Shown: piece after piece, positions 1 through 64,000 of the stretch
How the letters are laid out: every line of letters starts with the position of its first letter
Position numbering within the stretch: the first letter of the stretch is position 1
Source: Planctomycetota bacterium
GTDB taxonomy: Bacteria; Planctomycetota; Phycisphaerae; UBA1845; UTPLA1
DNA: 64,000 nucleotides
NCBI GenBank assembly: GCA_015654675.1
Contig: JAATGM010000059.1
Span: 62,001-126,000, forward strand
Direction of reading: 5' to 3'
The notes under the pieces: generated by a model
Databases searched by the model: none
What the model was told of the DNA's origin: nothing
The model's input: the letters and a program-made list of their open reading frames with translations, nothing else
Made by a program: the position numbers and the translations under genes

Positions 1-33
1 ACTAGCTCGCTACATGCTGCTTGTCCTTGGAAC

Positions 34-3000
34 GTGAGACGACGCGTAAAGATCGGTAACAAACTCGCTCGCGTCGGCACCAGGCTCCGCGCCGTCGCGT
101 CCCTCGACACGATCGCACGCCACGTCCTCTACGTCTTCACCGGAAGCGATCCCCTCAACGGCGAGTTTCGCAGCGAAATCTTCGGATTCGACTGGACCGC
201 TTGGACCTTCCTCGCGATGCCCACTTACGCGCGGACGCTGGGCGGGCGGATCCCGCGAAACAATTTCTGCGGCCTGCACTTCTGCGACAGCATCAACGCC
301 GTCGTCTTCGGCGGCGGCAATTACCCCGGCGGAAGCTTCAATGCGGCCCGCGACCTGGTCTCGTGGAACGGGCGACGCTGGTGCCTCATCATCCCCCTGG
401 ACAACCTCCGCCCCGCGGACTCAGGCGACTACGAAGCTGACTTCTGCCCGGACGATTGCATGAGCCTGCTGACGGCCGGCGATTGCATGGACGAAGAGGT
501 TGATCTGAAAGCCATCTGGCCGCAGCTCATCAACTATTCCAACCTCGGCATGATGGGCCACACGCACGGCTCCGCCTGCTACGATCAGGTCCGCGACTGT
601 CTCTACTTCGTAGGCGGCACGACCCAGGCGTTTGGCCAGTCCGTCAACATCGGCGGAGATTGCGACTGGGGCGAGATCAACTCCCCGTTCACGTTCGAGT
701 TCTCATTCGCCACAAAGAAGTGGCGCGTGATGACTTGCACCGGCCCAGTGTTCAATCGCAACGTCTCGGGGACCATTACAAACATCGGGCGCCGCGCCGC
801 GTCACCCGGACAGGGCGACATGGTCTATGACCGGGACCGTCAACGCGCCATCCTCTTCGGCGGAACGGACGTTTCGGGCGGCGAGGCCGAGGCCGACTCC
901 GGATACTTCGGCGACACCTGGGAGCTGGACCCGACCGCGACACCCCACACCGACATGTGGACGAAGACGCGCACGAAGGCGCAAGGGCCCGGCGCGCGGT
1001 TTGAACACGCAATCTGCTATGTCCCCGTCTGGAAGGACGACGACGACGTCTACCATGGCGGCTACATGCTGCTGCACGGTGGGCAGATGGCGTCTGGCGG
1101 GGCGATCAAGAACGAGTGGTGGAAATACGGTTACACGCTCAACGCCGGCACGGGTGAGCTGACGGGCTCGCCAACGTGGACCGACATCACCGGCGACATC
1201 ACCGCCACCGACACCATGCCGGGCCGCATCCGCCACTCGATCGCGTTCGACGAAAACCGGAAGAAGGTCGTCATCGCCGGCGGGGTTCGCTACGACGTTG
1301 ACGAGTTCACCCCGCTCGACAGCCAGGCCGTCGCACTGACGGCGGAGCTGGACGTTCTCACACTTGAGCACGTCGTCGTCGCGCCGGCCACACCGCTCAA
1401 CCCGGGCCTGCGAATCAACGCTGGATTCATCTACGATCGATGCCGCAAGAAGTGTGTCCTGTTCGGCGGGCAGCTCTACACCGATCGCGGGGCCATCACG
1501 GGCGACGCGGGCGTGTGGCCGTGGGATGGAGCCGCATGGGTTCCCGAAGGCGACATCACGGAATCCGTCTCGGACCAGAGCCGCAGCGGGCATGCGCAGC
1601 TACCGATCGGCGGCGGCGTCATGCTCATCCTTGGCGGCGATCCGCTCTTGCAGCTCACGCATCTGTTCTATTTCGGCACCTTCGGCGTGGTGCGCAACTA
1701 CGCCGTCCCGTTTGAGACGGGATTCTTTCCCGTGCTCGCCCAATACAGCGCCCGTGCGGCGGCGGCTGGCGACCTACTCATCCTCGGCCGCAATCCCAGT
1801 AACGAATCTACAATTGAGTTCTGGAAATACGACGCGAGCGTATTCAACCCAGCGACGCCGCCCGACGGCTTCGACCCCTACACCGCCAATCCCTGGGTCG
1901 CATTTACTCCGCAGCCGACCGGCATGGTGGGCGGCGTGTCGAATTGGATGTGGACCGAGTTCGCAATGTGCTACTCGGCCGCGACGGGCAAGCTGATCTG
2001 CTACGGCGGATTCCGACGGATCGCGATCGACCCGGAGGCCCAAAGCGACGTCAACGACGAGTCGACGCGCTGGCTGGCGAGCGGAACATGGGACGCCTCG
2101 AGCAACAACCCGAGCGAGCTGGGCGTCCTGCGCGGGCCCGACATCTGCTGCCTGCCTGAAATCTCCACGCTGCTCGGCGCGGGTTATGAATCTGGCTTCG
2201 CACTCTTCTTCGGCAAGTCACCGGAGGTGGACGGCGGTGTCCCCTCGGAAATCGCCGGCCGCCACTTCTACTGGAACGACGGGAGCGAAACATGGGAGCG
2301 GATGGATCAACTGATTCCGAGCGGCCACGCCACACCCGACCCGCGGTACAGGCACCGCATCGTCGGATTCCCGGATATCGGGAAGGCGGTTTTGTTCGGC
2401 GGGACAGACGACTCGTCCGTCTTCAGCGACACCTGGCTCTTCGACGGCTCTACAATCACAAGTGACTACCGCCCCTGGCAACTGCTGGCGATCGCAGGGC
2501 CCGAGGCGCGATACGGCCACACGATGGAATACGACGCCGCCCGCGGCTGCATCGTGCTCTACGGCGGCAAGTCGCTCACCGGCGCCGAGCTGTCAGACCT
2601 GTGGGAGTTCCGCACCGATCTCAAGTGGCATCAGATCCCCGTCACGACCGGGCTGGTCGACGACCTCACCATCCGGAAGGAAGCGGCCATCGCGTTCGAC
2701 AAGGACCATCGCAAAATGATCGTCTGTCCCATGTCGACGGGCGAGATCACGCGCGAGCTGGACCTCGATTGCGGCAAGATCGTCAAGAAGGCAACCGACC
2801 CGCAGCCGTTCGCCGACGACGGCCTTCCAAATAGCATCTGGACGCGCGCTGTCTATGACCCATACCGCAAGCGCACACTGATGCTCACATCCCAGATCGG
2901 TTCATCATCCCCCAAGGTGATCACGGGCGTTTACTCGTTCGACACGGAGGGCGATGCCTGGGACCGCGAGCTTTTCGACAACGACGTTTCATGGGACGAC

Positions 3001-3936
3001 ACGGGAAGCATCGCATTCGACGGCGCGGCCGTATTCCACAAAGTCTTCAAGTCCGACGGCATCACCTTCTCGAGGACGCCGGTGCCGGGCGAAACGGCAG
3101 CAACGATCACCATCACCCGCGGCTACCTGATTCTGACCGTGAGAGGCGGGCGCGAGAATGGGACACGCAAGATCAACCTCAATGCCATCGAGTGCGAGAC
3201 GCTCGACGACCTCGCGGCCTTCATCAACGACCTCGGCACGGGCTGGGCAGCGACTGTTGACGCCGACGGCGATGAAATGTCGAGCACGCTCAAGCGCACG
3301 CCCCCGACAGCCGCGCCGTCCAGCATCAAGGTGCTCGATTACCCGAATAGCTACATCCTCGTGTATGGCGGCGAGCCGTTCTGGTCCGGTCTGACCAGCG
3401 ACCGCGCGTGGAAGCTCAAGCCGAACGGCACACTCGACGGATACGAATGGGAGGCGCTGCCGGCGGCGTGGGACGAAATCCGCAATCACGTCATGTGTTA
3501 TGACGAAGAGACGGAGAAAACCTACCTCTTCGGCGGTGGCTTCGTCGATCCGTCGGGCCTCAATTGGAAGGTGTGGGAGTGGACGGGCACGACGTTTACT
3601 GAGGTCACCGACAGCGAGTTCCCGTCCGACTGGCGCCCCGACCCAGCGACCGCATTTCCCGACGATCTCTACAACGGCTTCGCGGCGGCGCGCGTGGTCG
3701 TCGACGACGCATGCACGCCATACCTGTGCGTGCGGATCCCGTATCAGGACAACCGCCAGCCCGCTTATGACGGCATCCCCTGGCCTGCTGGCACGGTAGG
3801 CGGGCCTGGCGGCGACTTCACGCGCTTCTTCGCGTTCAACCTGCGGGACCCGGAGTGGACGGAGATTTCGGGAGGGCAGCCCAACCCGATGCCACAGCGG
3901 ACCGCCGGGGGATTCGTGTTCGATGCCGAAGCATGA
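34..3936 (+). CDS. Large kelch-repeat beta-propeller protein, phage structural or receptor-binding candidate
   Basis: The 1,300-residue protein repeats a kelch-like unit of the form R-x-x-H-x-x-x-(F/Y)-D followed by (V/I)-x-(L/I)-F/Y-G-G and an aromatic turn. Examples lie near residues 275, 395, 415, 465, 770, 830 and 1145. Such repeats build beta-propellers that bind glycans or proteins. No catalytic motif is evident. The reading frame is open to the left edge and the GTG used here at 34 has no clear ribosome binding site, so the true start may lie outside the window. It precedes the virion-morphogenesis gene in one + strand operon, which suggests a virion or tail appendage role. That role is inferred from context only. 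Confidence 0.7.
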   Translation: MRRRVKIGNKLARVGTRLRAVASLDTIARHVLYVFTGSDPLNGEFRSEIFGFDWTAWTFLAMPTYARTLGGRIPRNNFCGLHFCDSINAVVFGGGNYPGGSFNAARDLVSWNGRRWCLIIPLDNLRPADSGDYEADFCPDDCMSLLTAGDCMDEEVDLKAIWPQLINYSNLGMMGHTHGSACYDQVRDCLYFVGGTTQAFGQSVNIGGDCDWGEINSPFTFEFSFATKKWRVMTCTGPVFNRNVSGTITNIGRRAASPGQGDMVYDRDRQRAILFGGTDVSGGEAEADSGYFGDTWELDPTATPHTDMWTKTRTKAQGPGARFEHAICYVPVWKDDDDVYHGGYMLLHGGQMASGGAIKNEWWKYGYTLNAGTGELTGSPTWTDITGDITATDTMPGRIRHSIAFDENRKKVVIAGGVRYDVDEFTPLDSQAVALTAELDVLTLEHVVVAPATPLNPGLRINAGFIYDRCRKKCVLFGGQLYTDRGAITGDAGVWPWDGAAWVPEGDITESVSDQSRSGHAQLPIGGGVMLILGGDPLLQLTHLFYFGTFGVVRNYAVPFETGFFPVLAQYSARAAAAGDLLILGRNPSNESTIEFWKYDASVFNPATPPDGFDPYTANPWVAFTPQPTGMVGGVSNWMWTEFAMCYSAATGKLICYGGFRRIAIDPEAQSDVNDESTRWLASGTWDASSNNPSELGVLRGPDICCLPEISTLLGAGYESGFALFFGKSPEVDGGVPSEIAGRHFYWNDGSETWERMDQLIPSGHATPDPRYRHRIVGFPDIGKAVLFGGTDDSSVFSDTWLFDGSTITSDYRPWQLLAIAGPEARYGHTMEYDAARGCIVLYGGKSLTGAELSDLWEFRTDLKWHQIPVTTGLVDDLTIRKEAAIAFDKDHRKMIVCPMSTGEITRELDLDCGKIVKKATDPQPFADDGLPNSIWTRAVYDPYRKRTLMLTSQIGSSSPKVITGVYSFDTEGDAWDRELFDNDVSWDDTGSIAFDGAAVFHKVFKSDGITFSRTPVPGETAATITITRGYLILTVRGGRENGTRKINLNAIECETLDDLAAFINDLGTGWAATVDADGDEMSSTLKRTPPTAAPSSIKVLDYPNSYILVYGGEPFWSGLTSDRAWKLKPNGTLDGYEWEALPAAWDEIRNHVMCYDEETEKTYLFGGGFVDPSGLNWKVWEWTGTTFTEVTDSEFPSDWRPDPATAFPDDLYNGFAAARVVVDDACTPYLCVRIPYQDNRQPAYDGIPWPAGTVGGPGGDFTRFFAFNLRDPEWTEISGGQPNPMPQRTAGGFVFDAEA

Positions 3937-4235
3937 TGACCCGCCACGACGTCTGCTCCGTCTGCCCCCATCGCATCTACGTCCTCAACCGGCTTGCCTG
4001 CACGGAAATCGGGGATCCGCGGCACCTATGCGGCGAAAGTGCTCTGCTACCGTCCCCGGGCGTCCTCGAAGAGATGATGGCCGACCCGGACAAGGACTGC
4101 CCCATGGACCGCTGGAAGAACGCCAAGCCGAGCGGCTCGCCGCGGGTCACCGTCGACGCACTGACGGTCTCGGCCCAGCGGCTGGCATTCAAACAGCGGG
4201 CAATAGCAAAACGTCGTGTTAAGCCCAAGATTTAA
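3933..4235 (+). CDS. Small cysteine-rich protein, unknown function
   Basis: About 100 residues. The ATG at 3933 overlaps the stop of the kelch gene in an ATGA arrangement, which fits translational coupling and is preferred over an in-frame start further upstream. Near the N-terminus the protein has C-x2-C followed by single cysteines about 15, 27 and 50 residues further on (VCSVCPH, LACTEIG, HLCGES, DKDCPMD), which could hold zinc. The C-terminus is basic. It is not recognised as a named family. Its place between the kelch protein and the virion-morphogenesis protein suggests a small structural or assembly factor. Confidence 0.6.
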   Translation: MMTRHDVCSVCPHRIYVLNRLACTEIGDPRHLCGESALLPSPGVLEEMMADPDKDCPMDRWKNAKPSGSPRVTVDALTVSAQRLAFKQRAIAKRRVKPKI

Positions 4236-4863
4236 CGTCAGAGCCGAGAAGCTGATCGCAGCGATCCATCGCATTCGGAACGCCGCCGCCGATGGCGCCT
4301 TCCGAGACGCCCTCATGGAGGCCGGCAATGAGATACTCGCATGGATGCAGCGCGAGTACCGCGGCGGAGCCCGGCGCAACTGGAAGCGACTCAGGCCGGT
4401 CACGGTGATCCTGTCCCGCGCCCGACTGCAAGGACCAATCACATCATGGGCTGGACTCCGATCGGCCCTTTCCCGCGCTCAACCGCTGATCGACACGGGC
4501 CGAACCTACCAGAGCTTGGTGCGCGGCGTTCAAGGTAACATCTTCCGCCTTTCGAGCAGCTCAATCACTGTCGGCTCCAGCAGCCCCGAGCTGGTCGCAA
4601 ACCAGAATGACCGGACATCTATTTTCAACTTCGGACCGGATGAACAGGCACGATTCAACCGAAACGTCCCCGCGACCTACGGAAAGCGAAATCGCAGCAA
4701 TGATGTCCACGCGCGCATGCTCGGCGTGCTCAAGAAGATGGATGGCAAGTCATTCAAGGTGCCCGGGCGGCCGCTGCCGAGAATCCCCCCCGCCGCCATC
4801 GTCACGCGACTACGGCGGAACATCGCTTTGATCCTCAAGGCTCGCTGGCAAGCCGGAGCGTAG
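4216..4863 (+). CDS. Phage virion morphogenesis (tail completion-like) protein
   Basis: A 215-residue protein with the hallmarks of the phage virion-morphogenesis family (Mu gpG-like). It has an N-terminal helical half, the motif LIDTGRTYQSL at residues 91-101, the strand SITVGSSSPE at 116-125 and a C-terminal R-P-L-P-R-I-P-P segment corresponding to the family's P-x-R-P end. In related phages the protein acts in head-tail joining or tail completion. The GTG start at 4216 overlaps the previous gene by 20 bases and its ribosome site is weak, so the start is tentative. The next gene is DUF1320, its usual neighbour in Mu-like clusters. Confidence 0.8.
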   Translation: MLSPRFNVRAEKLIAAIHRIRNAAADGAFRDALMEAGNEILAWMQREYRGGARRNWKRLRPVTVILSRARLQGPITSWAGLRSALSRAQPLIDTGRTYQSLVRGVQGNIFRLSSSSITVGSSSPELVANQNDRTSIFNFGPDEQARFNRNVPATYGKRNRSNDVHARMLGVLKKMDGKSFKVPGRPLPRIPPAAIVTRLRRNIALILKARWQAGA

Positions 4864-4872
4864 GAGAAACCC

Positions 4873-5283
4873 ATGGCATCGTATTTCACGCTGGTCGTCG
4901 AAGAGGGCTACCTCAAGAACTTCGGGCCGCTCTCCGCCGCGCCTACCGAAGGCCGCATCACCCAGGACGATCTCGACAACGCCGAACAGGAGGCGTTCGA
5001 CGAGATCAACGGCTTCCTCTCGGCCGACTACGACATTACGACGTGGGAGGCGAGCCCACCGCCCATCATCGCGCGCATCGGGAACCTGCTCGGATCCGCG
5101 AACGCGTGGATGATGCGGCATTCGGCCGACTCGATGGGAACCCCGGGCAATCCGCAGGGCCTGCGGGATTGGGCGCTGAAGACGATCGAGTCCATCAAAG
5201 ATGGCGAAATCTCCATCGTGACGGCTGGTGGCACGATTCAGCGGCAAGACCTCGGTGATGCGAACGCCGACATGACCGCCTGA
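4873..5283 (+). CDS. DUF1320 / gp36-like phage protein
   Basis: A 136-residue protein that matches the DUF1320 family by its layout. It has an N-terminal ITQDDLDNAEQEAFDEINGFL segment that leads into Y-D-I, a central P-P-I-I-A-R-I-G helix, and a W-A-L-K-T-I-x-x-I-K-D-G-E-I segment near the end. Family members are encoded with Mu-like head genes and are thought to act at the head-tail connection. A strong ribosome site (TAGGAGAAA) precedes the ATG. The upstream virion-morphogenesis gene supports the call. Confidence 0.8.
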   Translation: MASYFTLVVEEGYLKNFGPLSAAPTEGRITQDDLDNAEQEAFDEINGFLSADYDITTWEASPPPIIARIGNLLGSANAWMMRHSADSMGTPGNPQGLRDWALKTIESIKDGEISIVTAGGTIQRQDLGDANADMTA

Positions 5284-5302
5284 CGGCGGCGATAGCGGGG
5301 GC

Positions 5303-5872
5303 ATGAACCTCCAAGACGGCCCGATCATTTATCACCGCGCGTTTCAGGGTTCGGTCGAAATCGCGGATATCTCCGTCGTTAAGCATGCCGCGCTGCTCGC
5401 CGTTGGCGTCAACAAGCTCAATGGGCTTTGGAGTTCGGAAGGGCGCCTCAACGCGGCCCTGCATATCTACGCCGGTGGCGACGATCCGACCGACTCAACC
5501 GCCACGATCGTCCTGGTCCACTATCCCAAGCGATCAGCGGACAAAGAGGCCGTTCAAACGCCTGGGCGCTTCCTGCTGAAACTCCAGTGCACATTCCACG
5601 CAAACGGAGCGGCCACGCATCCGTTCCAGAGGAACGACCCGTTCACCAACGCTCCTCCGGTCAACAAGGGCTATCTGCCCGTGGCCGAAATCGTTGAAGC
5701 ATCCGGAGCGGATACGCCGGGCACCAACTACCAACTCCTTGGTGATGGCGCCGACGATTCGTCACCCATCATCCCAATTTTTGACGTCCTCGGCGGTCAC
5801 ATCGCCGCGTTCGTCACGGCTAACTCTGGCTTCGAAACCCACATCGGCATTCAAGGTCTTGCGAACGGATAA
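5303..5872 (+). CDS. Hypothetical phage late protein
   Basis: A 189-residue soluble protein with no family I recognise. It is rich in beta-prone segments and has no signal peptide or membrane helix. It lies 19 bases after DUF1320 and 3 bases before the next gene, so it is part of the late operon. In comparable phages this position often holds tail tube or minor tail proteins, but nothing in the sequence proves that here. Confidence 0.55.
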   Translation: MNLQDGPIIYHRAFQGSVEIADISVVKHAALLAVGVNKLNGLWSSEGRLNAALHIYAGGDDPTDSTATIVLVHYPKRSADKEAVQTPGRFLLKLQCTFHANGAATHPFQRNDPFTNAPPVNKGYLPVAEIVEASGADTPGTNYQLLGDGADDSSPIIPIFDVLGGHIAAFVTANSGFETHIGIQGLANG

Positions 5873-5875
5873 CGT

Positions 5876-7093
5876 GTGTACCGACCGAGCATGCTACGCC
5901 CGTCAGGTCTGCGACCGAGCAAGTATCGGCCGTCGAATCAGCGCGCGTGGCCCAGTGGCGTAGCCAGCGTCCTCTCTGCCAGCCTGGAAATCGCCAGCGG
6001 CGGCTCGCTCCCATTCAACGACACCGGCACGCTGACGCTCGAATGTGACGACGACGTCTCCGGGATCGACAACTCCGGCGTAGACCTGTCCGCAAAACTC
6101 TCCTTGATCGCCGCCAATCGCAAGTGGGACTTCACGAACTGCAACGTGGCTGGCAGCGGAACAACGCTGACGATCAGCGGTCTCACGGTGCAGGACAGCG
6201 GCGCGGGCCACGTCGGGAAGCTGATCGTCGGCGACGGCTCGACCGCCGAAGGCACGCCGGTCGGTTACCGCGACAGCGACGATCGCGCCACCTACACGGG
6301 CGGCGACAGCAACCTTCCTGTGGCCGACTTCGCTGGGCTGGCGGTCGCGCTGGCCGGCGCGAACGTCCTGGCGGCGCTGGTGCTCAACGATAACTACGAA
6401 GGGAACGCGGGCGTTTGGATGCTGCGGATGATCTTCGTCCGCGCTGTCGGAAACTTCAGTCGCGACGATCAAAGCGACATCTCGCTTTTTGTGACGGGTC
6501 TGCGGAATGCGGCGGGCAATGGAACGCTCGCTCCACACGACGTTTACATAGGGACCGGCTTTGGCAGCAAACCAACCGAGGTCGTGTTCACCTGCTACAA
6601 CAATATTCTGACCGAGGTCGGCGGCGGGATTGACCGCGCCGAATACGACAATGGTGGCGGGACGATTCTGGACGGCGACGACACTCCGATCGCGTCGTTT
6701 ACTTTCCCGGTCCACATCATTGGTGGGGCGCTCTGCGTTCCCGACGGCGACGCGATCGCAAATGCGCTCTCTGCGACTACTGTATCGGCCGCATTCACCA
6801 AAAACGTCGGCGGCGCCGACAACGATGGCGTCACCCTTGGCCTGGCCGACCACGACTACGACGTTGACGATGCAGACGTCGCGGGCGACACGGTCACATT
6901 CTCCGTTTCGCAGGGCGCGTTCCACAACGAAGTGCCCGAGAAACTGATTTACGACGGCACTTTCCCCGCCTTGTTCTTCGACGACGCCCTACCAGCGCGG
7001 CCACTCCCGCCATTCGAAATCGACGTCACCACACCAGTGGTAATAGCGGGTGCGGGCCTCAGCCTCGATTCATCCGGACTCACGGGAGCATGA
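5876..7093 (+). CDS. Phage late protein with RPS repeats and a domain shared with the 8054-9583 gene
   Basis: A 405-residue protein starting with GTG at 5876. The first 20 residues hold four short R-P-S units (YRPS, LRPS, LRPS, YRPS). A beta-rich domain follows at roughly residues 25-150, with the motif RKWDFTNCNVAGSGTTLTISG. The 509-residue protein encoded at 8054-9583 has a clearly related motif, RSWDFTSASATVAGTTLTITG, so the two genes share a duplicated domain. The remainder is rich in Gly, Asp and Val and resembles fibre or adhesin sequence. No catalytic motif is seen. A role as a virion surface protein is inferred. Confidence 0.6.
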   Translation: MYRPSMLRPSGLRPSKYRPSNQRAWPSGVASVLSASLEIASGGSLPFNDTGTLTLECDDDVSGIDNSGVDLSAKLSLIAANRKWDFTNCNVAGSGTTLTISGLTVQDSGAGHVGKLIVGDGSTAEGTPVGYRDSDDRATYTGGDSNLPVADFAGLAVALAGANVLAALVLNDNYEGNAGVWMLRMIFVRAVGNFSRDDQSDISLFVTGLRNAAGNGTLAPHDVYIGTGFGSKPTEVVFTCYNNILTEVGGGIDRAEYDNGGGTILDGDDTPIASFTFPVHIIGGALCVPDGDAIANALSATTVSAAFTKNVGGADNDGVTLGLADHDYDVDDADVAGDTVTFSVSQGAFHNEVPEKLIYDGTFPALFFDDALPARPLPPFEIDVTTPVVIAGAGLSLDSSGLTGA

Positions 7094-7094
7094 A

Positions 7095-8054
7095 ATGAAC
7101 CTAATCAAGCAAAGCCAGACCGCGCAAGTGCTCATGTTCCTCATGTTGGACAGCAGTGATCACGTCTCGGCAAAGACCGGCCTCTCGCCAACGGTCACGC
7201 TCTCCAAAAATGGTGCCAGCTTCGCCTCGCCATCGGGGGCCGTCACTGAAGTAGGATCGGGCTGGTACAAGGTCGCGGGCAACGCCACCGACACGAACAC
7301 CCTCGGGCCGCTCGTTCTTCATGCAACAGGATCCGGAGCTGATCCCTGCGACGTCGTCTTCGAAGTCGTCGCATTCGATCCGCAGGACTCGGTCCGCGCT
7401 GGCCTGACCGCACTGCCCAACGCTGCGGCGGAAGCGGCTGGCGGGCTCTACACCCGCGGATCGGGGGCGGGACAGATCAACCAACCTGCCAACGGCCAAG
7501 TGGACGTCAACGCCGTCAAGATTCTCGGCACGGCGATCGCGACCCCCGCGACGGCCGGCGTGCTCGACGTCAACGTCAAGAACGTCAACAACGTCTCAGC
7601 CAGCAGTGTCACCGCGGTCAATGCGAATCAGGGAACGACTCAGCCGGTCAACTTCACGGGCACAGGCGCAAGCGCCCTCGCCAAGTCCGACATGGTGGAC
7701 GTGGCAGGCGCGGCGGTCTCGACGTCGACCGCCCAGCTCGGCGTCAACATGGTCAGTGGATCGGCCAATGCGATCACCGCCAGCGTCGTCGCCGCGGATG
7801 CCATCGGAGCATCCGAACTCGCGGCCGACGCCGTCACGGAAATCGCGGACGGCATCCTCAAGCGCGACATGTCGGCCGTCACCGGCGAATCGGCACGATC
7901 GCCGCTCAACGCCTTCCGCAAGCTCATGAACAAGATCGCAATCGTCAGCGGCGTGCTGCACGTCAAGAAAGAGGACGACTCGACGGACGCCTTCACCCAA
8001 AACGTGTCCACCGATGCGGCGGCTGAGCCGGTCACGGGGCTCGACACTGTCTAA
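7095..8054 (+). CDS. Phage appendage-like protein with N-terminal beta domain and coil-like C-terminal half
   Basis: The ATG at 7095 directly follows the previous stop and is preferred over an upstream in-frame start. The protein has 319 residues. The first 90 residues (LMLDSSDHVSAKTGLSPTV ... GSGWYKVAGN ... DTLGPLVLHATG-like) match a domain common in phage and prophage structural proteins. The remaining part is low-complexity, rich in V-N-V-K-N-V and A-D-A-I-G-A-S-E-L-A-A-D-A, as in trimeric fibre shafts. It overlaps the next gene by one base (TAATG). A tail-fibre or neck-appendage role is likely, not proven. Confidence 0.65.
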   Translation: MNLIKQSQTAQVLMFLMLDSSDHVSAKTGLSPTVTLSKNGASFASPSGAVTEVGSGWYKVAGNATDTNTLGPLVLHATGSGADPCDVVFEVVAFDPQDSVRAGLTALPNAAAEAAGGLYTRGSGAGQINQPANGQVDVNAVKILGTAIATPATAGVLDVNVKNVNNVSASSVTAVNANQGTTQPVNFTGTGASALAKSDMVDVAGAAVSTSTAQLGVNMVSGSANAITASVVAADAIGASELAADAVTEIADGILKRDMSAVTGESARSPLNAFRKLMNKIAIVSGVLHVKKEDDSTDAFTQNVSTDAAAEPVTGLDTV

Positions 8055-9583
8055 TGCTGAATCGCTCGACCGAAAACCCGCGAGGTAAGCGGCGGCCGAC
8101 GGCCGCGGCGATCACCCTCAGCAGCCCCGTGTTGACGTTCACCGCGTTCAATACGGCCACGGTCGTCTGCACGCTCAGCAGTGGGCCCGGCAATGGGACG
8201 TTCACGCCGTCCGGGATCACGATGCACGCGGCCGGCCGGAGCTGGGACTTCACCTCCGCATCCGCGACGGTCGCGGGCACTACGCTGACGATCACGGGAA
8301 TCGCCGGCACCGTCGTCGATACGACCTACAGCTCCGCGCAAGACCTTCTCACCTACAACGGCAGCGACACGACGCACCTTCCGAACGTGCAGTCGGCCAC
8401 AAATGTCGCGGTCACGTTCACGGGCGGCGCCCTGGTCACCGCGACCGCCAACGCGGCCATCAACGTGACGTCGCAGCTCATGACGCAGGCGATGACCGGT
8501 TCGCTCGGAGCGTTCTGCACCGCAACGGACTCATACTTCCAGGCGTGGCTCTCGAACGTCAAATACTCGTTCATCGGCTTTGTCTCGGTCGATGGCACGA
8601 CGCTACTGATCACGGCCTGCGGCAGCGGATCGGGCGAGTCGCACGCCAACGAGTGCCGCTACGACGGCAAGAACACTGCCATCGTCGACGCGTCTGGCCG
8701 GCCGGTGATGCCGTTCACGACGACCGTCGCAGCCCAGGCTGCTGGCGCTTACCCGACCCACAGCATCACGACGCAAAGCACCGCATACACCTCGACCGGC
8801 CCGGGCGCGTGGGAATACTCCGGATTCAAGTGGGACGCGGCCAATTCAAGACTTTGGGCGATCGATGACGGCGGCGAGCTGATTATCTACGACAGTTCTT
8901 ACAGCCAGGGTTCGCATTGGTCGCTCGGTGGCGACAAAGAAGACCTCGCACTTGTCGAATCACAAAGCGGTTCGGTTTTCATCCTGAATGAAGGCCCGAA
9001 CGGCGTTCTCGGATCGATCGATGAATACACGACGAGCGGGAGTTTCGTTCGCAACTATTCGTTCGCGTCCGCGGGTACGCCGGTTGGCGTTGGCGGAAAC
9101 GGCGACGAGGGCTTGGCCTACGTCAATCATGATGCAAACTTCGCGGGTGACTTCGTCGTTGGCCACCAATCGACGGGCGACCTCTATTTCATGACGGCCA
9201 ATTTCACCACGCACGCGGTCGCGGCGCACGGAAGCCCAGTCGTACTGTCGCTTGGTAGTGATGACGCTGCGAGCGTCGAAGTTCTCAACGATGGAACGAT
9301 CCTCGTCTTCTATGACAACATCGACACGATCTACCGCATCCGCATGACGTCGGACTTCCTGTCGGGAATCACGATCGACACGAACGACGCCCGCATCGTC
9401 GAGAAGTGGGTTCACGAGAACGTCGGCGGCGACGCCGAGGCGATTTGCATTCGCAGCGCCCGCTCTGGTAGCGGAGTTCGGGAAACACATTCGATGCTAA
9501 TTGGCGATGACCGCGGCGAATCCACGGCGCTCATCCGCGATTACGGCAATGTCCCGATGGCGATCTTCCCGCTGTCGGCGTGA
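8054..9583 (+). CDS. Phage late protein: shared beta domain plus SdiA-regulated/phytase-like propeller
   Basis: A 509-residue protein. Residues about 15-140 contain the beta domain shared with the gene at 5876-7093 (motif RSWDFTSASATVAGTTLTITG). Residues about 250-500 look like a six-bladed propeller of the SdiA-regulated or esterase-like phytase type. That section carries SGFKWDAANSRLWAIDDGG, then a G-D-K-E-D-L-A-L motif, N-E-G-P-N-G, G-D-E-G-L-A-Y and G-D-A-E-A-I-C. Catalytic activity is not claimed. Such propellers often bind or cleave polymers, so a host-surface role fits the late-operon position. Confidence 0.65.
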   Translation: MLNRSTENPRGKRRPTAAAITLSSPVLTFTAFNTATVVCTLSSGPGNGTFTPSGITMHAAGRSWDFTSASATVAGTTLTITGIAGTVVDTTYSSAQDLLTYNGSDTTHLPNVQSATNVAVTFTGGALVTATANAAINVTSQLMTQAMTGSLGAFCTATDSYFQAWLSNVKYSFIGFVSVDGTTLLITACGSGSGESHANECRYDGKNTAIVDASGRPVMPFTTTVAAQAAGAYPTHSITTQSTAYTSTGPGAWEYSGFKWDAANSRLWAIDDGGELIIYDSSYSQGSHWSLGGDKEDLALVESQSGSVFILNEGPNGVLGSIDEYTTSGSFVRNYSFASAGTPVGVGGNGDEGLAYVNHDANFAGDFVVGHQSTGDLYFMTANFTTHAVAAHGSPVVLSLGSDDAASVEVLNDGTILVFYDNIDTIYRIRMTSDFLSGITIDTNDARIVEKWVHENVGGDAEAICIRSARSGSGVRETHSMLIGDDRGESTALIRDYGNVPMAIFPLSA

Positions 9584-9600
9584 TTTAGGAGGAGACCGGC

Positions 9601-9870
9601 ATGGATGGCGGCGATCCCGAGCCCAGCAGCCGAATCGAATGGAAGCTCGACGAGATCAATCGCAAATGCGATATGACCTTGCTCAAGCTCGACGGCCCCC
9701 CCGATCAGCCGTGGCGCGGCCTAATGACCCGCGTCGATCGGCTTGAACAGGAATCGAAACGCGACCGAGAGTCCGCCAAAACGCGAAATGGGTTCATCGT
9801 CGCGGCGTTTGTGACCGCCCTCGGAGCACTGATCGAAAGCGTCTTCGGTTTCTTCCGCCACAAGTCCTAA
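9601..9870 (+). CDS. Small coiled-coil protein with C-terminal membrane helix
   Basis: An 89-residue protein preceded by a strong ribosome site (TAGGAGGAG). Residues 10-60 are charged and helical (R-V-D-R-L-E-Q-E-S-K-R-D). Residues 63-82 (GFIVAAFVTALGALIESVFG) form one membrane segment. This architecture is shared by haemolysin XhlA-like proteins that accompany phage holins. The match is by layout only. A lysis-accessory role is plausible because another small membrane protein is encoded nearby at 10941-11120. Confidence 0.6.
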   Translation: MDGGDPEPSSRIEWKLDEINRKCDMTLLKLDGPPDQPWRGLMTRVDRLEQESKRDRESAKTRNGFIVAAFVTALGALIESVFGFFRHKS

Positions 9871-9900
9871 CGGCAATAGCTCCTCCGAAGGAGCCCAGCC

Positions 9901-10488
9901 GTGAACAACTGCAAGCTTTTCGCGATTTTCACCACTGCATGCCTCGTCACCCTGCCGCTCGCCTGCACGACCGGCTGCGACGCGACTCTTTCCCGCAAGA
10001 TGGCGACGGTCACCAAAGAAAAGGCCAACGCCGACAAGGCGTTCATCGCTGTCATGCGCACCGGCTTCAAAGCCGCGGGCGAGATGGCCGCTCAGAAACA
10101 CCAGCTCCAACAGCACATCATCGACACCGCCTGGGACGACTTCGTCGCCGCGCACACCAAGGACGGGCGGCTCGTCTCGATCGTTGGCCGAACGACCACC
10201 CAGCCCGGCGTCGAAATGCCGATGAGTGTGGCCGACCTACAGAAAGCCATCGACGCCCGCACGCGGCTGGAAGTGCAGCTCGCCGACTCGAAAGCCAGTT
10301 GGGCACGGGTTGAAGGCCCAATTCAAGACTGCATCGACAAGTTCATCGCTGCCAGCGCTGGAACCGTGCTGACGGCTGAAAACGTCGCCCAGGCGGAGGA
10401 GTCTGCGGCGGCACTGTTCAACACCGCCATCACGGCCATCGGCGGCATCGCCGGCGGCGCGGTCACCGGCGCTCTCATCGCACCGTAA
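9901..10488 (+). CDS. Probable lipoprotein or secreted helical protein, unknown function
   Basis: A 195-residue protein beginning with GTG after a good ribosome site (GAAGGAG). Residues 1-26 form a signal peptide. Cysteines at the end of the hydrophobic stretch (L-P-L-A-C, T-T-G-C) could be lipidated, although neither fits the lipobox perfectly. The mature part is alpha-helical. The C-terminus (I-G-G-I-A-G-G-A-V-T-G-A-L) is a glycine-rich hydrophobic segment that may enter the membrane. Its position among small membrane proteins suggests a role in lysis or in cell-envelope alteration of the host. No family is recognised. Confidence 0.55.
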   Translation: MNNCKLFAIFTTACLVTLPLACTTGCDATLSRKMATVTKEKANADKAFIAVMRTGFKAAGEMAAQKHQLQQHIIDTAWDDFVAAHTKDGRLVSIVGRTTTQPGVEMPMSVADLQKAIDARTRLEVQLADSKASWARVEGPIQDCIDKFIAASAGTVLTAENVAQAEESAAALFNTAITAIGGIAGGAVTGALIAP

Positions 10489-10497
10489 GGAGCAACC

Positions 10498-10917
10498 ATG
10501 AAACCCCCCGCAGACGAAGGCGACATCGGCCCCCTCGGTGACCAGAACCTCATGGGCGGCGCCGGTGGCGGAGTCTCGGACGCGACGATCGCCGAGCTGG
10601 ATAACCACATCGCGGAGTTCGACGAGGCGCTTGGGGCACTGGATCAGGCCCGCGCGGATGCGGACAAGGCCGCTCTGCTGCTCTCATCGTGGGTCGTTGT
10701 CGGCCAGAAGCTCGTCGACACGCTCGTGCCCGTGATCACCACGGCCATCCAGCAATACCAGGCGAACAAGAACGCCCCGCACCCGAGCAAGCTCGAGGAG
10801 CTCTCCGGCCGGCTCAACAAGGTGCTCGACATCGGCGACCAGCTCAAGACGCGGCTCGCGCCGAACATCGGAAGTCTCACATCGCTCATCGGTTCACTGA
10901 CCGGCCCAAAAGTCTAA
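10498..10917 (+). CDS. Hypothetical helical phage protein
   Basis: A 139-residue protein that starts nine bases after the lipoprotein candidate with a clear ribosome site (AAGGAGCAACC). The first 25 residues are Gly/Pro-rich. Residues 27-60 are an acidic, coiled-coil-like helix, and the rest is helical with V-V-V-G-Q-K-L-V-D-T-L-V-P-V. No signal peptide or catalytic motif is seen. Operon position suggests late expression. Confidence 0.55.
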   Translation: MKPPADEGDIGPLGDQNLMGGAGGGVSDATIAELDNHIAEFDEALGALDQARADADKAALLLSSWVVVGQKLVDTLVPVITTAIQQYQANKNAPHPSKLEELSGRLNKVLDIGDQLKTRLAPNIGSLTSLIGSLTGPKV

Positions 10918-10940
10918 CGGGGGCCACGAAGGGAGAGTCA

Positions 10941-11120
10941 ATGGTCCAGCAACCCAAAACAACCTGGGGCGGAATCCTGATCGGCGTCGGCACGGTCGTG
11001 CTGGCGGTCGGGAACTACCTCAGCGGCCATCCCGTCGACTGGGCCACGATCGCCCAGACACTCCTCGGCCTTCTCGGCTCCGGGCTGCTCATCAAAGCCC
11101 GCGACTGGCTCCCGAAGTAA
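10941..11120 (+). CDS. Small membrane protein, holin-like
   Basis: A 59-residue protein that begins at the ATG after GGGAGAGTCA. It has two hydrophobic segments, residues 10-27 (GGILIGVGTVVLAVGNYL) and 37-52 (IAQTLLGLLGSGLLIK), and a basic C-terminus. Size and topology fit small phage holins, and similar short proteins are common near the end of late operons. No endolysin gene is visible beside it, so the function remains inferred. Confidence 0.6.
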   Translation: MVQQPKTTWGGILIGVGTVVLAVGNYLSGHPVDWATIAQTLLGLLGSGLLIKARDWLPK

Positions 11121-11173
11121 CCGCGCCGCCGCGTTGGCGACGCATGGAAGTTTTCTTTCAATCGGAGACTCAC

Positions 11174-11422
11174 ATGAAGATTTTCGCCGCAATTCTTTCA
11201 ATCGCGCTGATCCTCTGCGTCGCAGCGCCCGCCCCCGCCATGTACGTCGAGGGCGAGACGGTCGTCACGACCTACGAGCCGATGGGCGGCAACCCGCTCG
11301 CGCCCAAGATTGAGACGATTACCGTCGTCTCGCCGCCCGACGTGCCCGTCTGCGGTGCGAGCAGATGCAAGGGCGGCCGGCTCTCCGCGTCCGCGTCCTG
11401 CGACGCCAGCGTTTCTCAATAG
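11174..11422 (+). CDS. Small secreted protein, unknown function
   Basis: The ATG at 11174 begins an 82-residue protein with an evident signal peptide, residues 1-22 (MKIFAAILSIALILCVAAPA), followed by an Ala-x-Ala-like cleavage region. The mature part is about 60 residues with three cysteines. It is the last gene before a hairpin terminator at 11438-11474. No family is recognised. Confidence 0.5.
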   Translation: MKIFAAILSIALILCVAAPAPAMYVEGETVVTTYEPMGGNPLAPKIETITVVSPPDVPVCGASRCKGGRLSASASCDASVSQ

Positions 11423-11437
11423 AGCTTTTCGCGGCTG

Positions 11438-11474
11438 CCCCGGGTTCGGGATCTCAGCCCGGCCCGGGGTTTTT
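11438..11474 (+). terminator. Rho-independent terminator
   Basis: A CCCCGGG / CCCGGGG stem with a nested CGGG / CCCG pairing is followed by five T residues. It lies 16 bases after the stop at 11422 and separates the first late block from the 11480-18808 genes. Confidence 0.75.
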
Positions 11475-11479
11475 CAATT

Positions 11480-11701
11480 ATGCACGTCATTGCCTACGAC
11501 AACTGGAAACCGACGACGCTGAACGGCCGGCCGACGTTCTCCGTCAAGTGCGACTGCGGCGAGACGATCATCCTCGACGCCCACACCGTCACTCCGGATG
11601 GGCTCGTCTCGCCAGCCGTCGAATGCACGGCCCGAAGCTGCGGATTCAACCAACTCGTTCGCCTGCAAGGATTCAAATCATGCGATATGTCATCTCCCTG
11701 A
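11480..11701 (+). CDS. Small zinc-ribbon-like protein
   Basis: A 73-residue protein with C-D-C at residues 24-26 and a second pair of cysteines (C-T-A-R-S-C) at about 49-54, which could form a small zinc-binding ribbon. It lies just after the terminator and has little room for a long leader. The 3' end overlaps the next gene by 22 bases in another frame. No family assignment is possible. Confidence 0.5.
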   Translation: MHVIAYDNWKPTTLNGRPTFSVKCDCGETIILDAHTVTPDGLVSPAVECTARSCGFNQLVRLQGFKSCDMSSP

Positions 11702-12660
11702 TCTTCACCGCGGCCGCGATCGCCGCGCCCACCCCGGTTCGATCCGAATCCGAACTCCGCAAGGCCGCGGCCATCGCTGCGACCCAGCCCGCCGCCGTCA
11801 TCCTCATCGACGGGCCGATCAAGATTTCGGCGCCGGTCACGCTGGGCGGCGAAACGCTGACACTGCTCGGCGTCGGCGCGAAGGCGGAGCTGCAATTCAC
11901 CAACCCCTTCCGCTGCGACTGGTCGAAGCCGCCGCCCAACAACGGGCTCGACTGCACCGCGAACACGCTGTTCATCGAAAACATCCGATTCAGCAATTAC
12001 GACTGGTGGGGCAGCACGATCAAATGGAACGCCGACCCGGCGGCTTCGAAGCTGCTCTTCATCGACCATTGCAGATTCACGGAATGCGGATCCCATTGGT
12101 GCCCCGGAAAAGTCACGCCATCGGCAACCTCGGACGACGCCCACGCCTCAAACGTCATCGGCGCTCATGAGCATTTGAACGCCACCATCGTCGTCACCGA
12201 TTGCACGTTTACGCGCTGCGCCAACGCCCAACAGGTTTACGGCCACTGCATCTATGCCGCCGCGAGGCGTCTCGCATTCACCAACAACACCTTCAACGCC
12301 TGCGGCAATCCGTTCCAAACCGGCTACTCGAATCGAACGTGGCAGTCTGACCAGCTCGTGACCGGCAACACCATCACGGCCGGCCCACCCGCGAAAGACA
12401 ATTCCGACAAGGTCCGCCCCCCCTACTTCTTCGTCGTCGGCGCGCACTCGAACAATGTCGTCGTCCGCAACACCCTCAAGGGCGAGTGGCAACTGCCCTA
12501 CACGGGCTACCCGTCGCTCAACCTTCAGCTCATCGGCTTCAACGACTGGACCGGCGCGAAGCTGACCGAGCCGTTCGCCGTTGATCTCTGGAATGCGAAA
12601 TACGTCAGCGGCGCGGACTGGCGCGGGCAATACGAGACCGGGAGCGTGTGGCCGCAATGA
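11680..12660 (+). CDS. Secreted right-handed beta-helix protein (pectate-lyase-like fold)
   Basis: A 326-residue protein with a signal peptide (MRYVISLIFTAAAIAAPTPV). The body has repeated rungs typical of parallel beta-helices: L-F-I-E-N-I-R-F-S, L-L-F-I-D-H-C-R-F-T, I-V-V-T-D-C-T-F-T, L-A-F-T-N-N-T-F-N and V-V-V-R-N-T. The fold occurs in pectate lyases, tailspikes and other polysaccharide-acting proteins. No catalytic triad can be assigned by eye. The ATG at 11680 has AAGGA upstream, so much longer in-frame starts are rejected. The 3' end overlaps the next gene by four bases (ATGA), which suggests co-translation. Confidence 0.7.
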   Translation: MRYVISLIFTAAAIAAPTPVRSESELRKAAAIAATQPAAVILIDGPIKISAPVTLGGETLTLLGVGAKAELQFTNPFRCDWSKPPPNNGLDCTANTLFIENIRFSNYDWWGSTIKWNADPAASKLLFIDHCRFTECGSHWCPGKVTPSATSDDAHASNVIGAHEHLNATIVVTDCTFTRCANAQQVYGHCIYAAARRLAFTNNTFNACGNPFQTGYSNRTWQSDQLVTGNTITAGPPAKDNSDKVRPPYFFVVGAHSNNVVVRNTLKGEWQLPYTGYPSLNLQLIGFNDWTGAKLTEPFAVDLWNAKYVSGADWRGQYETGSVWPQ

Positions 12661-14258
12661 CACTTTTCCAATCCGTCGGAACGCCGATCGACGTCTCTGA
12701 GGGGCGCTGCAATTCTCAGAACAATGAGAACTGCATCATGGCAATGCCGGATGCGGAGACTCTCGCGATCGGATACTCGCCTGGATTGGAAGCGGCGTCG
12801 GCGACCTTCAAGGTACGACTACTCGACGTCAACGCCCTCACACTCGGCACCCCCATCGATACCGGGCTCGGCACCAGCGACTACCACGCCCAAGGGTCGC
12901 TCTTCGCGGATATGCTCGGCCGGCTGCACGCCATGCAGGGCGGCGGCGCGTGGAAGCACACCAGCGTCGCGGCGCCGACTACATTCGGCAGCCCGGCGGC
13001 ACTGACGGTTCGGTCCGGCGCCGTCCAGCTCGGCGGTGGGTCGATCATCGACGCATCCGGTGTGCTCGACCCCTTCAGCGGCGACCTCTTCTGCACTTTT
13101 CAGCACAACGGCACGTATCGAATGGACGGCTACGGCGTCGCGGCGCCGGGTGTGAGTCTTGCACCGGCCGCGCGCTCGCAGTGGGGCTGCCTCTGGCGGA
13201 TCCCAGCAGGTGCGCAAGTCGGCGGTCCGATCCTTCCAGACGGACCCTACAAACTCATCGACTCGGGCTTCAGCCTTCAGATCAAACGACAGCTCGTGAT
13301 CGGCAAGGAGACCAGCGGGCAGCGATCGTTGCACCTGATGTGGATTCTGCGGTACAGCTTCACGACCCTCCCCAGCGACTTCGCGACGTACAACATCTAC
13401 TACATGAAATCGACTGACGGCGGCACGACGTGGAAGAACGCCGCGGGCGACATCTCGCTTCCGAAGACGGGCAACGGCATCTCGATTCTCGCGTACCCGT
13501 ATCCCGGCACGTCTGGCTCGCCGACCGACGGAAACAGCAGCTTCCAGGACACGCTGCAGGACTCGCTCGGCGTCGCCATCCCGCCCCACCCGATCGCGGC
13601 CGGCGACTGGCGCAACTTCGACGCGTTTCGAGTCTTCGCGGGCAACGTCGGACAGGGCTGCGAGGGCGCGTTTGATTTGGACGAAGACGGCTACCCCATG
13701 GTCGTCTTCGCTGAGTACGTCTCGGGCGGAAACACCGCGACAGCCGTCGCCGAGCGCGCGGCCGGAGGATTACCCTACGACCCGCCGGCCACGATGGTCG
13801 GCATCTTCGCGTCGACGGCGGTCTATCGACTTTCGCACCGGCGATGGAACGGATCGGCGTGGATCGGCGGCGTCATCGATGACAGCCGCAATTATCTCAA
13901 CGCGATCCCAAAGCTTCGAATCGACGCGAATGGCCGCGCGATCATCTTCATGTCCATCCCCGCCGCATCGCTCGGGCTGCGGGTGTTCACGCTCGATCGC
14001 GACGAGGAAACGTGGGAAGGCCCGACGGCCATCGTCGAGAGCGCCGAGGCCGAAGACGCGCGGTTGATCTGGTCGCTGCGGGATCCGTTCAACGCCGATC
14101 GACACTGGATTGCATTCAACACCGGCAATGACGATCGCTGGCTGCTGCCGCTCCAGCTCACGGCGTCCGTCGCTGAGGTCAACGTCGCCAACCGCATCAT
14201 CGCTGGCCGGCCCCCAGCGAGCATTCGTCACCTGATGCCGCGGGGCGTGCATTTCTGA
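12657..14258 (+). CDS. BNR/sialidase-like beta-propeller protein
   Basis: A 533-residue protein. Residues about 225-285 carry an Asp-box motif (S-T-D-G-G-T-T-W) typical of BNR repeats. The rest has propeller-like segments (GSIIDASGVLDPFSGDLFC, F-D-L-D-E-D-G-Y-P-M-V-V-F-A) seen in BNR_4 family proteins. Such proteins bind or hydrolyse glycans. The Arg triad of true sialidases was not located, so enzymatic function is uncertain. Its neighbours are a beta-helix protein and the ParB-ABC-GNAT fusion. It overlaps the latter by one base (TGATG). Confidence 0.65.
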   Translation: MTLFQSVGTPIDVSEGRCNSQNNENCIMAMPDAETLAIGYSPGLEAASATFKVRLLDVNALTLGTPIDTGLGTSDYHAQGSLFADMLGRLHAMQGGGAWKHTSVAAPTTFGSPAALTVRSGAVQLGGGSIIDASGVLDPFSGDLFCTFQHNGTYRMDGYGVAAPGVSLAPAARSQWGCLWRIPAGAQVGGPILPDGPYKLIDSGFSLQIKRQLVIGKETSGQRSLHLMWILRYSFTTLPSDFATYNIYYMKSTDGGTTWKNAAGDISLPKTGNGISILAYPYPGTSGSPTDGNSSFQDTLQDSLGVAIPPHPIAAGDWRNFDAFRVFAGNVGQGCEGAFDLDEDGYPMVVFAEYVSGGNTATAVAERAAGGLPYDPPATMVGIFASTAVYRLSHRRWNGSAWIGGVIDDSRNYLNAIPKLRIDANGRAIIFMSIPAASLGLRVFTLDRDEETWEGPTAIVESAEAEDARLIWSLRDPFNADRHWIAFNTGNDDRWLLPLQLTASVAEVNVANRIIAGRPPASIRHLMPRGVHF

Positions 14259-16012
14259 TGACCATCGAACGCATCCCCGTCTCGCAGCTCAGCGCCGCCG
14301 CGTACAACCCGCGCAAGGATCTGAAACCCGGCGATGTCGAGTATGAGAAACTCAGGCGGTCGATCGCCGAGTTCGGCTATGTCGAGCCGATTGTCTGGAA
14401 CCGGCGGACGGGCAACGTCGTCGGCGGGCATCAGCGGTTGAAGATCATCACCGCCGGCGGCGCGGCCGAAGTCGATGTCTCCGTCGTGGACCTCGATGAG
14501 CCGCGCGAGAAGGCTCTCAACATTGCCCTCAACAAGATCAGCGGCGAATGGGACGATTCAAAGCTCGCCGACCTCCTGGCCGAATTGCAGCGGGACACGA
14601 CCGTGGATGAGACTCTGAGCGGCTTTGACTACGCGGAAATCGATAAGCAGCTCGACAAGGCCGTGGACGAATCGCCCGCACAATCGGGCCGCGCCGCGGT
14701 GAAGGAGTCGTATTCGCTCCTCGTGACCTGCAACGGCGAGTCCGATCAGGAGCAGCTCTACCGCAAGTTCACCGACGACGGCCGCGACGTCCGCGTGCTG
14801 ACGATGCCGGCGGCGGGCGAAAAACCAACTCGCTCCGACCCGGTCGACGCAACAGCTCTCCCGGCGTCGGCGATCAAAGTCGAAGTCTCATGTCCGGTCG
14901 AAAAGAGTTTCCGGGTCGAGCAGGTCTCGGGCATGTTCGATGTGAAGCTCGAGGCGAAGGCGACCCGATCCTGGTCCGTCGAGCTGCCGGCCCTGGATGG
15001 CGGCTGGAAGATCGGCGCCATCGTCGGCCCCTCCGGCTCCGGCAAGTCGCAGATATCCCGGCAGGTCTTCGGCGACGGCTACGTCACGGGATACGAATGG
15101 CCGGCGGGAAAGGCAATCGTCGATGCGTTTCCCGAGTCGCTGGGAATATCTGATATCACGGCCGCACTCAACGCCGTCGGCTTCAGCTCGCCGCCCGATT
15201 GGGTGAAACCCTATGCCGCACTGAGCGTCGGGCAACAGTTCCGATGCAATCTCGCCCGCGCCATCCTGACGCCGGCGAATGTCGTCGCGTTCGATGAGTT
15301 CACCTCTGTCGTCGATCGGCAGGTGGCGCAGTTCGGATCGGCGGCGGTCGCGAAAGCAATTCGCGCTGGCTCGCCGGCAGCTCGCTTCGTCGCCGTGACC
15401 TGTCACTATGACGTGCTCGCCTGGCTCCAACCGGATTGGGTGCTCGACGCCGGGAGGTTGCTTCGGCGTGGGACGCGGGAGTTTGCTGAGCGCGTCGGTG
15501 ATCGACCACGAATCCCGCTCGAAATCCGCCGCGCACCCCGACGCCTCTGGACCACTTTTGAACACCATCACTATCTAAGTCCGCGACTGCACCGGCAGGC
15601 CCGATGCTTCGCGGCGGTCTGGGACGGCCGGCCAATTGCATTCTGCGCCGTTATTCAAAACATGGGGCACAAGGGCCGGCGGATCATCCACCGGCTGGTC
15701 GTCCTGCCCGACTATCAGGGAGTGGGAGTCGGACTGCGGCTACTGGATGCCGTCGCTGCAATGGAAGCCCGCACACACGAGGTCTCAATCCGAACCAGCC
15801 ACCCCGCCCTTATTCGCTCCCTCGCCAACCGCCCACATTGGCGCTGCATCGCCTTGGATGACAGCGGCACGCCCCACCGGGGAATGTCCAACGCGAAGTC
15901 CCGTCGCGGGTCCATCGGACGTTCTACGGCGAGCTTCGAATATGCGGTCGGTTTGTCTCAGCGCTCGACAGTAGATACATGCAATCGTCCAGGCTTCCAT
16001 CCCCCTGGCTGA
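14258..16012 (+). CDS. ParB-like / ABC ATPase / GNAT fusion, probable phage DNA-modification enzyme
   Basis: A 584-residue protein with three domains. Residues 1-130 are a ParB-like N-terminal domain with the phosphate-binding GGHQR at 56-60, followed by a linker (Y-S-L-L-V-T-C-N-G-E-S) at 152-163 that occurs in phage ParB proteins. Residues about 205-405 are an ABC-type ATPase: Walker A GPSGSGKS at 257-264, signature ALSVGQQFR at 321-329, Walker B NVVAFDEF at 341-348 and an H-loop His at 383. Residues about 434-535 are a GNAT acyltransferase with the acyl-CoA loop VVLPDYQGVGVG at 481-492 and H-H-Y-L before it. That pattern is seen in Mom-type DNA modifiers. The likely role is modification of phage DNA to escape restriction. 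The last 40 residues have no clear fold, and the convergent gene overlaps them. Confidence 0.75.
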   Translation: MTIERIPVSQLSAAAYNPRKDLKPGDVEYEKLRRSIAEFGYVEPIVWNRRTGNVVGGHQRLKIITAGGAAEVDVSVVDLDEPREKALNIALNKISGEWDDSKLADLLAELQRDTTVDETLSGFDYAEIDKQLDKAVDESPAQSGRAAVKESYSLLVTCNGESDQEQLYRKFTDDGRDVRVLTMPAAGEKPTRSDPVDATALPASAIKVEVSCPVEKSFRVEQVSGMFDVKLEAKATRSWSVELPALDGGWKIGAIVGPSGSGKSQISRQVFGDGYVTGYEWPAGKAIVDAFPESLGISDITAALNAVGFSSPPDWVKPYAALSVGQQFRCNLARAILTPANVVAFDEFTSVVDRQVAQFGSAAVAKAIRAGSPAARFVAVTCHYDVLAWLQPDWVLDAGRLLRRGTREFAERVGDRPRIPLEIRRAPRRLWTTFEHHHYLSPRLHRQARCFAAVWDGRPIAFCAVIQNMGHKGRRIIHRLVVLPDYQGVGVGLRLLDAVAAMEARTHEVSIRTSHPALIRSLANRPHWRCIALDDSGTPHRGMSNAKSRRGSIGRSTASFEYAVGLSQRSTVDTCNRPGFHPPG

Positions 16013-16364
16013 ACAAATCAAAAAAGACGCGACACTGATCGGCATTCAGCGGAGCGAGTGTTCCCCGTCGCGCATCAACTTCGCTTCTCAGATTCTTCAT
16101 TCTCGACTTATTCCCGGTTAGTTGGTTGGTCGTATCGAAAATGGATCGCCACTCAGTTGGCAGTGTCTCAACCGCGCGACGACGCTGAACTGCTCGGTAC
16201 CCTTCGGGCAGCGCTGCGCAACCGACCGCGAAGCAAACCACGAGTAATCGCCGGATCACGGCTTTGCCGCGACCAACTCTCTCGTCACGTTTGCCTGGCT
16301 TTCCGCATGTGGGACAGAACTTCTCACGTCCCTGCAATTCGCCGTGGTCAGGACACTTGAGCAT
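15924..16364 (-). CDS. Zinc-ribbon membrane protein, unknown function
   Basis: A 146-residue protein read convergently into the end of the fusion gene, overlapping it by 89 bases. It begins with a zinc ribbon (MLKCPDHGELQGREKFCPTC, ligands C4 and C17-x2-C20 with a nearby His), then a basic stretch and one membrane segment (L-L-V-V-C-F-A-V-G-C-A-A-L). The remaining helical part carries a C-x-V-F-F-D-L-F-like segment. The N-terminal ribbon plus membrane helix is a layout frequent in planctomycetes. The overlap is unusual, but the zinc motif and even codon use support a real gene. Confidence 0.55.
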   Translation of the reverse strand: MLKCPDHGELQGREKFCPTCGKPGKRDERVGRGKAVIRRLLVVCFAVGCAALPEGYRAVQRRRAVETLPTEWRSIFDTTNQLTGNKSRMKNLRSEVDARRGTLAPLNADQCRVFFDLFSQGDGSLDDCMYLLSSAETNRPHIRSSP

Positions 16365-16518
16365 ACGTCGCGCATTCTACCCGGCTGGCGCGGGGCGTCG
16401 TCAAGGCCAAACCTCTCACGGGCCAACACTTAGGCGGCTCGCCAAAAAGCCAACTTTGCTAAGAAAAATTGTCGTTTTGCCAACCCACGGGCGGGCCTCA
16501 TGTTGGGCACAATCGGCC

Positions 16519-16585
16519 ATTCCGTGTCGGAATATGCTGCCATTCGTTCCGATTCTGTCGTAAATTGTATTCATAAGACGAATAC
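16519..16585 (+). promoter_or_regulatory. Two inverted repeats upstream of the amidoligase gene, operator candidates
   Basis: ATTCCG-TGT-CGGAAT is a perfect inverted repeat at 16519-16533. GTATTC-7-GAATAC is a second perfect repeat at 16567-16585, ending 20 bases before the ATG of the amidoligase gene. A weak promoter-like pair can be drawn (TTCCGA at 16547, TTCATA at 16570 with a 17-base spacer). These palindromes suggest a repressor or activator controlling the cassette. The regulator is unknown, although the small RHH-like protein at 18611-18808 is a candidate. The AT-rich 16365-16605 gap holds no other feature that I can identify. Confidence 0.5.
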
Positions 16586-16605
16586 GAAATACAAAGGATC
16601 GAACA

Positions 16606-17427
16606 ATGAACGCGAACGAAATCACCTTCGGAATTGAGATTGAGACGACGATCCCCGCCGGGACGATGGAAGTCGGAAACCGACACGGAAACACGCAGGC
16701 CATGGGCCTCCCCTTCGGTTGGGCCGCGACATCGGACGGATCGATCCGCACGCGAGCGGGCCGCATCGGATGCGAGTTCGTTTCGCCCGTCCTCCGGGGT
16801 GAAGAGGGCATCCGACAGGTCGTCGAGGTCTGCCGCACGCTTAACGCGATGGGTGCGCAGGTCAATTCGTCCTGCGGATTTCACGTCCACTGTGGATTCG
16901 ACCGCAACAATCGCCCCGCCTTGGCCCGCCTGATTACCTTCGTCGCCAATTTCGAGAAGGCGATTTTCGCCAGCACCGGCACGAAGAATCGCGAGCGTGG
17001 CCGGTGGTCAGCCGGAATCGCCGCCTTCGGATCGGTCGAGGCAGCCGAGCGGGCGGGCCGCTATCGCGTCCTGAATCTCACGAATCTCCAGCAAGGCACG
17101 AAGCCGACGGTCGAGTTTCGGGCGTTCGCCGGAACCTTGAACGCGGACAAGATGATCGCCCATATTCAGCAGTGCATTGCGATGGTCCAGCTTTCGCACG
17201 AGGCGAAGCGCACGACGAATTGGACCGCCAAGGCACCGGTCGCCACGTCGCCGATTCATCGCAGCGGCGAAGGCCAGACCGCTCTCACGCGACTGTTCTA
17301 CCGACTCGGTTGGACGAAGGGCCGGACCGCTAAGACCCTCGGCGCGGTCGGCGAGTCGGTCCAGTCGATCCGGAAGTCTAAGAAAACCCTCATGAAGATG
17401 GCCCGGAAGTATGACGCCCAACCGTAG
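16606..17427 (+). CDS. Amidoligase family enzyme (PF12224-like)
   Basis: A 273-residue protein that matches the amidoligase family pattern. It has GIEIET at 9-14 (catalytic acidic pair E11, E13), D-G-S-I at 44-47, E-F-V-S-P at 57-61, CGFHVHCG at 90-97 with H93 and H95, and TVEFRAFAGTLN at 168-179. These enzymes are related to gamma-glutamylcysteine and glutamine synthetases. They use ATP to join an amine or ammonia to a carboxylate. The substrate here is unknown. The gene is followed, after 48 bases, by a 144-residue protein and then by a class II glutamine amidotransferase, which could supply the ammonia. Confidence 0.8.
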   Translation: MNANEITFGIEIETTIPAGTMEVGNRHGNTQAMGLPFGWAATSDGSIRTRAGRIGCEFVSPVLRGEEGIRQVVEVCRTLNAMGAQVNSSCGFHVHCGFDRNNRPALARLITFVANFEKAIFASTGTKNRERGRWSAGIAAFGSVEAAERAGRYRVLNLTNLQQGTKPTVEFRAFAGTLNADKMIAHIQQCIAMVQLSHEAKRTTNWTAKAPVATSPIHRSGEGQTALTRLFYRLGWTKGRTAKTLGAVGESVQSIRKSKKTLMKMARKYDAQP

Positions 17428-17475
17428 GGCGTCCCCGGGCCGGTTTGGAAACCTCAAACGGATAAGGAGTCGAAA

Positions 17476-17910
17476 ATGGAAACCATCGAATCAGTAGTGG
17501 ACACGACGATTGAGTACCGCCCCCGCGCTGTCCGCGCCGTGCGGACGCTGGCCCGGACGAAGCCGTGGCAGGGCGAGTTTGACGCCCGATTCGCGAACAT
17601 CGCCGCGTGCCTCACGTCGCTCTGCCAGGCATACGACCTTGAGCCGTGGCAACTCACGCACGTCGGCCGCAAGTCGGGATGCTCCGGCAACAGCCGCGTC
17701 CGCAACAATCTTCGGCGGATCGAGCTGCGAGGACGACTGTCGGTCGTGACGATGCTCCACCTTTTCGCGAAGGTCATGGCGGGCATCGAGAATCACGAAT
17801 ACGCAATCCGTTGGTCCGCGACACTGTTCAAGAAGTGCTTCCCGCTGAGTTTCAGCCGCTGCCGACTCGTCGGCGGCTTACTGGTCAACGACAACCGACG
17901 GGACGAGTGA
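17476..17910 (+). CDS. Unknown protein between amidoligase and amidotransferase genes
   Basis: A 144-residue protein with a good ribosome site (AAGGAGTCG). Near residues 94-103 it has T-M-L-H-L-F-A-K-V-M, which resembles a zinc-peptidase helix HExxH but lacks the catalytic Glu and the second His. This is followed by R-W-S-A-T-L-F-K-K-C-F-P. It has four cysteines. It could be a degenerate metallopeptidase-like protein, a carrier, or the target of the amidoligase. I have no firm assignment. A strong terminator follows the stop. Confidence 0.5.
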   Translation: METIESVVDTTIEYRPRAVRAVRTLARTKPWQGEFDARFANIAACLTSLCQAYDLEPWQLTHVGRKSGCSGNSRVRNNLRRIELRGRLSVVTMLHLFAKVMAGIENHEYAIRWSATLFKKCFPLSFSRCRLVGGLLVNDNRRDE

Positions 17911-17916
17911 CGAATC

Positions 17917-17943
17917 GGGGGGCTTCGGCCCCCCTACTTTTTC
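17917..17943 (+). terminator. Rho-independent terminator
   Basis: A GGGGGGC stem, TTCG loop and GCCCCCC stem are followed by TACTTTTT. It ends the amidoligase plus 144-residue transcript just before the GATase ribosome site, so the GATase may need its own promoter or read-through. Confidence 0.85.
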
Positions 17944-17958
17944 TTGGAGGAACCAACC

Positions 17959-18672
17959 ATGTGCGGGATTTTTGGTTTTGTAAGTGACGGGGAAGGCGAG
18001 CCGGATATCGATCGGCTTCGCAAGATCGCCGTCGTCACCGAGTCGCGCGGCCCCCACGCCTTCGGATTCGCGTGGATCGATCGACGCGGCCGGCTACGCT
18101 GCTACAAGCAAACGGGGCGAATCTCCGATCACCTCGGACTGCTCGCGATGGCGTCGGACGCGCGAATGCTCATCGGGCATACCCGCTACGCGACGCAGGG
18201 CGACCCCGACGACAATATCAACAACCATCCGCACCCGGTCGACGGGGGCTGGCTGGTACACAACGGCATGATCCCGCGTTACCGCGAGACGATCGACGAT
18301 TGGGGTCTGCGGCCCGTGTCGGATTGCGACTCGGAAACGATCGCCCTTCTGATCGAGCGGATGGATGGCCCGGTGTCCGAGCGGTGCGCGTGCGCGATTC
18401 GAGAGATCGGATCGTACAATGCCGTCGTGCTGGCCCTCTGGTCCCGTCCGAATCGGATGATCGCCATCCGCCGCGGCAACCCGCTGTGCATCGCGACGAC
18501 GACGGCCGGGACGTACCTCGCCAGCTTGCCTAGCGCGATGCCCAAGAGCTGTCGCGAAGTCCCGGATGATTCGGTGATTCAGTTCACACACGACCGAAAA
18601 GGAAAGCTCCATGTCGAAAAAGAAACCATCGAAGATGCCGCGTCCGCCTGGCCGGCCGCTGTTCGGGACTGA
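17959..18672 (+). CDS. Class II glutamine amidotransferase (Ntn-type)
   Basis: A 237-residue protein. ATG at 17959 is chosen because the catalytic Cys2 must become N-terminal (M-C-G-I-F-G-F), and it has a TTGGAGG ribosome site. An in-frame start five codons earlier would bury the Cys. Other family landmarks are GHTRYATQG at 73-81, NNHPHP at 88-93, HNGMI at 101-105 and the S-D-C-D-S-E turn at 121-126. The domain hydrolyses glutamine to release ammonia. Alone it lacks a synthetase domain, so it should act with a partner, and the adjacent amidoligase is the obvious one. The last 62 bases overlap the next gene. Confidence 0.85.
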   Translation: MCGIFGFVSDGEGEPDIDRLRKIAVVTESRGPHAFGFAWIDRRGRLRCYKQTGRISDHLGLLAMASDARMLIGHTRYATQGDPDDNINNHPHPVDGGWLVHNGMIPRYRETIDDWGLRPVSDCDSETIALLIERMDGPVSERCACAIREIGSYNAVVLALWSRPNRMIAIRRGNPLCIATTTAGTYLASLPSAMPKSCREVPDDSVIQFTHDRKGKLHVEKETIEDAASAWPAAVRD

Positions 18673-18808
18673 GCCCATGACGAAGGTGCTAGTCATCCGA
18701 TTGACGCCGACACAGCACGAGCTGATTCAAAAAGAGGCGAAGCGGCTCAAGTCGAGCGACATCGGCGTCATCCGAGCTGCACTGGATAGATATTTCAGAG
18801 GGGCTTGA
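18611..18808 (+). CDS. Small ribbon-helix-helix-like protein
   Basis: A 65-residue protein with a basic N-terminus (M-S-K-K-K-P) and a segment of strand then two helices (L-V-I-R-L-T-P-T-Q-H-E-L-I-Q and S-D-I-G-V-I-R-A-A-L-D-R-Y-F), as in CopG/Arc-type repressors. The start lies inside the GATase gene in another frame, so the two are likely cotranscribed. It may control the cassette or be an antitoxin, but there is no evident toxin beside it. Confidence 0.6.
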   Translation: MSKKKPSKMPRPPGRPLFGTEPMTKVLVIRLTPTQHELIQKEAKRLKSSDIGVIRAALDRYFRGA

Positions 18809-19010
18809 GTGTCGTATGGTTCAGCACGCGGCCATCAGCGTCGACGACAAACGTGAACGCCGTCGGGAAGGTCGAGTTCCCGATCTTGAATTCGCCCATG
18901 CACTCGTCACACTGGAAGGTATCGAGCGTGACCGCCTGCCCTTCGATGATGAGATCGCCGGAGCGTTTGAGAATGCGATTGCAGCGGGGGCAGGGGAAGG
19001 TATGTCGCAT
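18795..19010 (-). CDS. Small two-knuckle zinc-ribbon protein
   Basis: A 71-residue protein with C-P-R-C (7-10) and C-D-E-C (34-37), a typical four-cysteine zinc ribbon, and a beta-rich C-terminal half (F-T-F-V-V-D-A-D-G-R-V-L). It is read convergently with the preceding RHH-like gene, with a 14-base overlap, and divergently from the ASCH gene. Possible nucleic-acid or protein-binding role; family unknown. Confidence 0.55.
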   Translation of the reverse strand: MRHTFPCPRCNRILKRSGDLIIEGQAVTLDTFQCDECMGEFKIGNSTFPTAFTFVVDADGRVLNHTTLKPL

Positions 19011-19027
19011 GCAAGGGAGTGTAGCAC

Positions 19028-19408
19028 ATGAAGGCCCTCACCGTCTTGAACCCATGGCCGTGGCTGATCGTTCGCGGCATTAAATGCGTCGAGAATCGGC
19101 CCTGGCGGACGCACTATCGGGGCGAGCTGCTCATCCACGCCGGCGTCGGCCGGAGCTGGATGGATCGGGCGTACGAGGATCCGAAAGTTCGGCCGCTCCT
19201 GCCGGATCCCGCCGAGCTGGTGTTCGGTGCGATCGTTGGCAAGGTGACGCTCGTGGACTGCGTGTCGATCGAGAGTTGCCTCGGAGAACCATTCGCGTTC
19301 GGGCCCTGGTGTTGGATTGTGCGGGACGCGGTTGAGTTCAAGAAGCCGATTCCATATCGCGGACGGCAGATGTTGTTCGAAGTGCCGAATAGTCTTATCG
19401 CAGCCTAA
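19028..19408 (+). CDS. ASCH-domain protein
   Basis: A 126-residue single-domain protein. The segments LTVLNPWPWLIVRGIKCVEN, R-P-W-R-T-H-Y-R-G-E-L-L-I-H-A-G and V-F-G-A-I-V-G-K-V-T-L match the ASCH/PUA-like fold that binds RNA or acts on nucleotides. Family members in phages and islands include small nucleases and RNA-binding coactivators. The specific role is unknown. It follows the small zinc ribbon on the opposite strand. Confidence 0.75.
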   Translation: MKALTVLNPWPWLIVRGIKCVENRPWRTHYRGELLIHAGVGRSWMDRAYEDPKVRPLLPDPAELVFGAIVGKVTLVDCVSIESCLGEPFAFGPWCWIVRDAVEFKKPIPYRGRQMLFEVPNSLIAA

Positions 19409-19938
19409 GTCCGCAAGTCGACATCGAGCGGGGGGACGGCTGACGGTGGAGTAGAAGCAATCACCGCTCCACATTCCGAGCACTTCCCCGATTCGTTGCC
19501 GGTCAGGTCGTAGTTGCAGTTGGGGCAGTGGCCGGGCCCAGGGCGGCGGCGGCCTCGATACCACAAAAATGCAGCGACCGGTCCGACCGTCGCGATGATG
19601 AGCCAAAGTGGGATAGATATGAAATCAATGCCGGCATACGTTCCCCACTGCGGCAGTCGCGCGCAATTCCTCAGCCCCTCTAAGAATGACGCCCATCGGT
19701 AACCAGTTTGATGAATGCCCCAGCCGTCCGGCTCCGGCTGAAAAATCCAATTCGGGGGTAGAACGCCCTTTCGATACCAAATCATGCCACCTTCGCTAAT
19801 CTTCATGAACACGTCGCCGTTGCCGTAGCTCCACAATACCTCGAATATCGTTGAGATCAGCAGCATGATCAGGGTCGCAATACAGACCGCAAATCCGGCG
19901 TATCCAGCGGCGAGGCAGAGTCTGCGTCGGGTGAGCAT
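19405..19938 (-). CDS. Membrane protein with planctomycete-type C-terminal zinc ribbon
   Basis: A 177-residue protein with membrane helices near residues 10-32 and 107-128. The soluble loop between them is about 70 residues. The C-terminus carries C-P-N-C-N-Y-D-L-T-G-N-E-S-G-K-C-S-E-C-G, a ribbon found at the end of many planctomycete membrane proteins. Function is unknown. Its stop overlaps the ASCH gene by four bases (convergent). Presence in the island suggests host-derived cargo. Confidence 0.65.
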   Translation of the reverse strand: MLTRRRLCLAAGYAGFAVCIATLIMLLISTIFEVLWSYGNGDVFMKISEGGMIWYRKGVLPPNWIFQPEPDGWGIHQTGYRWASFLEGLRNCARLPQWGTYAGIDFISIPLWLIIATVGPVAAFLWYRGRRRPGPGHCPNCNYDLTGNESGKCSECGAVIASTPPSAVPPLDVDLRT

Positions 19939-20059
19939 CTATGGATTGTATCGCGCCTTCGGGTCCGGCGGGCACCTGAGCCAGGCCCCTGCGGGGGCTT
20001 GTCACGATCCACCGACCCGACCACAATCCGAACACCACGCGGTCAACCGGAGAGAAGCA

Positions 20060-20365
20060 GTGTTGACCGAAGCCGAAACCGCTGACCTACGCGCCGCAGT
20101 CGACAGAGCCAACCGGCAGCCGCAAACCGAGCCCTCGGTCTGGGTGACGTTCGTCGGCGGGCCGCTGGATGGCATGCGCGTCCGCATCGACCGAAGCTCG
20201 GACAAGAATCCGTCCGCGATCATCGGATGGTGCCAGAGGACGAACCACGGCACGTTCGTGGCGAATTACGTTCATGCCGATCAGCCGGGGAAGTGGCGAT
20301 TCAGGGACTACTACGAGTCAGGCGCGAAGGCGGCTGGACGAGCTGAGCATACGAATGACGGCTGA
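20060..20365 (+). CDS. Small hypothetical protein
   Basis: A 101-residue protein. The GTG at 20060 with GGAGAG upstream is preferred to a start nearly 200 bases earlier. It has the short motif VTFVGGPLDGMRVRI near residue 31, which recurs in many phage and actinobacterial small proteins, and an acidic N-terminus. No catalytic residues stand out. Confidence 0.5.
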   Translation: MLTEAETADLRAAVDRANRQPQTEPSVWVTFVGGPLDGMRVRIDRSSDKNPSAIIGWCQRTNHGTFVANYVHADQPGKWRFRDYYESGAKAAGRAEHTNDG

Positions 20366-20476
20366 CGCGGCGGGTGGTATTCTGGCGGAACGACGCTCGC
20401 TGGTTTCCATCTCACGAATGGTGGCCGGCACGTTGGATCGATCGGGGTGGAGGATTGCCGGGTGGATGTTTCAACA

Positions 20477-21049
20477 ATGATGGGTCTCTCCGTCCTGTCC
20501 GCCGCCATGACTGGTGGCGGCGCGATACTTGGAGCATACCTCTCTAAACGAGGCGAACGACGGGCCGTTCAAGAGACGTTGGATGCAATCGAAGGTCGCA
20601 CCGCAGATCTGGTCGAATCCGCGAAGGTGCGTTGGACCCGGCGGGCCGAAATCTGCGCTGAGCTCTACTCCAAACTGGTCGTCGCTCTCTTTTCATTACG
20701 CACGTTCCTGTCGCCGAGATGTATCACGACCGAAGAAAGCATTCGATCGGCTCTAAACCCGGTGGATACGGCAATCGGCTTCGCCGGAGCGAATGCCCTC
20801 TTCCTGCCGCCCGACGTCAAGGAGGAAGTCTTCAAAATGCTCCACATAATGCGCGAAATCGTCTTCGCCACCACACGGGTCTGTCCCCCGCCGGAAGGCC
20901 CGAACGAGCCGGAGCACCTTACGCAATTACGAGCGAATCACTACAAGCTCAAGGAGCGAGAATTCAAGAGAGTCCAGGACGCCGGCGACCTCTCGATGCA
21001 GATGGAACACATAGAGAAGGCGTTTCGGCAAGCACTCAAATTGGATTAG
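20477..21049 (+). CDS. Membrane-anchored helical protein, unknown
   Basis: A 190-residue protein beginning with a hydrophobic helix (M-M-G-L-S-V-L-S-A-A-M-T-G-G-G-A-I-L-G), followed by a basic region and long helices (residues about 30-60 and 130-185). GTG at 20447 would extend it by ten residues. No family is recognised. It is convergent with the minus-strand HNH gene, with two bases between the stops. Confidence 0.5.
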   Translation: MMGLSVLSAAMTGGGAILGAYLSKRGERRAVQETLDAIEGRTADLVESAKVRWTRRAEICAELYSKLVVALFSLRTFLSPRCITTEESIRSALNPVDTAIGFAGANALFLPPDVKEEVFKMLHIMREIVFATTRVCPPPEGPNEPEHLTQLRANHYKLKEREFKRVQDAGDLSMQMEHIEKAFRQALKLD

Positions 21050-21051
21050 AC

Positions 21052-21906
21052 TTACGCGAGAAACCTCAGTAGCTCTTTTGGCGGCGAAACGCCGTTCCAG
21101 GACCACGCATCTATCGCGGCTTGAAGGTCAGTCTCTGAGAGTATCGCTGCGCCGGGCGGTGGTTCTGATTCATAGAACCCGCACCAAGGGCGATCGTTCC
21201 CAACACCGTTTACATTGCGAGACCATTCCTCCACGCCATGGAATGTCAACGTCCACATGCACCAAGTGCTGGTCCACACTGTTAGAAATCGGAGCGTGCC
21301 GCCCCAAGCCGTTATGCCATTCCACTTGCCGATGGCACTCGCATGCGACACGTAGCATCGGATGAGCGAGCTCATACTCTCAGATTGCTCGAATGTCGGT
21401 TCCCGTCCATTTTCCCCGGCAGCCGGAACAGGAGGGAAAACGGCCATTCGCGAGTTCAATTGGATCGGGGTATTGTGGAGTGCAGCATGAAGACCTCGGA
21501 TCCACGATTTGCCTCCCGATATTACTTCACCGAGTCCCGTGAAAATCGGAACTGGGTTTTCTCCGCCGACTCCCTCCAGTAGTGCAGGGCGCGCCGGCAT
21601 CTCAAGGACTCTGTCCGGTCCGGCCCAATCGGCGCTGCCTTTGGTATGAATATCGGCCAGGATTTTTATCCACCGATCTGAAGTTTGCTTGAGGCGTTCA
21701 TCACATTTCTTATGCGCTGGCACAACGACCGGCCACTGATCGCGGGACTCCACGGGCGACGGGCCAAGCAGCGCGCTTGGAATTACGTGCTCGCGTATGG
21801 TCGGACCGGCACCAGCGAGGCGGTTATTACAGAGATAGCAGAAAGTAAGTCTCCGACTCGCGATCTGCATTTGCTGTTGACTCTCAATGCGAACGGGCAC
21901 CTTCAA
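21052..21906 (-). CDS. HNH-type nuclease candidate
   Basis: A 284-residue protein. The N-terminal part has C23-x2-C26 (F-C-Y-L-C-N), REHVIPSAL with the HNH-like E39-H40, and V-P-A-H-K-K-C-D-E with H65 and C68, consistent with an HNH/endonuclease VII-like zinc finger. The remaining 200 residues are unknown and hold several Trp. It is the last gene of a four-gene minus-strand chain with overlapping ends, which starts with the possible HEPN protein at 22368-23102. Degradation of invading DNA or RNA is inferred. Confidence 0.65.
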   Translation of the reverse strand: MKVPVRIESQQQMQIASRRLTFCYLCNNRLAGAGPTIREHVIPSALLGPSPVESRDQWPVVVPAHKKCDERLKQTSDRWIKILADIHTKGSADWAGPDRVLEMPARPALLEGVGGENPVPIFTGLGEVISGGKSWIRGLHAALHNTPIQLNSRMAVFPPVPAAGENGREPTFEQSESMSSLIRCYVSHASAIGKWNGITAWGGTLRFLTVWTSTWCMWTLTFHGVEEWSRNVNGVGNDRPWCGFYESEPPPGAAILSETDLQAAIDAWSWNGVSPPKELLRFLA

Positions 21907-22133
21907 TCCCCAAGCTCCATGCCCACCTGCCGCGCCAGCTCGTAAACGGCATCCACCGGATCGTCCGCCGTGACGACGAACTTCTCTCCGGTCTTCTCAT
22001 TCCGAGCAGCAATCGTCCCCTCGTGCAGTCGCGGCACCCAGACCTGAAAGCCGGCGTAGGCGATCACGAGCAGAATCGCCCGCGTCACGTTGTCGTCCGG
22101 GTCGATCATCGCCGACGCCTCGGCATCACCCAA
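21903..22133 (-). CDS. Small hypothetical protein, four-base overlap with HNH gene
   Basis: A 76-residue protein with an N-terminal helix (A-I-L-L-V-I-A-Y-A-G-F) and a beta-then-helix C-terminus that reads like a small DNA- or ligand-binding domain (F-V-V-T-A-D-D-P-V-D-A-V-Y-E-L-A-R-Q). Its stop overlaps the start of the HNH gene by four bases, so they are probably translated together. No family is recognised. Confidence 0.5.
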   Translation of the reverse strand: MGDAEASAMIDPDDNVTRAILLVIAYAGFQVWVPRLHEGTIAARNEKTGEKFVVTADDPVDAVYELARQVGMELGD

Positions 22134-22402
22134 CCCGTCTCACGGGCGAGCTGCTCGCCCTTCGTCAGCATCCGATCCGGCACCCATCGCGGAACATCGT
22201 GCGGAAAGATTCGCCGGCGCCGGCGCACCCAGAATCGGGTGGGTAGTCGCCAGGTCGCCTGATCGGCCCGAACGGTTGGCGGGCAGACAAGCTCGACAAC
22301 TACCATGATCGGATACGCCAGCAGACGGTGTAGTGCGATAAGCATGTCAGCGGCTTCCATTCGAAGGTCAGGAGCCCGCGGCATTCCGAGGCGGTCCGAC
22401 AT
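22106..22402 (-). CDS. Small basic protein, possible membrane segment
   Basis: About 98 residues if started at the ATG at 22402; an ATG ten codons earlier is possible. It has one hydrophobic stretch (L-L-A-Y-P-I-M-V-V-V-E-L-V-C-P) and a very basic C-terminal half (F-W-V-R-R-R-R-R-I). It overlaps both neighbours (28 and 35 bases) in the minus-strand chain. It is kept because it links the chain, but it could be spurious. Confidence 0.35.
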   Translation of the reverse strand: MSDRLGMPRAPDLRMEAADMLIALHRLLAYPIMVVVELVCPPTVRADQATWRLPTRFWVRRRRRIFPHDVPRWVPDRMLTKGEQLARETGWVMPRRRR

Positions 22403-23102
22403 CGCCTTTGGGCGATGGGTCATCGACGTCAATTATGGCCACGAGATCGGCTCGCTCTGCGAGTTTGGCCGCAATGACCGTATCGAACAACAACATGATA
22501 TCTACGGCAGCCTCAACGACTTTCTCGCCGCGTTGTTTAGCGATGATCCTGCCAGGTTCTTTTTCAAATCCATATCCAAACAAGTCGTTTGCATAGGCCG
22601 CCTGCGCGAATTCGTAGCGTTGGGTTGCCGCGGTATGCTTTGGTCCGGGCCAAACGACCAGCGGAGGAATCTCGTCCTTGGGTCTGATTCTCGAAATGTA
22701 TTCGCGCGACACATGCTGCTGGGGATCCCAGTGGCCAAAGTATGTGTCGCGGACTTGTTTGAGATTTGCGCGAAAGCCGTCACCCTTCTCGCGATCGACC
22801 CATTTATCCCATAGGGGCTCGTGTCTTGAACCTTTGACCAGATCTTTTGTGATGACGGCCTTCGGGCGCCCGTGAAGCCGTTGGATGGTGCGAATCGCTT
22901 CGTACGTCCATCCAGCAACTGAAACAAACGCAATCAACAGGTCACGATGATCCTCGACTTCGAGGTGCTCGCGATCTCGGATCGTCTTATACCATCGCAG
23001 CGCGGCCGCCACCGCGTCGCGAACCATCATCAATGAAACGATTTCCGGCAGCCAAGGAATGGCGCTCGGATCGACCCCGGGGAGAAAGCGATACAACTTC
23101 AT
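22368..23102 (-). CDS. HEPN-like protein candidate
   Basis: A 244-residue all-helical protein. Residues 118-124 read R-D-T-Y-F-G-H, the R-x5-H signature of HEPN ribonucleases, inside a helix preceded by L-K-Q-V. There are no membrane helices. It is the first gene of the minus-strand chain that ends with an HNH nuclease. HEPN proteins act as toxins or abortive-infection RNases. The assignment rests on the motif and helix pattern only. Confidence 0.5.
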   Translation of the reverse strand: MKLYRFLPGVDPSAIPWLPEIVSLMMVRDAVAAALRWYKTIRDREHLEVEDHRDLLIAFVSVAGWTYEAIRTIQRLHGRPKAVITKDLVKGSRHEPLWDKWVDREKGDGFRANLKQVRDTYFGHWDPQQHVSREYISRIRPKDEIPPLVVWPGPKHTAATQRYEFAQAAYANDLFGYGFEKEPGRIIAKQRGEKVVEAAVDIMLLFDTVIAAKLAERADLVAIIDVDDPSPKGDVGPPRNAAGS

Positions 23103-23391
23103 CCAATCTCACCGAGACCTGAGTTGAAGATCGGTCGACATGTCCACCCTCGGACGACGGCGGCTACGTGAATGATGTCGTCGCGCGAAACTCATGGCAA
23201 GTCACCCTTGAAATCGCCCTTGCCGGTCGGGTACGATTGGACTGCTCATCATCCCCGGGCTTGGCCACCCCCCCCAGGCTGGGCCCACGATGAGCACGGG
23301 GGCGGCTGTTGAGTGTGCCAGTCGCCTCCACTTTTTTTCCAGCCGCGGGCCGCGGTTGAAACAATCGACTAACTCCTCTAACCTCCGGACC

Positions 23392-26300
23392 ATGCCCCGT
23401 CAGCCGCAAAAAGCACAGCACAAGTCGCTTTTTGTCCCACCTGAAATCGGAGCGCTGGTACACGGATTCTCTCGCCATCTCCGCGAGCTCAGGAAAAAGG
23501 AAACGAAAGAGGCGACGATTCGCCAGAACTACATCGACCCGTTCTGGAAGGCACTGGGTTGGGACGTCGGAGACCAGCAGCAGCTCGGTCCGAGCGAATG
23601 CGAAGTGATCATCGAAAAGAACGTCGAGACCGCCGAGAGCGGCGGACTCCGCAACCGGCGGCCGGATTATCTCTTTCGATTGGGTGGCTTCCCAAGATTC
23701 ATAGTCGAGGCAAAGCGGCCGATCGTGGATATCGACGCGGACAAGGACGCGATTTTCCAAGCCAAGCAGTACGCATGGAACAGCACGATTCCTTTTGCGA
23801 TCCTCACGGACTTCGAGCAATTCCGCCTCTACGACACAACGCTCAAGCCAATATTCGAAGAGCCTCGCCGTGGCTTGGTTAGCGAATACGCCCTCAATTA
23901 CGAAAGTTACGAAGCCCAATGGGACGTCTTAACGTCCATCTTCGGTCACGATGCCGTGGCAGGCGGATCTCTCGAACGCTTGCTGGCCAACATCAAGAAG
24001 ATCCGGCCCGGCAAACGCCTCCGCACCGTTGACCGGATGCTCATCGACCTCAAAGGCGGGGAGCCGGTCGATCAGGAATTCCTCGCCTATCTCGACACCC
24101 ACCGCCGCCACTTTGCCGCCGCGATCTATCGCGACAACAAGCCCGCCTTTCCCGAGGCCGATACTCTCCACGGCGCGGCCAAACTTACCGAGGCCGTGCA
24201 GCGCATCATGGACCGCCTCGTGTTCATGCGGGTTATTGAGGACCGGGGCATCGCTACTTGGGGATCGTTGCGCGAGATGCTCGAACGGATTGGTGGCGAG
24301 GGAGGCGAATTCTACGAGGCCCTGTGCGCAAAATTCCGCGAATACGACTCCAAATACAACGGCTATCTCTATAAACCGCACTTCTCCGAAGAGTTGAGAG
24401 TGGATGGGGCCGTTATTGCCGATTTCACTCGATCGCTTTATCCGCCGGACGGCCCGTGGGACTTCGCCGCCATTGGCGATGACATTCTCGGAATTGTTTA
24501 CGAACGCTTCCTGGGGAACACGATCGAGATCAGGAAGGGCAGGGTCGAGGTTCAACTCAAGCCTGAGTACAAGAAGGCGGCCAAGAAAACACGTCACAAG
24601 ACGGGCGTTTTCTACACGCCACGGTTCGTGGTTGCTTCAATAATCCGGCGAGTAATTGGGCCCAAGGTGGAAGGGAAGACACCTGCCGATGTCTTGGACG
24701 TGAAGATCCTCGATCCGGCTTGCGGTTCGGGTTCATTTCTGGTCGCAGCACTTCAGTACCTCTTCGATTATTGCCTCGCGGCGGTCAACAAAGACTCGGC
24801 CGTCGCCAGAGCAGTCGTTCCAGCGCTAAGCGAGAGTACCGGAGGTAGGGGTCGGAAGAAAAAAGCGGAAATCGCGTTCCAGGACAAAGACGGCCGCTGG
24901 TATCTCGCCCCCGATTTCCGCGCGTCGCTCCTCACCCATTGCATCCACGGCGTTGACATTGATCAGCAGGCCGTAGAGGTCACGGTGATGTCCCTCTACC
25001 TGAAAATGCTGGAGTCGAAGTTGCCCGAAAACTGGGCGACCCTCTGGGTCGAGCGTCAATTGCTTCCATCGTTGGACAACAACATCCAGTGCGGCAACTC
25101 GCTCATCGACGATGACAGCTATTTTAGATTCCGTGAAAAGCTGAATAAGAATCAGCCCACGCTCTACGACACCGAGGACGCGGACACATCTTTCCGAATC
25201 AACCGGTTCGACTGGGCAAGCCATACCCGAGGTTTTGGCCGGCTCCTCGCCCCACTTCCAACCACAGCGAATCCCAAGCCAAAGCCACATGCCTTCGATT
25301 GCATCATCGGCAACCCGCCATACATCCGAGTCCAGGAGCTCAATAAATGGGCCAGCGAGGAGTGCGAGTTCTACAAATGGAAGTATGGCGCAGCGGTGAG
25401 AGGCAACTATGACATCTATGTTGTGTTCGCTGAGCGGGCGCTGAGTCTACTTGCGCCAAAGGGGTTGCTGGGCTTCATCATGCCAAATAAATGGTGGCAT
25501 GCGCAATATGGCGAGGGTCTTAGGAAGATAGTCGCCGACGCCCGGCACCTTCGCAGTTTGGTTGACTTTACGGATCAGCAAGTATTCACGGGTGCGACGA
25601 CCTATACGGCAATTCACATCTTTCAGGAACAGAAAGGCGAGGATGAGATCGACGTCGCGGCCGTTACGGAACTCAAAGACGGCCAGGCCCAGTGCGCCGC
25701 GATCGACCAGCAAGAGACCGTACAGATCCCAGGCGTTGTCCGATTCGTAGCGAGCGCGCCGCGCGGGACCGATCCTTGGTCGTTCCACAGTACGGACGAC
25801 GAGGCCTGGTGCCAACGAGTCTCAGGAAATCATCCACGATTGGTCGACGTCGCTCCCGACATATTCGTCGGCCTCCAGACGAGCGCGGACACCGTGTTCG
25901 TTTTCGAAGAGTTTGAAGAACGAAAGTCGCTTACGCGCGCCACGAGTCTCGAACTCGGCCACCGTGTTGATCTTGAGGCCGACGTTTTACGCCCCGTCAT
26001 CCGCAGCGGCGAGATTGGCCGACATTGGGCCAACTCCACAGCCCGGGTCTTATTCCCGTATCGAGTGGCGGACAGTCGGGCGACGATTATCTCGCCCGAA
26101 AGGATGAAGGCGGATTATCCGCTCGCATGGAAGTATCTAAAAGCCAACGAGAAGATGCTTCGCGGACGAGAATCCGGAAAGTTTGACCATGACGAGTGGT
26201 ACGGCTTGATGCGGAAGAATCTCGAACGATGGGAGTCGCCGAAGGTCATGGTTCCATACATGATAACAGACCTGGGCGCCTGGTTTGACGAGGGCGGAGA

Positions 26301-26688
26301 TCACTATTTCGTAAACGTGACAACTGGCGGCTTCGGAATTCGAACCAGTCGAGTAGACATGCGATATCTGGCCGCACTCTTATCGAGCAGCCTTCTCGAT
26401 CGCTGGTTCAAGTCGCAGGCTGGGCGTTTTCACAGCGGATACTTCGGCGCCAACAAGCAGTACCTTGAGAACATCCCGATCATAGTTCCACAAAACGCCG
26501 ATGATCGGAAGCTCACCGAACGAATCGTCGCTAGCGTTCGCGTAATAATGGACGCCAAGGCGGCCCTCCGCGCCCCAGTGCTCTCCGATCGGGAACGGGA
26601 TCAGCTTACATCCGCGGTTGAAACGCATGAATCGCGGATTAACAAGACGGTCTTTGAGCTCTATGACGTGGACGGACTGCCGGAATGA
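23392..26688 (+). CDS. Type IIG (Eco57I-like) restriction-modification enzyme
   Basis: A 1,098-residue single-chain enzyme. The N-terminal nuclease has a PD-(D/E)xK core, P91-D92 and E106-A-K108 (F-I-V-E-A-K-R-P). The methyltransferase has T-G-V-F-Y-T-P-R before motif I D441-P-A-C-G-S-G-S-F and catalytic N641-P-P-Y in motif IV, typical of adenine-N6 methylation. The last 350 residues are the target-recognition part (F-H-S-G-Y-F-G-A-N-K-Q-Y-L). Such enzymes cut unmodified DNA and methylate their own sites, with no separate methylase. The ATG at 23392 is preferred over an upstream start. The ribosome site is weak. The target sequence is unknown. Confidence 0.9.
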   Translation: MPRQPQKAQHKSLFVPPEIGALVHGFSRHLRELRKKETKEATIRQNYIDPFWKALGWDVGDQQQLGPSECEVIIEKNVETAESGGLRNRRPDYLFRLGGFPRFIVEAKRPIVDIDADKDAIFQAKQYAWNSTIPFAILTDFEQFRLYDTTLKPIFEEPRRGLVSEYALNYESYEAQWDVLTSIFGHDAVAGGSLERLLANIKKIRPGKRLRTVDRMLIDLKGGEPVDQEFLAYLDTHRRHFAAAIYRDNKPAFPEADTLHGAAKLTEAVQRIMDRLVFMRVIEDRGIATWGSLREMLERIGGEGGEFYEALCAKFREYDSKYNGYLYKPHFSEELRVDGAVIADFTRSLYPPDGPWDFAAIGDDILGIVYERFLGNTIEIRKGRVEVQLKPEYKKAAKKTRHKTGVFYTPRFVVASIIRRVIGPKVEGKTPADVLDVKILDPACGSGSFLVAALQYLFDYCLAAVNKDSAVARAVVPALSESTGGRGRKKKAEIAFQDKDGRWYLAPDFRASLLTHCIHGVDIDQQAVEVTVMSLYLKMLESKLPENWATLWVERQLLPSLDNNIQCGNSLIDDDSYFRFREKLNKNQPTLYDTEDADTSFRINRFDWASHTRGFGRLLAPLPTTANPKPKPHAFDCIIGNPPYIRVQELNKWASEECEFYKWKYGAAVRGNYDIYVVFAERALSLLAPKGLLGFIMPNKWWHAQYGEGLRKIVADARHLRSLVDFTDQQVFTGATTYTAIHIFQEQKGEDEIDVAAVTELKDGQAQCAAIDQQETVQIPGVVRFVASAPRGTDPWSFHSTDDEAWCQRVSGNHPRLVDVAPDIFVGLQTSADTVFVFEEFEERKSLTRATSLELGHRVDLEADVLRPVIRSGEIGRHWANSTARVLFPYRVADSRATIISPERMKADYPLAWKYLKANEKMLRGRESGKFDHDEWYGLMRKNLERWESPKVMVPYMITDLGAWFDEGGDHYFVNVTTGGFGIRTSRVDMRYLAALLSSSLLDRWFKSQAGRFHSGYFGANKQYLENIPIIVPQNADDRKLTERIVASVRVIMDAKAALRAPVLSDRERDQLTSAVETHESRINKTVFELYDVDGLPE

Positions 26689-26837
26689 ACCTCAGCGGCA
26701 CGGATCGCATGAGCAAGGGCGATATCGTTAGGCCGCGAACGCGAGACTTCGCGCAACACGATCCAACGATGGCGTGTGCGTGTCGTTCCGAAGCCCAGTA
26801 CACTACACGAACAGAGGGAACGGATGTCGAGCTTTGA

Positions 26838-27563
26838 ATGATGAAACAAGACGCACCGAGCAAGCCGAGGTCGAAGCTGAACGCGTGGTGCAGGAAGTGG
26901 CTCGTCGATGTCATACTCCTGCTGATCATCCTCAGCATGATCGTCTGGATCATCTGCCTCGCGAAATCAAACATGCCAGACAAGCCAAGCTGGCTTCTTG
27001 TGCCGGTGACGGTAATCTATTCGGTATTCACCTTGTGGATGGCGGGGGCATCAGCTCAAAATGCGGTAGCCGCTCGTCGATCCGCCGAGGCAATGGAAGC
27101 CAGTGTCGAAGAACAGAGACAGAGTCGGTGGGCGGCGTTCGGCGCGATAATTTCATTTCCAGACGGTTACAAATACCGCGTGGACCAGGCCAACAATTGG
27201 TCCATCACGCTAGGAAACCCATATCGACAGCCGATGCTTCGAGTTTGGGCCAGGATGTGGCTCACGGAGGGGCCCGGCGCCGCTGAAGGTCAACTGAAGT
27301 ATTCGACTCTAATGGAGTCGGCGCCGATCGATGTTCCGGCCGATTCCCCTGGTTTTTCTCTGTTCTTGAAGCCAACGACTCAAGCAGAAGCTGCGCGAAT
27401 TAGCGCTGGAAACGCTGCACTTGAGCGCTATCGAGAAGTCTACGGTGGTGCTTTACCGAAGTCGGCGCTAGTCGCAATCCTGTATGAGCATCGCGCTCGC
27501 TTGGGATCCACTGTGCTCGTCTATGATTTCGAGCGAATGCAGGAACAAGTCGAAGCGAAGTGA
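26838..27563 (+). CDS. Two-span membrane protein, unknown
   Basis: A 241-residue protein with two adjacent membrane helices (residues about 22-43 and 51-72), then a helix and a cytoplasmic domain of about 150 residues with a beta-rich core (W-S-I-T-L-G-N-P-Y-R-Q-P). It lies 149 bases downstream of the restriction enzyme and nine bases upstream of the next gene. It could be a membrane sensor or effector. No family is recognised. Confidence 0.55.
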   Translation: MMKQDAPSKPRSKLNAWCRKWLVDVILLLIILSMIVWIICLAKSNMPDKPSWLLVPVTVIYSVFTLWMAGASAQNAVAARRSAEAMEASVEEQRQSRWAAFGAIISFPDGYKYRVDQANNWSITLGNPYRQPMLRVWARMWLTEGPGAAEGQLKYSTLMESAPIDVPADSPGFSLFLKPTTQAEAARISAGNAALERYREVYGGALPKSALVAILYEHRARLGSTVLVYDFERMQEQVEAK

Positions 27564-27572
27564 GGATCGTAC

Positions 27573-27968
27573 ATGGGAGTGATCGACACGATCGACAAAT
27601 GGATCACGGAGCGGGGATCAGCGTCCGTTTTAGACAAACACTTGGCACTCGTGCGGGAGCAGGCGCAGTCCCTAGAAAAGCAGGTCGTCGAACTTCGAAG
27701 CGCGAACGAATCGCTCACAGCACGATGCGCCGAACTCGAGCGCGCGCTCGCATTGAAGTCGCAAACAGAAGAGTTTATCGAACACCGGGGCGCGTATTTC
27801 AAGCGACGAGCGAACGGCGAGTTCCACGAAGCGGTCTATTGTCCAGATTGCCGCGGCCCGATGACCTCGCTTCAGGATGCTTTGCCGTACAGATGCAAAT
27901 GCGGGCGTGGCGTCGACTTCACTGGCGGCGACTTGAAATCGATAATGAGTGAACTCGGGGCTCGCTGA
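27573..27968 (+). CDS. Coiled-coil protein with C-terminal zinc ribbon
   Basis: A 131-residue protein. Residues 25-65 are a coiled coil (L-A-L-V-R-E-Q-A-Q-S-L-E-K-Q-V-V-E-L). The C-terminal half starts with E-F-I-E-H-R-G-A-Y-F-K-R and carries C-P-D-C (89-92) and C-K-C-G near 107-110, a zinc ribbon. Similar small proteins are common in accessory DNA. It has a GAGGA ribosome site nine bases after the membrane-protein stop, so the two are likely cotranscribed. Confidence 0.6.
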   Translation: MGVIDTIDKWITERGSASVLDKHLALVREQAQSLEKQVVELRSANESLTARCAELERALALKSQTEEFIEHRGAYFKRRANGEFHEAVYCPDCRGPMTSLQDALPYRCKCGRGVDFTGGDLKSIMSELGAR

Positions 27969-27981
27969 ATACCAATTAGCA

Positions 27982-28545
27982 TCAGGGAGCCTTATCTTCG
28001 ATTGTGAGCATTTTCACGACGAGTTGGACGATCCGAATGCTCGCCAGCATTGAGTAGATGAAGATGCCGGCGAGCGCCGCAACCAACATCCGGGCCCCAA
28101 AGCTGACCATAGTCGATGTCGCCGAAGCCGGTTGAATATTCGGCGACGTGGCGACATTGACCAAAGCGATCAGCGACACGGCCACAAACCCGAGCAGCGA
28201 GACGACGCCAGTCTTGATGAACGAAACAAGGCGCGGAACCAGTCCTCGCTGTTTCAAATGCCGTAAGACGCGGCCCTCGCGCATCGACAACAGAATTGAA
28301 TGCGTCGTCCCTTGAAAGCCCGCGAGAATGGCGGCAACGGAAATTGCCGTCGGCATAACATCACGCATGATAGAGGAGTAATTACTGACGGAGATTCGCC
28401 AAGTCGCGACGATCAGCCCGCAAACGACTCCCACAAGAAGCGGCCCCCACGCCTCCCATCTTTCGCGAGCGTGGAATCGCTCCAGAACGTTGCCGGCTTT
28501 TTCCAGCCGCGTCACCGGTGGTAAGTCTTTTTGGCTTGGCACCAT
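27982..28545 (-). CDS. Four-span membrane protein, downstream partner of 28546-29397
   Basis: A 187-residue protein with membrane helices at about residues 33-53, 62-80, 107-128 and 147-172. A basic loop (R-E-G-R-V-L-R-H-L-K-Q-R-G) separates the pairs. The ATG immediately follows the upstream stop with no gap, so it is translated with the soluble partner at 28546-29397. This soluble-plus-membrane pair resembles membrane-effector defence systems in layout only. Confidence 0.6.
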   Translation of the reverse strand: MVPSQKDLPPVTRLEKAGNVLERFHARERWEAWGPLLVGVVCGLIVATWRISVSNYSSIMRDVMPTAISVAAILAGFQGTTHSILLSMREGRVLRHLKQRGLVPRLVSFIKTGVVSLLGFVAVSLIALVNVATSPNIQPASATSTMVSFGARMLVAALAGIFIYSMLASIRIVQLVVKMLTIEDKAP

Positions 28546-29397
28546 CTACTTCGCCGCGTGTTTCTTCAATGCGAATACCAACTTGCGTCGGCACTCGGCA
28601 TGGTTCAATTCTCGACCCGCCTCCGTGCAAGTAAATTCTACCGTGTCGCTGCTCCCGAGGAAGTCAATCAGGTCCGTGAGGTGCTCATCGGTTTCCTTGA
28701 TCCCCGCCTTGAGGGTGCTGATCGACGTGCCGCCATTCTGCAGTGCTTCCAGAATGCGACGTGCCTTTTCGCCTAGGCCGCCGGGTTCGCGCCCCATTGA
28801 AATAGTAACGTGGATGCTGAATCCCTCGACGTCGGCCATGGCATCAAGCGTATCGGCGATGGCGCCGCCTGCTTCACGGACGGCGGCGAGTTCGTTAATC
28901 GCTGCACTCGTGAATCCGAACTCGATCTTTCTAACGAGCTTCGCCTTTTTCAGGCGAGCGGCCGCATCCTGCCTAAGCCGTTGCGTTACATTCACTGGTC
29001 CGGACAAACCGGCATGATAGAGAAACGCTCGGAGCGCACAGTGTCGAGGGCCGTTGTGGTTGTATTCAACGAGCGCCAGTTTCCGTCGCGGCGAGTAGGC
29101 GAATGAAGCGGGTTCACCTAGGTTCTCGTCGGCGGAAATATTTAGTGCTTGGACAACCGCGCCCTTGAGTTTTGATGGCAGCCGGCGGTCTCGGACCCGG
29201 AATATGGTCCCCGATAAGCAATCGTCCCCCGAATCCCATTTGGCATTCGCCAGTCCATAGGTTTTGCCCTCATGCTGGACTTCAAGCGCCCCCGGCGTTC
29301 GGCTGCGAGCCAATGTGGCGCAGAGACGCTGAATCTCGGCAACCGTATCCTGTGGCGTATCAACCTCAAAGAAACCCGCCCGAACGGTGACGTCCAC
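28546..29397 (-). CDS. Soluble protein of a two-gene unit beside the attachment scar, unknown
   Basis: A 283-residue protein starting at GTG 29397, which has GGAGG seven bases upstream. A longer in-frame version lacks support. The N-terminal part is beta-rich (V-D-V-T-V-R-A-G-F-F-E-V-D) and the C-terminal half is helical (L-K-A-G-I-K-E-T-D-E-H-L-T-D-L-I-D-F-L). That layout resembles phage-type abortive-infection proteins, but I cannot name a family. It directly precedes the four-span membrane gene. Confidence 0.55.
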   Translation of the reverse strand: MDVTVRAGFFEVDTPQDTVAEIQRLCATLARSRTPGALEVQHEGKTYGLANAKWDSGDDCLSGTIFRVRDRRLPSKLKGAVVQALNISADENLGEPASFAYSPRRKLALVEYNHNGPRHCALRAFLYHAGLSGPVNVTQRLRQDAAARLKKAKLVRKIEFGFTSAAINELAAVREAGGAIADTLDAMADVEGFSIHVTISMGREPGGLGEKARRILEALQNGGTSISTLKAGIKETDEHLTDLIDFLGSSDTVEFTCTEAGRELNHAECRRKLVFALKKHAAK

Positions 29398-29746
29398 TCT
29401 GAAGCCTCCACGAGGGCCCGAGGAGCGACGCCTGGCGTGCGTGTGCAGCCGAAATGAAATGAGCGTGCTGCCCGACCGATCCGCACACGATAATCGGGGC
29501 AGGCTGACCGCAACAGCGTTTTGCCGGAAACCCAACCCACAACGACGTCCCATCCCGCCGCGTCGCCCACAATCGATCCCAGCCAGCGGAACGCCCCTTG
29601 TACGGGTTCCGTTAACTGTCCAAAATCCGTCCGAATCGCACGGATTCACCCGCCGTTTTGATTACTCGCCCACCCATGAAACGGACAGGCCGGCTCACGT
29701 CTAAATCCATGCGAATGCAAAGACTACGGCGATCCGCACCCCTCGA

Positions 29747-29787
29747 TGGGGTGCAGAAGGTCGCAGGTTCGAATCCTGTCGCCCCGA
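29747..29787 (+). other. Attachment-site scar: 3' part of a tRNA-Pro(GGG) gene
   Basis: This fragment reads as the 3' half of a tRNA. It contains T33, anticodon GGG with G37, the anticodon-stem 3' strand GCAGA, variable loop AGGTC, T-arm GCAGG-TTCGAAT-CCTGT, acceptor 3' strand CGCCCCG and discriminator A. The sequence upstream does not supply a D-arm, an anticodon 5' strand or the expected CGGGGCG acceptor strand. It is therefore an incomplete duplicate, as made when an integrase recombines in the anticodon loop. The intact copy should be at the left end of the island. Confidence 0.75.
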
Positions 29788-29869
29788 TTATCGAAAAATC
29801 AATCCCGCGCCGACACATGGCGCAGAATTCCCCATACTCCCACCGAGCAGCGCCCAGCGAGCGCATCCC

Positions 29870-30115
29870 TCAATTCCCCGCCAGCCCCTTCAACGGACGC
29901 TTCTCAACCCGCCCGCTGTCAAACAACACATACCCATAAGCCCGCGCGTTGATATCGTCCGGGTCCTTGAAAATCGCCAGACTCACCGGCCGCCCTTTCC
30001 CATCTCCGTCCGACTGAGCCAGCGCCGAGCGGCCGGTCCCCGCCAGCAGCGCCCCAATCAGCAGCCCGACGGCAATTCCAATTCCAACCTTCCAATTGCG
30101 CCGAATCGCATCCAT
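29870..30115 (-). CDS. Small membrane-anchored or exported protein
   Basis: An 81-residue protein starting at ATG 30115 with CAGGAGAAT upstream; a longer in-frame start lacks that site. It has a hydrophobic segment (V-G-I-G-I-A-V-G-L-L-I-G-A-L-L-A-G-T-G) and a short soluble tail (V-S-L-A-I-F-K-D-P-D-D-I-N-A). It is the first chromosomal gene after the island scar. No family is recognised. Confidence 0.6.
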   Translation of the reverse strand: MDAIRRNWKVGIGIAVGLLIGALLAGTGRSALAQSDGDGKGRPVSLAIFKDPDDINARAYGYVLFDSGRVEKRPLKGLAGN

Positions 30116-30295
30116 CGTAATTCTCCTGAAAACCCGCATTCTAAGCCCACGACGCAACACCGCGAGCACTGATTCCACCCGAACCCACGGTTCAACTCAT
30201 CTCGCAAACCCAACCATCGCATGCCTGAACGCCAAGCTCTCGCAATCACGGCGGATTCTGCCGCCGGGAACTCCCGAACTTTTCCAGAATTCCGC

Positions 30296-30334
30296 TTGCC
30301 GCGGCCAAAAGGTTAGGTTATACTTCGTACGTAC
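30296..30334 (+). promoter_or_regulatory. Promoter and palindromic operator candidate upstream of lexA
   Basis: TTGCCG at 30296-30301 and TATACT at 30319-30324 are separated by exactly 17 bases. The palindrome GTACGTAC at 30327-30334 lies where transcription would begin, a common place for a LexA operator. The next + strand gene is lexA, 570 bases downstream. Self-repression by LexA is an inference. The binding motif of this lineage is not known to me. Confidence 0.5.
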
Positions 30335-30656
30335 AAAACGCGAACCGATCGGGCGACCTCGCCGCCCGCCCGACCCCGAATCAATCGCCCCGTTCGCCTA
30401 TTCGCGCGACAACGCGCCAAGGATGGTCAAGTTGTCATCGTGCCCCGTGTCAATATGCCGGTTCAGTCAATGCAATACTCCACCGCATCACCGCTCATGG
30501 CGAGACAAAATTTGGTCGCCAATCAATCCGCTGCGCGCCTTTCAAACTGCGCTGGCGCGAGCCATCGCCGCCCATCGACGGCAACTCGCGGAGTTCCAAG
30601 TCAAATCCAGCGACCCAGATTCATCTTCCCCAAATCCAATCCCATTGTGCGTGTTA

Positions 30657-30697
30657 GGCCCCGGGGGAGACTTTCGGACCGCGTGGCCCCCGGGGCC
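30657..30697 (+). other. Perfect 11-bp hairpin in the lexA leader
   Basis: GGCCCCGGGGG pairs with CCCCCGGGGCC around a 19-base loop. No T-tract follows, so it is not a standard terminator. The 30335-30903 leader holds no supported gene. Confidence 0.6.
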
Positions 30698-30850
30698 GTC
30701 TCTAATCTCGCTCGGCGAATCCACTTACGCAAGCCCATCCGCCATCGAATGGCGCGCGGGCCTTGCCACCGGCCGTCCGCTCGCCGAAGCTTCCTGCTTG
30801 CCGCCCGATTCCGGCCACCACGCCGGGCAGGCGGTGCCTTTAATCATCCT

Positions 30851-30885
30851 GGGGCCTCAGGGCTTGGCCGGAGTCCCGTGGCCCC
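30851..30885 (+). other. GC-rich hairpin just before the lexA ribosome site
   Basis: GGGGCC (30851-30856) can pair with GGCCCC (30880-30885), eight bases before the GGAGG of lexA. It shares arms with the hairpin at 30657-30697, so alternative pairings between the two are possible and could affect translation. Confidence 0.4.
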
Positions 30886-30903
30886 CCAACACGGAGGTTG
30901 CCC

Positions 30904-31536
30904 ATGGCAGCTCGAAAACGCTCGAACAAGCCGCGAACCCCGGGAACGCCGCGCCAGGCCGAAATCCTGACCTATGTCCGCTCATACCAGAGCCGGAATG
31001 GCTATTCCCCGACCTTGCAGGAGATCGGCGACTATCTCGGCATCAGCAAGGTCACCGTCTTCGAACATCTCACCGCCCTCGAAAAACGCGGGCTCATCCA
31101 GCGCGGAAGGTACAAGTCCCGCTCGGTCGAACTGGAAGACCATGTCCGCTTGCCGGCTGATCGCTCGTCGGTCCTTCCCCTGATCGGCCGTGTCGCTGCC
31201 GGCGCCCCCATCGAGGCCATCGAAAATCCCGAGTCCGTCGACCTGGAAAACCTCTTCTCATCGCGCCAAAAAACCTTCGTGCTGGAGGTCAAGGGCGACA
31301 GCATGATCGACGACCAGATTTGCGACGGCGACTATGTCGTCTGCGAAAAGCGCGACTCCGCCGAGAACGGCCAGACCGTCGTCGCCCTGCTCGATAGCGG
31401 CGAGGCAACGCTCAAGCGGCTCTATCGCGAGCGCGGTCGCTTCCGCCTCCAGCCGGCCAACTCCAACTACAAGCCGATCTATGCCGAGCATATCGACGTG
31501 CAGGGCATCGTCATCGGCATCATCCGCCGCCTCTAG
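30904..31536 (+). CDS. lexA: LexA repressor
   Basis: A 210-residue SOS repressor. The N-terminal winged helix spans residues about 14-75 (S-P-T-L-Q-E-I-G-D-Y-L-G-I-S). The autocleavage site is Ala99-Gly100 in R-V-A-A-G-A-P. The catalytic dyad is Ser133 (K-G-D-S-M) and Lys171 (A-T-L-K-R). Activated RecA stimulates self-cleavage and releases repressed DNA-repair genes. ATG 30904 is six bases after GGAGG; a TTG two codons earlier is less likely. A promoter about 580 bases upstream carries a palindrome, and the leader folds into hairpins. Confidence 0.95.
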   Translation: MAARKRSNKPRTPGTPRQAEILTYVRSYQSRNGYSPTLQEIGDYLGISKVTVFEHLTALEKRGLIQRGRYKSRSVELEDHVRLPADRSSVLPLIGRVAAGAPIEAIENPESVDLENLFSSRQKTFVLEVKGDSMIDDQICDGDYVVCEKRDSAENGQTVVALLDSGEATLKRLYRERGRFRLQPANSNYKPIYAEHIDVQGIVIGIIRRL

Positions 31537-32168
31537 CGGCCGGCTGGAAGCCCTGATTGTGGTTCGCGGCGCGACGGAGCAATTCGCTCCGCGTAGTACG
31601 CGCGCAAATGCACCGCCAGCCGCGCCTCATCCCCCGGTTCAAAGCCATAGCGCCGCGTAAGTTCCTCGATCGCTTGGTCCGCCGTCCACCCGCAGTGCTT
31701 CATTCGCCAGGCCGCCGTCGCCGCGTTCGACCGCTGCTTCCCTGCCGAGCAATGTACATAGATCGCCCCGTTGGCCGACCCCGCCGCGATGGCGTCTGCC
31801 GCCGCATCCAGCGTATCGAAGTCCCCGCGCCCATCCCCCGGCATCGGGAATTCCTCAAGCCGCAGCCCCAGCGCCGCGGCCGTCCGATGTTCCCGGCCGC
31901 CCTTATCCGCGTCGCGAGACTCCTCCATCAAGCTGACGATTTCGCGAATTCCAAGCTGCCGCTGCAGCCACCGCAGCTCGCCCTCATCCGGATATCCGCC
32001 CCGATAGATCCGCCCCGGTTCGACCACCGCAAACCGTCGCGGCCGATCCTTCGTGCCCCCCAGGAGCACCAACCCCGCCCCGATCAGCATCGCGGCGCCA
32101 AGTGCAAGCCCGGCCATCCACCCCGGAATGGCCGATTCACTCGATCGTCCGGACCGCATCCCCGCCAC
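31533..32168 (-). CDS. Membrane-anchored dual-specificity phosphatase-like protein
   Basis: A 211-residue protein. One membrane helix spans residues 18-37 (W-M-A-G-L-A-L-G-A-A-M-L-I-G). The phosphatase loop C140-S-A-G-K-Q-R146 fits C-x5-R, and an acidic general-acid candidate lies upstream (P-M-P-G-D-G-R-G-D). It resembles cysteine phosphatases of the DSP fold in planctomycetes. The substrate is unknown. The start lies three bases after the LOG gene stop (minus strand), and the last four bases overlap lexA. Confidence 0.8.
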   Translation of the reverse strand: MAGMRSGRSSESAIPGWMAGLALGAAMLIGAGLVLLGGTKDRPRRFAVVEPGRIYRGGYPDEGELRWLQRQLGIREIVSLMEESRDADKGGREHRTAAALGLRLEEFPMPGDGRGDFDTLDAAADAIAAGSANGAIYVHCSAGKQRSNAATAAWRMKHCGWTADQAIEELTRRYGFEPGDEARLAVHLRAYYAERIAPSRREPQSGLPAGR

Positions 32169-32171
32169 CGT

Positions 32172-33266
32172 TTAGCCGGCCGCCCCGGCCGTCGCCCGTC
32201 CCGCCCGAGTCCCGACCGGAAGGTCGTAAGTGTTGATGATGTCCACCATCTGCCGCAGCCGCCCATGATTCCTCCGATTGAATCGGAACGCAATCCGCGA
32301 CATCTGCGGAACATCATCCGCTTCCTCGCTCGCCGCCGACACCGTTTCAATTTTCCCTTCGCAGATGTCCTTGAACTCGTCGTTCAATCGCTGCAAAACC
32401 TCATCCGGCAGCGCGTTCTGCAACCGCAACACAAGCTGGTCCCGGACATACCGCTGCGAGTGATACCGCCGATAGAACCGAACGACCTCCTGCACCGCCA
32501 CTTCGACGTCGTCCGTGATCCGCAGCAGATGCATGTCCTCCGGGCTGATCATCCCGGTCCGAAGCAACTCGGATTGCACATACGTCCGCCAGTGCTGCCA
32601 ATAGGTCCCACCCGGCGCGTCAACCAGCACGATCGGCATCAGCTCCGCCTTGCCGGTCTGGATCAGCGTCATCACCTCGAATCCTTCGTCCTGCGTCCCG
32701 AAGCCGCCCGGAAACAGCGCAACTGCCGACGCCTCCTTGAGGAACATCAGCTTCCGCGTGAAGAAGTACTTGAAGTTCACCAGCTTCGGATCGTCCGCAA
32801 TAATTGTGTTCGTCTTCTGTTCAAAAGGCAGCCGGATCGCCACGCCAAAACTGGCCTCGCGCCCCGCCCCGCCGTGCCCGGCCTTCATGATCCCGTCGCC
32901 CGCCCCGGTAATGACCATCCAGTTCTCTTGCCGCATGCGCTCGGCAAACTTCACCGCCTGGATGTAATCCGCGTGAGTCTCCGGCGTCCGGCTCGACCCG
33001 AAAATGCTCACCTTGCGAATGTCACGATAGGGCGCGAACACCTTGAACGCGTAGCGCAACTCGCCCAGCGCCTGGTTGATCAGCTTGATCTCGCCCCGAC
33101 CCGCCCCGTCTTTCGCCAGCCGGCAGACCGTCGTAATCATCGAACCCAGCAGATCGCCGTTGGACCCGGGCGCAAACCGCTCGACGAACTCGATAATCGC
33201 CGCGTCGCGTTCCGCCCGCTTCTGATCTTCATCCAGGTTGTTGGTCTGATTCCTGTTGCTCATCAT
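32172..33266 (-). CDS. LOG-family Rossmann protein (nucleoside 5'-monophosphate phosphoribohydrolase-like)
   Basis: A 364-residue protein of the LOG (lysine-decarboxylase-like) superfamily. Motifs are S-I-F-G-S-S-R near residue 87, G-A-G-D-G-I-M near 122 and PGGFGTQDE at 186-194, the family's P-G-G-x-G-T-x-x-E. Relatives cleave nucleoside monophosphates to free the base. About 70 extra N-terminal and 80 C-terminal residues exceed the usual domain. ATG 33266 or 33263 follows GGGAG; an ATG at 33278 is also possible. It is upstream of the phosphatase gene in one transcription unit. Confidence 0.85.
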   Translation of the reverse strand: MMSNRNQTNNLDEDQKRAERDAAIIEFVERFAPGSNGDLLGSMITTVCRLAKDGAGRGEIKLINQALGELRYAFKVFAPYRDIRKVSIFGSSRTPETHADYIQAVKFAERMRQENWMVITGAGDGIMKAGHGGAGREASFGVAIRLPFEQKTNTIIADDPKLVNFKYFFTRKLMFLKEASAVALFPGGFGTQDEGFEVMTLIQTGKAELMPIVLVDAPGGTYWQHWRTYVQSELLRTGMISPEDMHLLRITDDVEVAVQEVVRFYRRYHSQRYVRDQLVLRLQNALPDEVLQRLNDEFKDICEGKIETVSAASEEADDVPQMSRIAFRFNRRNHGRLRQMVDIINTYDLPVGTRAGRATAGAAG

Positions 33267-33284
33267 GCTCCCAATCAATGAATA

Positions 33285-33310
33285 AGGGCCGGACGCAGCC
33301 GCCCGGCCCT
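33285..33310 (-). terminator. Hairpin between the M16 peptidase and LOG genes
   Basis: AGGGCCGG pairs with CCGGCCCT over a 10-base loop. It lies downstream of the M16 gene on the minus strand but lacks a strong T-tract, so termination is plausible but weak. Confidence 0.4.
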
Positions 33311-33370
33311 GTCCAATCCATCAATATATCCGAAACCGCCGGGTGCGACGCCTCCCGGTCCCGGCCCGCG

Positions 33371-36229
33371 TCATTCGTCTTTGTCGTCCCCAGCCGATTC
33401 ATCCTTCTCGCTGGCCGGCTTGTCGGCCTTGTCATTCGGCTTCACTACAACGACGGGTGCAATCTTCTCTAGCTCGGCCTTGAGTTTCTCGGCCTCGCCC
33501 ACAACCACAATCGTCAGCTTGTCCCGATGAACGAGTCGATTCGCCGTCGCCAGGACGTCGTCGGAAGTCGATTTCCGAACACCATCCAGATACTTGCTCA
33601 AATAGTCCTTAGGAAGCCCGCACGAGTCGATCAACCAAAGGTCTGAAACCGTTGCCTGCGGCGTCTCGCGATCGCCGGCAAACTTTCCGACCAGGTACGA
33701 CCGAGCGTCCTCAACCTCCTTGTTGTCGGCCGGCGACGCTTTGATTTTGTCGATCTCGGTCAGGATCGTCTTCAGCGTCTCCGCGGTGCTCGGCGTCTTA
33801 GTAAATGTGCTCACGCTGAACGTTCCCGCGAACCGATTCGAGCTCAATCCGCCCCGCGCGCCGTACGTCAATCCCTTGTCAATTCGGATCGCCTTGTTCA
33901 GCCGGCTGTTGAATCCACCTCCAAGCACCTGCGAAAGAACCAGACTATTGAAGTAGTCGGGATCATTCCGCGTAACGCCGACATGCCCGACGCGGATCTG
34001 ACTCTGCACCGATCCCGGGCGGTCAACCAGCACGATCTGAGTCGACCCGGCCTTCGGCATCTCAGGCAGCTTCGAGTCCGGTCGCGGGCCCTCGGACTTC
34101 CAGTCGCCAAAACACGTCTTCGCCGCGGCAAACACCTCGTCGGGCTTCACATCGCCGGCCACATACAGAACCGTCGTGTCTGGCCGTACATGCGTCTTCC
34201 ACCAGGTCGCGACTTCATCAACCTTCAGCGAATCGACATCCGAGAGCTCACCCATCGGCGTTCGCGAGTACGGGTGCGCCCCGAACAGTCGCTGCCGCAG
34301 CTCGCGATCCGCAAGGTATTCGGGCGTGCGCGTCGAAATCAGCAACCCCAGCGACGACTGCTTCTTCTGAACGTCAAACTCGTCCTTGGGGAATTTGGGA
34401 GTCCGCACAACCTCAGCGAGAAGCTTCAACGCAAGCTCAAACTTGTCAGATACGCACGACGCGTTCACAGTCGCAACGTCCAATGTCGCATTCCCGGCCA
34501 AACTGATCGCATTAAACTCAAGCTCTTCAGCCATCTGCTCGGCTGTGTGGTTGGCCGATCCCTTGGTGATCAGGCCGGCGGCAGTAATGGCCGTGCCCGG
34601 ATGCGACTCGGTGGCGGCACCGTCGAGAATTCCCAGAGTCATCGTCACAAACGGCACTTCGTGATTCGGAACCACGACCACTCTGAGCCCGTTCTCAAGC
34701 GTTTTTTCGACAGTCTCAATCTTTGGCACTGCCGCAAGAAGACTCGCCTGCGGCGGCTTCTCCGGGAACCCGGCCGGTCGCTTCAGATCGGTTCGCGCCC
34801 CGCCCCGCTTTGCAATGCGATTCTGCGCGGGTTTGGTGGCCGGCGCGGCCCCCTCGTCCACATCGCCGTCCTTCTCTTTCGAACCGCCCAGCAATGATCC
34901 GAGCACGCTGCCGAACTGCGGCTCGATCCGTATTTCCGTCTCGTTCGACTTAATCAGGTACTTCTTCGCGACGCGTTGCAGATCGGCCGCTGTCACACCG
35001 CGGATCTCATCCAATCGATGGTTGGCCTTATCAGCATCGCCTTCGATGACCTGATACTGTCCAAGAGCGCTCGCCTTGCTGGCGACGGTCATCGATTCGG
35101 TGACCTCTTGCCGCAGGAACTGATTTTTCACCTTCTCAAGCTCGCGTGCCGTAACCGGCTCATTCTTCATCCGCTCGATATGCTCGTGAATCGTCTTCAG
35201 GACTTTCTTCTTGTTTCCCCACGGCATGAGAACAGCGCCGGCACCCAACAATCCATCATCCTCAAAGCCGAACAATCCAGCGACGCCGACCTGCGCGGAT
35301 TTCTGCTTCTTCACCAGATCGTTATAGATTCGACTGCTTTCGCCACCGCCGAGAATGGTCATGAGCAACTCGAGCGGCAACTCATCTGCATGCCCCTTGG
35401 GCACTCCGCGATAAAGGAACCCGACGATCGGCACCGGTCCCTTCTTCTCAGCGATCTTGAGCTTTCGTGCGCCGTCCTGCGCTGGTTCCTTGATCGTGAT
35501 CTTCGGTGGTTGCTCCGACCGCGGAATCCATCCGAAGCACTTCTCGGCCAGCTTCTGAACCTCTTCGTGCTTGATATCCCCAACCACAACCAGCGTCGCA
35601 TTGTTCGGAACGTAGAACTTGTCCCAGAACGCCTGCAATTCGTCGATCGTCGCGGCCCGCAGATGCGGAATAGAGCCAATCGGTGACCAACGATATGGGT
35701 GCTTCGAAAACTCCGACGCGAGCACCTTCTCCAACACGGTCCCGTACGGCGTATTGAGCGACCGCAGCCGCCGCTCCTCCTCGACGACCGCTCGTTCCTT
35801 ATAGAAGCTGTCGTCGTCGATCTTCAAAAACGCCATTCGCTCCGCTTCGAGCCACAGCGCCATTTCAAGCTGATTGGACGGCAATTCATTGACGTACGTG
35901 GTGTTGTCGAACGCCGTATAGGCATTGCAGTCACCGCCCGTCCGCCGGATGAAGCTGAAGTGCTCCTCAGGCCCGAGCTTGTCGGTCCCGCGAAACATCA
36001 TGTGCTCGAACATGTGCGCGAAGCCCTGCCGGTTCGGGTCTTCGTCCTTCGAGCCGACGTGATACCACACTTGCACCGCCACGACCGGGCACGAATGATC
36101 TTCCAGCGTGATCACCGTCAGCCCGTTGGGAAGCACTTTCTTCTGATAGTCATATCGCTTCTGCTCGCCCCACGTTGGAGCGGTGAGGATAGACACAAGC
36201 AGCGTAGTGGCGATCAGCCGTTGAAACAT
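33371..36229 (-). CDS. Secreted M16 zinc peptidase with two fused domains
   Basis: A 952-residue protein with a signal peptide (M-F-Q-R-L-I-A-T-T-L-L-V-S-I-L-T-A-P). The first M16 domain carries the inverted zinc motif H72-M-F-E75-H76 with downstream E-R-A-V-V-E-E-E. The second domain, from about residue 500, keeps the fold (R-P-G-S-V-Q-S-Q-I-R-V-G near 735) but has no HxxEH, as usual for a regulatory half. It likely degrades peptides outside the cytoplasm. Low-complexity linkers (A-T-K-P-A-Q-N) separate the halves. ATG 36229 follows GGAGCG, so the longer in-frame start is rejected. Confidence 0.9.
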   Translation of the reverse strand: MFQRLIATTLLVSILTAPTWGEQKRYDYQKKVLPNGLTVITLEDHSCPVVAVQVWYHVGSKDEDPNRQGFAHMFEHMMFRGTDKLGPEEHFSFIRRTGGDCNAYTAFDNTTYVNELPSNQLEMALWLEAERMAFLKIDDDSFYKERAVVEEERRLRSLNTPYGTVLEKVLASEFSKHPYRWSPIGSIPHLRAATIDELQAFWDKFYVPNNATLVVVGDIKHEEVQKLAEKCFGWIPRSEQPPKITIKEPAQDGARKLKIAEKKGPVPIVGFLYRGVPKGHADELPLELLMTILGGGESSRIYNDLVKKQKSAQVGVAGLFGFEDDGLLGAGAVLMPWGNKKKVLKTIHEHIERMKNEPVTARELEKVKNQFLRQEVTESMTVASKASALGQYQVIEGDADKANHRLDEIRGVTAADLQRVAKKYLIKSNETEIRIEPQFGSVLGSLLGGSKEKDGDVDEGAAPATKPAQNRIAKRGGARTDLKRPAGFPEKPPQASLLAAVPKIETVEKTLENGLRVVVVPNHEVPFVTMTLGILDGAATESHPGTAITAAGLITKGSANHTAEQMAEELEFNAISLAGNATLDVATVNASCVSDKFELALKLLAEVVRTPKFPKDEFDVQKKQSSLGLLISTRTPEYLADRELRQRLFGAHPYSRTPMGELSDVDSLKVDEVATWWKTHVRPDTTVLYVAGDVKPDEVFAAAKTCFGDWKSEGPRPDSKLPEMPKAGSTQIVLVDRPGSVQSQIRVGHVGVTRNDPDYFNSLVLSQVLGGGFNSRLNKAIRIDKGLTYGARGGLSSNRFAGTFSVSTFTKTPSTAETLKTILTEIDKIKASPADNKEVEDARSYLVGKFAGDRETPQATVSDLWLIDSCGLPKDYLSKYLDGVRKSTSDDVLATANRLVHRDKLTIVVVGEAEKLKAELEKIAPVVVVKPNDKADKPASEKDESAGDDKDE

Positions 36230-36315
36230 GTTCCGCTCCTGGAAGTCCAAATGAAGAAACGACGCGCCTCCGATCGAGGCGGAGGGCATTCAGTATCTAA
36301 CGGATTTGCCGAGCG

Positions 36316-38172
36316 TCAAGTTCGCGGAGTTCGTCCGCGCTGCAGGTGAATCATCAGAATGCTGATGTCGGCCGGGCTGATACCGCTGATTCGCAGTGCC
36401 TGGCCGATGCTTCGAGGTCCGTGCCGCGAAAACTTGTCGCGCGCCTCATGCCGCAACTGTGGCACGGCCAGAAAATCGAATCCGTCCGGGATGCGGTGCG
36501 ACTCCAGTCGCGCCAGTCGCTCGACCTGGCGATCCTGTCGGCGCACATAGCCGGCGTATTTCAGCCGCGTCGCAGCCGTCACCAGCGCCGACCTCATTAG
36601 CGACGACGAAAGCTCATCCGCCTCGCCGCGGCCCTCGCGCCACGCTGCGACCAGGGGCGCATCGAGCGGATCGGCCTCTCCATTCGTAAGTCCCTCCGCC
36701 GCTTCCATTCCAACGCGCCGGTCCGTCATCCAGCTCGCAAATGAATCGATCGCATCGCGTCGCGCCTCAAATCGCCGCCACCGCTCGTCATCGACCAGCC
36801 CAATCTCGCGCCCCAATGGCGTGAGCCGCTCATCCGCGTTGTCGCTGCGCAGCAGCAGCCGGTGCTCGGCTCGCGACGTAAACATTCGATACGGCTCGTC
36901 GACACCCTTCGTCACGAGGTCATCAATCATGACGCCGACATAGCTGCCATCTCGCCGCAGGACCACCGGCTCGCGGTCCTGCACCAGCCGCGCTGCGTTG
37001 ATGCCCGCCACAATCCCTTGGCCGGCCGCCTCTTCGTACCCGCTGGTGCCGTTGATCTGGCCAGCTAAGAACAGACCATCGACGGCCTTCGTTTGCAGTG
37101 TCGCGTCGATCTGGTGCGGTGGGACAAAGTCGTACTCCACCGCATAGCCCCATTGCAGAACCCGTGCCCGCTCCAGCCCGCGGATGCCGCGCACCACCTG
37201 CTCCTGCACGTCTGGCGGAAGCGAAGTGCTGATTCCGTTGCAATAGATCCGATCGCTCGCGTACCCCTCCGGCTCCAGAAAAAGCTGGTGTCGCTCCTTC
37301 TCCGCGAAACGAACCACCTTGTCCTCGATGCTCGGACAATACCGCGGCCCCCGACTCACGATCTGCCCCGAGTACATGGGTGCCCGATGAAGGTTCTGTC
37401 GGATCAGTTCGTGCCCGGCCGGGTCGGTATAGGTAATCCAACAGCAGATTTGCCGGTTTTCGATGCGGTCATTCATGAATGAAAACGGCACCGGCGTCGC
37501 ATCCCCCGGCTGTTCCTGAAGCGCTGCGTAATCTATGGTATCGCGATGGACGCGCGGCGGTGTCCCGGTCTTCAGCCGCCCCAATTCAAGCCCGAGGCGA
37601 GCAAGCGAACCGCTCATCCCAACCGCGGACGATTCACCGATCCGCCCGCCGGCCGTCTGTTGCTCGCCGCAGTGCATCAAGGCCCGCAAGAACGTCCCGG
37701 TCGTCACCACGACCGCCCGACACATGATTTCCTCGCCCGACGCCATCCGCACGCCGCGAATCCGCGTCCGATCCGAATGATCAATGAGCAGTTCTTCGAC
37801 GCTCCCCTCGATCACGGAGAGATTCGGCGTGCCCGCGATCAAATCCTGGACTGCCGACGCATACAAATCGCGATCGCACTGCGCCCGCGGCGCCCAGACG
37901 GCCGGCCCCTTGCTGCGGTTCAAGATTCGAAACTGTATCCCCGCACGATCGGTGGCCAGCCCCATCAGCCCGCCCAGCGCATCCACCTCACGAACCATCT
38001 GCCCCTTGCCAATCCCCCCAATGGCCGGATTACACGACATTCGCCCGATGGCTGCACGATCAAATGTCACCAATACGCTCGGAATCCCCATCCGCGCGGC
38101 CGCCCACGCCGCCTCAGCCCCAGCATGCCCGCCGCCGACGATCACAATGGCATCGTGCCGAATCATATTCAT
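36316..38172 (-). CDS. mnmG: tRNA uridine-5-carboxymethylaminomethyl synthesis enzyme MnmG
   Basis: A 618-residue FAD protein. The N-terminal FAD site is G-G-G-H-A-G-A-E-A-A at residues 13-22. The family motifs C-N-P-A-I-G-G-I-G-K-G, A-Q-C-D-R, G-T-F-L-R-A-L and G-Y-E-E-A-A-G-Q-G all fit MnmG (GidA). With MnmE it builds the cmnm5 group at wobble U34 of several tRNAs. ATG 38172 gives the usual N-terminus; a 16-residue longer start is unlikely. It lies downstream of the FG-GAP gene but is separated from it by a terminator. Confidence 0.95.
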   Translation of the reverse strand: MNMIRHDAIVIVGGGHAGAEAAWAAARMGIPSVLVTFDRAAIGRMSCNPAIGGIGKGQMVREVDALGGLMGLATDRAGIQFRILNRSKGPAVWAPRAQCDRDLYASAVQDLIAGTPNLSVIEGSVEELLIDHSDRTRIRGVRMASGEEIMCRAVVVTTGTFLRALMHCGEQQTAGGRIGESSAVGMSGSLARLGLELGRLKTGTPPRVHRDTIDYAALQEQPGDATPVPFSFMNDRIENRQICCWITYTDPAGHELIRQNLHRAPMYSGQIVSRGPRYCPSIEDKVVRFAEKERHQLFLEPEGYASDRIYCNGISTSLPPDVQEQVVRGIRGLERARVLQWGYAVEYDFVPPHQIDATLQTKAVDGLFLAGQINGTSGYEEAAGQGIVAGINAARLVQDREPVVLRRDGSYVGVMIDDLVTKGVDEPYRMFTSRAEHRLLLRSDNADERLTPLGREIGLVDDERWRRFEARRDAIDSFASWMTDRRVGMEAAEGLTNGEADPLDAPLVAAWREGRGEADELSSSLMRSALVTAATRLKYAGYVRRQDRQVERLARLESHRIPDGFDFLAVPQLRHEARDKFSRHGPRSIGQALRISGISPADISILMIHLQRGRTPRT

Positions 38173-38225
38173 GGCAGTATAGCAACGGTACCGTCGAAAG
38201 CGCCGCCGCCGCGCTGACAAAAGAC

Positions 38226-38255
38226 GCGGCCGATGACGCGCGAGTCATCGGCCGC
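38226..38255 (-). terminator. Terminator of the FG-GAP lipoprotein gene
   Basis: A perfect 12-bp inverted repeat (GCGGCCGATGAC / GTCATCGGCCGC, six-base loop) is followed on the minus strand by GTCTTTTG. It lies 77 bases after the stop of the gene at 38332-41709. Confidence 0.75.
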
Positions 38256-38331
38256 ACCAAGATTCTCAGTGGGTGGTCCGGATTACGGCGGTTCGATTCG
38301 CGGCCGCCGTATCCTGCCGTACGACATGTCT

Positions 38332-41300
38332 CTAATTTCGACCAAGATTGTTTCCATAGATCAAGATGATGTTGCCGGCGTCGCGACGCCGTTGATCTGG
38401 CGCGTTCGGGAACACGAAATCCGCATGCGGGAGCCCCAGTGCAATATCATCGAACCCGTCGCCATCGACGTCGCCGACTCCTGCGACAGTCTCGATAGTC
38501 GCTTCGTCAGCTGTTCCGAGTTGATATGGCGACACCATCACAATCCCAGGCAGCGCCGTACTTCCCACTTGGCTGAGCGTGAACTCGTGGCCCTCAAGGT
38601 GAGTTCCACCATAAATCAAATATGCAACGCCCCGCCGAAGCTGTCCGGATCCGTCAGGAGCTGGTCGAACCTCACCTGGACAAGCGATTAGTAGATCACC
38701 GTATCCATCGCCGTCGAAGTCGCCGGCACCTGCGATAGACGCTCCAGCAGCCGCTCCGCCGGATGCGCCGTAGAACCGAACACCGGGAAGTCTGGACGTC
38801 CCAACCTCTTCCGGCCGGAACCCGTTCTCGGCAGTAATCTGTCGGCGTCCGAAGATCACTCCCACATACCCAGATCCGACGGAATGATTGATTGAAGCAT
38901 CGGGCGTTGCCGGAAAGTACTGAGACGCAAATGCCACATCGTCGACTCCGTCGCCGTTAAGATCGTTGATTGCTTCTTGGACTTCGCCGAATCGATCGCC
39001 CGTATGGGTCCCACGGATCTCAAATCGAGCCAATTGCCGCCACTGCGCGAGCGCCACTGGATCGTTGAAGTTCGGCGGATCCACTGGAAACTGTGCTGGG
39101 CCATATCCGCCCGGCGGCTGAAACAGGATGTAGAATACGCCGTTGTTCGTAAGCGGCACGCCAGACGGTAGGTGAGTCGCTAGGCTTATCGCCGCGCGAC
39201 TCGCCATTGGTGCGCCCATGATAATGTCTGGTTTGCTGTCCTGATCGACCTGGCCGGCTCCTCGCGCTCCCCCTAAGCGATCACCCGCCGTCGCGCCATC
39301 GATTTCGACCGAAACGGGTATCGGCCGGAAACCTCGACCGGGAGAATCTGGATCCGGGTCGGTGCACTGATAACTTGGAAGCGACTTCGCGGTATCAGCA
39401 TAAAATGTGGCGTTGCCAACAAAGTCCTGGCCGAAAAACAGCTTCACATAACCCTGCTGCCCGGCCGCCCCAGGGGCCGACACAAGTAAGTCGTCAACTG
39501 GATCGTTGTCGACTGACGGAATACCAGCCAGGTCCGTTGCCCATTCGTTATACGAGTCGAGTCGCGGATACCATTGAAGCGGCGACTGGGTATTCGGACC
39601 CGGGAACCAGGCGCCCCTCATTCGCATCCCGATTGGCACATCCGCTTCCCCACGTATCACCCCTTCTTCGTCAACAACAAGCCGTGGATACGTTGCAGCA
39701 TTCGTCACCATGCCCGCCACTGCCGCGTCCACGAATTGCCTGAAGGTATTTGCGATATCATTGGCACCGCTGACGACGATCATCAATCCAGTGTCGACGG
39801 GTGGGACTTCTGGTTGCGGATTCGCCGGATTGCAGCTTCCGATCGGCATCTCCTGCAATTCACGCGGCAGCCGATTCAAGTCCCTTCGCGCCAGCAATTG
39901 CGAAGGCGGGTCGACAAACGGAAGGACGTTTGAAATCGCGTCGAGGTTGTTTGGAGCCAGCGTGGGCGGAGCCGTTCCACACTCATTCGGAAAGCCGTCG
40001 AAATAGCACGGCTGCGTGGGCGGATCGGTGGTCTCATCCAGCGGCGGGTCGCATGGATCGTCGTCGTGAAAATCTCGCGGATTCGAAATAAACGGCAGAC
40101 CGAAGACGAAATCGCGAATGCCGTCGCCCGTTAGATCAAGCCTGGCGACCGACGTAAGTCCGCTTGAGAAATTCCCTGGGTGGTCAACGTCACGCAACGC
40201 CGGCGGCGGAAGAGTATACGTACTTCCTTCACACGGGTTGAAGAACTCGTGCGATGCCGGCATCGTGTACACGACGCCGCGATAGAAGGCCCCGCCTGCC
40301 AGCGATGAAATACTGTTGATATTTATGGTGCCGCCGAATCGACCGACTGCAGTCGGATCATATGGACTGACATTCCCGAGGAACGCCGGATTGTAAATAA
40401 ACGTCGGCGGAGCAGGAAAGTCCACTACATTGCCGTTCTGATCGCGGGTGTCTGGCAATCCGTTGCCGTTTGTATCCGGGGGATACGGAGTCTTATGCCT
40501 CCCGAAAAGCAAATATGCCGCCCCGGTATTAACACGATTTCGCGGGCTTCCGAATCTGGAAACAAACATCATGTCGTCGTTTCCGTCGGAATCGAGATCG
40601 TCAAGCTTGACGATGCGACTGCCCAGGAATTCGCCCTGATTGAATCCGAGGAATCGTGCGCCCGAGATTACCTGACCGACCTTGGCGAGATCGACTGACC
40701 CAGTTGCGAGAGATGTGACGGTCAACGATCCCACCGCATACGAATGCACTGGTGGATTGATTCCATCGGAGATGGTTGCCCGAATGAAGTAAGGTGAGCC
40801 GTCTGAGCGCGGAGGTATTCTCGCCAGGTCGACGGAAAATCTGTAGATCTTCGCAACTGGCCCCTGACTCGACGTCGTCGCCGCAAGTTGTCTGGGGTTC
40901 TTCCTGATCTCGACGCTGTCGACATTCGTCGGCGGCGCATTGGGATTGTCCGGTGGCGGCGGGTCGTTGCCAAAGGTCGGATCGTTCACATCGCGCGGAG
41001 TAGAGGGCAGAATGATGATCTTCGAGCTCGGATCGTTCGGGTCTCCCGGATTACTGATGTCATCGTTCGTGGGAATTCGATCCTTGTCGAGCAAAAGCGT
41101 CAGCGTGACGCCAGAACTCGGGCTCGTGTATTCGTACTGCAGCTGCACCGTATCCTGGCTCGAAACTCCGAGGCTCGGAAAAGGGTCGATGATGCGAACG
41201 GTTGGCGCCTCTGGTCGGGGTTGCGATCCGACCGGCGTGACGACAACCGCACCTGCCGACACAAACGTCAACGTCTGCGCCAGGCCGTCCCCGTAATGAA

Positions 41301-41709
41301 TATTGCCGAAGACGAAATAGGTCCCATTCGGAACGTTCGTCGAATTAAAAGTCAAAGACCCGCTTGTTCCGCCAGTCCCCGCGGGAACGTCGATACCATT
41401 GATCAGTTCTATTTCGTTTCCATTTCCTCGCGACGAATCTCGATCGAGGTAAACGTCCAACTTCGCAGCGCTCGATGGCGACTGGGCAAAATACTGAATA
41501 TTCGTCGACTGCCCGTTTTCGAGATTCACATTGCTCGTCGGCGACAGAATCGCCCCCGTCGGAGTATCAGAGCTTCCGCCGCCGTCACCTGCGCCTGGTA
41601 ACCCGCCGCCCGACCCACACCCGAGACCGGATGTCAGCGCGAAACCGGTCGCGGCCATCAGGCAAATGCTCAGCGAACGAATCCATCTCGATCGAAACAG
41701 CGTCGTCAT
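38332..41709 (-). CDS. FG-GAP repeat lipoprotein (integrin-alpha-like propeller)
   Basis: A 1,125-residue exported protein. The N-terminus is a lipoprotein signal ending at L-G-C, followed by a Gly/Ser-rich stretch. Two beta domains come next. At least six FG-GAP repeats follow, each with a calcium loop such as D-S-D-G-N-D-D, D-L-T-G-D-G-I-R-D, D-Q-D-S-K-P-D, D-L-N-G-D-G-V-D-D, D-F-D-G-D-G-Y-G-D and D-V-D-G-D-G-F-D-D, forming a seven-bladed propeller. A surface-binding role is inferred. ATG 41709 follows GGGAG. The extra upstream residues of a longer frame are not supported. Confidence 0.85.
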   Translation of the reverse strand: MTTLFRSRWIRSLSICLMAATGFALTSGLGCGSGGGLPGAGDGGGSSDTPTGAILSPTSNVNLENGQSTNIQYFAQSPSSAAKLDVYLDRDSSRGNGNEIELINGIDVPAGTGGTSGSLTFNSTNVPNGTYFVFGNIHYGDGLAQTLTFVSAGAVVVTPVGSQPRPEAPTVRIIDPFPSLGVSSQDTVQLQYEYTSPSSGVTLTLLLDKDRIPTNDDISNPGDPNDPSSKIIILPSTPRDVNDPTFGNDPPPPDNPNAPPTNVDSVEIRKNPRQLAATTSSQGPVAKIYRFSVDLARIPPRSDGSPYFIRATISDGINPPVHSYAVGSLTVTSLATGSVDLAKVGQVISGARFLGFNQGEFLGSRIVKLDDLDSDGNDDMMFVSRFGSPRNRVNTGAAYLLFGRHKTPYPPDTNGNGLPDTRDQNGNVVDFPAPPTFIYNPAFLGNVSPYDPTAVGRFGGTININSISSLAGGAFYRGVVYTMPASHEFFNPCEGSTYTLPPPALRDVDHPGNFSSGLTSVARLDLTGDGIRDFVFGLPFISNPRDFHDDDPCDPPLDETTDPPTQPCYFDGFPNECGTAPPTLAPNNLDAISNVLPFVDPPSQLLARRDLNRLPRELQEMPIGSCNPANPQPEVPPVDTGLMIVVSGANDIANTFRQFVDAAVAGMVTNAATYPRLVVDEEGVIRGEADVPIGMRMRGAWFPGPNTQSPLQWYPRLDSYNEWATDLAGIPSVDNDPVDDLLVSAPGAAGQQGYVKLFFGQDFVGNATFYADTAKSLPSYQCTDPDPDSPGRGFRPIPVSVEIDGATAGDRLGGARGAGQVDQDSKPDIIMGAPMASRAAISLATHLPSGVPLTNNGVFYILFQPPGGYGPAQFPVDPPNFNDPVALAQWRQLARFEIRGTHTGDRFGEVQEAINDLNGDGVDDVAFASQYFPATPDASINHSVGSGYVGVIFGRRQITAENGFRPEEVGTSRLPGVRFYGASGGAAAGASIAGAGDFDGDGYGDLLIACPGEVRPAPDGSGQLRRGVAYLIYGGTHLEGHEFTLSQVGSTALPGIVMVSPYQLGTADEATIETVAGVGDVDGDGFDDIALGLPHADFVFPNAPDQRRRDAGNIILIYGNNLGRN

Positions 41710-42222
41710 ACAGTCTCCCGGCCGAACTTCCGGCACTTTCCTGCGGTGGAGAGCGTCATCACGCAGGATACCGGGCGTGGCGTTATTGCAATCCCAAGGT
41801 CTCCCGACGCCCGCCGCTGCGGACGCCGGCATCTGCCCCCGGCCCAAGGCAATGGCCGGTTGCCGACCGAATTCAGCGAAAACATGCGCCGAAAGCGGTT
41901 CGTGGAGGTATGCCTAAATGCGGGGAGACGGTAAATCCACTCGGTCTGGCAGGCCGAACTCGCCAAGAAGCGGCTGGCGAGCAGGTTGCCGGGGTTGTTG
42001 TGAGGCACCAGAAAACGACGTGCTCCACCGTAATTGGCCGGCGGCTCAATCGTCTTCCTTCGACAGATGGTATAAAGCGCCGCACCCAGAGTCAAGGCCC
42101 CGCCCGCCGATGACCCGATAACCTGCGGATTCCGACGGCAGACAACTCCACCCTGCCTGTGGTATCCTCGTGCAAGCGGCACGCGCGCAGCGCGGCCCCC
42201 AACCCACCGGGACGAACCAACC
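41710..42222. other. Intergenic region, no supported gene
   Basis: A 513-base gap between two divergent genes. Promoters for both should lie here, but no convincing promoter, riboswitch or RNA gene is visible. Reading frames crossing it look non-coding. Confidence 0.5.
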
Positions 42223-44028
42223 ATGCCCCTTCGCGATCGAATCAGTGAAGAACTCCTGCCGTTCGTCCAGAAGCCCGGCCAATACATCGGCGGCGAATTC
42301 AACCAATTGCCGTCCCCCGGCGACTGGGAATCGGCCGAAGTCCGCGTCGCGGTCGCCTTTCCGGATACCTATACGATCGGCATGTCCCACCTCGGCTGCC
42401 AAATCATCTATTGGCTTTGCAATCACACGCCGGGCGTTTCCGCCGAGCGGGTTTACAGCCCCTGGACCGACGCCGAAGCCGTCATGCGCAAAAAACACCT
42501 GCCCCTGTTCACCTGGGACACACGCCAGCCCGTCGCCTCCGCCGACATTCTCGCCGTCTCGCTGCAATACGAGATGTGCTTCACCAACGTGCTGAATCTC
42601 CTGGACCTGTCCGGAATCCCGCTTCGATCCGCCGACCGCGACGATCGCCACCCACTCGTCATCGCCGGCGGACCGCAGGCCGACAACCCCGAACCGCTCG
42701 CCGACTTTCTCGATCTCGTCGTCATGGGCGACGGCGAAGAATCCATGGCGGCCATCGTCAAGTTCTATCAGGAGCTGAAACGCAACGGCATCCGCCGCCG
42801 CGAAATGATTCCGGCCATGGCCCGCGCATTTCCCTGGATCTACGCGCCGTCGCTGTACGACGCCACATACAACCCGGACGGCACAATCGCGGCCGTCACA
42901 CCGCGCGACGCCGACATCCCCGCCACCATTGAGCGCTGCCAAACGCCTGACTTTGAACGCGCCGCATTCCCGACGCGCCCGCTGATCCCATACGTCGAAG
43001 TCATCCACGACCGCATCGCCATCGAAGTCATGCGCGGCTGCCCGCAACGCTGCAGATTCTGCCACGCCGGCTACACCAAGCGCCCTGTCGGCGTGCGCTC
43101 CGTCGATCGCATTCTCGACATGGCCGAAGAAATGTACTGGGCCACCGGCCACGAAGAGATTGGCCTGCTCAGTCTCTCGACGGCCGACTACCCGTATCTC
43201 CCCGAGCTGGCTGCGCGCGTCAACGAGCGCTTCGCCCCGCGGCACGTCAACATTTCCATGCCATCGCTCCGCATCGACAAGATGCTCCAGAACATCCCCT
43301 GGATGGCCAAGTCCGTTCGCAAATCCGGACTCACCATCGCTGCCGAAGCCGCCCGCGACACCATGCGCGCCGCGATTCGCAAGAAAGTCACCGACGGCAA
43401 CCTGCTCGACGGCCTCCGCGCTTTCTACGAAGCCGGCTGGCGTCGTGTGAAGGTCTATTTCATGGTCGGTTTCCCGGGCGAGACCGACGACGACGTCCGC
43501 GGTATCTACGACCTCAGCGTGCAGATGAGCGACCTTCGCAAGCAAATCGGCAAGGGCCCGGCCGAGATCAATTCCGCCGTCAGCTTCCTCGTGCCCAAGC
43601 CCTTCACCCCACTCCAATGGGCCGCCCAGCCCACAATCGACTACTTCCGCGACGCCCGCCGCCGCCTCGCCGATCTTTCGCGCCACGGGCGCCGCAAGAG
43701 CATAAAGGTTAGAACGCACGACCCCGAGCGCTCCATCCTCGAAGCGGTCTTCGCTCGCGGCGACCGTCGCCTCGGCCGCGCCATCCAGCGCGCCTGGGAG
43801 CTCGGCGCACGCTTCGACGGCTGGGACGAAATCTTCGACTACAACCGCTGGCTCCGCGCCTTCGACGAGACCGGTATCGACCCCAGTTTCTACGCCCACC
43901 GCGAGCGCGGCCCGAACGAAGTCTTCCCCTGGAACCACATTCACGGCGGCCCGCGTCGCGAATACCTCAGCGACCAGTACGCCGACGTCTTCACCCAGAT
44001 CGGCGTCCCGCTCCCCGTCGTGGCCTGA
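42223..44028 (+). CDS. Radical SAM protein, TIGR03960-like
   Basis: A 601-residue protein with an N-terminal cobalamin-binding-like region (residues about 40-200, containing G-G-P-Q-A-D-N-P-E-P-L-A-D-F) and a radical SAM core with C273-x3-C277-x2-C280 (C-P-Q-R-C-R-F-C). The last third has V-K-V-Y-F-M-V-G-F-P-G-E-T-D. This matches the uncharacterised TIGR03960 family. In other bacteria it is encoded with a DUF2344 (TIGR03936) partner. None is seen in this window. It is seven bases upstream of an MFS transporter gene. Confidence 0.8.
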   Translation: MPLRDRISEELLPFVQKPGQYIGGEFNQLPSPGDWESAEVRVAVAFPDTYTIGMSHLGCQIIYWLCNHTPGVSAERVYSPWTDAEAVMRKKHLPLFTWDTRQPVASADILAVSLQYEMCFTNVLNLLDLSGIPLRSADRDDRHPLVIAGGPQADNPEPLADFLDLVVMGDGEESMAAIVKFYQELKRNGIRRREMIPAMARAFPWIYAPSLYDATYNPDGTIAAVTPRDADIPATIERCQTPDFERAAFPTRPLIPYVEVIHDRIAIEVMRGCPQRCRFCHAGYTKRPVGVRSVDRILDMAEEMYWATGHEEIGLLSLSTADYPYLPELAARVNERFAPRHVNISMPSLRIDKMLQNIPWMAKSVRKSGLTIAAEAARDTMRAAIRKKVTDGNLLDGLRAFYEAGWRRVKVYFMVGFPGETDDDVRGIYDLSVQMSDLRKQIGKGPAEINSAVSFLVPKPFTPLQWAAQPTIDYFRDARRRLADLSRHGRRKSIKVRTHDPERSILEAVFARGDRRLGRAIQRAWELGARFDGWDEIFDYNRWLRAFDETGIDPSFYAHRERGPNEVFPWNHIHGGPRREYLSDQYADVFTQIGVPLPVVA

Positions 44029-44034
44029 TCGCCC

Positions 44035-45348
44035 GTGCAAGCGCTCTCGCTTCGCCCTCCGCCGCCGGCCCCACCCATCACCGATCCCGAGGCGATCCGC
44101 CGCGGCTATTCCCATTTCCGCCCGCGCATCCTGATCTGGACAACGATCGGTTACGGCGCGTTTTATTTCGTCCGCAAGAATCTCGCCGTCGCCATGCCAC
44201 TCATCGAACACCAACTCCACATATCAAAGTCCGACCTCGGACTCTTCCTCACGCTCCATGGAGTCATCTACGGAGTCTCAAAATTTGCCAATGGCATGCT
44301 CGCCGATCGCGCCAACGCTCGGCTATTCATGGCCCTCGGCCTGGCCGTCTCAGCCATCATCAACGTCTTCTTCGGCCTCAGTTCCGCCCTGATCACGCTG
44401 GGCCTCCTCTGGATGCTCAACGGCTGGTTCCAGGGCATGGGATATCCACCCTGCGCCCGGCTTCTCACGCATTGGTTCGCGCCCCGCGAATTAGCCACCA
44501 AAATGTCGCTCTGGAACGCCTCCCACGCCCTCGGCGGCGGCGCAATCGTCGTCCTTTGCGGCTACCTCGTCCGCAATTCCAACAACTGGCGCCTCTGCTT
44601 CTTCGTCCCGGCCACGATCGCAATGACGATTGCCGTCGCCCTCATCATTTTTCTTCGTGATACGCCAGAATCCGTCGGCCTCCCCGAGATCGAAGGTACG
44701 CGCGAAACCCCCGAGCCATCGCAACGCTTCAGTCAGGTCCTCTGGCGCCGAGTCTTCTCCGACAAATACATCTGGATCGCCTCGCTCGCCAACTTCTTCG
44801 TCTACACCATCCGCTACGCCGTCTTCGACTGGGGCCCCACCATGCTCAAAGAGTTCAAAGGCCTCGACCTCACCAGCGCGAGCTGGATGGTCGCCGCCTT
44901 CGAAGTCGCCGGCCTCGCGGGAATGCTCCTCACCGGCTGGCTCACCGACCGCGTCTTTCGCGGCCGCGGCGCACCGCTCAGCATGCTCTCCATGCTCCTC
45001 TGCGGCCTCGCCGTATTCCTATTTTGGAAAGCACCCCCCAAAGCGCTCATGCTCAACACGATCCTGCTCATGGCCGCCGGCTTCTTTGTGTATGGTCCCC
45101 AGGCCCTCGTCGCCGTCATCGTCGCTAACCGTGCCACCAAACACGCCGCAGCCACAGCCGTCGGACTGACCAGCATCTTCGGCTACGCCAGCACCGTCCT
45201 CTCCGGCTGGGGCCTCGGCGTCCTCGTCCAGCATCACGGCTGGCCGCCCGTATTCATGTGCCTCGCGGCGGCCGCATTCGTGGGCGCATTGCTGTTCGCC
45301 CTGGCGCTCCCGGCCAAGGTAAGTGGTTACTCCGATTCACATCATTGA
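44035..45348 (+). CDS. MFS transporter, organophosphate:phosphate antiporter (GlpT/UhpT) type
   Basis: A 437-residue protein with about twelve membrane helices. The N-terminal R-P-R-I-L-I-W-T-T-I-G-Y-G-A-F-Y-F-V-R-K-N pattern and the loop F-A-N-G-M-L-A-D-R-A-N-A-R are typical of the GlpT/UhpC family, which exchanges sugar or glycerol phosphates for phosphate. The exact substrate is unknown. GTG 44035 starts seven bases after the radical SAM stop, so the two may be cotranscribed. Confidence 0.85.
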   Translation: MQALSLRPPPPAPPITDPEAIRRGYSHFRPRILIWTTIGYGAFYFVRKNLAVAMPLIEHQLHISKSDLGLFLTLHGVIYGVSKFANGMLADRANARLFMALGLAVSAIINVFFGLSSALITLGLLWMLNGWFQGMGYPPCARLLTHWFAPRELATKMSLWNASHALGGGAIVVLCGYLVRNSNNWRLCFFVPATIAMTIAVALIIFLRDTPESVGLPEIEGTRETPEPSQRFSQVLWRRVFSDKYIWIASLANFFVYTIRYAVFDWGPTMLKEFKGLDLTSASWMVAAFEVAGLAGMLLTGWLTDRVFRGRGAPLSMLSMLLCGLAVFLFWKAPPKALMLNTILLMAAGFFVYGPQALVAVIVANRATKHAAATAVGLTSIFGYASTVLSGWGLGVLVQHHGWPPVFMCLAAAAFVGALLFALALPAKVSGYSDSHH

Positions 45349-45390
45349 AGCGCCTCGCAAGCCCCGCGCGCGACTGTACAATCCCCGCCC

Positions 45391-46920
45391 ATGCTCGCCC
45401 GGCTCTACAGCGTCACACTCGTCGGCATCGACGCCGTCCTCTGCGAAGTCGAGGTCAACGTCGCCTCGCGCGGTTTCGCCCAGGCCCAGATCGTCGGCAT
45501 GCCTGACGCCGCCGTGAAGGAAAGTCTCGAACGCATCCGCACCGCCATCGTCAACTGCGGCTATGAGCCGCCGGACAAACGCACGCTCGTCAACCTCGCC
45601 CCGGCCGACATCCGCAAGGAAGGCCCCGCCTTCGATCTCCCCATCGCCCTCGGAATGATCTTCGCCGCCGATTCCGTAGTGCCGGATACGACAAAGGAAT
45701 ACGTCATCGCCGGCGAACTCGCCCTCGACGGCCGCGTACGTCCGATTCGCGGCGCCCTCGCGATGTCCATGCTGGCCCGCCGCAAGAAATATCGCGGCGT
45801 CATCGTCCCCGTCGAAAACGCCGACGAAGCTGCCGTCGTCGATGACATCGAAGTCATCGGCGTCGGCTCGCTCACCGAAGCCGTCGGCTTTCTGAAAGAA
45901 CAACTCCCGCTCGAACCAACCACGATCGATCTCGATGCGGTGTTCAACAAGGCCTCCCAATACGACGTCGATTTCGCCGACGTCCGCGGCCAGGAATTCG
46001 CCAAACGCGCCCTCACCATCGCCGCCGCCGGTGGCCACAACATTCTCCTCATCGGCCCGCCGGGTTCCGGCAAGACACTCATGGCGAAGTGCCTCCCCTC
46101 GATTCTCCCACCGCTCACGCTCGACGAATCGCTGGAAACGACGCGCATCTGGTCCGCCGCCGGCAAGCTCCCCTCCGGGACGGCCCTGATGGCCACGCGC
46201 CCAGTCCGAACGCCCCACCACTCGGCCACCGCCCCCGCCCTCGTCGGCGGCGGAACCATCCCGCAAGCCGGCGAAGTCTCGCTCGCCCATCACGGCGTCC
46301 TCTTCCTCGACGAGTTCCCCGAGTTTCAGCGATCCATCCTCGAAACGCTTCGCCAGCCGCTCGAAGATGGCTGCGTCACCATCGCCCGCTCCCATAGCTC
46401 GATCCGCTTCCCGGCCGAGTTCATGCTGGTCGCCTCGATGAACCCATGCCCCTGCGGCTACTTCGCCGACCCGCGCAAGCCCTGCAAGTGTTCCGTCCCC
46501 CAAATTGACAAGTACCGCGGCCGCGTGAGCGGGCCGCTCATCGATCGCATCGACATTCACGTCACGGTCAGTGCGGTGCCCTTCGCCGAATTGCGGCACG
46601 CCCGTGCCGGCACCGACTCCGCGGCGATGCGACAGCAGGTCGAATCGGCACGAAAACGCCAACGGACCCGATTTGGCGAAAAGAAAACGCTGCTCAATGC
46701 CAGAATGGGACCGCGGCTCGTCCGCCAGCACTGCCCCCTCGACGGCTCAGCCGAGCTGATCCTCAAGCAGGCCATGACCGAGCTGGGCCTCTCCGCCCGC
46801 GCCCACGACAAGGTCCTGCGCGTCGCCCGAACCATCGCCGACATCGACGGACGCGACAGCATTTCTGCCGATCATCTCAGCGAAGCCGTCCAGTACCGCC
46901 AACTCGATCGCCAGAGCTGA
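45391..46920 (+). CDS. comM: ComM/YifB-family AAA+ ATPase
   Basis: A 509-residue protein. The N-terminal domain has V-G-M-P-D-A-A-V-K-E-S and N-L-A-P-A-D-I-R-K-E-G. The AAA+ core has Walker A GPPGSGKT at 222-229 and Walker B L-F-L-D-E-F-P-E. The C-terminal Mg-chelatase-like domain has the C-P-C-G-Y-F-x-D zinc-like loop. Family members help branch migration of DNA taken up during transformation and act in recombination. It begins 42 bases after the MFS gene. Confidence 0.92.
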   Translation: MLARLYSVTLVGIDAVLCEVEVNVASRGFAQAQIVGMPDAAVKESLERIRTAIVNCGYEPPDKRTLVNLAPADIRKEGPAFDLPIALGMIFAADSVVPDTTKEYVIAGELALDGRVRPIRGALAMSMLARRKKYRGVIVPVENADEAAVVDDIEVIGVGSLTEAVGFLKEQLPLEPTTIDLDAVFNKASQYDVDFADVRGQEFAKRALTIAAAGGHNILLIGPPGSGKTLMAKCLPSILPPLTLDESLETTRIWSAAGKLPSGTALMATRPVRTPHHSATAPALVGGGTIPQAGEVSLAHHGVLFLDEFPEFQRSILETLRQPLEDGCVTIARSHSSIRFPAEFMLVASMNPCPCGYFADPRKPCKCSVPQIDKYRGRVSGPLIDRIDIHVTVSAVPFAELRHARAGTDSAAMRQQVESARKRQRTRFGEKKTLLNARMGPRLVRQHCPLDGSAELILKQAMTELGLSARAHDKVLRVARTIADIDGRDSISADHLSEAVQYRQLDRQS

Positions 46921-46929
46921 AACTCGGGG

Positions 46930-47898
46930 TTACTTTGATTCAACCACGATTGCCGCCGGTGCGGCAGCAACGTCGCTCAGCGACGCGAACGCCGCCGCAT
47001 CCCCCTGCAAGGTCGCCCGAAAAAACGCCGTCAGCATCCCCGCCGTCAAGCGCCGCATCGGCTCTCGATCCGATTTCGAATCGCACACGAGCGCCGCGGC
47101 GTTCGCCGCATCCTCGTCCAGCATGTCGCCGTGTCCGTAGTCACTCGCGACAACGTGCCATGCCGGCGAAGCACTCGCCGCGTAGAACTGCATATGATTA
47201 TCACCCGCCGGCGCGCAGGCCCCACCCCGCCCCGTTCCGATCACCAGCGACGGAAAAGGAAAATTCAGCGTCCCGGCTAATACTCGCGATTGCCCGCCCA
47301 GCGGACCGCCCGTGCCATCCACCGGATCAATCCCCGCCACCGCCATGCCGCGCGAAGGATCGGCCTTCAACAGAAGCCACACGACTTTGCCGCCCCGCGA
47401 GTGTCCCGCGAGACCGAAGCGGCCCATGTCCGCATCAACGCCGGCAACTTCACCCAGATGCTCGCCCAGCCATTCTCGAACTTGGTTCGCTGACTCGGCC
47501 TCCTGATCCGCGCTCGGATTGCCGAGCGCCACGCCCGCTCCGAGCTCATACATCTGTGGCGCTACGACAACAAATCCATGGCTCGCGAGATGCCTCATGA
47601 TCTCGTCGTACCAGGTGTTCATTCCAAAAAACGCATGCTGCAACTGAACAACGGCAAAGGTGCCGGGCGCATCGGGCGCAACGATATGCAGCGGCCTGGG
47701 CGCGCCCCCGTCACACTGCTCCACGTCGATCGTCCGAACAGCCAATGGCCCCGCTTGAAATGGATCGCCTGTCGCTACATAGATGGGACCCGCGACAGCA
47801 TTCGCGGTTCCAGATTCTTCGACGAACGAACACTCGCCGCCCCCGTTACAGGATACCAATACCGCGCAAATGAAAGCGATGAAGGCAATCCTTCTCAT
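46930..47898 (-). CDS. Lipoprotein alpha/beta hydrolase
   Basis: A 322-residue protein with a lipoprotein signal (I-C-A-V-L-V-S-C, lipid Cys17). The nucleophile elbow is G-H-S167-R-G-G. Earlier it has Q-L-Q-H-A-F-F-G-M-N, the oxyanion region of chlorophyllase/PHB-depolymerase-like hydrolases. Substrate is unknown. ATG 47898 gives a compact signal peptide; an ATG six codons upstream is possible. It is convergent with comM, nine bases apart. Confidence 0.75.
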   Translation of the reverse strand: MRRIAFIAFICAVLVSCNGGGECSFVEESGTANAVAGPIYVATGDPFQAGPLAVRTIDVEQCDGGAPRPLHIVAPDAPGTFAVVQLQHAFFGMNTWYDEIMRHLASHGFVVVAPQMYELGAGVALGNPSADQEAESANQVREWLGEHLGEVAGVDADMGRFGLAGHSRGGKVVWLLLKADPSRGMAVAGIDPVDGTGGPLGGQSRVLAGTLNFPFPSLVIGTGRGGACAPAGDNHMQFYAASASPAWHVVASDYGHGDMLDEDAANAAALVCDSKSDREPMRRLTAGMLTAFFRATLQGDAAAFASLSDVAAAPAAIVVESK

Positions 47899-48235
47899 CA
47901 CTGCCGCTTCAATCATCGCGTCGATTCTAGGCCTCAGGTTGACTGGCACGTAAAGCTGTCAGGGTGCGCATATGAAAAGCGGGGCGTCGGCCGGTCCGAT
48001 CCGGGCTCGTTGATCGTTCCCCGGCCGAGCCCCATAGGTCTGGTTCGCTCACCAGAGAATCTCCCCACTGCATGCGCCGCGCCACAGAACTAGAATCCGG
48101 CGCAAGGAGTCGATTCGGAATACAACTAGATATCAGGAAAATACTTAGAGAATATATTCCGAGATTGCCAAGATCACATCGATGAATCAGGGCCTGCCAA
48201 CTGGGCAAATCTAACCACTAATTACCCAGTAACGC
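47899..48235. other. Intergenic region, no supported gene
   Basis: A 337-base gap that includes an AT-rich stretch around 48110-48160. No RNA gene, promoter or coding region could be supported. Confidence 0.45.
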
Positions 48236-48901
48236 TCACTCCGCCGCGAAGCTCGCCGCAGTCAAATTGCCAAGTCGATCGACCACCCAATCAGCCCCAT
48301 CGAGCTGCCCCGCAGTATGCGCACTCCGAATTGCAACGACGCGAATCCCGGCTCGACGGGCCGCTTCAACTCCCGCCGGCGCATCTTCAACCACTACGCA
48401 ACGACCCGGAGCAATCCCAATCCGCTGCGCTGCCAATTGAAAGACCTGCGGATCGGGCTTCCCGCGCGAAACATCCGCCCCCGTCACCACCGCATCAAAC
48501 GCCACCACGTCGCGTAGTGCCTCCAGGACCAACTCGACATTCTCCACCGGCCCCGAAGACCCAACCGCCAATCGCGCCCCGGCCGTCCTCAATTCCTTTA
48601 ACAGCTCGCGCGCCCCGCCCATGATTGGCACGCGCCCGCGAATCAAATCACGATAGAGCGCCTCCTTTCGCTCATCCATCTGTCGAATCTCTGCTGCGCT
48701 CCGCCCCGCACCAAACAATAACTCGATAATGTCCCTGCTCGTCCGGCCGAACGTCGCCGCAAACTCCGCCTCGCTGATATCGCGCCCATGCTCCCGCCCC
48801 AGCAACCTCCAGCTCTCAAAGTGCGGCTGGTAGCTGTCCACCAGAACCCCGTCCATGTCGAATATCACCCCGCGCCCACTCAGCATTTGTTCCACAACCA
48901 T
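48236..48901 (-). CDS. HAD-family hydrolase, beta-phosphoglucomutase-like
   Basis: A 221-residue protein with the HAD core. Motif I is F-D15-M-D17-G-V-L-V-D-S, motif II S-S-G near residue 115, and motifs III/IV are K-P-D-P-Q-V-F and V-V-E-D-A-P-A-G-V. The cap lies between motifs I and II. This subfamily contains phosphatases and beta-phosphoglucomutases. The substrate is not determined. It is divergent from the SIMPL gene. Confidence 0.85.
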   Translation of the reverse strand: MVVEQMLSGRGVIFDMDGVLVDSYQPHFESWRLLGREHGRDISEAEFAATFGRTSRDIIELLFGAGRSAAEIRQMDERKEALYRDLIRGRVPIMGGARELLKELRTAGARLAVGSSGPVENVELVLEALRDVVAFDAVVTGADVSRGKPDPQVFQLAAQRIGIAPGRCVVVEDAPAGVEAARRAGIRVVAIRSAHTAGQLDGADWVVDRLGNLTAASFAAE

Positions 48902-48997
48902 TCCTCATTCATCGAACCGAATCCCATGCTTCGTCGTAAACCTCACGTGCGGGACAGGGATCGTTCCGCCCCAAAACCTCGCGCTCACGGAGGAGCC

Positions 48998-49765
48998 ATG
49001 TCAGATCATCGTATCCATCTCAACCTTCCCACCACAGCCACCGTCGTCGGACTCGGCCTCGCAGTCAGCTTCGTCAGCAGCACCTGGGTGGCCGCCCGCG
49101 CCTACAGCTCTCGCGCCGACGCCGTCGACAAGCGCGAGCAGACCATGTGCGTAAAGGGCTCCACCCGCAAGCGCATCCGCGCCGACCGCGGCGTATGGCA
49201 TATCGATGTGCGAGGCGAGAACAAGGAACTCCCCGCCGCTTTTGCCACGCTTGATGAGGGCACGAAGCGCGTCCAGAAGTTCCTGACCGAGCAGGGCTTC
49301 AAGCCCGACGAAGTTGGCCTCGGCCCGATCCAGACCGCGACGCACTACGTTCGCGATTCAAAGGGCGTCGAAACCCGCGAGGTCTCGGACTACACCCTGA
49401 CCCGCGACATCGGCGTCTTCACCCCGGACGTCGACCGCGTCAACCGCTCGGTCGGTGGCGTCACGCAACTCATCCAGGACGGTGTGCTCGTCATCTCCGG
49501 CGTGCCCGAATACTACTACACCGACCTACCCAAGCTCCGCCTGGAATTGCTCGGCCTCGCCTCAAAAGACGCCCGCACCCGCGCCGACGAAATCGCAAAA
49601 AACGTGAGCGGCCGGGTAGCCGAAGTCCGCTCCGCCTACATGGGCGTCCTTCAAATCACCCAACCATTCTCAACCGAAACCAGCGGCGAAGGCATGTACG
49701 ACACCACCACCATCGACAAAGACGTCCAGGCGGTGGTGACGGTGACGTTCCGAATTACGTCATGA
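48998..49765 (+). CDS. SIMPL-domain (DUF541) exported protein
   Basis: A 255-residue protein with an N-terminal hydrophobic anchor (A-T-V-V-G-L-G-L-A-V-S-F-V). The mature domain starts with V-K-G-S-T-R-K-R-I-R-A-D-R-G-V-W and matches SIMPL/DUF541 proteins, with the alternating strand and helix pattern and a C-terminal V-Q-A-V-V-T-V-T-F-R. ATG 48998 follows GGAGGAG. The extra upstream residues in the same frame are not supported. Its function is unknown; family members are periplasmic. Confidence 0.85.
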   Translation: MSDHRIHLNLPTTATVVGLGLAVSFVSSTWVAARAYSSRADAVDKREQTMCVKGSTRKRIRADRGVWHIDVRGENKELPAAFATLDEGTKRVQKFLTEQGFKPDEVGLGPIQTATHYVRDSKGVETREVSDYTLTRDIGVFTPDVDRVNRSVGGVTQLIQDGVLVISGVPEYYYTDLPKLRLELLGLASKDARTRADEIAKNVSGRVAEVRSAYMGVLQITQPFSTETSGEGMYDTTTIDKDVQAVVTVTFRITS

Positions 49766-49792
49766 CGCCGCTGTGAATACCGGGCTTGAAAA

Positions 49793-49865
<73 letters not shown>

Positions 49866-50089
49866 GGGATTTATTTCTTCGGCCATTAGAGGCCCGACAA
49901 TCACAACTGTCAACGAGTCTAATCCAATGCCACCGGCGCTAACGTTCCGCTAATACCGCTCGCGGCGCAGCGCCGACGCAATCGCACCGCTTGCGGCCGG
50001 CCATCCGCGGGAATACAATTGCTGGTAGCACGGGGCGGAGCAGCAGATCGCGCCAAACTCCGTGCATGGTTCGGAGAGGGACGAGCCGA

Positions 50090-50719
50090 ATGCTCGCCGC
50101 GGGTTCCGCAGTCAACTGCAACGTACTCGTGCTAAACCGGCACTATCTGGCCATTCGGGTCATTAACGTCCGGCGCGCCTTCTCGCTGCTCTGCCGCCGC
50201 CTCGCCGAAGTCATCCACATCGAGGATGGCGAATACCTCTCCTACGACTTCCAATCCTGGTGCGATCTCTCCGAGCTGCGCCGCGCGTTCGATCCAAACG
50301 GACACGATTGGATCAAAACCGTCCGCTTCGACATCGCTGTGCCGCGCATCATCCGCCTCAGCATCTTTGACCGCCTCCCCAAGCAGGACGTCAAGTTCAA
50401 CCGCCGCAACATCTTCGCCCGCGACGGAAATCGCTGCCAATACTGCGGCAAGAAGTTCCCAACCACCGAGCTTTCCCTCGATCACGTCATCCCGCGCAGC
50501 CGCGGCGGCGGATCGACCTGGGAAAACATTGTCTGCTGCTGCCTCAAGTGCAACATCCGCAAGGGCGGCCGCACGCCGAACGAGGCCCACATGAAGCTCC
50601 AGACCATCCCTAAAAAGCCGCACCGCAACCCGATCATCAGCGTCAAGCTGAACGACGGGCGCTACGCAAGCTGGAAGCAGTTCCTCGACCAGGCCTACTG
50701 GACCGTGGAACTGAAGTAG
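50090..50719 (+). CDS. HNH endonuclease-family protein
   Basis: A 209-residue protein. Its N-terminal half ([20 protein letters not shown]) and C-terminal HNH finger match a widespread bacterial HNH family. The finger has C116-x2-C119 (C-Q-Y-C-G), D131-H132 (S-L-D-H-V-I-P) and C-x-x-C-N before R-K-G. It probably cleaves DNA, but its biological role is unclear. ATG 50090 follows GGAGAGGG; upstream in-frame starts are not supported. Confidence 0.85.
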
Positions 50720-50811
50720 TGCAATCCCCGCGCAGACTCCGTTTGCCCGCGTAGCGCGGCGCACGATGGCCGCATCCAACCGCTGCTTTAGTCTCTCTTC
50801 CGGAGCTGACT

Positions 50812-53187
50812 ATGTCCTCGATTTCCCACGCGCTGCTCATTTACATGATTGCACAGTCGCACGCCTCTGCGCCGGTCGCCAGCCAACCGACGCCCCCCAC
50901 TTCGTCGCCGAAAGCAGCGTGGCTTTCGAAGGCCGACGGACCTTGGAACAACGACCTCGGAGTTTTGTTCTTAGCCGATGCGAAGCCCGCGCAGTCCGGC
51001 TCGTCGAACGCCATCCCACATGCCTCGGCCCCCACGCTCGCATCGCTAGGCGGTGATCGCCTGCTCGGCGTCTTCGAATATTTCTCGCGCGAAGACCGCC
51101 GCGACTTCGGCGTCCTCGCCTCATCCGAATCGAAGGACGGCGGCAAGACTTGGTCCAGGCCCCGACGTCTCGAGCTCACAGGCCTGGCAGCCGACGACGG
51201 CCGACCGCGCTTCCCCGCCCTGCTCGCCCTGCCCGACGGCCAGTTCCGCCTCTACGTCACGCTCTATCCGAAAAACAGCCGGTCTGTGATCGCCTCGTTT
51301 GCGTCGAAGGACGGCCGGACCTTCACCGCCGATCCCGGCCGCCGCCTTGCCCTTCCCGACGCCGGCCTCGTTAGCCCGATCGCTGTCGCATCCGGCGGCT
51401 CCGTCCACCTGTTCGCTCACCGCGCCGCCCGTACCCGCGAATTGATTCACGCCATTTCAAAAGACGGACTCCACTTCGACCGCCTTCCCGACCTGCGAAC
51501 CGACTCCCCGCTCGCCCTGCCCCCCGCCGTCCGAGACGCCGCGATCGTCGCTACACCGCGCGGGTTGCTCGTCATCGGAACCGCCGACGGCGCCAACTGG
51601 TCCATCGCCTCAGCAACCGGCATACCTCCAACGACCGACATCGCTTCGGCTCGCCTGAAACCCGGCGAAACCGTCGCCCTCATTGTCTCCGATCGCCGCC
51701 GAGGCCCGGACGGTAACGCCCTCGTCATGGGTAAGCGGCCCTCCGCCGCAAAGACCCACGCCAGTGGCAAACCCGCTCCCGACAATCCCGCCCAACCTGC
51801 CGACATGAACGCCGACCCGAACAATCCCGGCGAAGCACAAGCCACCGACGACTGGCCGCCCGAACCGGATTTTCTAAGCCCGATCGATTACGTCGCCTGG
51901 GTGCGCGAGCGCGCCGCACAAAACGCCGCAGACAATGCCGCCCCGGTCTACCGCCAATTCATGCTCAAGCAGGATACCGATGGCCGCTGGGTATCGGCCC
52001 TGCCCCCGATGTCGAGCATGATGAACGATCCGACCTATTCCGGCGATCACGGCCCGTGGCGGCCGGAAGACCATCCGGATTGGGAACGCAGCATTCAGTC
52101 CGCCCTGCCTTTCATCCAGCAGTACAAGTCAGCAAGCTCGCACGCCGATTACGCCACAAGCGTCGATATCGATCCCGATGCAAAGGGGCCGGCGCTTGTC
52201 AATTTCCTGCTGCCCGACCTCAGCGTTCATCGAACGATCTGCAAGGAGATTCTCGCATCGTCGTGGCGCGCCCCGGACGGAAAAGTCGATCCCGATGCCA
52301 TGGTGGATGCCTGGAAGACCACCCTTACCAGCGCGAAACACATCGGCTCCGGCGTTACCTTGATCGAAGACCTTGTCGGCGTCTCGATCGCATCTGTGAC
52401 TTACGCCGACGCGCGCGACGCACTCTCGCAGGGTGTAATCCCGCCCGAACGTCTGAGTGATGCCCTCGAAACTCTTCGCAAAAACGCTCCAAGGCCGCGC
52501 GACCCCGCCGACCTTCTGGTCGGCGAGGCCGCCTTCGCCGCCGATCTGGTTCAATACGTAACCGACACGAATACAACTGATGGTGCGCCGCGTCTGAACG
52601 CTGAGCGCGTCCAGGAAATGGCCGGCTTCCTCTCCGAAAAACCGATGCCCCCCGAAGACCTGGACGAAATGCTCAAGAAAGACCCGCGAGAAATCGGCAG
52701 CGCACTGCGGGACTACTATCGCGAGACCGCCGACGCCATGCGCATCGGCTATCCCGACGTCAACGCGAAGAAAATGAACGAACTCACCGACCGGTACGTG
52801 AGAGAGCACCCCGAAATTGGCCCCATCCTGCCCGCGCTCGGCCGCGTCGAGACCCTCATGACCCGAAACGAGGCCTCGCGCCGCGCCACCGAGCTCGCCT
52901 ACGAGGTGAACATCTTCAAGGCCCGTCAGGGTCGCTGGCCCGCGTCGCTCGACGAACTTCCCGCCGCACCCAACACCGATTCACACGTCGACCCGTTCAC
53001 CAAACAGAACTTCCTATACCGCGTCGGCCCCAATGGTCCCATCATCTACTCCGCCTCCGAAAACGGAAAAGATGACGGTGGTCAGCATTCGCCGCGTTGG
53101 GGAGATGGAAATCAAAAGGCGGATGAGTCCGACGACTTTATCTTCTGGCCCCCGCAACCACGCCCCAAACCAAAAACGTCGCCCTAG
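50812..53187 (+). CDS. BNR/sialidase-like protein with type II secretion G-like C-terminal tail
   Basis: A 791-residue protein. The first 15 residues are hydrophobic and may be a poor signal peptide. Residues about 70-300 form a BNR-like propeller with S-K-D-G-G-K-T-W and R-F-P-A-L-L-A-L-P-D-G. A Pro/Ala linker follows, then about 300 helical residues of unknown fold. The last 90 residues (E-V-N-I-F-K-A-R-Q-G-R-W-P-A-S-L-D-E-L, D-P-F-T-K, G-P-I-I-Y-S) resemble the pseudopilin G tail common in planctomycete proteins. It overlaps the convergent MEMO gene by four bases. No enzyme activity is claimed. Confidence 0.65.
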   Translation: MSSISHALLIYMIAQSHASAPVASQPTPPTSSPKAAWLSKADGPWNNDLGVLFLADAKPAQSGSSNAIPHASAPTLASLGGDRLLGVFEYFSREDRRDFGVLASSESKDGGKTWSRPRRLELTGLAADDGRPRFPALLALPDGQFRLYVTLYPKNSRSVIASFASKDGRTFTADPGRRLALPDAGLVSPIAVASGGSVHLFAHRAARTRELIHAISKDGLHFDRLPDLRTDSPLALPPAVRDAAIVATPRGLLVIGTADGANWSIASATGIPPTTDIASARLKPGETVALIVSDRRRGPDGNALVMGKRPSAAKTHASGKPAPDNPAQPADMNADPNNPGEAQATDDWPPEPDFLSPIDYVAWVRERAAQNAADNAAPVYRQFMLKQDTDGRWVSALPPMSSMMNDPTYSGDHGPWRPEDHPDWERSIQSALPFIQQYKSASSHADYATSVDIDPDAKGPALVNFLLPDLSVHRTICKEILASSWRAPDGKVDPDAMVDAWKTTLTSAKHIGSGVTLIEDLVGVSIASVTYADARDALSQGVIPPERLSDALETLRKNAPRPRDPADLLVGEAAFAADLVQYVTDTNTTDGAPRLNAERVQEMAGFLSEKPMPPEDLDEMLKKDPREIGSALRDYYRETADAMRIGYPDVNAKKMNELTDRYVREHPEIGPILPALGRVETLMTRNEASRRATELAYEVNIFKARQGRWPASLDELPAAPNTDSHVDPFTKQNFLYRVGPNGPIIYSASENGKDDGGQHSPRWGDGNQKADESDDFIFWPPQPRPKPKTSP

Positions 53188-54389
53188 TTTGCCACAAAAT
53201 CCATCGCCGCGCACGTGACGCAGTTGGCGATCTCCGCCGTCAACGCCTGGTGATAATGCCGCATCACCGGCCGCCCGCGCCCAGACAGCGCAACAGCCGC
53301 CGCATAGATACATCCGACGCTGCAGATATTCGTCTCGTTGCCGGTCGCCGCGACCGCCTTCCAAAACGCCTCCGGCTCACCCGCTTCAACATGTTTCAGT
53401 GCCGCCAGATCTGAGCGCCGCACCGCCCCCAGTGACGCCTCGCTCAGCGGATTCGAATCATTGAAATATGCGCCAATGTGACTTAAGTCGGCCCCGGCAA
53501 TCACGCACGTTGGAATCGAATCAGCCGCGATCAATTCGCCTAACTGCTCCGCAAAGACCCGCAAATCGACCCCCACGCCGCGCCGTGGCCGAGTGCCGCT
53601 CGACCCGCATGGATCGGGGCACAGAAAGGGCACGATCGTAAACTCGCGATCTCCCAGGACACGTCGCAGCAGAACCACCTGCAACTCAATCGAATGCTCG
53701 CGCGCGTGGTCGATCTCGCCTTCGCAGAGGTCGACACCGCATCGCCGATCCAATTCCGCCATGAACTCGCCGTCGTGTCGGACCACTCCCCACGGCGTCT
53801 CAAAGTCTTTGCGAGTCCCAACAACCGCCGCCGTCTCCCCAAAATGGTTCGTCCCCAGGATAACGAATCGCCTCGCATCTGTGCGCCGGCTCAGGTCGCG
53901 ATAGGCCCGACCATAACATGCCGCCCCGCGCGGATAGTCCAGGTGCGGCGCAACCAATCCCACGATCCGATCGCGGCCCGCCGGCGAGTCCGCCATCATC
54001 CCATCAATGAACAAATCCAGACTCTGGCCACCGCCCGACAACGACGCCGCATCGCGAAGCGGCCGCACCGATGCCTTCCTGTATGTCTCGATGAGTTTCG
54101 TCCGCCGCGCCGCAAACGCTGGGCTTTCAAGAAACCCGGCCTCATCGAGTTGCCCGATCAGTCGCTCGAGCTCATCCGAAAACAGCATCTGTCCAAAGCG
54201 CATGGTGAACCGCGCCTGGATCTCCTCCGGCGCGTGCACCCCATCCATCATCGCAGCGATAAAAAGCGTCGCAGGCGAAAGCGTCAGAATCCCGTCCGCA
54301 ATCCCCGTCGGATCGCGCAGCATGATCTGGCCGTTGTCCTCACCGGGCACGCGCTCCACCGGCCGAAGCTTCGGAAAACCGCCACTCAT
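53184..54389 (-). CDS. MEMO-family protein with N-terminal extension
   Basis: A 401-residue protein. Residues about 145-395 match the MEMO/AmmeMemoRadiSam protein B fold, with V-A-P-H-L-D-Y-P-R-G, I-L-G-T-N-H-F-G and A-R-E-H-S-I-E-L-Q-V-V carrying the conserved His and Glu residues. The first 130 residues (R-P-V-E-R-V-P-G-E-D, L-S-P-A-T-L-F) form a helical domain reminiscent of PqqD-like binding domains. No radical SAM or AMMECR1 partner is adjacent. The ATG at 54389 is used; a TTG 11 codons upstream is possible. Confidence 0.75.
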   Translation of the reverse strand: MSGGFPKLRPVERVPGEDNGQIMLRDPTGIADGILTLSPATLFIAAMMDGVHAPEEIQARFTMRFGQMLFSDELERLIGQLDEAGFLESPAFAARRTKLIETYRKASVRPLRDAASLSGGGQSLDLFIDGMMADSPAGRDRIVGLVAPHLDYPRGAACYGRAYRDLSRRTDARRFVILGTNHFGETAAVVGTRKDFETPWGVVRHDGEFMAELDRRCGVDLCEGEIDHAREHSIELQVVLLRRVLGDREFTIVPFLCPDPCGSSGTRPRRGVGVDLRVFAEQLGELIAADSIPTCVIAGADLSHIGAYFNDSNPLSEASLGAVRRSDLAALKHVEAGEPEAFWKAVAATGNETNICSVGCIYAAAVALSGRGRPVMRHYHQALTAEIANCVTCAAMDFVAN

Positions 54390-54415
54390 CCCTGGTTGCC
54401 CCGCGTGTGCAGACG

Positions 54416-54877
54416 TCAGCAATGATTGAACTGGCGAACAATCGCCACCAGCGACTCCGCGTCCGGAGCGCTCAAAACCCGCTGGAATACTTCGTCGTTG
54501 AGAACCAACCGGCTCAGCTTGGCCAGAACTTGGATCTGCAAGCTCGACTGCGCCATCGCGCTCGCCAGCAGCACCACCAACCGAACCGGCTGCCGGTCAA
54601 TCGCGTCAAAATCCAGCGGCTCGGCCGGAACACCGACCGCCACCACAAGTTCCCCGCAGGCGTCGCACTTGGCGTGCGGAATCGCCAATCCCCGGCCAAT
54701 CGCCGTCGTTCGCTGCCGTTCCCGCGCCAGCACGGCCTCAAGCAGCCGATTTCGATCGCGCGCCCGCCCCGAAGCCGCGATGGTGTCCACCAGCTCAGTG
54801 ATCGCCTCCCACTTCGTCCGCGCGACGAGTGGGATCTTCACCAACTGCGGATCAAGATATTCACCGAGAGAAACCAT
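54416..54877 (-). CDS. ptsN: PTS IIA-type nitrogen-regulatory protein PtsN
   Basis: A 153-residue protein with the EIIA-fructose/nitrogen fold. The phosphorylated His is H68 in G-L-A-I-P-H-A-K. It receives phosphate from a nitrogen-type HPr and regulates potassium and nitrogen responses. A usual HPr or EI gene is not in this window. It is upstream of the MEMO gene (26 bases). Confidence 0.85.
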   Translation of the reverse strand: MVSLGEYLDPQLVKIPLVARTKWEAITELVDTIAASGRARDRNRLLEAVLARERQRTTAIGRGLAIPHAKCDACGELVVAVGVPAEPLDFDAIDRQPVRLVVLLASAMAQSSLQIQVLAKLSRLVLNDEVFQRVLSAPDAESLVAIVRQFNHC

Positions 54878-54957
54878 TTGCCGAGTACCTGCACGCCGTT
54901 CATTCCATGTTAGACAATCGCCCGCCCCGCCTCAATCGCGCAATCGACCGATTCCAG

Positions 54958-54990
54958 AAAAAAAGCCCGCCGGCCCGTGCGTCGGCGGGC
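54958..54990 (-). terminator. Terminator of the gap gene
   Basis: GCCCGCCG / CGGCGGGC stem with a run of seven A residues on the + strand, so T on the minus transcript. It lies 27 bases after the gap stop. Confidence 0.85.
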
Positions 54991-55016
54991 TGTTCGACTT
55001 CAGTTGTTCACCCGAT

Positions 55017-56078
55017 TCAGGCCAGCGCCGCAAGACGGAGCGAAAGGTCGCACACACGCTGACTGAATCCCCACTCGTTGTCATACCACGAAACGAGCTT
55101 GAGCAGTTTTCCCTTCCCCTTGGGCGTCGTCATCGTCTGCGTTGCCGCGAAGATCGAGCTATACGGGTTGTTGATAATGTCGCTCGAAACCAGCGGCTCA
55201 TCCGAATATTGCAGAATTCCCTTGAATCGAGCCGATTCGGCGGCCTTCTTGAACAAGTCGTTCACCTGGCCGACTTCGACCTCCTTCTCGAGCGCAACCG
55301 TCAGGTCCACCGCGCTGCCGTCCATCACCGGCACCCGGAACGCGAATCCGTCGAGCTGAATGGTCTTCTTGGGCACCACCAAACCGATCGCCTTCGCCGC
55401 TCCGGTCGACGACGGAATGATGTTCATTGCCGCCGCTCGGGCCCGCAGCAGGTCGTCGCCATGCACCTGGTCCAGAATTCGCTGATCATTCGTATAGGCA
55501 TGCACCGTCGTCATCATGCCCGTGATGTTCTCCCCAAAGACCTGCGGATTGTCAGCCAAAACCTTGACCAGCGGCGCCAGACAATTCGTCGTGCAGCTCC
55601 CATTGCTGACGAACGTATGCTCGCGCTTCAGCGTCTCGTCGTTCACCCCCAAAACGATCGTCGCATCGATGGCGTCCTTTGCCGGCGCTGAGAGAATTAC
55701 CTTCTTCGCCCCGGCCGTAATGTGATCGTCATATCCCGCCTTCCCCTTGGCGGCATCGCGCTTGGCCGTGAACACCCCGGTCGATTCGATAACAACGGTA
55801 GCCCCAAGCTCCTTCCATGGAAGCTTGGTCGGGTCTTTCTCCCCGCAAACCCGGATCTTCTGCCCGTTGATGATCAGCGCGTTCTCAGAGTGCCCGACCT
55901 CTCCCTGAAACGTCCCATGCACGGTGTCATACTTGAACAAGTGCGCGTGTATCTTCGGCGCCGGGCCGACGTCGTTGATCGCCACGATCTCGAATTCGCC
56001 GCGACGCATCGCCATGCACCGCGCCACCATCCGGCCGATCCGTCCAAATCCATTGATTCCAATCTTCACCGCTGCCAT
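55017..56078 (-). CDS. gap: Glyceraldehyde-3-phosphate dehydrogenase
   Basis: A 353-residue enzyme. The NAD site is G-I-N-G-F-G-R-I-G-R at 8-17. The catalytic Cys162 lies in S-N-G-S-C-T-T-N-C, with the downstream W-Y-D-N-E-W-G motif. It catalyses oxidative phosphorylation of glyceraldehyde 3-phosphate in glycolysis. A strong GGAGAACC ribosome site precedes the ATG. A terminator ends the gene. Confidence 0.97.
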   Translation of the reverse strand: MAAVKIGINGFGRIGRMVARCMAMRRGEFEIVAINDVGPAPKIHAHLFKYDTVHGTFQGEVGHSENALIINGQKIRVCGEKDPTKLPWKELGATVVIESTGVFTAKRDAAKGKAGYDDHITAGAKKVILSAPAKDAIDATIVLGVNDETLKREHTFVSNGSCTTNCLAPLVKVLADNPQVFGENITGMMTTVHAYTNDQRILDQVHGDDLLRARAAAMNIIPSSTGAAKAIGLVVPKKTIQLDGFAFRVPVMDGSAVDLTVALEKEVEVGQVNDLFKKAAESARFKGILQYSDEPLVSSDIINNPYSSIFAATQTMTTPKGKGKLLKLVSWYDNEWGFSQRVCDLSLRLAALA

Positions 56079-56255
56079 CGCCCGGTTCTCCTTTCAGAGG
56101 CCACCCCGAACCGCGTCCCGCGATCGGGCCTCATTCCGAATCAGGCACGATAGGACCCGCATCCGGCAGCGTCAAGAATGCGCGTTTAGCGGACCCCCGC
56201 CAGATTGGGAAATCGACTCGTCCGACGGCGTAGAATCCCGCGGAGGGAGAGAAGC

Positions 56256-56771
56256 ATGGGGATCACAACCACCCCGCGCCCGTGGATCGGCGCGATGGTA
56301 GTCGCACTCGCTGCCGCATCGGCCATGGCCGATAGCCGCGAATGCCCCGAAGCCGTTGACCAGACGGTCATCGTTCGCGCAAACACCGCCGCGGAATTCC
56401 GGCTGAACGTACGCAACGACAACGGACAGGCCGTCACAATCTTTCAATACCCGGAGTTCGGCCAGCTGCTCCGCACCGGTTCTTCGCAGTTGGACTTCGT
56501 CTTTGTACCCAACACGACGTTTGGCGGAACCACCTACGCCAGCTACCGCGTCAGCCAGCCCAACCAGTGCCCCGGCAGCGTTCCGATCGGCCGCGTGACT
56601 TTTGTGGTTGAAGGCCCGCCCGAAACGGTCGTCCATTCCGGCGATGCGGTTGTCTCGCACGAAACGCTTTGTGGCTCGATTTCGATCCCCATCGCTTTGC
56701 CGGCCCTGTCGGCCATCTGGCTGGCCGGCAGGTCGCGTCGCCGGAACCGCAAGCCCGACTTGACCGTCTAA
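56256..56771 (+). CDS. Exported protein with C-terminal hydrophobic-basic anchor
   Basis: A 171-residue protein. ATG 56256 follows GGAGGGAG. A signal peptide (A-M-V-V-A-L-A-A-A-S-A-M-A) is followed by a beta-rich domain of about 100 residues (F-R-L-N-V-R-N-D-N-G-Q, T-Y-A-S-Y-R-V). The end has a hydrophobic stretch (I-P-I-A-L-P-A-L-S-A-I-W-L-A-G) and R-S-R-R-R-N-R-K, as in proteins sorted to or held in the membrane. A sortase-like or exosortase role cannot be shown. Confidence 0.6.
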   Translation: MGITTTPRPWIGAMVVALAAASAMADSRECPEAVDQTVIVRANTAAEFRLNVRNDNGQAVTIFQYPEFGQLLRTGSSQLDFVFVPNTTFGGTTYASYRVSQPNQCPGSVPIGRVTFVVEGPPETVVHSGDAVVSHETLCGSISIPIALPALSAIWLAGRSRRRNRKPDLTV

Positions 56772-56860
56772 TTTTAGCGACTTATATTCCGACTCAAATT
56801 GCGGCCCGCGGCGCAAGCGATGGTCCAGAGACATCGCATTAAACGCAACGCGAACGCCAC

Positions 56861-56931
56861 TGGGGATTAGTGTAATGGTAGCACAACTGACTCTGGATCA
56901 GTTAGTCGGGGTTCGAGTCCCTGATCCCCAG
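56861..56931 (+). tRNA. tRNA-Gln (CTG)
   Basis: Acceptor TGGGGAT pairs with ATCCCCA, discriminator G. The anticodon stem ACTGA/TCAGT encloses CTCTGGA with anticodon CTG. The T-arm GGGGTTCGAGTCCC-type fits. CCA is not encoded. Confidence 0.95.
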
Positions 56932-56940
56932 CTTGATGTG

Positions 56941-56975
56941 AAAAAGCCCCGCCGGGTGGCGGGGCTTTTGTTTTT
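56941..56975 (+). terminator. Bidirectional terminator
   Basis: GCCCCGCC pairs with GGCGGGGC around GGGT, flanked by A5 on the left and TTTTGTTTTT on the right. It can end the tRNA-Gln transcript and, on the minus strand, the metalloprotease gene at 57001-59043. Confidence 0.9.
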
Positions 56976-57000
56976 CTTCAACTGGTTCTGCGCGGCGAGC

Positions 57001-59043
57001 TTAAGGCGTCGTGATCAACAGGTCGGAAAACGCGACCACATCCGGTGCGTCCACCGTCCCGCTCAGATCGAGGTCGGCGCCGCAAACCACCTGGCTCGGC
57101 CCGCCCCCGTTGACCACCGCGTTAACAAAGAACTGCACATCGTCTCCATTTACAAATCCGTCCCCGTTCAGATCGCCCGTCCCTGACGGCCAGACCGCAA
57201 GACCGACATCATTCGTCGGCGTCGAACCGCCCGGATTTGACACGACGCAGCGATAATTCGCGACATCCGCAATCGTCGCCGGATTGATGGTCAATAGCCC
57301 GCTCGACGCGCCCGAAATATTGTCACCGTCGAACAGATCCTCCTGATTTCTCTGCCACCGATAGTTGCGTGGCGTTGCTCCGCTTGCACCAAGGAAAAAC
57401 TGCGCCGAACCGTTAGCACACACTTCAACCGCGGTCGGCTGAACCGTAATCGACGGGGGAGGCACGAGAACCGCCAGCGTGGCCGGGCTGCTCAGCAGAG
57501 TGTTGCAACTGATGCACTTACAATCGTAACTTCCGGCATCCGCTTGCACCAGATTAATGATCGTTAGCGTCGGCCCATTCGCTCCGGATATCCGCGCGCT
57601 GTTCTGTAAATTCGCCCCGCCCCTGCGCCATTGATACGTCAGATTGCCGCCGGTTGCCGCGATCGCAAAGCTCGCGCTACCTCCAAGTAATTGCGATTGC
57701 GTCGACGGTGACGGCTGCTGCGTGATCGTGACGTCGTTTTGGAGTGGCAAGCACCCCGAAGCCGCTCCATTCAAGTATGGAAAGATATTGTTGTTTCGGA
57801 TCTGTGGGTGAAAGTTCAACGCAATATTCGTCATTCCGCCCGGACAAGTGTGGCAGTACGACATGATCGTTCCGCTCGCCGACTGCGAGCAGTCGCCGTT
57901 ACCACATCCGTCGATCAATGGCGTCGTCTCATGCGTGTGCGGTGCCGCGAAATTGTGCCCGATCTCATGCGCCACCACCACGACGTCCCAGTTTCCGCTG
58001 TTGTTATTCGTTAATGGATACGGAAACGATCGATTCAAACATCCCGAAACCGAATAACCAGTCGATGGATTACACAGAACCCCCAAGTACGCAATTCCAC
58101 CCGCCGTTCCGCAGAACCCTGTCAACATGTGCGTCAGAGTTCGGTTGACCGAACCCATGTTCGAGCCCCAGAACGCCGCGACTTCGGGAAGCCGGCTGTT
58201 CACGTTCGATCCGGTCGTCGCATAGGGATCAATGTCCGATGCCCAAACTCGAGAATAGGTCACCTGCAACTTTGTCTGAAGTTCGCTCTGGTAGATTTCG
58301 CTGACCGCCCCGAACAGCGTAGCGATATACGCCTGCGAATTGGCGGTGTTTCCGCCGAATGCGTTAGTATAGTTCCAGTCCGTCTCAACCGCCACATTGG
58401 CGACGCGGCAGCCGACATCGCGAGCCGCGGGCGCATCCGGGTCCGGCGGTGCAGGAATGGGGCCCGTCCATCCGTGATTGGGCAGATTGTCGCTACCGCA
58501 AGAAAATGGAACAGGATTGAAAGTTCCGGCCGGCAACAGCGCAGGATCGTAAATTACCGTGCTGTTCGCCTTGCCTGGCTCCGACGCTACAACGACCCGC
58601 CCGCGCGAAGTTTGCACGTATCCGTTGTTTCCAAATGGCGAGAAGGCCAGATAGACCCGCGAGCTCGCATCTCCGGCGACCCGTCCCCGAAATAGAAGGA
58701 CATCCGGACGCGCCATCGTTACGTCAGCCGCAGGATCACCCCCCGCTCCACCGATCACGACCCGCGCGTCGGGCGTATAAACGTCAAACTGCTCTAATTC
58801 CAGATTAACCGTTCGACCGTCGGGCAATGCAAAATCCGACAACACCACATCCTGTGTCGGCCGCAGTGCCTCGTAGTCCGTTGCCTCGAACTTAACAGCC
58901 GTAATCGTGCCGAGTTGTCGTCCGGTCGTCAGACGAAGCGGCGAGCGAAGCATGGGAGTCGCGCCGTTCGCGAGCCCCGCTGCCACAATCAGATTCCCCA
59001 ATCCGACACAAAATGCGATTCGAGACCGAACCAACAAACCCAT
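57001..59043 (-). CDS. Secreted M12B-like zinc metalloprotease with Ig domains and dockerin-like tail
   Basis: A 680-residue protein. It has a signal peptide (residues 1-28), a propeptide-like region, then a reprolysin-type catalytic domain with H359-E-I-G-H363-N-F-A-A-P-H369 and a Met-turn (I-M-S-Y-C-H). Two Ig-like domains follow (Y-Q-W-R-R-G and Y-R-W-Q-R-N cores with D-x-G/A-x-Y-x-C). The C-terminus has two EF-hand-like dockerin repeats (D-L-N-G-D-G-F-V-N-G-D-D and D-L-D-L-S-G-T-V-D-A-P-D). It probably degrades extracellular proteins. The dockerin repeats hint at surface attachment. Confidence 0.85.
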   Translation of the reverse strand: MGLLVRSRIAFCVGLGNLIVAAGLANGATPMLRSPLRLTTGRQLGTITAVKFEATDYEALRPTQDVVLSDFALPDGRTVNLELEQFDVYTPDARVVIGGAGGDPAADVTMARPDVLLFRGRVAGDASSRVYLAFSPFGNNGYVQTSRGRVVVASEPGKANSTVIYDPALLPAGTFNPVPFSCGSDNLPNHGWTGPIPAPPDPDAPAARDVGCRVANVAVETDWNYTNAFGGNTANSQAYIATLFGAVSEIYQSELQTKLQVTYSRVWASDIDPYATTGSNVNSRLPEVAAFWGSNMGSVNRTLTHMLTGFCGTAGGIAYLGVLCNPSTGYSVSGCLNRSFPYPLTNNNSGNWDVVVVAHEIGHNFAAPHTHETTPLIDGCGNGDCSQSASGTIMSYCHTCPGGMTNIALNFHPQIRNNNIFPYLNGAASGCLPLQNDVTITQQPSPSTQSQLLGGSASFAIAATGGNLTYQWRRGGANLQNSARISGANGPTLTIINLVQADAGSYDCKCISCNTLLSSPATLAVLVPPPSITVQPTAVEVCANGSAQFFLGASGATPRNYRWQRNQEDLFDGDNISGASSGLLTINPATIADVANYRCVVSNPGGSTPTNDVGLAVWPSGTGDLNGDGFVNGDDVQFFVNAVVNGGGPSQVVCGADLDLSGTVDAPDVVAFSDLLITTP

Positions 59044-59229
59044 GCCTGACTCCTAAAATTACATCGAGACGCCGGAGATAGTTCCATCGACCGGTCCGAG
59101 ACAAGGATAAAGCAGTGACCGGCCCCGACGGATGATCGGACTCAAGTTAGGTTCATTCTACCGCGCACCGAACCGCCGGACAAGAGATGGGTAATACAAC
59201 CCATTATTGGAATGAGTTCCCCAAGCCAC

Positions 59230-59577
59230 CTACGAACCATCCCTAAGTTCATCGAGAAGCGCCACTGCCCGCCGCAAGTGCGGAATCACGATCGAGCCAC
59301 CCACGATCAACCCCACATTGAAAATCTCCATAACCTCCTCGTCCGACGCCCCAAGCTCCTTGCAACGAATCACGTGATACGCAATGCAATCATCGCAACG
59401 CAGCACCATCGAAGCCGCCAGCCCGGCGAACTCCTTGGTTCGCTTGTCCAACGCCGCATCTTCATAAGCGTTGCCGTCCAACGTAAAAAACCGAGTGATA
59501 TTCAGGTTTTTTGCGTCGAGGATCCGCTTGTTCATCTTTTCGCGGAACTCGCGAAATTCCTGCAATCGACCAGCCAT
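59230..59577 (-). CDS. Carboxymuconolactone decarboxylase / AhpD-like protein
   Basis: A 115-residue protein with the peroxiredoxin-like C61-D-D-C64-I-A-Y-H68 motif used by AhpD-type disulfide reductases. The surrounding helices (A-G-L-A-A-S-M-V-L-R and S-D-E-E-V-M-E-I) match the carboxymuconolactone decarboxylase family. It could detoxify peroxides or act as a disulfide carrier. No partner AhpC gene is adjacent. Confidence 0.85.
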   Translation of the reverse strand: MAGRLQEFREFREKMNKRILDAKNLNITRFFTLDGNAYEDAALDKRTKEFAGLAASMVLRCDDCIAYHVIRCKELGASDEEVMEIFNVGLIVGGSIVIPHLRRAVALLDELRDGS

Positions 59578-59641
59578 TTCAGCTCTCCTCTTTCAGGCCC
59601 GCGTTTGACCGTCCGGCCAACGACTCCCTACATTACTTGCA

Positions 59642-60637
59642 ATGCAACCCAACGCCACGCTCGCCAACCAGTACGCGATCGCTCGCGACTCGGCTGGCCT
59701 CCTTGCCCGCACCGACCGCGCTCTGATCGAAGTCACCGGCAAGGATCGCGCCGCCTGGCTCCACAATCTGGTCACCAACGCCGTTAAGACCCTCCAACCC
59801 GGCGACGGGAATTACGCCTTCGCACCAAACGCAAAAGGCCGAACGATCTTCGATTGCAACATCCTGGTCCTCGAAGACCGCCTCTGGCTCGACCTCGACC
59901 GGCGCTGGCTCGAACCAGCCCGGAAGCACCTCGCCAAGTACATCATCACAGAAGACGTCACCCTGGCCGACATCAACTCGCGCTTTGAACGCTTTGCCAT
60001 CACCGGCCCGGCCGCGGTCGAGGTCGTCGGCCGAATGGGATTCGGAAATCTCACCCCGATGGCCCAATTGCAGCATGTTCCATTTCTCTGGAACGGCCAC
60101 GCCGGACGCATGCTCCGCAACGACTTTACCGGCTTACCCAGCGCCGAGCTGCTCATCGCCGCCGCCGGGGCTCCCCCGCTTCTGACGGCTCTACTCGACG
60201 CCGGCCGTCCAAGCGGCCTGGCCAGAATTGACCCGGAAGTCGCCGAAACGCTTCGCATCGAAGCCGGAATTCCCGCTTCGCTCGCCGAAATTGACGAAGA
60301 AGTCATTCCGCCCGAGACCGGCCAGATTGAACGCGGAATCAATTATCACAAAGGCTGTTACCTCGGCCAGGAAGTGATCGAGCGGATGCGTTCGCACGGC
60401 GTTGTCGCCCGCAAGCTCGTTGGGATCAAACTCTCCCCCAATGTGCAGATCACCTGTCCCGCCCCCATTAAGGTCGCCGACGTCGAATCCGGGCGGCTCA
60501 CCAGTCTCGCCTGGTCCTTCGCAATCGATTCTCCTCTCGGCCTGGGCTATCTCAAAGCCGTGCACGCGAAGCCCGGCCAGGCCGTCACGGTAGCCGGGAC
60601 CAATCCCGGTGAGGTCGTGCCGCTCCCCGCTCGCTAA
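59642..60637 (+). CDS. ygfZ: YgfZ/GcvT-domain iron-sulfur cluster assembly factor
   Basis: A 331-residue folate-binding GcvT-like protein with the diagnostic K237-G-C239-Y-L-G-Q-E244 motif of YgfZ. Family members help assemble or repair certain Fe-S enzymes using folate. The N-terminal half (V-T-G-K-D-R-A-A-W-L-H-N-L-V-T-N) matches the family. It lies three bases before the membrane TPR gene. Confidence 0.9.
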   Translation: MQPNATLANQYAIARDSAGLLARTDRALIEVTGKDRAAWLHNLVTNAVKTLQPGDGNYAFAPNAKGRTIFDCNILVLEDRLWLDLDRRWLEPARKHLAKYIITEDVTLADINSRFERFAITGPAAVEVVGRMGFGNLTPMAQLQHVPFLWNGHAGRMLRNDFTGLPSAELLIAAAGAPPLLTALLDAGRPSGLARIDPEVAETLRIEAGIPASLAEIDEEVIPPETGQIERGINYHKGCYLGQEVIERMRSHGVVARKLVGIKLSPNVQITCPAPIKVADVESGRLTSLAWSFAIDSPLGLGYLKAVHAKPGQAVTVAGTNPGEVVPLPAR

Positions 60638-60640
60638 ACC

Positions 60641-62653
60641 ATGTCGGCAACCGACCGCGTAGAATCGAACCGCCGTCTCGCCCCCATCCTCCTGTTGCTC
60701 TCCATCGGCCTATGCACCTTTCTCACATTTCTGCCCGTGCTTCGCCTCGGATTCCTCAACTGGGACGACGACCGCAACATCGTCCACAATGAAGCGTTTC
60801 GCGGACTCGGGTGGTCCAATCTCAAATGGATGTTCTCGACCTTTCAAACCGGCCCCTACCAGCCGCTCAGTTGGCTGACGCTGGCGATCGACTACTTGAT
60901 TTGGGGACTCAAACCCTTCGGCTATCACCTGACGAACCTCTTGCTGCACACCATCAGCGCCTGCCTCCTCTTCGCCGTCGTGGCCCGGCTCGCAAAGCTC
61001 CGGACCTCCAAAGACCTCACCAACGACTCGCAGCCCTATATCCTCGGCGCCGTCGTCGCGATTCTCTGGTCGCTCCATCCGCTCCGTACCGAGCCAGTCG
61101 CGTGGGCAACCGAGCGCCGTGAACTCCTCTGTGGCATGCTCACACTGCTGACACTCCTCCACGAACTCCGCGCCGGGCGCCGCTCCATGACGATCCTTCT
61201 CGGTTGCGCAGCCATGCTCGCCAAAGCAACCGCTGTCGCCCTCCCCGTCATGCTTGTCGCCCTCGACATCTATCGCGACCAGCGCTACCAGCGCGATCTC
61301 TCGCCCCGTTTGCTGCTGGCCGCCCTCCGCCGTCAGGCCCCACTCATCATCGCGGCTGCGGCGATCTGCGCACTGGCAGTTTACGGCCAGCGATCTGCCG
61401 GAACCGGCGCATCCCTCACCACACTCGGAATCGGCGCACGCATCGTGCTCTTCTTCAATGCAATCGCCTTCTACGTTACGAAATCGCTTTGGCCGGTGGG
61501 ACTGACGGCCTTCTATCCCATCCCCATCATTTGCGATACCGAGACCCGCATAAACGTGTACCCACTCGTTCCCGCCGCACTCGCGGCCGCTGTCGCGAGC
61601 ATCGTTCTCGCATTCGTGGCAATTCGCCGGCGCGATCGCATCCCCTGGCTTCTCCCTTTGATGGTCGTCTACTTCGCTGCGGTCGCGCCCGTCAGTGGAC
61701 TGGTCCAGGTCGGCGGTCAATACGCCGCCGACCGTTACGCCTACCAGCCCACGTGGATCGTCACGCTCGCTGTTGTCCTCGGCTTGGCGCAGCTGCTTCC
61801 GCGCTCAATGCCAACCTCGCGTATCGCATTCGCCGCCGCACCGTTCGCCGTCGTGCTTGCGTTGCTCAGCATGAGGCAAATCAACCACTGGCGCGACAAC
61901 ATCTCCCTTTGGAGACGCGAACTCGCCGTCTTCCCCGATGTCGCGCTGGGCCACTTCAACCTCGCCGTCGCATGCGCTTCAGAGCGGAGCGACCCGGTCC
62001 TCGTAGCCGAAACCGAATCGCACTTCCGCCGCGCCGTCGAACTCATTCCTTCCTACACCGAGGCTTGGGTCGGACTCGCCGAATTGCTGGCCGCGACGAA
62101 CCGCCGAGAAAGCGCCGTCGAATACTACGCAACCGCCCTCCAAACCAGGCCCTCCTATCTGCCCGCAATCTGCGGACTCGCCGAACTCCTCTGGTCACTC
62201 GATCGCAAACCTGAAGCGCTCGACGCCATGCGAATGCTCGTCCAATACGACCCCAACAATGAAAATGCTCGCCTGCAACTGGCCAAAGCCCTTGCAAACG
62301 CCGGCCAACCCCACGAAGCCACCACCGTGCTCGAATCCGCCATTGTTGCGATTCCCACGGCGCCCGTGCTCCGCCGCAACCTGATCTGGCTCCTCTCCAC
62401 CCACCCCGATCCGGCCGTCAGGAACGGCAAACGCGCGATGGTGCTGGTCCAATCAGGGCCAACCTCCGGCGATTGGCCCGACGTCGTCGTCGCCGCCGCC
62501 GCCTATGCCGAAACCGGAGACTTTCCCCGCGCAGCGAATCTGCTCGACGATGTCGCTTCCAAACTTGATTCGCAACAAGCCGCCGCGATCAAAAAGAGCG
62601 CCGACCAATTCCGCCGTGGTGAGCCGATTCGAGCGCAGCCGTTATACCCCTAA
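60641..62653 (+). CDS. Multi-span membrane protein with C-terminal TPR repeats (TMTC-like)
   Basis: A 670-residue protein. Residues about 15-420 hold around ten membrane helices with a luminal/periplasmic W-D-D-D-R-N-I-V segment and P-Y-Q-P-L-S-W-L-T-L as in TMTC/glycosyltransferase-like proteins. The C-terminal part carries about four TPR units (L-G-H-F-N-L-A-V-A, A-W-V-G-L-A-E-L-L, A-I-C-G-L-A-E-L-L-W). It may glycosylate or organise envelope proteins. The acceptor is unknown. Confidence 0.75.
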   Translation: MSATDRVESNRRLAPILLLLSIGLCTFLTFLPVLRLGFLNWDDDRNIVHNEAFRGLGWSNLKWMFSTFQTGPYQPLSWLTLAIDYLIWGLKPFGYHLTNLLLHTISACLLFAVVARLAKLRTSKDLTNDSQPYILGAVVAILWSLHPLRTEPVAWATERRELLCGMLTLLTLLHELRAGRRSMTILLGCAAMLAKATAVALPVMLVALDIYRDQRYQRDLSPRLLLAALRRQAPLIIAAAAICALAVYGQRSAGTGASLTTLGIGARIVLFFNAIAFYVTKSLWPVGLTAFYPIPIICDTETRINVYPLVPAALAAAVASIVLAFVAIRRRDRIPWLLPLMVVYFAAVAPVSGLVQVGGQYAADRYAYQPTWIVTLAVVLGLAQLLPRSMPTSRIAFAAAPFAVVLALLSMRQINHWRDNISLWRRELAVFPDVALGHFNLAVACASERSDPVLVAETESHFRRAVELIPSYTEAWVGLAELLAATNRRESAVEYYATALQTRPSYLPAICGLAELLWSLDRKPEALDAMRMLVQYDPNNENARLQLAKALANAGQPHEATTVLESAIVAIPTAPVLRRNLIWLLSTHPDPAVRNGKRAMVLVQSGPTSGDWPDVVVAAAAYAETGDFPRAANLLDDVASKLDSQQAAAIKKSADQFRRGEPIRAQPLYP

Positions 62654-62684
62654 ACCGCATCGCAGATTGTCGAAAGGAGCCTTC

Positions 62685-63638
62685 GTGCCGATTACCGCTG
62701 CCCTGCTTCTGCCGCTCGTGTTCGCCGCCCCACCCGAGCGCATTACGCGTACTGCCCAGCGCGTCGTCGACCTCATCAACTCCGCCGACGACACCGCCGT
62801 TCAGGAAATGTTCTCACCCGAGATGAAAAAGGCGATCCCGCCGGCCAAGTCCGGCCCGTTCCTCAAACAAATCCGTGGCTTCGGAAAAATCGAAGCCATC
62901 GCCCCCATGCGGGTCGAGGACGATCACGGCACGTTTCGCCTCATCACCCCGCGCGGCCCGCTCCTGCTCGATCTGGCTCTCAACGCGAAAGGACAAATCA
63001 GCGGGCTGCTCATCAAGCCCGCCGGCCCCGAACTCCAAGCCCAGGAACGAAACACCACCACCCTCAAGCTCCCGTTCAAGAACGAATGGCTCGTCGTCTG
63101 GGGCGGTCCCGACAAAGAGCAAAACCAGCACCACGATCAGCCCAACCAGCGCTTCGCCCTCGACCTCGTGATGGTCGGACCCGACGATAAATCATTCGGC
63201 GACGATGGCGCCGAAAACGCCGACTACTACTGCTACGGCCGCGAAATCTACGCGCCTGCCTCCGGCGAAGTCGTCATGGTCGTCGAGGGTGTACCCGACA
63301 ACACCCCGGGCTCGATGAACCCCTATTCCGCCATGGGCAACTGCGTCATGATCCGACACGCCCCAAATGAATACAGCGTTATGGCCCACTTCCAGCCAGG
63401 CACGATCAAAGTGAAGAAGGGCCAAAAAGTGAAGACCGGCGACTTCATCGGGAAATGCGGTAACAGCGGCAATTCAAGTGAACCCCACCTGCACTACCAC
63501 CTGCAAAATACGGAAGTCGTCCAGGATGGGCTTGGGATCGCCCCCTACTTCGACTATGTCCACATCCGCCACGGCGCAAAAATTTTCCAAAAGAGGGACT
63601 ACACGCCCGTCAAGGGCGACAAGATCGCGCCAATCTAA
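62685..63638 (+). CDS. Secreted M23 peptidase
   Basis: A 317-residue protein starting at GTG 62685 after AAAGGAGC. It has a short signal peptide (A-A-L-L-L-P-L-V-F-A), an N-terminal accessory domain and a C-terminal LytM fold. Zinc-site motifs include Q-H-H-D-x-P-N-Q-R-F-A-L-D and H268-L-H270-Y-H272. The glycine-rich Y-S-A-M-G-N-C-V-M-I-R-H and G-N-S-G-N-S-S-E-P loops fit. It probably trims cell-wall peptides. Confidence 0.88.
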   Translation: MPITAALLLPLVFAAPPERITRTAQRVVDLINSADDTAVQEMFSPEMKKAIPPAKSGPFLKQIRGFGKIEAIAPMRVEDDHGTFRLITPRGPLLLDLALNAKGQISGLLIKPAGPELQAQERNTTTLKLPFKNEWLVVWGGPDKEQNQHHDQPNQRFALDLVMVGPDDKSFGDDGAENADYYCYGREIYAPASGEVVMVVEGVPDNTPGSMNPYSAMGNCVMIRHAPNEYSVMAHFQPGTIKVKKGQKVKTGDFIGKCGNSGNSSEPHLHYHLQNTEVVQDGLGIAPYFDYVHIRHGAKIFQKRDYTPVKGDKIAPI

Positions 63639-63652
63639 ATAGCGAGAAAAAT

Positions 63653-64000
63653 CTATCCCCGCAGCTTCACGCACACCTGAGCCACGCGCGCCCCGATCCC
63701 CTCGACCGCCGCCTGCTGCTTAGCATCCTTAAGCTTTCCACCCTCGTCAAACGCCTCGTGCGCCTTCGTAACCGCAACTTGATCCGGCAGCACAATCACT
63801 TTGATGTTGCCCAGGATGGATCGCACCGTCACGAGCCCGCGCAGCCCTCCCAGCGCTCCGGGCGACGCCGCCATCAATCCCGCCACCTTTCCGTCAAAGC
63901 ACTCCAGCGATTTCTCACCCTGTACCGGGCGCGACGCCCAATCGATCGCATTCTTCAAAGCCGCCGAAATCGAGCTGTTGTATTCCGGTGACGAAATCAG
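63653..64000 (-). CDS. NADPH-dependent FMN reductase, C-terminal part
   Basis: A partial gene. The frame stays open to the right edge. The visible residues (S-P-E-Y-N-S-S-I-S, A-L-K-N-A-I-D-W-A-S-R-P, G-L-M-A-A-S-P-G-A-L-G-G and A-F-D-E-G-G-K-L) match flavodoxin-like FMN reductases of the chromate- or azo-reductase type. The N-terminal FMN loop is outside the window. It is convergent with the M23 gene. Confidence 0.85.
   Translation of the reverse strand: MISSPEYNSSISAALKNAIDWASRPVQGEKSLECFDGKVAGLMAASPGALGGLRGLVTVRSILGNIKVIVLPDQVAVTKAHEAFDEGGKLKDAKQQAAVEGIGARVAQVCVKLRG

Follow-up and report, generated by a model that had tools for sequence, protein, structure and literature searches.

A ParB-ABC ATPase-GNAT fusion gene in the late region of a planctomycete prophage, probably encoding a DNA base-modifying enzyme

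The fusion gene and its prophage setting

The window analysed here is a stretch of 64,000 nucleotides (contig JAATGM010000059.1, positions 62,001 to 126,000) from the 4.9 Mb bacterial genome of a member of the Planctomycetota (GCA_015654675.1). It contains a single gene that encodes a ParB domain, an ABC ATPase domain and a GNAT-fold domain, in that order (Table 1). On the same strand, the contig upstream of the window carries the genes for a terminase large subunit, a portal, a head maturation protease and a tape-measure protein, and tail-type genes continue from there up to the fusion ORF. The stop codon of the preceding gene and the start codon of the fusion gene overlap as TGATG. The fusion gene is therefore the last in a run of prophage late genes, and its assignment to a phage late operon, made originally from the sequence of the window, holds.

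Several other genes of the window lie close by. Downstream are genes of the amidoligase, class II glutamine amidotransferase and ASCH types (16606-17427, 17944-18672 and 19028-19408) and, at a distance of 7 kb, a large Eco57I-type restriction-modification enzyme with an HSDR_N nuclease domain (23290-26688). On the minus strand, a possible zinc-ribbon ORF of 146 aa (15924-16364) shares about 90 bases with the 3' end of the fusion gene. Three viral contigs (L053, L194 and L195) also have ASCH and amidoligase genes next to ABC-GNAT, with the amidotransferase as well in L195, which suggests an accessory gene set common to the phage group.

Table 1. Features of the fusion gene and of the gene before it (positions in the window)
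Feature	Position	Strand	Basis or remark
Preceding gene of the same operon, 536 aa, probably tail-associated	12648..14258	+	weak PHROG match only
Three-domain gene, ParB-ABC ATPase-GNAT	14258..16012	+	584 aa, ATG start, uninterrupted ORF
ParB/Srx N-terminal domain, residues 1-140	14258..14677	+	phrog_620 3.7e-44; 59% identity to same-genome ParB-DNA methyltransferase
GGHQR box of ParB domain, residues 56-60	14423-14437	+
Apparent C-terminal end of ancestral ParB gene, residues 151-183 (YSLLVTCN...VRVLTM)	14708..14806	+	comparison with split relatives
Linker, residues 184-205	14807..14872	+	apparent former stop and intergenic stretch, now read through; ABC start codon lost; low pLDDT
ABC ATPase domain, residues 206-408	14873..15481	+	Pfam, motifs, structure match
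Walker A GPSGSGKS, residues 257-264	15026-15049	+
ABC signature LSVGQQ, residues 322-327	15221-15238	+
Walker B NVVAFDEF, residues 341-348	15281-15301	+
H-switch CHYD, residues 382-385	15401-15412	+
GNAT-fold domain, residues 411-566	15488..15955	+	Pfam, motifs, Foldseek
HHYL motif of GNAT domain, residues 437-440	15566-15577	+
Acyl-CoA loop QGVGVG of GNAT domain	15716-15733	+

Domains and motifs of the fusion protein

The original prediction placed all three domains on one chain, and Pfam, PHROGs, AlphaFold2 and Foldseek confirm it. In Pfam, the protein matches Acetyltransf_1 (9.4e-9) and ABC_tran (5.2e-7), and ParB_N at 2.6e-4, below the gathering score. PHROG 11143 spans residues 207-566 (1e-94) and the PHROG ParB families span residues 1-164 (4e-44). 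These matches to known families are strong and are not motifs that arise by chance. The AlphaFold2 model has three confidently predicted domains, in blocks mostly of 83-98 pLDDT, with a disordered linker at about residues 139-201; the GNAT domain modelled alone reaches pLDDT 89. In Foldseek searches the central part of the protein finds ABC ATPases, and residues 412-570 find dozens of GNAT structures (best E 1.3e-7), so that the region earlier read as a GNAT from its motif does show that fold.

The GGHQR box, the Walker A and B motifs and the acyl-CoA loop (residues 481-492, VVLPDYQGVGVG) all lie at the residues where they had been predicted. Further motifs, absent from the original prediction, are the ABC signature, the H-switch and HHYL. 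Since the signature and the H-switch are also present, the ABC ATPase is complete. The ATPase and acyl-CoA motifs are invariant or nearly so across relatives, and HHYL, which lies ahead of the second GNAT strand, is near-invariant (H438 97%, Y439 100%).

Other roles for such a protein were considered. An ABC transporter or another form of energy-driven transport was rejected, there being no transmembrane ABC domain in the protein and no permease family among the scanned neighbours. A defence-system role was rejected as well, as the only PADLOC hits are a weak ABC match and one to a type II methyltransferase, limited to its ParB part. Nor does the protein resemble a ParABS partition protein, in which a helix-turn-helix and a dimerisation domain follow the ParB N-terminal domain: Pfam finds no helix-turn-helix family in the fusion protein, and the ParB N-terminal domain stands alone.

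A new arrangement within a known family

Phage proteins composed of an ABC ATPase and a GNAT domain were predicted in 2013 to carry out acyl modification of bases (Iyer, 2013, as cited in PMC7824862). The exemplar QAX98348.1 of Aeromonas phage AsFcp_2 is homologous to residues 199-562 of the fusion protein (E 9e-46); the family and its predicted function are therefore already known. Like the other members (PHROG 11143), the fusion protein has intact Walker A, signature, Walker B and H-switch motifs followed by a GNAT domain, whereas ParB in the family is a separate upstream gene or absent. A literature search found no biochemical assay of any ABC ATPase-GNAT family member. Phage records hold 264 matches to the fusion protein. 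ABC-GNAT is one gene in Gordonia, Pasteurella, Pseudoalteromonas, Arthrobacter, Leptospira, Vibrio and Aeromonas phages, and the two domains are separate genes in Streptococcus, Oenococcus and Lactococcus phages.

The position of ParB was compared in 123 distinct ABC(-GNAT) loci, duplicates having been removed. ParB is immediately upstream (within 150 nt) in 97 of them, within 600 nt in 6 and absent in 19. It is on the same chain in one locus, that of the window. Just upstream of the other long ORFs in the same loci, ParB is found in 1 case out of 613, and the pairing of ParB with ABC-GNAT is thus far from chance. The pair is often directly upstream of terminase genes; in the Mu-like Komp_PAO1_1 it lies just behind the tail-fibre genes, a position comparable to that of mom in Mu. 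The three-domain chain is a new arrangement within a known, uncharacterised family. It had been suggested that similar fusions might already be described: ABC-GNAT fusions beside a ParB gene are indeed common, but the three-domain chain was seen nowhere else in our searches. G511 (L262), Paraburkholderia pBPHY01 (L260), L008 and others at first appeared to be three-domain fusions and were rejected: their genes are separate and often lie in one frame interrupted by the ParB stop.

How the fusion may have arisen is suggested by the split relatives compared, where the ParB protein closes with a conserved stretch that ends in LTL, LTF or LIL before the stop codon. In the window, the end of ParB runs VLTM and then through 22 stop-free codons into the ABC domain, whose own start codon is gone. 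The fusion thus looks like the result of loss of the ParB stop codon. The same appearance might come from an assembly error, the stop codon between two ordinary genes being missing from the sequence. This is the sole fusion among the 123 loci, and six relatives (L008, L183, L184, L195, L257 and L260) have the two genes in one frame, split by the ParB stop, both of which favour an error. However, the ABC start codon is lost too and the 22-codon linker has no stop; because one base error would not yield both changes, we consider an assembly error highly improbable.

Relatives are also found outside typical phage genomes. Nine species of one genus of the same phylum keep ParB and ABC-GNAT (L147-L155, L165, L171-L173); the four of these loci looked at (L165, L171-L173) share neighbouring genes in an apparent chromosomal prophage remnant, and the pair may be domesticated in this genus. 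A host role is possible for several chromosomal ABC-GNAT loci in genomes of the phylum. Three loci (L158, L159 and L160) hold a more distant ParB and ABC pair, and the ABC gene of L159 ends in a GNAT-like stretch, missed by Pfam, with a recognisable HY motif. A 110-kb Klebsiella plasmid that carries terminase and portal genes and is probably a phage-plasmid (L261:2635-6073) has, upstream of the terminase, two ParBs together with an ABC ATPase and a GNAT-like protein that is divergent (1.9e-5). Similar DNA occurs, always on plasmids, in 243 of 5426 complete E. coli genomes.

Partners of the ParB domain

The ParB domain of the window shares about 50-67% identity with many ParBs from other phages, and 59% with that of a ParB-DNA methyltransferase encoded in the same genome (L004). 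Its identity to most ParBs beside ABC-GNAT genes is just 15-25% or so over the aligned length. Judged by these identities, it is closer to the ParBs attached to methyltransferases than to the usual ABC-GNAT partner. ParB-DNA methyltransferase fusions (phrog_498) have a similar N-terminal domain, joined to a methyltransferase where the window protein has ABC-GNAT.

Partners were surveyed for 102 ParBs whose identity to the window domain is 45% or more, with partner types checked by Pfam. A DNA methyltransferase is fused or adjoining in 77 of them: N6/N4 enzymes are fused in 57 and adjoining in 3, and C5 enzymes adjoin in 17. Mom adjoins 8 and a radical SAM protein 7. ABC-GNAT-type genes accompany 3, including the window, and the remaining 7 have none of the surveyed partner types; the counts are not independent events, because the sample is rich in Paenibacillus phages. 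The radical SAM genes lie directly downstream of phage ParB genes (L109:5704-7011, L111, L041, L113:8590-9792), in the place held elsewhere by a DNA methyltransferase or Mom. Their product is possibly an undescribed DNA-modifying enzyme.

Exchange with Mom

Mom is the DNA adenine modifier of phage Mu. In two phage pairs, Mom (PF25680) and ABC-GNAT occupy the same genome slot. The Porphyromonas phages 012a and 006a are 90.5% and 84.7% identical in nucleotide sequence over about 8.7 kb upstream of the slot (tail genes), and their last 87 bp are 82.8% identical; between these conserved flanks lies Mom in one phage and ABC-GNAT plus a formyltransferase in the other. EastWest and StevieBAY, both Arthrobacter phages, have flanks in common and orthologous ParB genes (52.6% identity), and the slot after ParB is filled by ABC-GNAT in EastWest and by a Mom homologue in StevieBAY. 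Both Mom and ABC-GNAT sometimes adjoin ParB.

The two proteins resemble each other in having a GNAT fold, and perhaps in a His-Tyr motif at the end of the first GNAT helix, ahead of the second strand. They differ in that Mom has neither the QxxGxG loop nor an ATPase, both of which are present in the window protein. PF25680 gave no match to the window protein at E<=1 and matched 1 of 77 relatives (0.011). Comparison of the GNAT with Mom profiles by hhalign was non-significant (P 0.05-0.57), and homology beyond the GNAT fold was dropped for that reason. HHYL seems to correspond to HYS of Mom when the two are compared by eye, as it also does in an alignment that falls short of significance; a catalytic role of this His-Tyr in Mom is a lead only. 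The description of the GNAT as Mom-type in the original prediction thus suits the place it takes in the genome, but by HMM it is not of the Mom family.

Proposed function and alternatives

We propose that this late prophage gene probably encodes a DNA base-modifying ABC-ATPase-GNAT enzyme, fused to its ParB partner, whose mark would shield DNA from restriction. DNA is favoured as the target because of the exchange with the Mom cassette, the ParB partners and the placement in the genome. The invariant catalytic motifs of both enzymatic domains, the invariant HY motif and the published prediction also speak for base modification. Against DNA modification are the GNAT domain, which shows no detectable homology to Mom beyond the fold and whose nearest solved folds are generic GNATs, the 19 of 123 loci without ParB next door, and the chromosomal loci of the phylum for which a host role is possible. 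The original prediction, an energy-driven enzyme acylating or amidating a base against host restriction, is partly upheld. Its architecture and its idea of a modifier that uses ATP to acylate DNA bases are well supported by context and agree with the published prediction; what we infer is the base, the acyl group, how energy is coupled and an effect against restriction.

The enzyme could instead acylate a protein, such as host RNA polymerase, a restriction enzyme or a virion protein, with ParB only tethering it to DNA-bound targets. The nearest GNAT folds include the protein N-acetyltransferase RimI and N-terminal acetyltransferases, and a phage GNAT, Rac, modifies host RNA polymerase according to PMC7824862. 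A protein target is nevertheless unlikely in view of the slot exchange with Mom, of the ParB type common to DNA methyltransferases and Mom, and of the presence of a ParB partner directly upstream in most loci.

Another candidate target is tRNA, which would be acetylated as by TmcA (ATPase plus GNAT, N4-acetylcytidine) and thereby guarded from host nucleases. Among the structures that best match the full model, TmcA (2zpa; E 1.3e-6) is the sole ATPase-GNAT whose ATPase is not of the ABC type, and the GNAT domain by itself matches it as well (1.4e-5). There are also weak PF13718 and NAT10 matches, those to PF13718 (GNAT_acetyltr_2) being in 5 of 77 relatives. TmcA and NAT10, as RNA cytidine acetyltransferases, have an ATPase and a GNAT on one chain, as does the window protein, but they act on RNA, have no ParB and belong to another ATPase class. 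The ATPase of TmcA is not an ABC ATPase. In the window protein, Pfam finds neither a helicase-type ATPase nor PF13718, no RNA-binding domain was found, and the context of ParB and Mom indicates DNA. A tRNA target is thus very unlikely. The match of the full model to TmcA does make cytosine N4 a serious candidate beside adenine N6 for the base that would be modified in DNA.

A DNA-modifying mechanism might run as follows. The ParB domain would bring the protein to DNA or allow it to move there. ATP would bring the ABC domains together as a pair, which would open, distort or clamp the duplex where a base is flipped out. The GNAT domain could then move the acyl moiety of acyl-CoA onto an exocyclic amine of that base (adenine N6 or cytosine N4), and the invariant His-Tyr would face the acceptor. 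The mark, made late and just before packaging, would shield progeny DNA from host restriction, and the single chain would hold the parts in fixed ratio.

Formyltransferase genes adjoin one ABC-GNAT branch (L138:23523-24140, L177:10580-11053, L169, L123, L164, L157), and their product might formylate the transferred group. ASCH genes lie near several ABC-GNAT copies, including that of the window, and the ASCH protein YqfB hydrolyses N4-acylcytosines (PMC6972931). A bolder and rather doubtful extension is that ABC-GNAT proteins form a new class of ATP-driven DNA base acylases, most interestingly makers of N4-acyl-cytosine that would do in DNA what TmcA does in tRNA. ParB would then be a loading module that can be swapped among methyltransferases, Mom, radical SAM proteins and ABC-GNAT, and ASCH proteins and formyltransferases would tailor or remove the mark.

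Significance

Many base modifications of phage DNA still lack identification, and the ABC-GNAT family has been a predicted source of them since 2013. The base-modification reading is plausible and in outline already published; here it is better supported by context. Of the results, the exchange with Mom and the partner survey are of most use, since they open the function to direct testing. Natural exchange provides matched phage pairs for a direct comparison of chemistry, and the fused chain provides ParB, ATPase and acyltransferase in one expressible protein. More generally, the partner survey suggests that orphan phage ParB domains are loading modules for DNA-modifying enzymes and not partition proteins.
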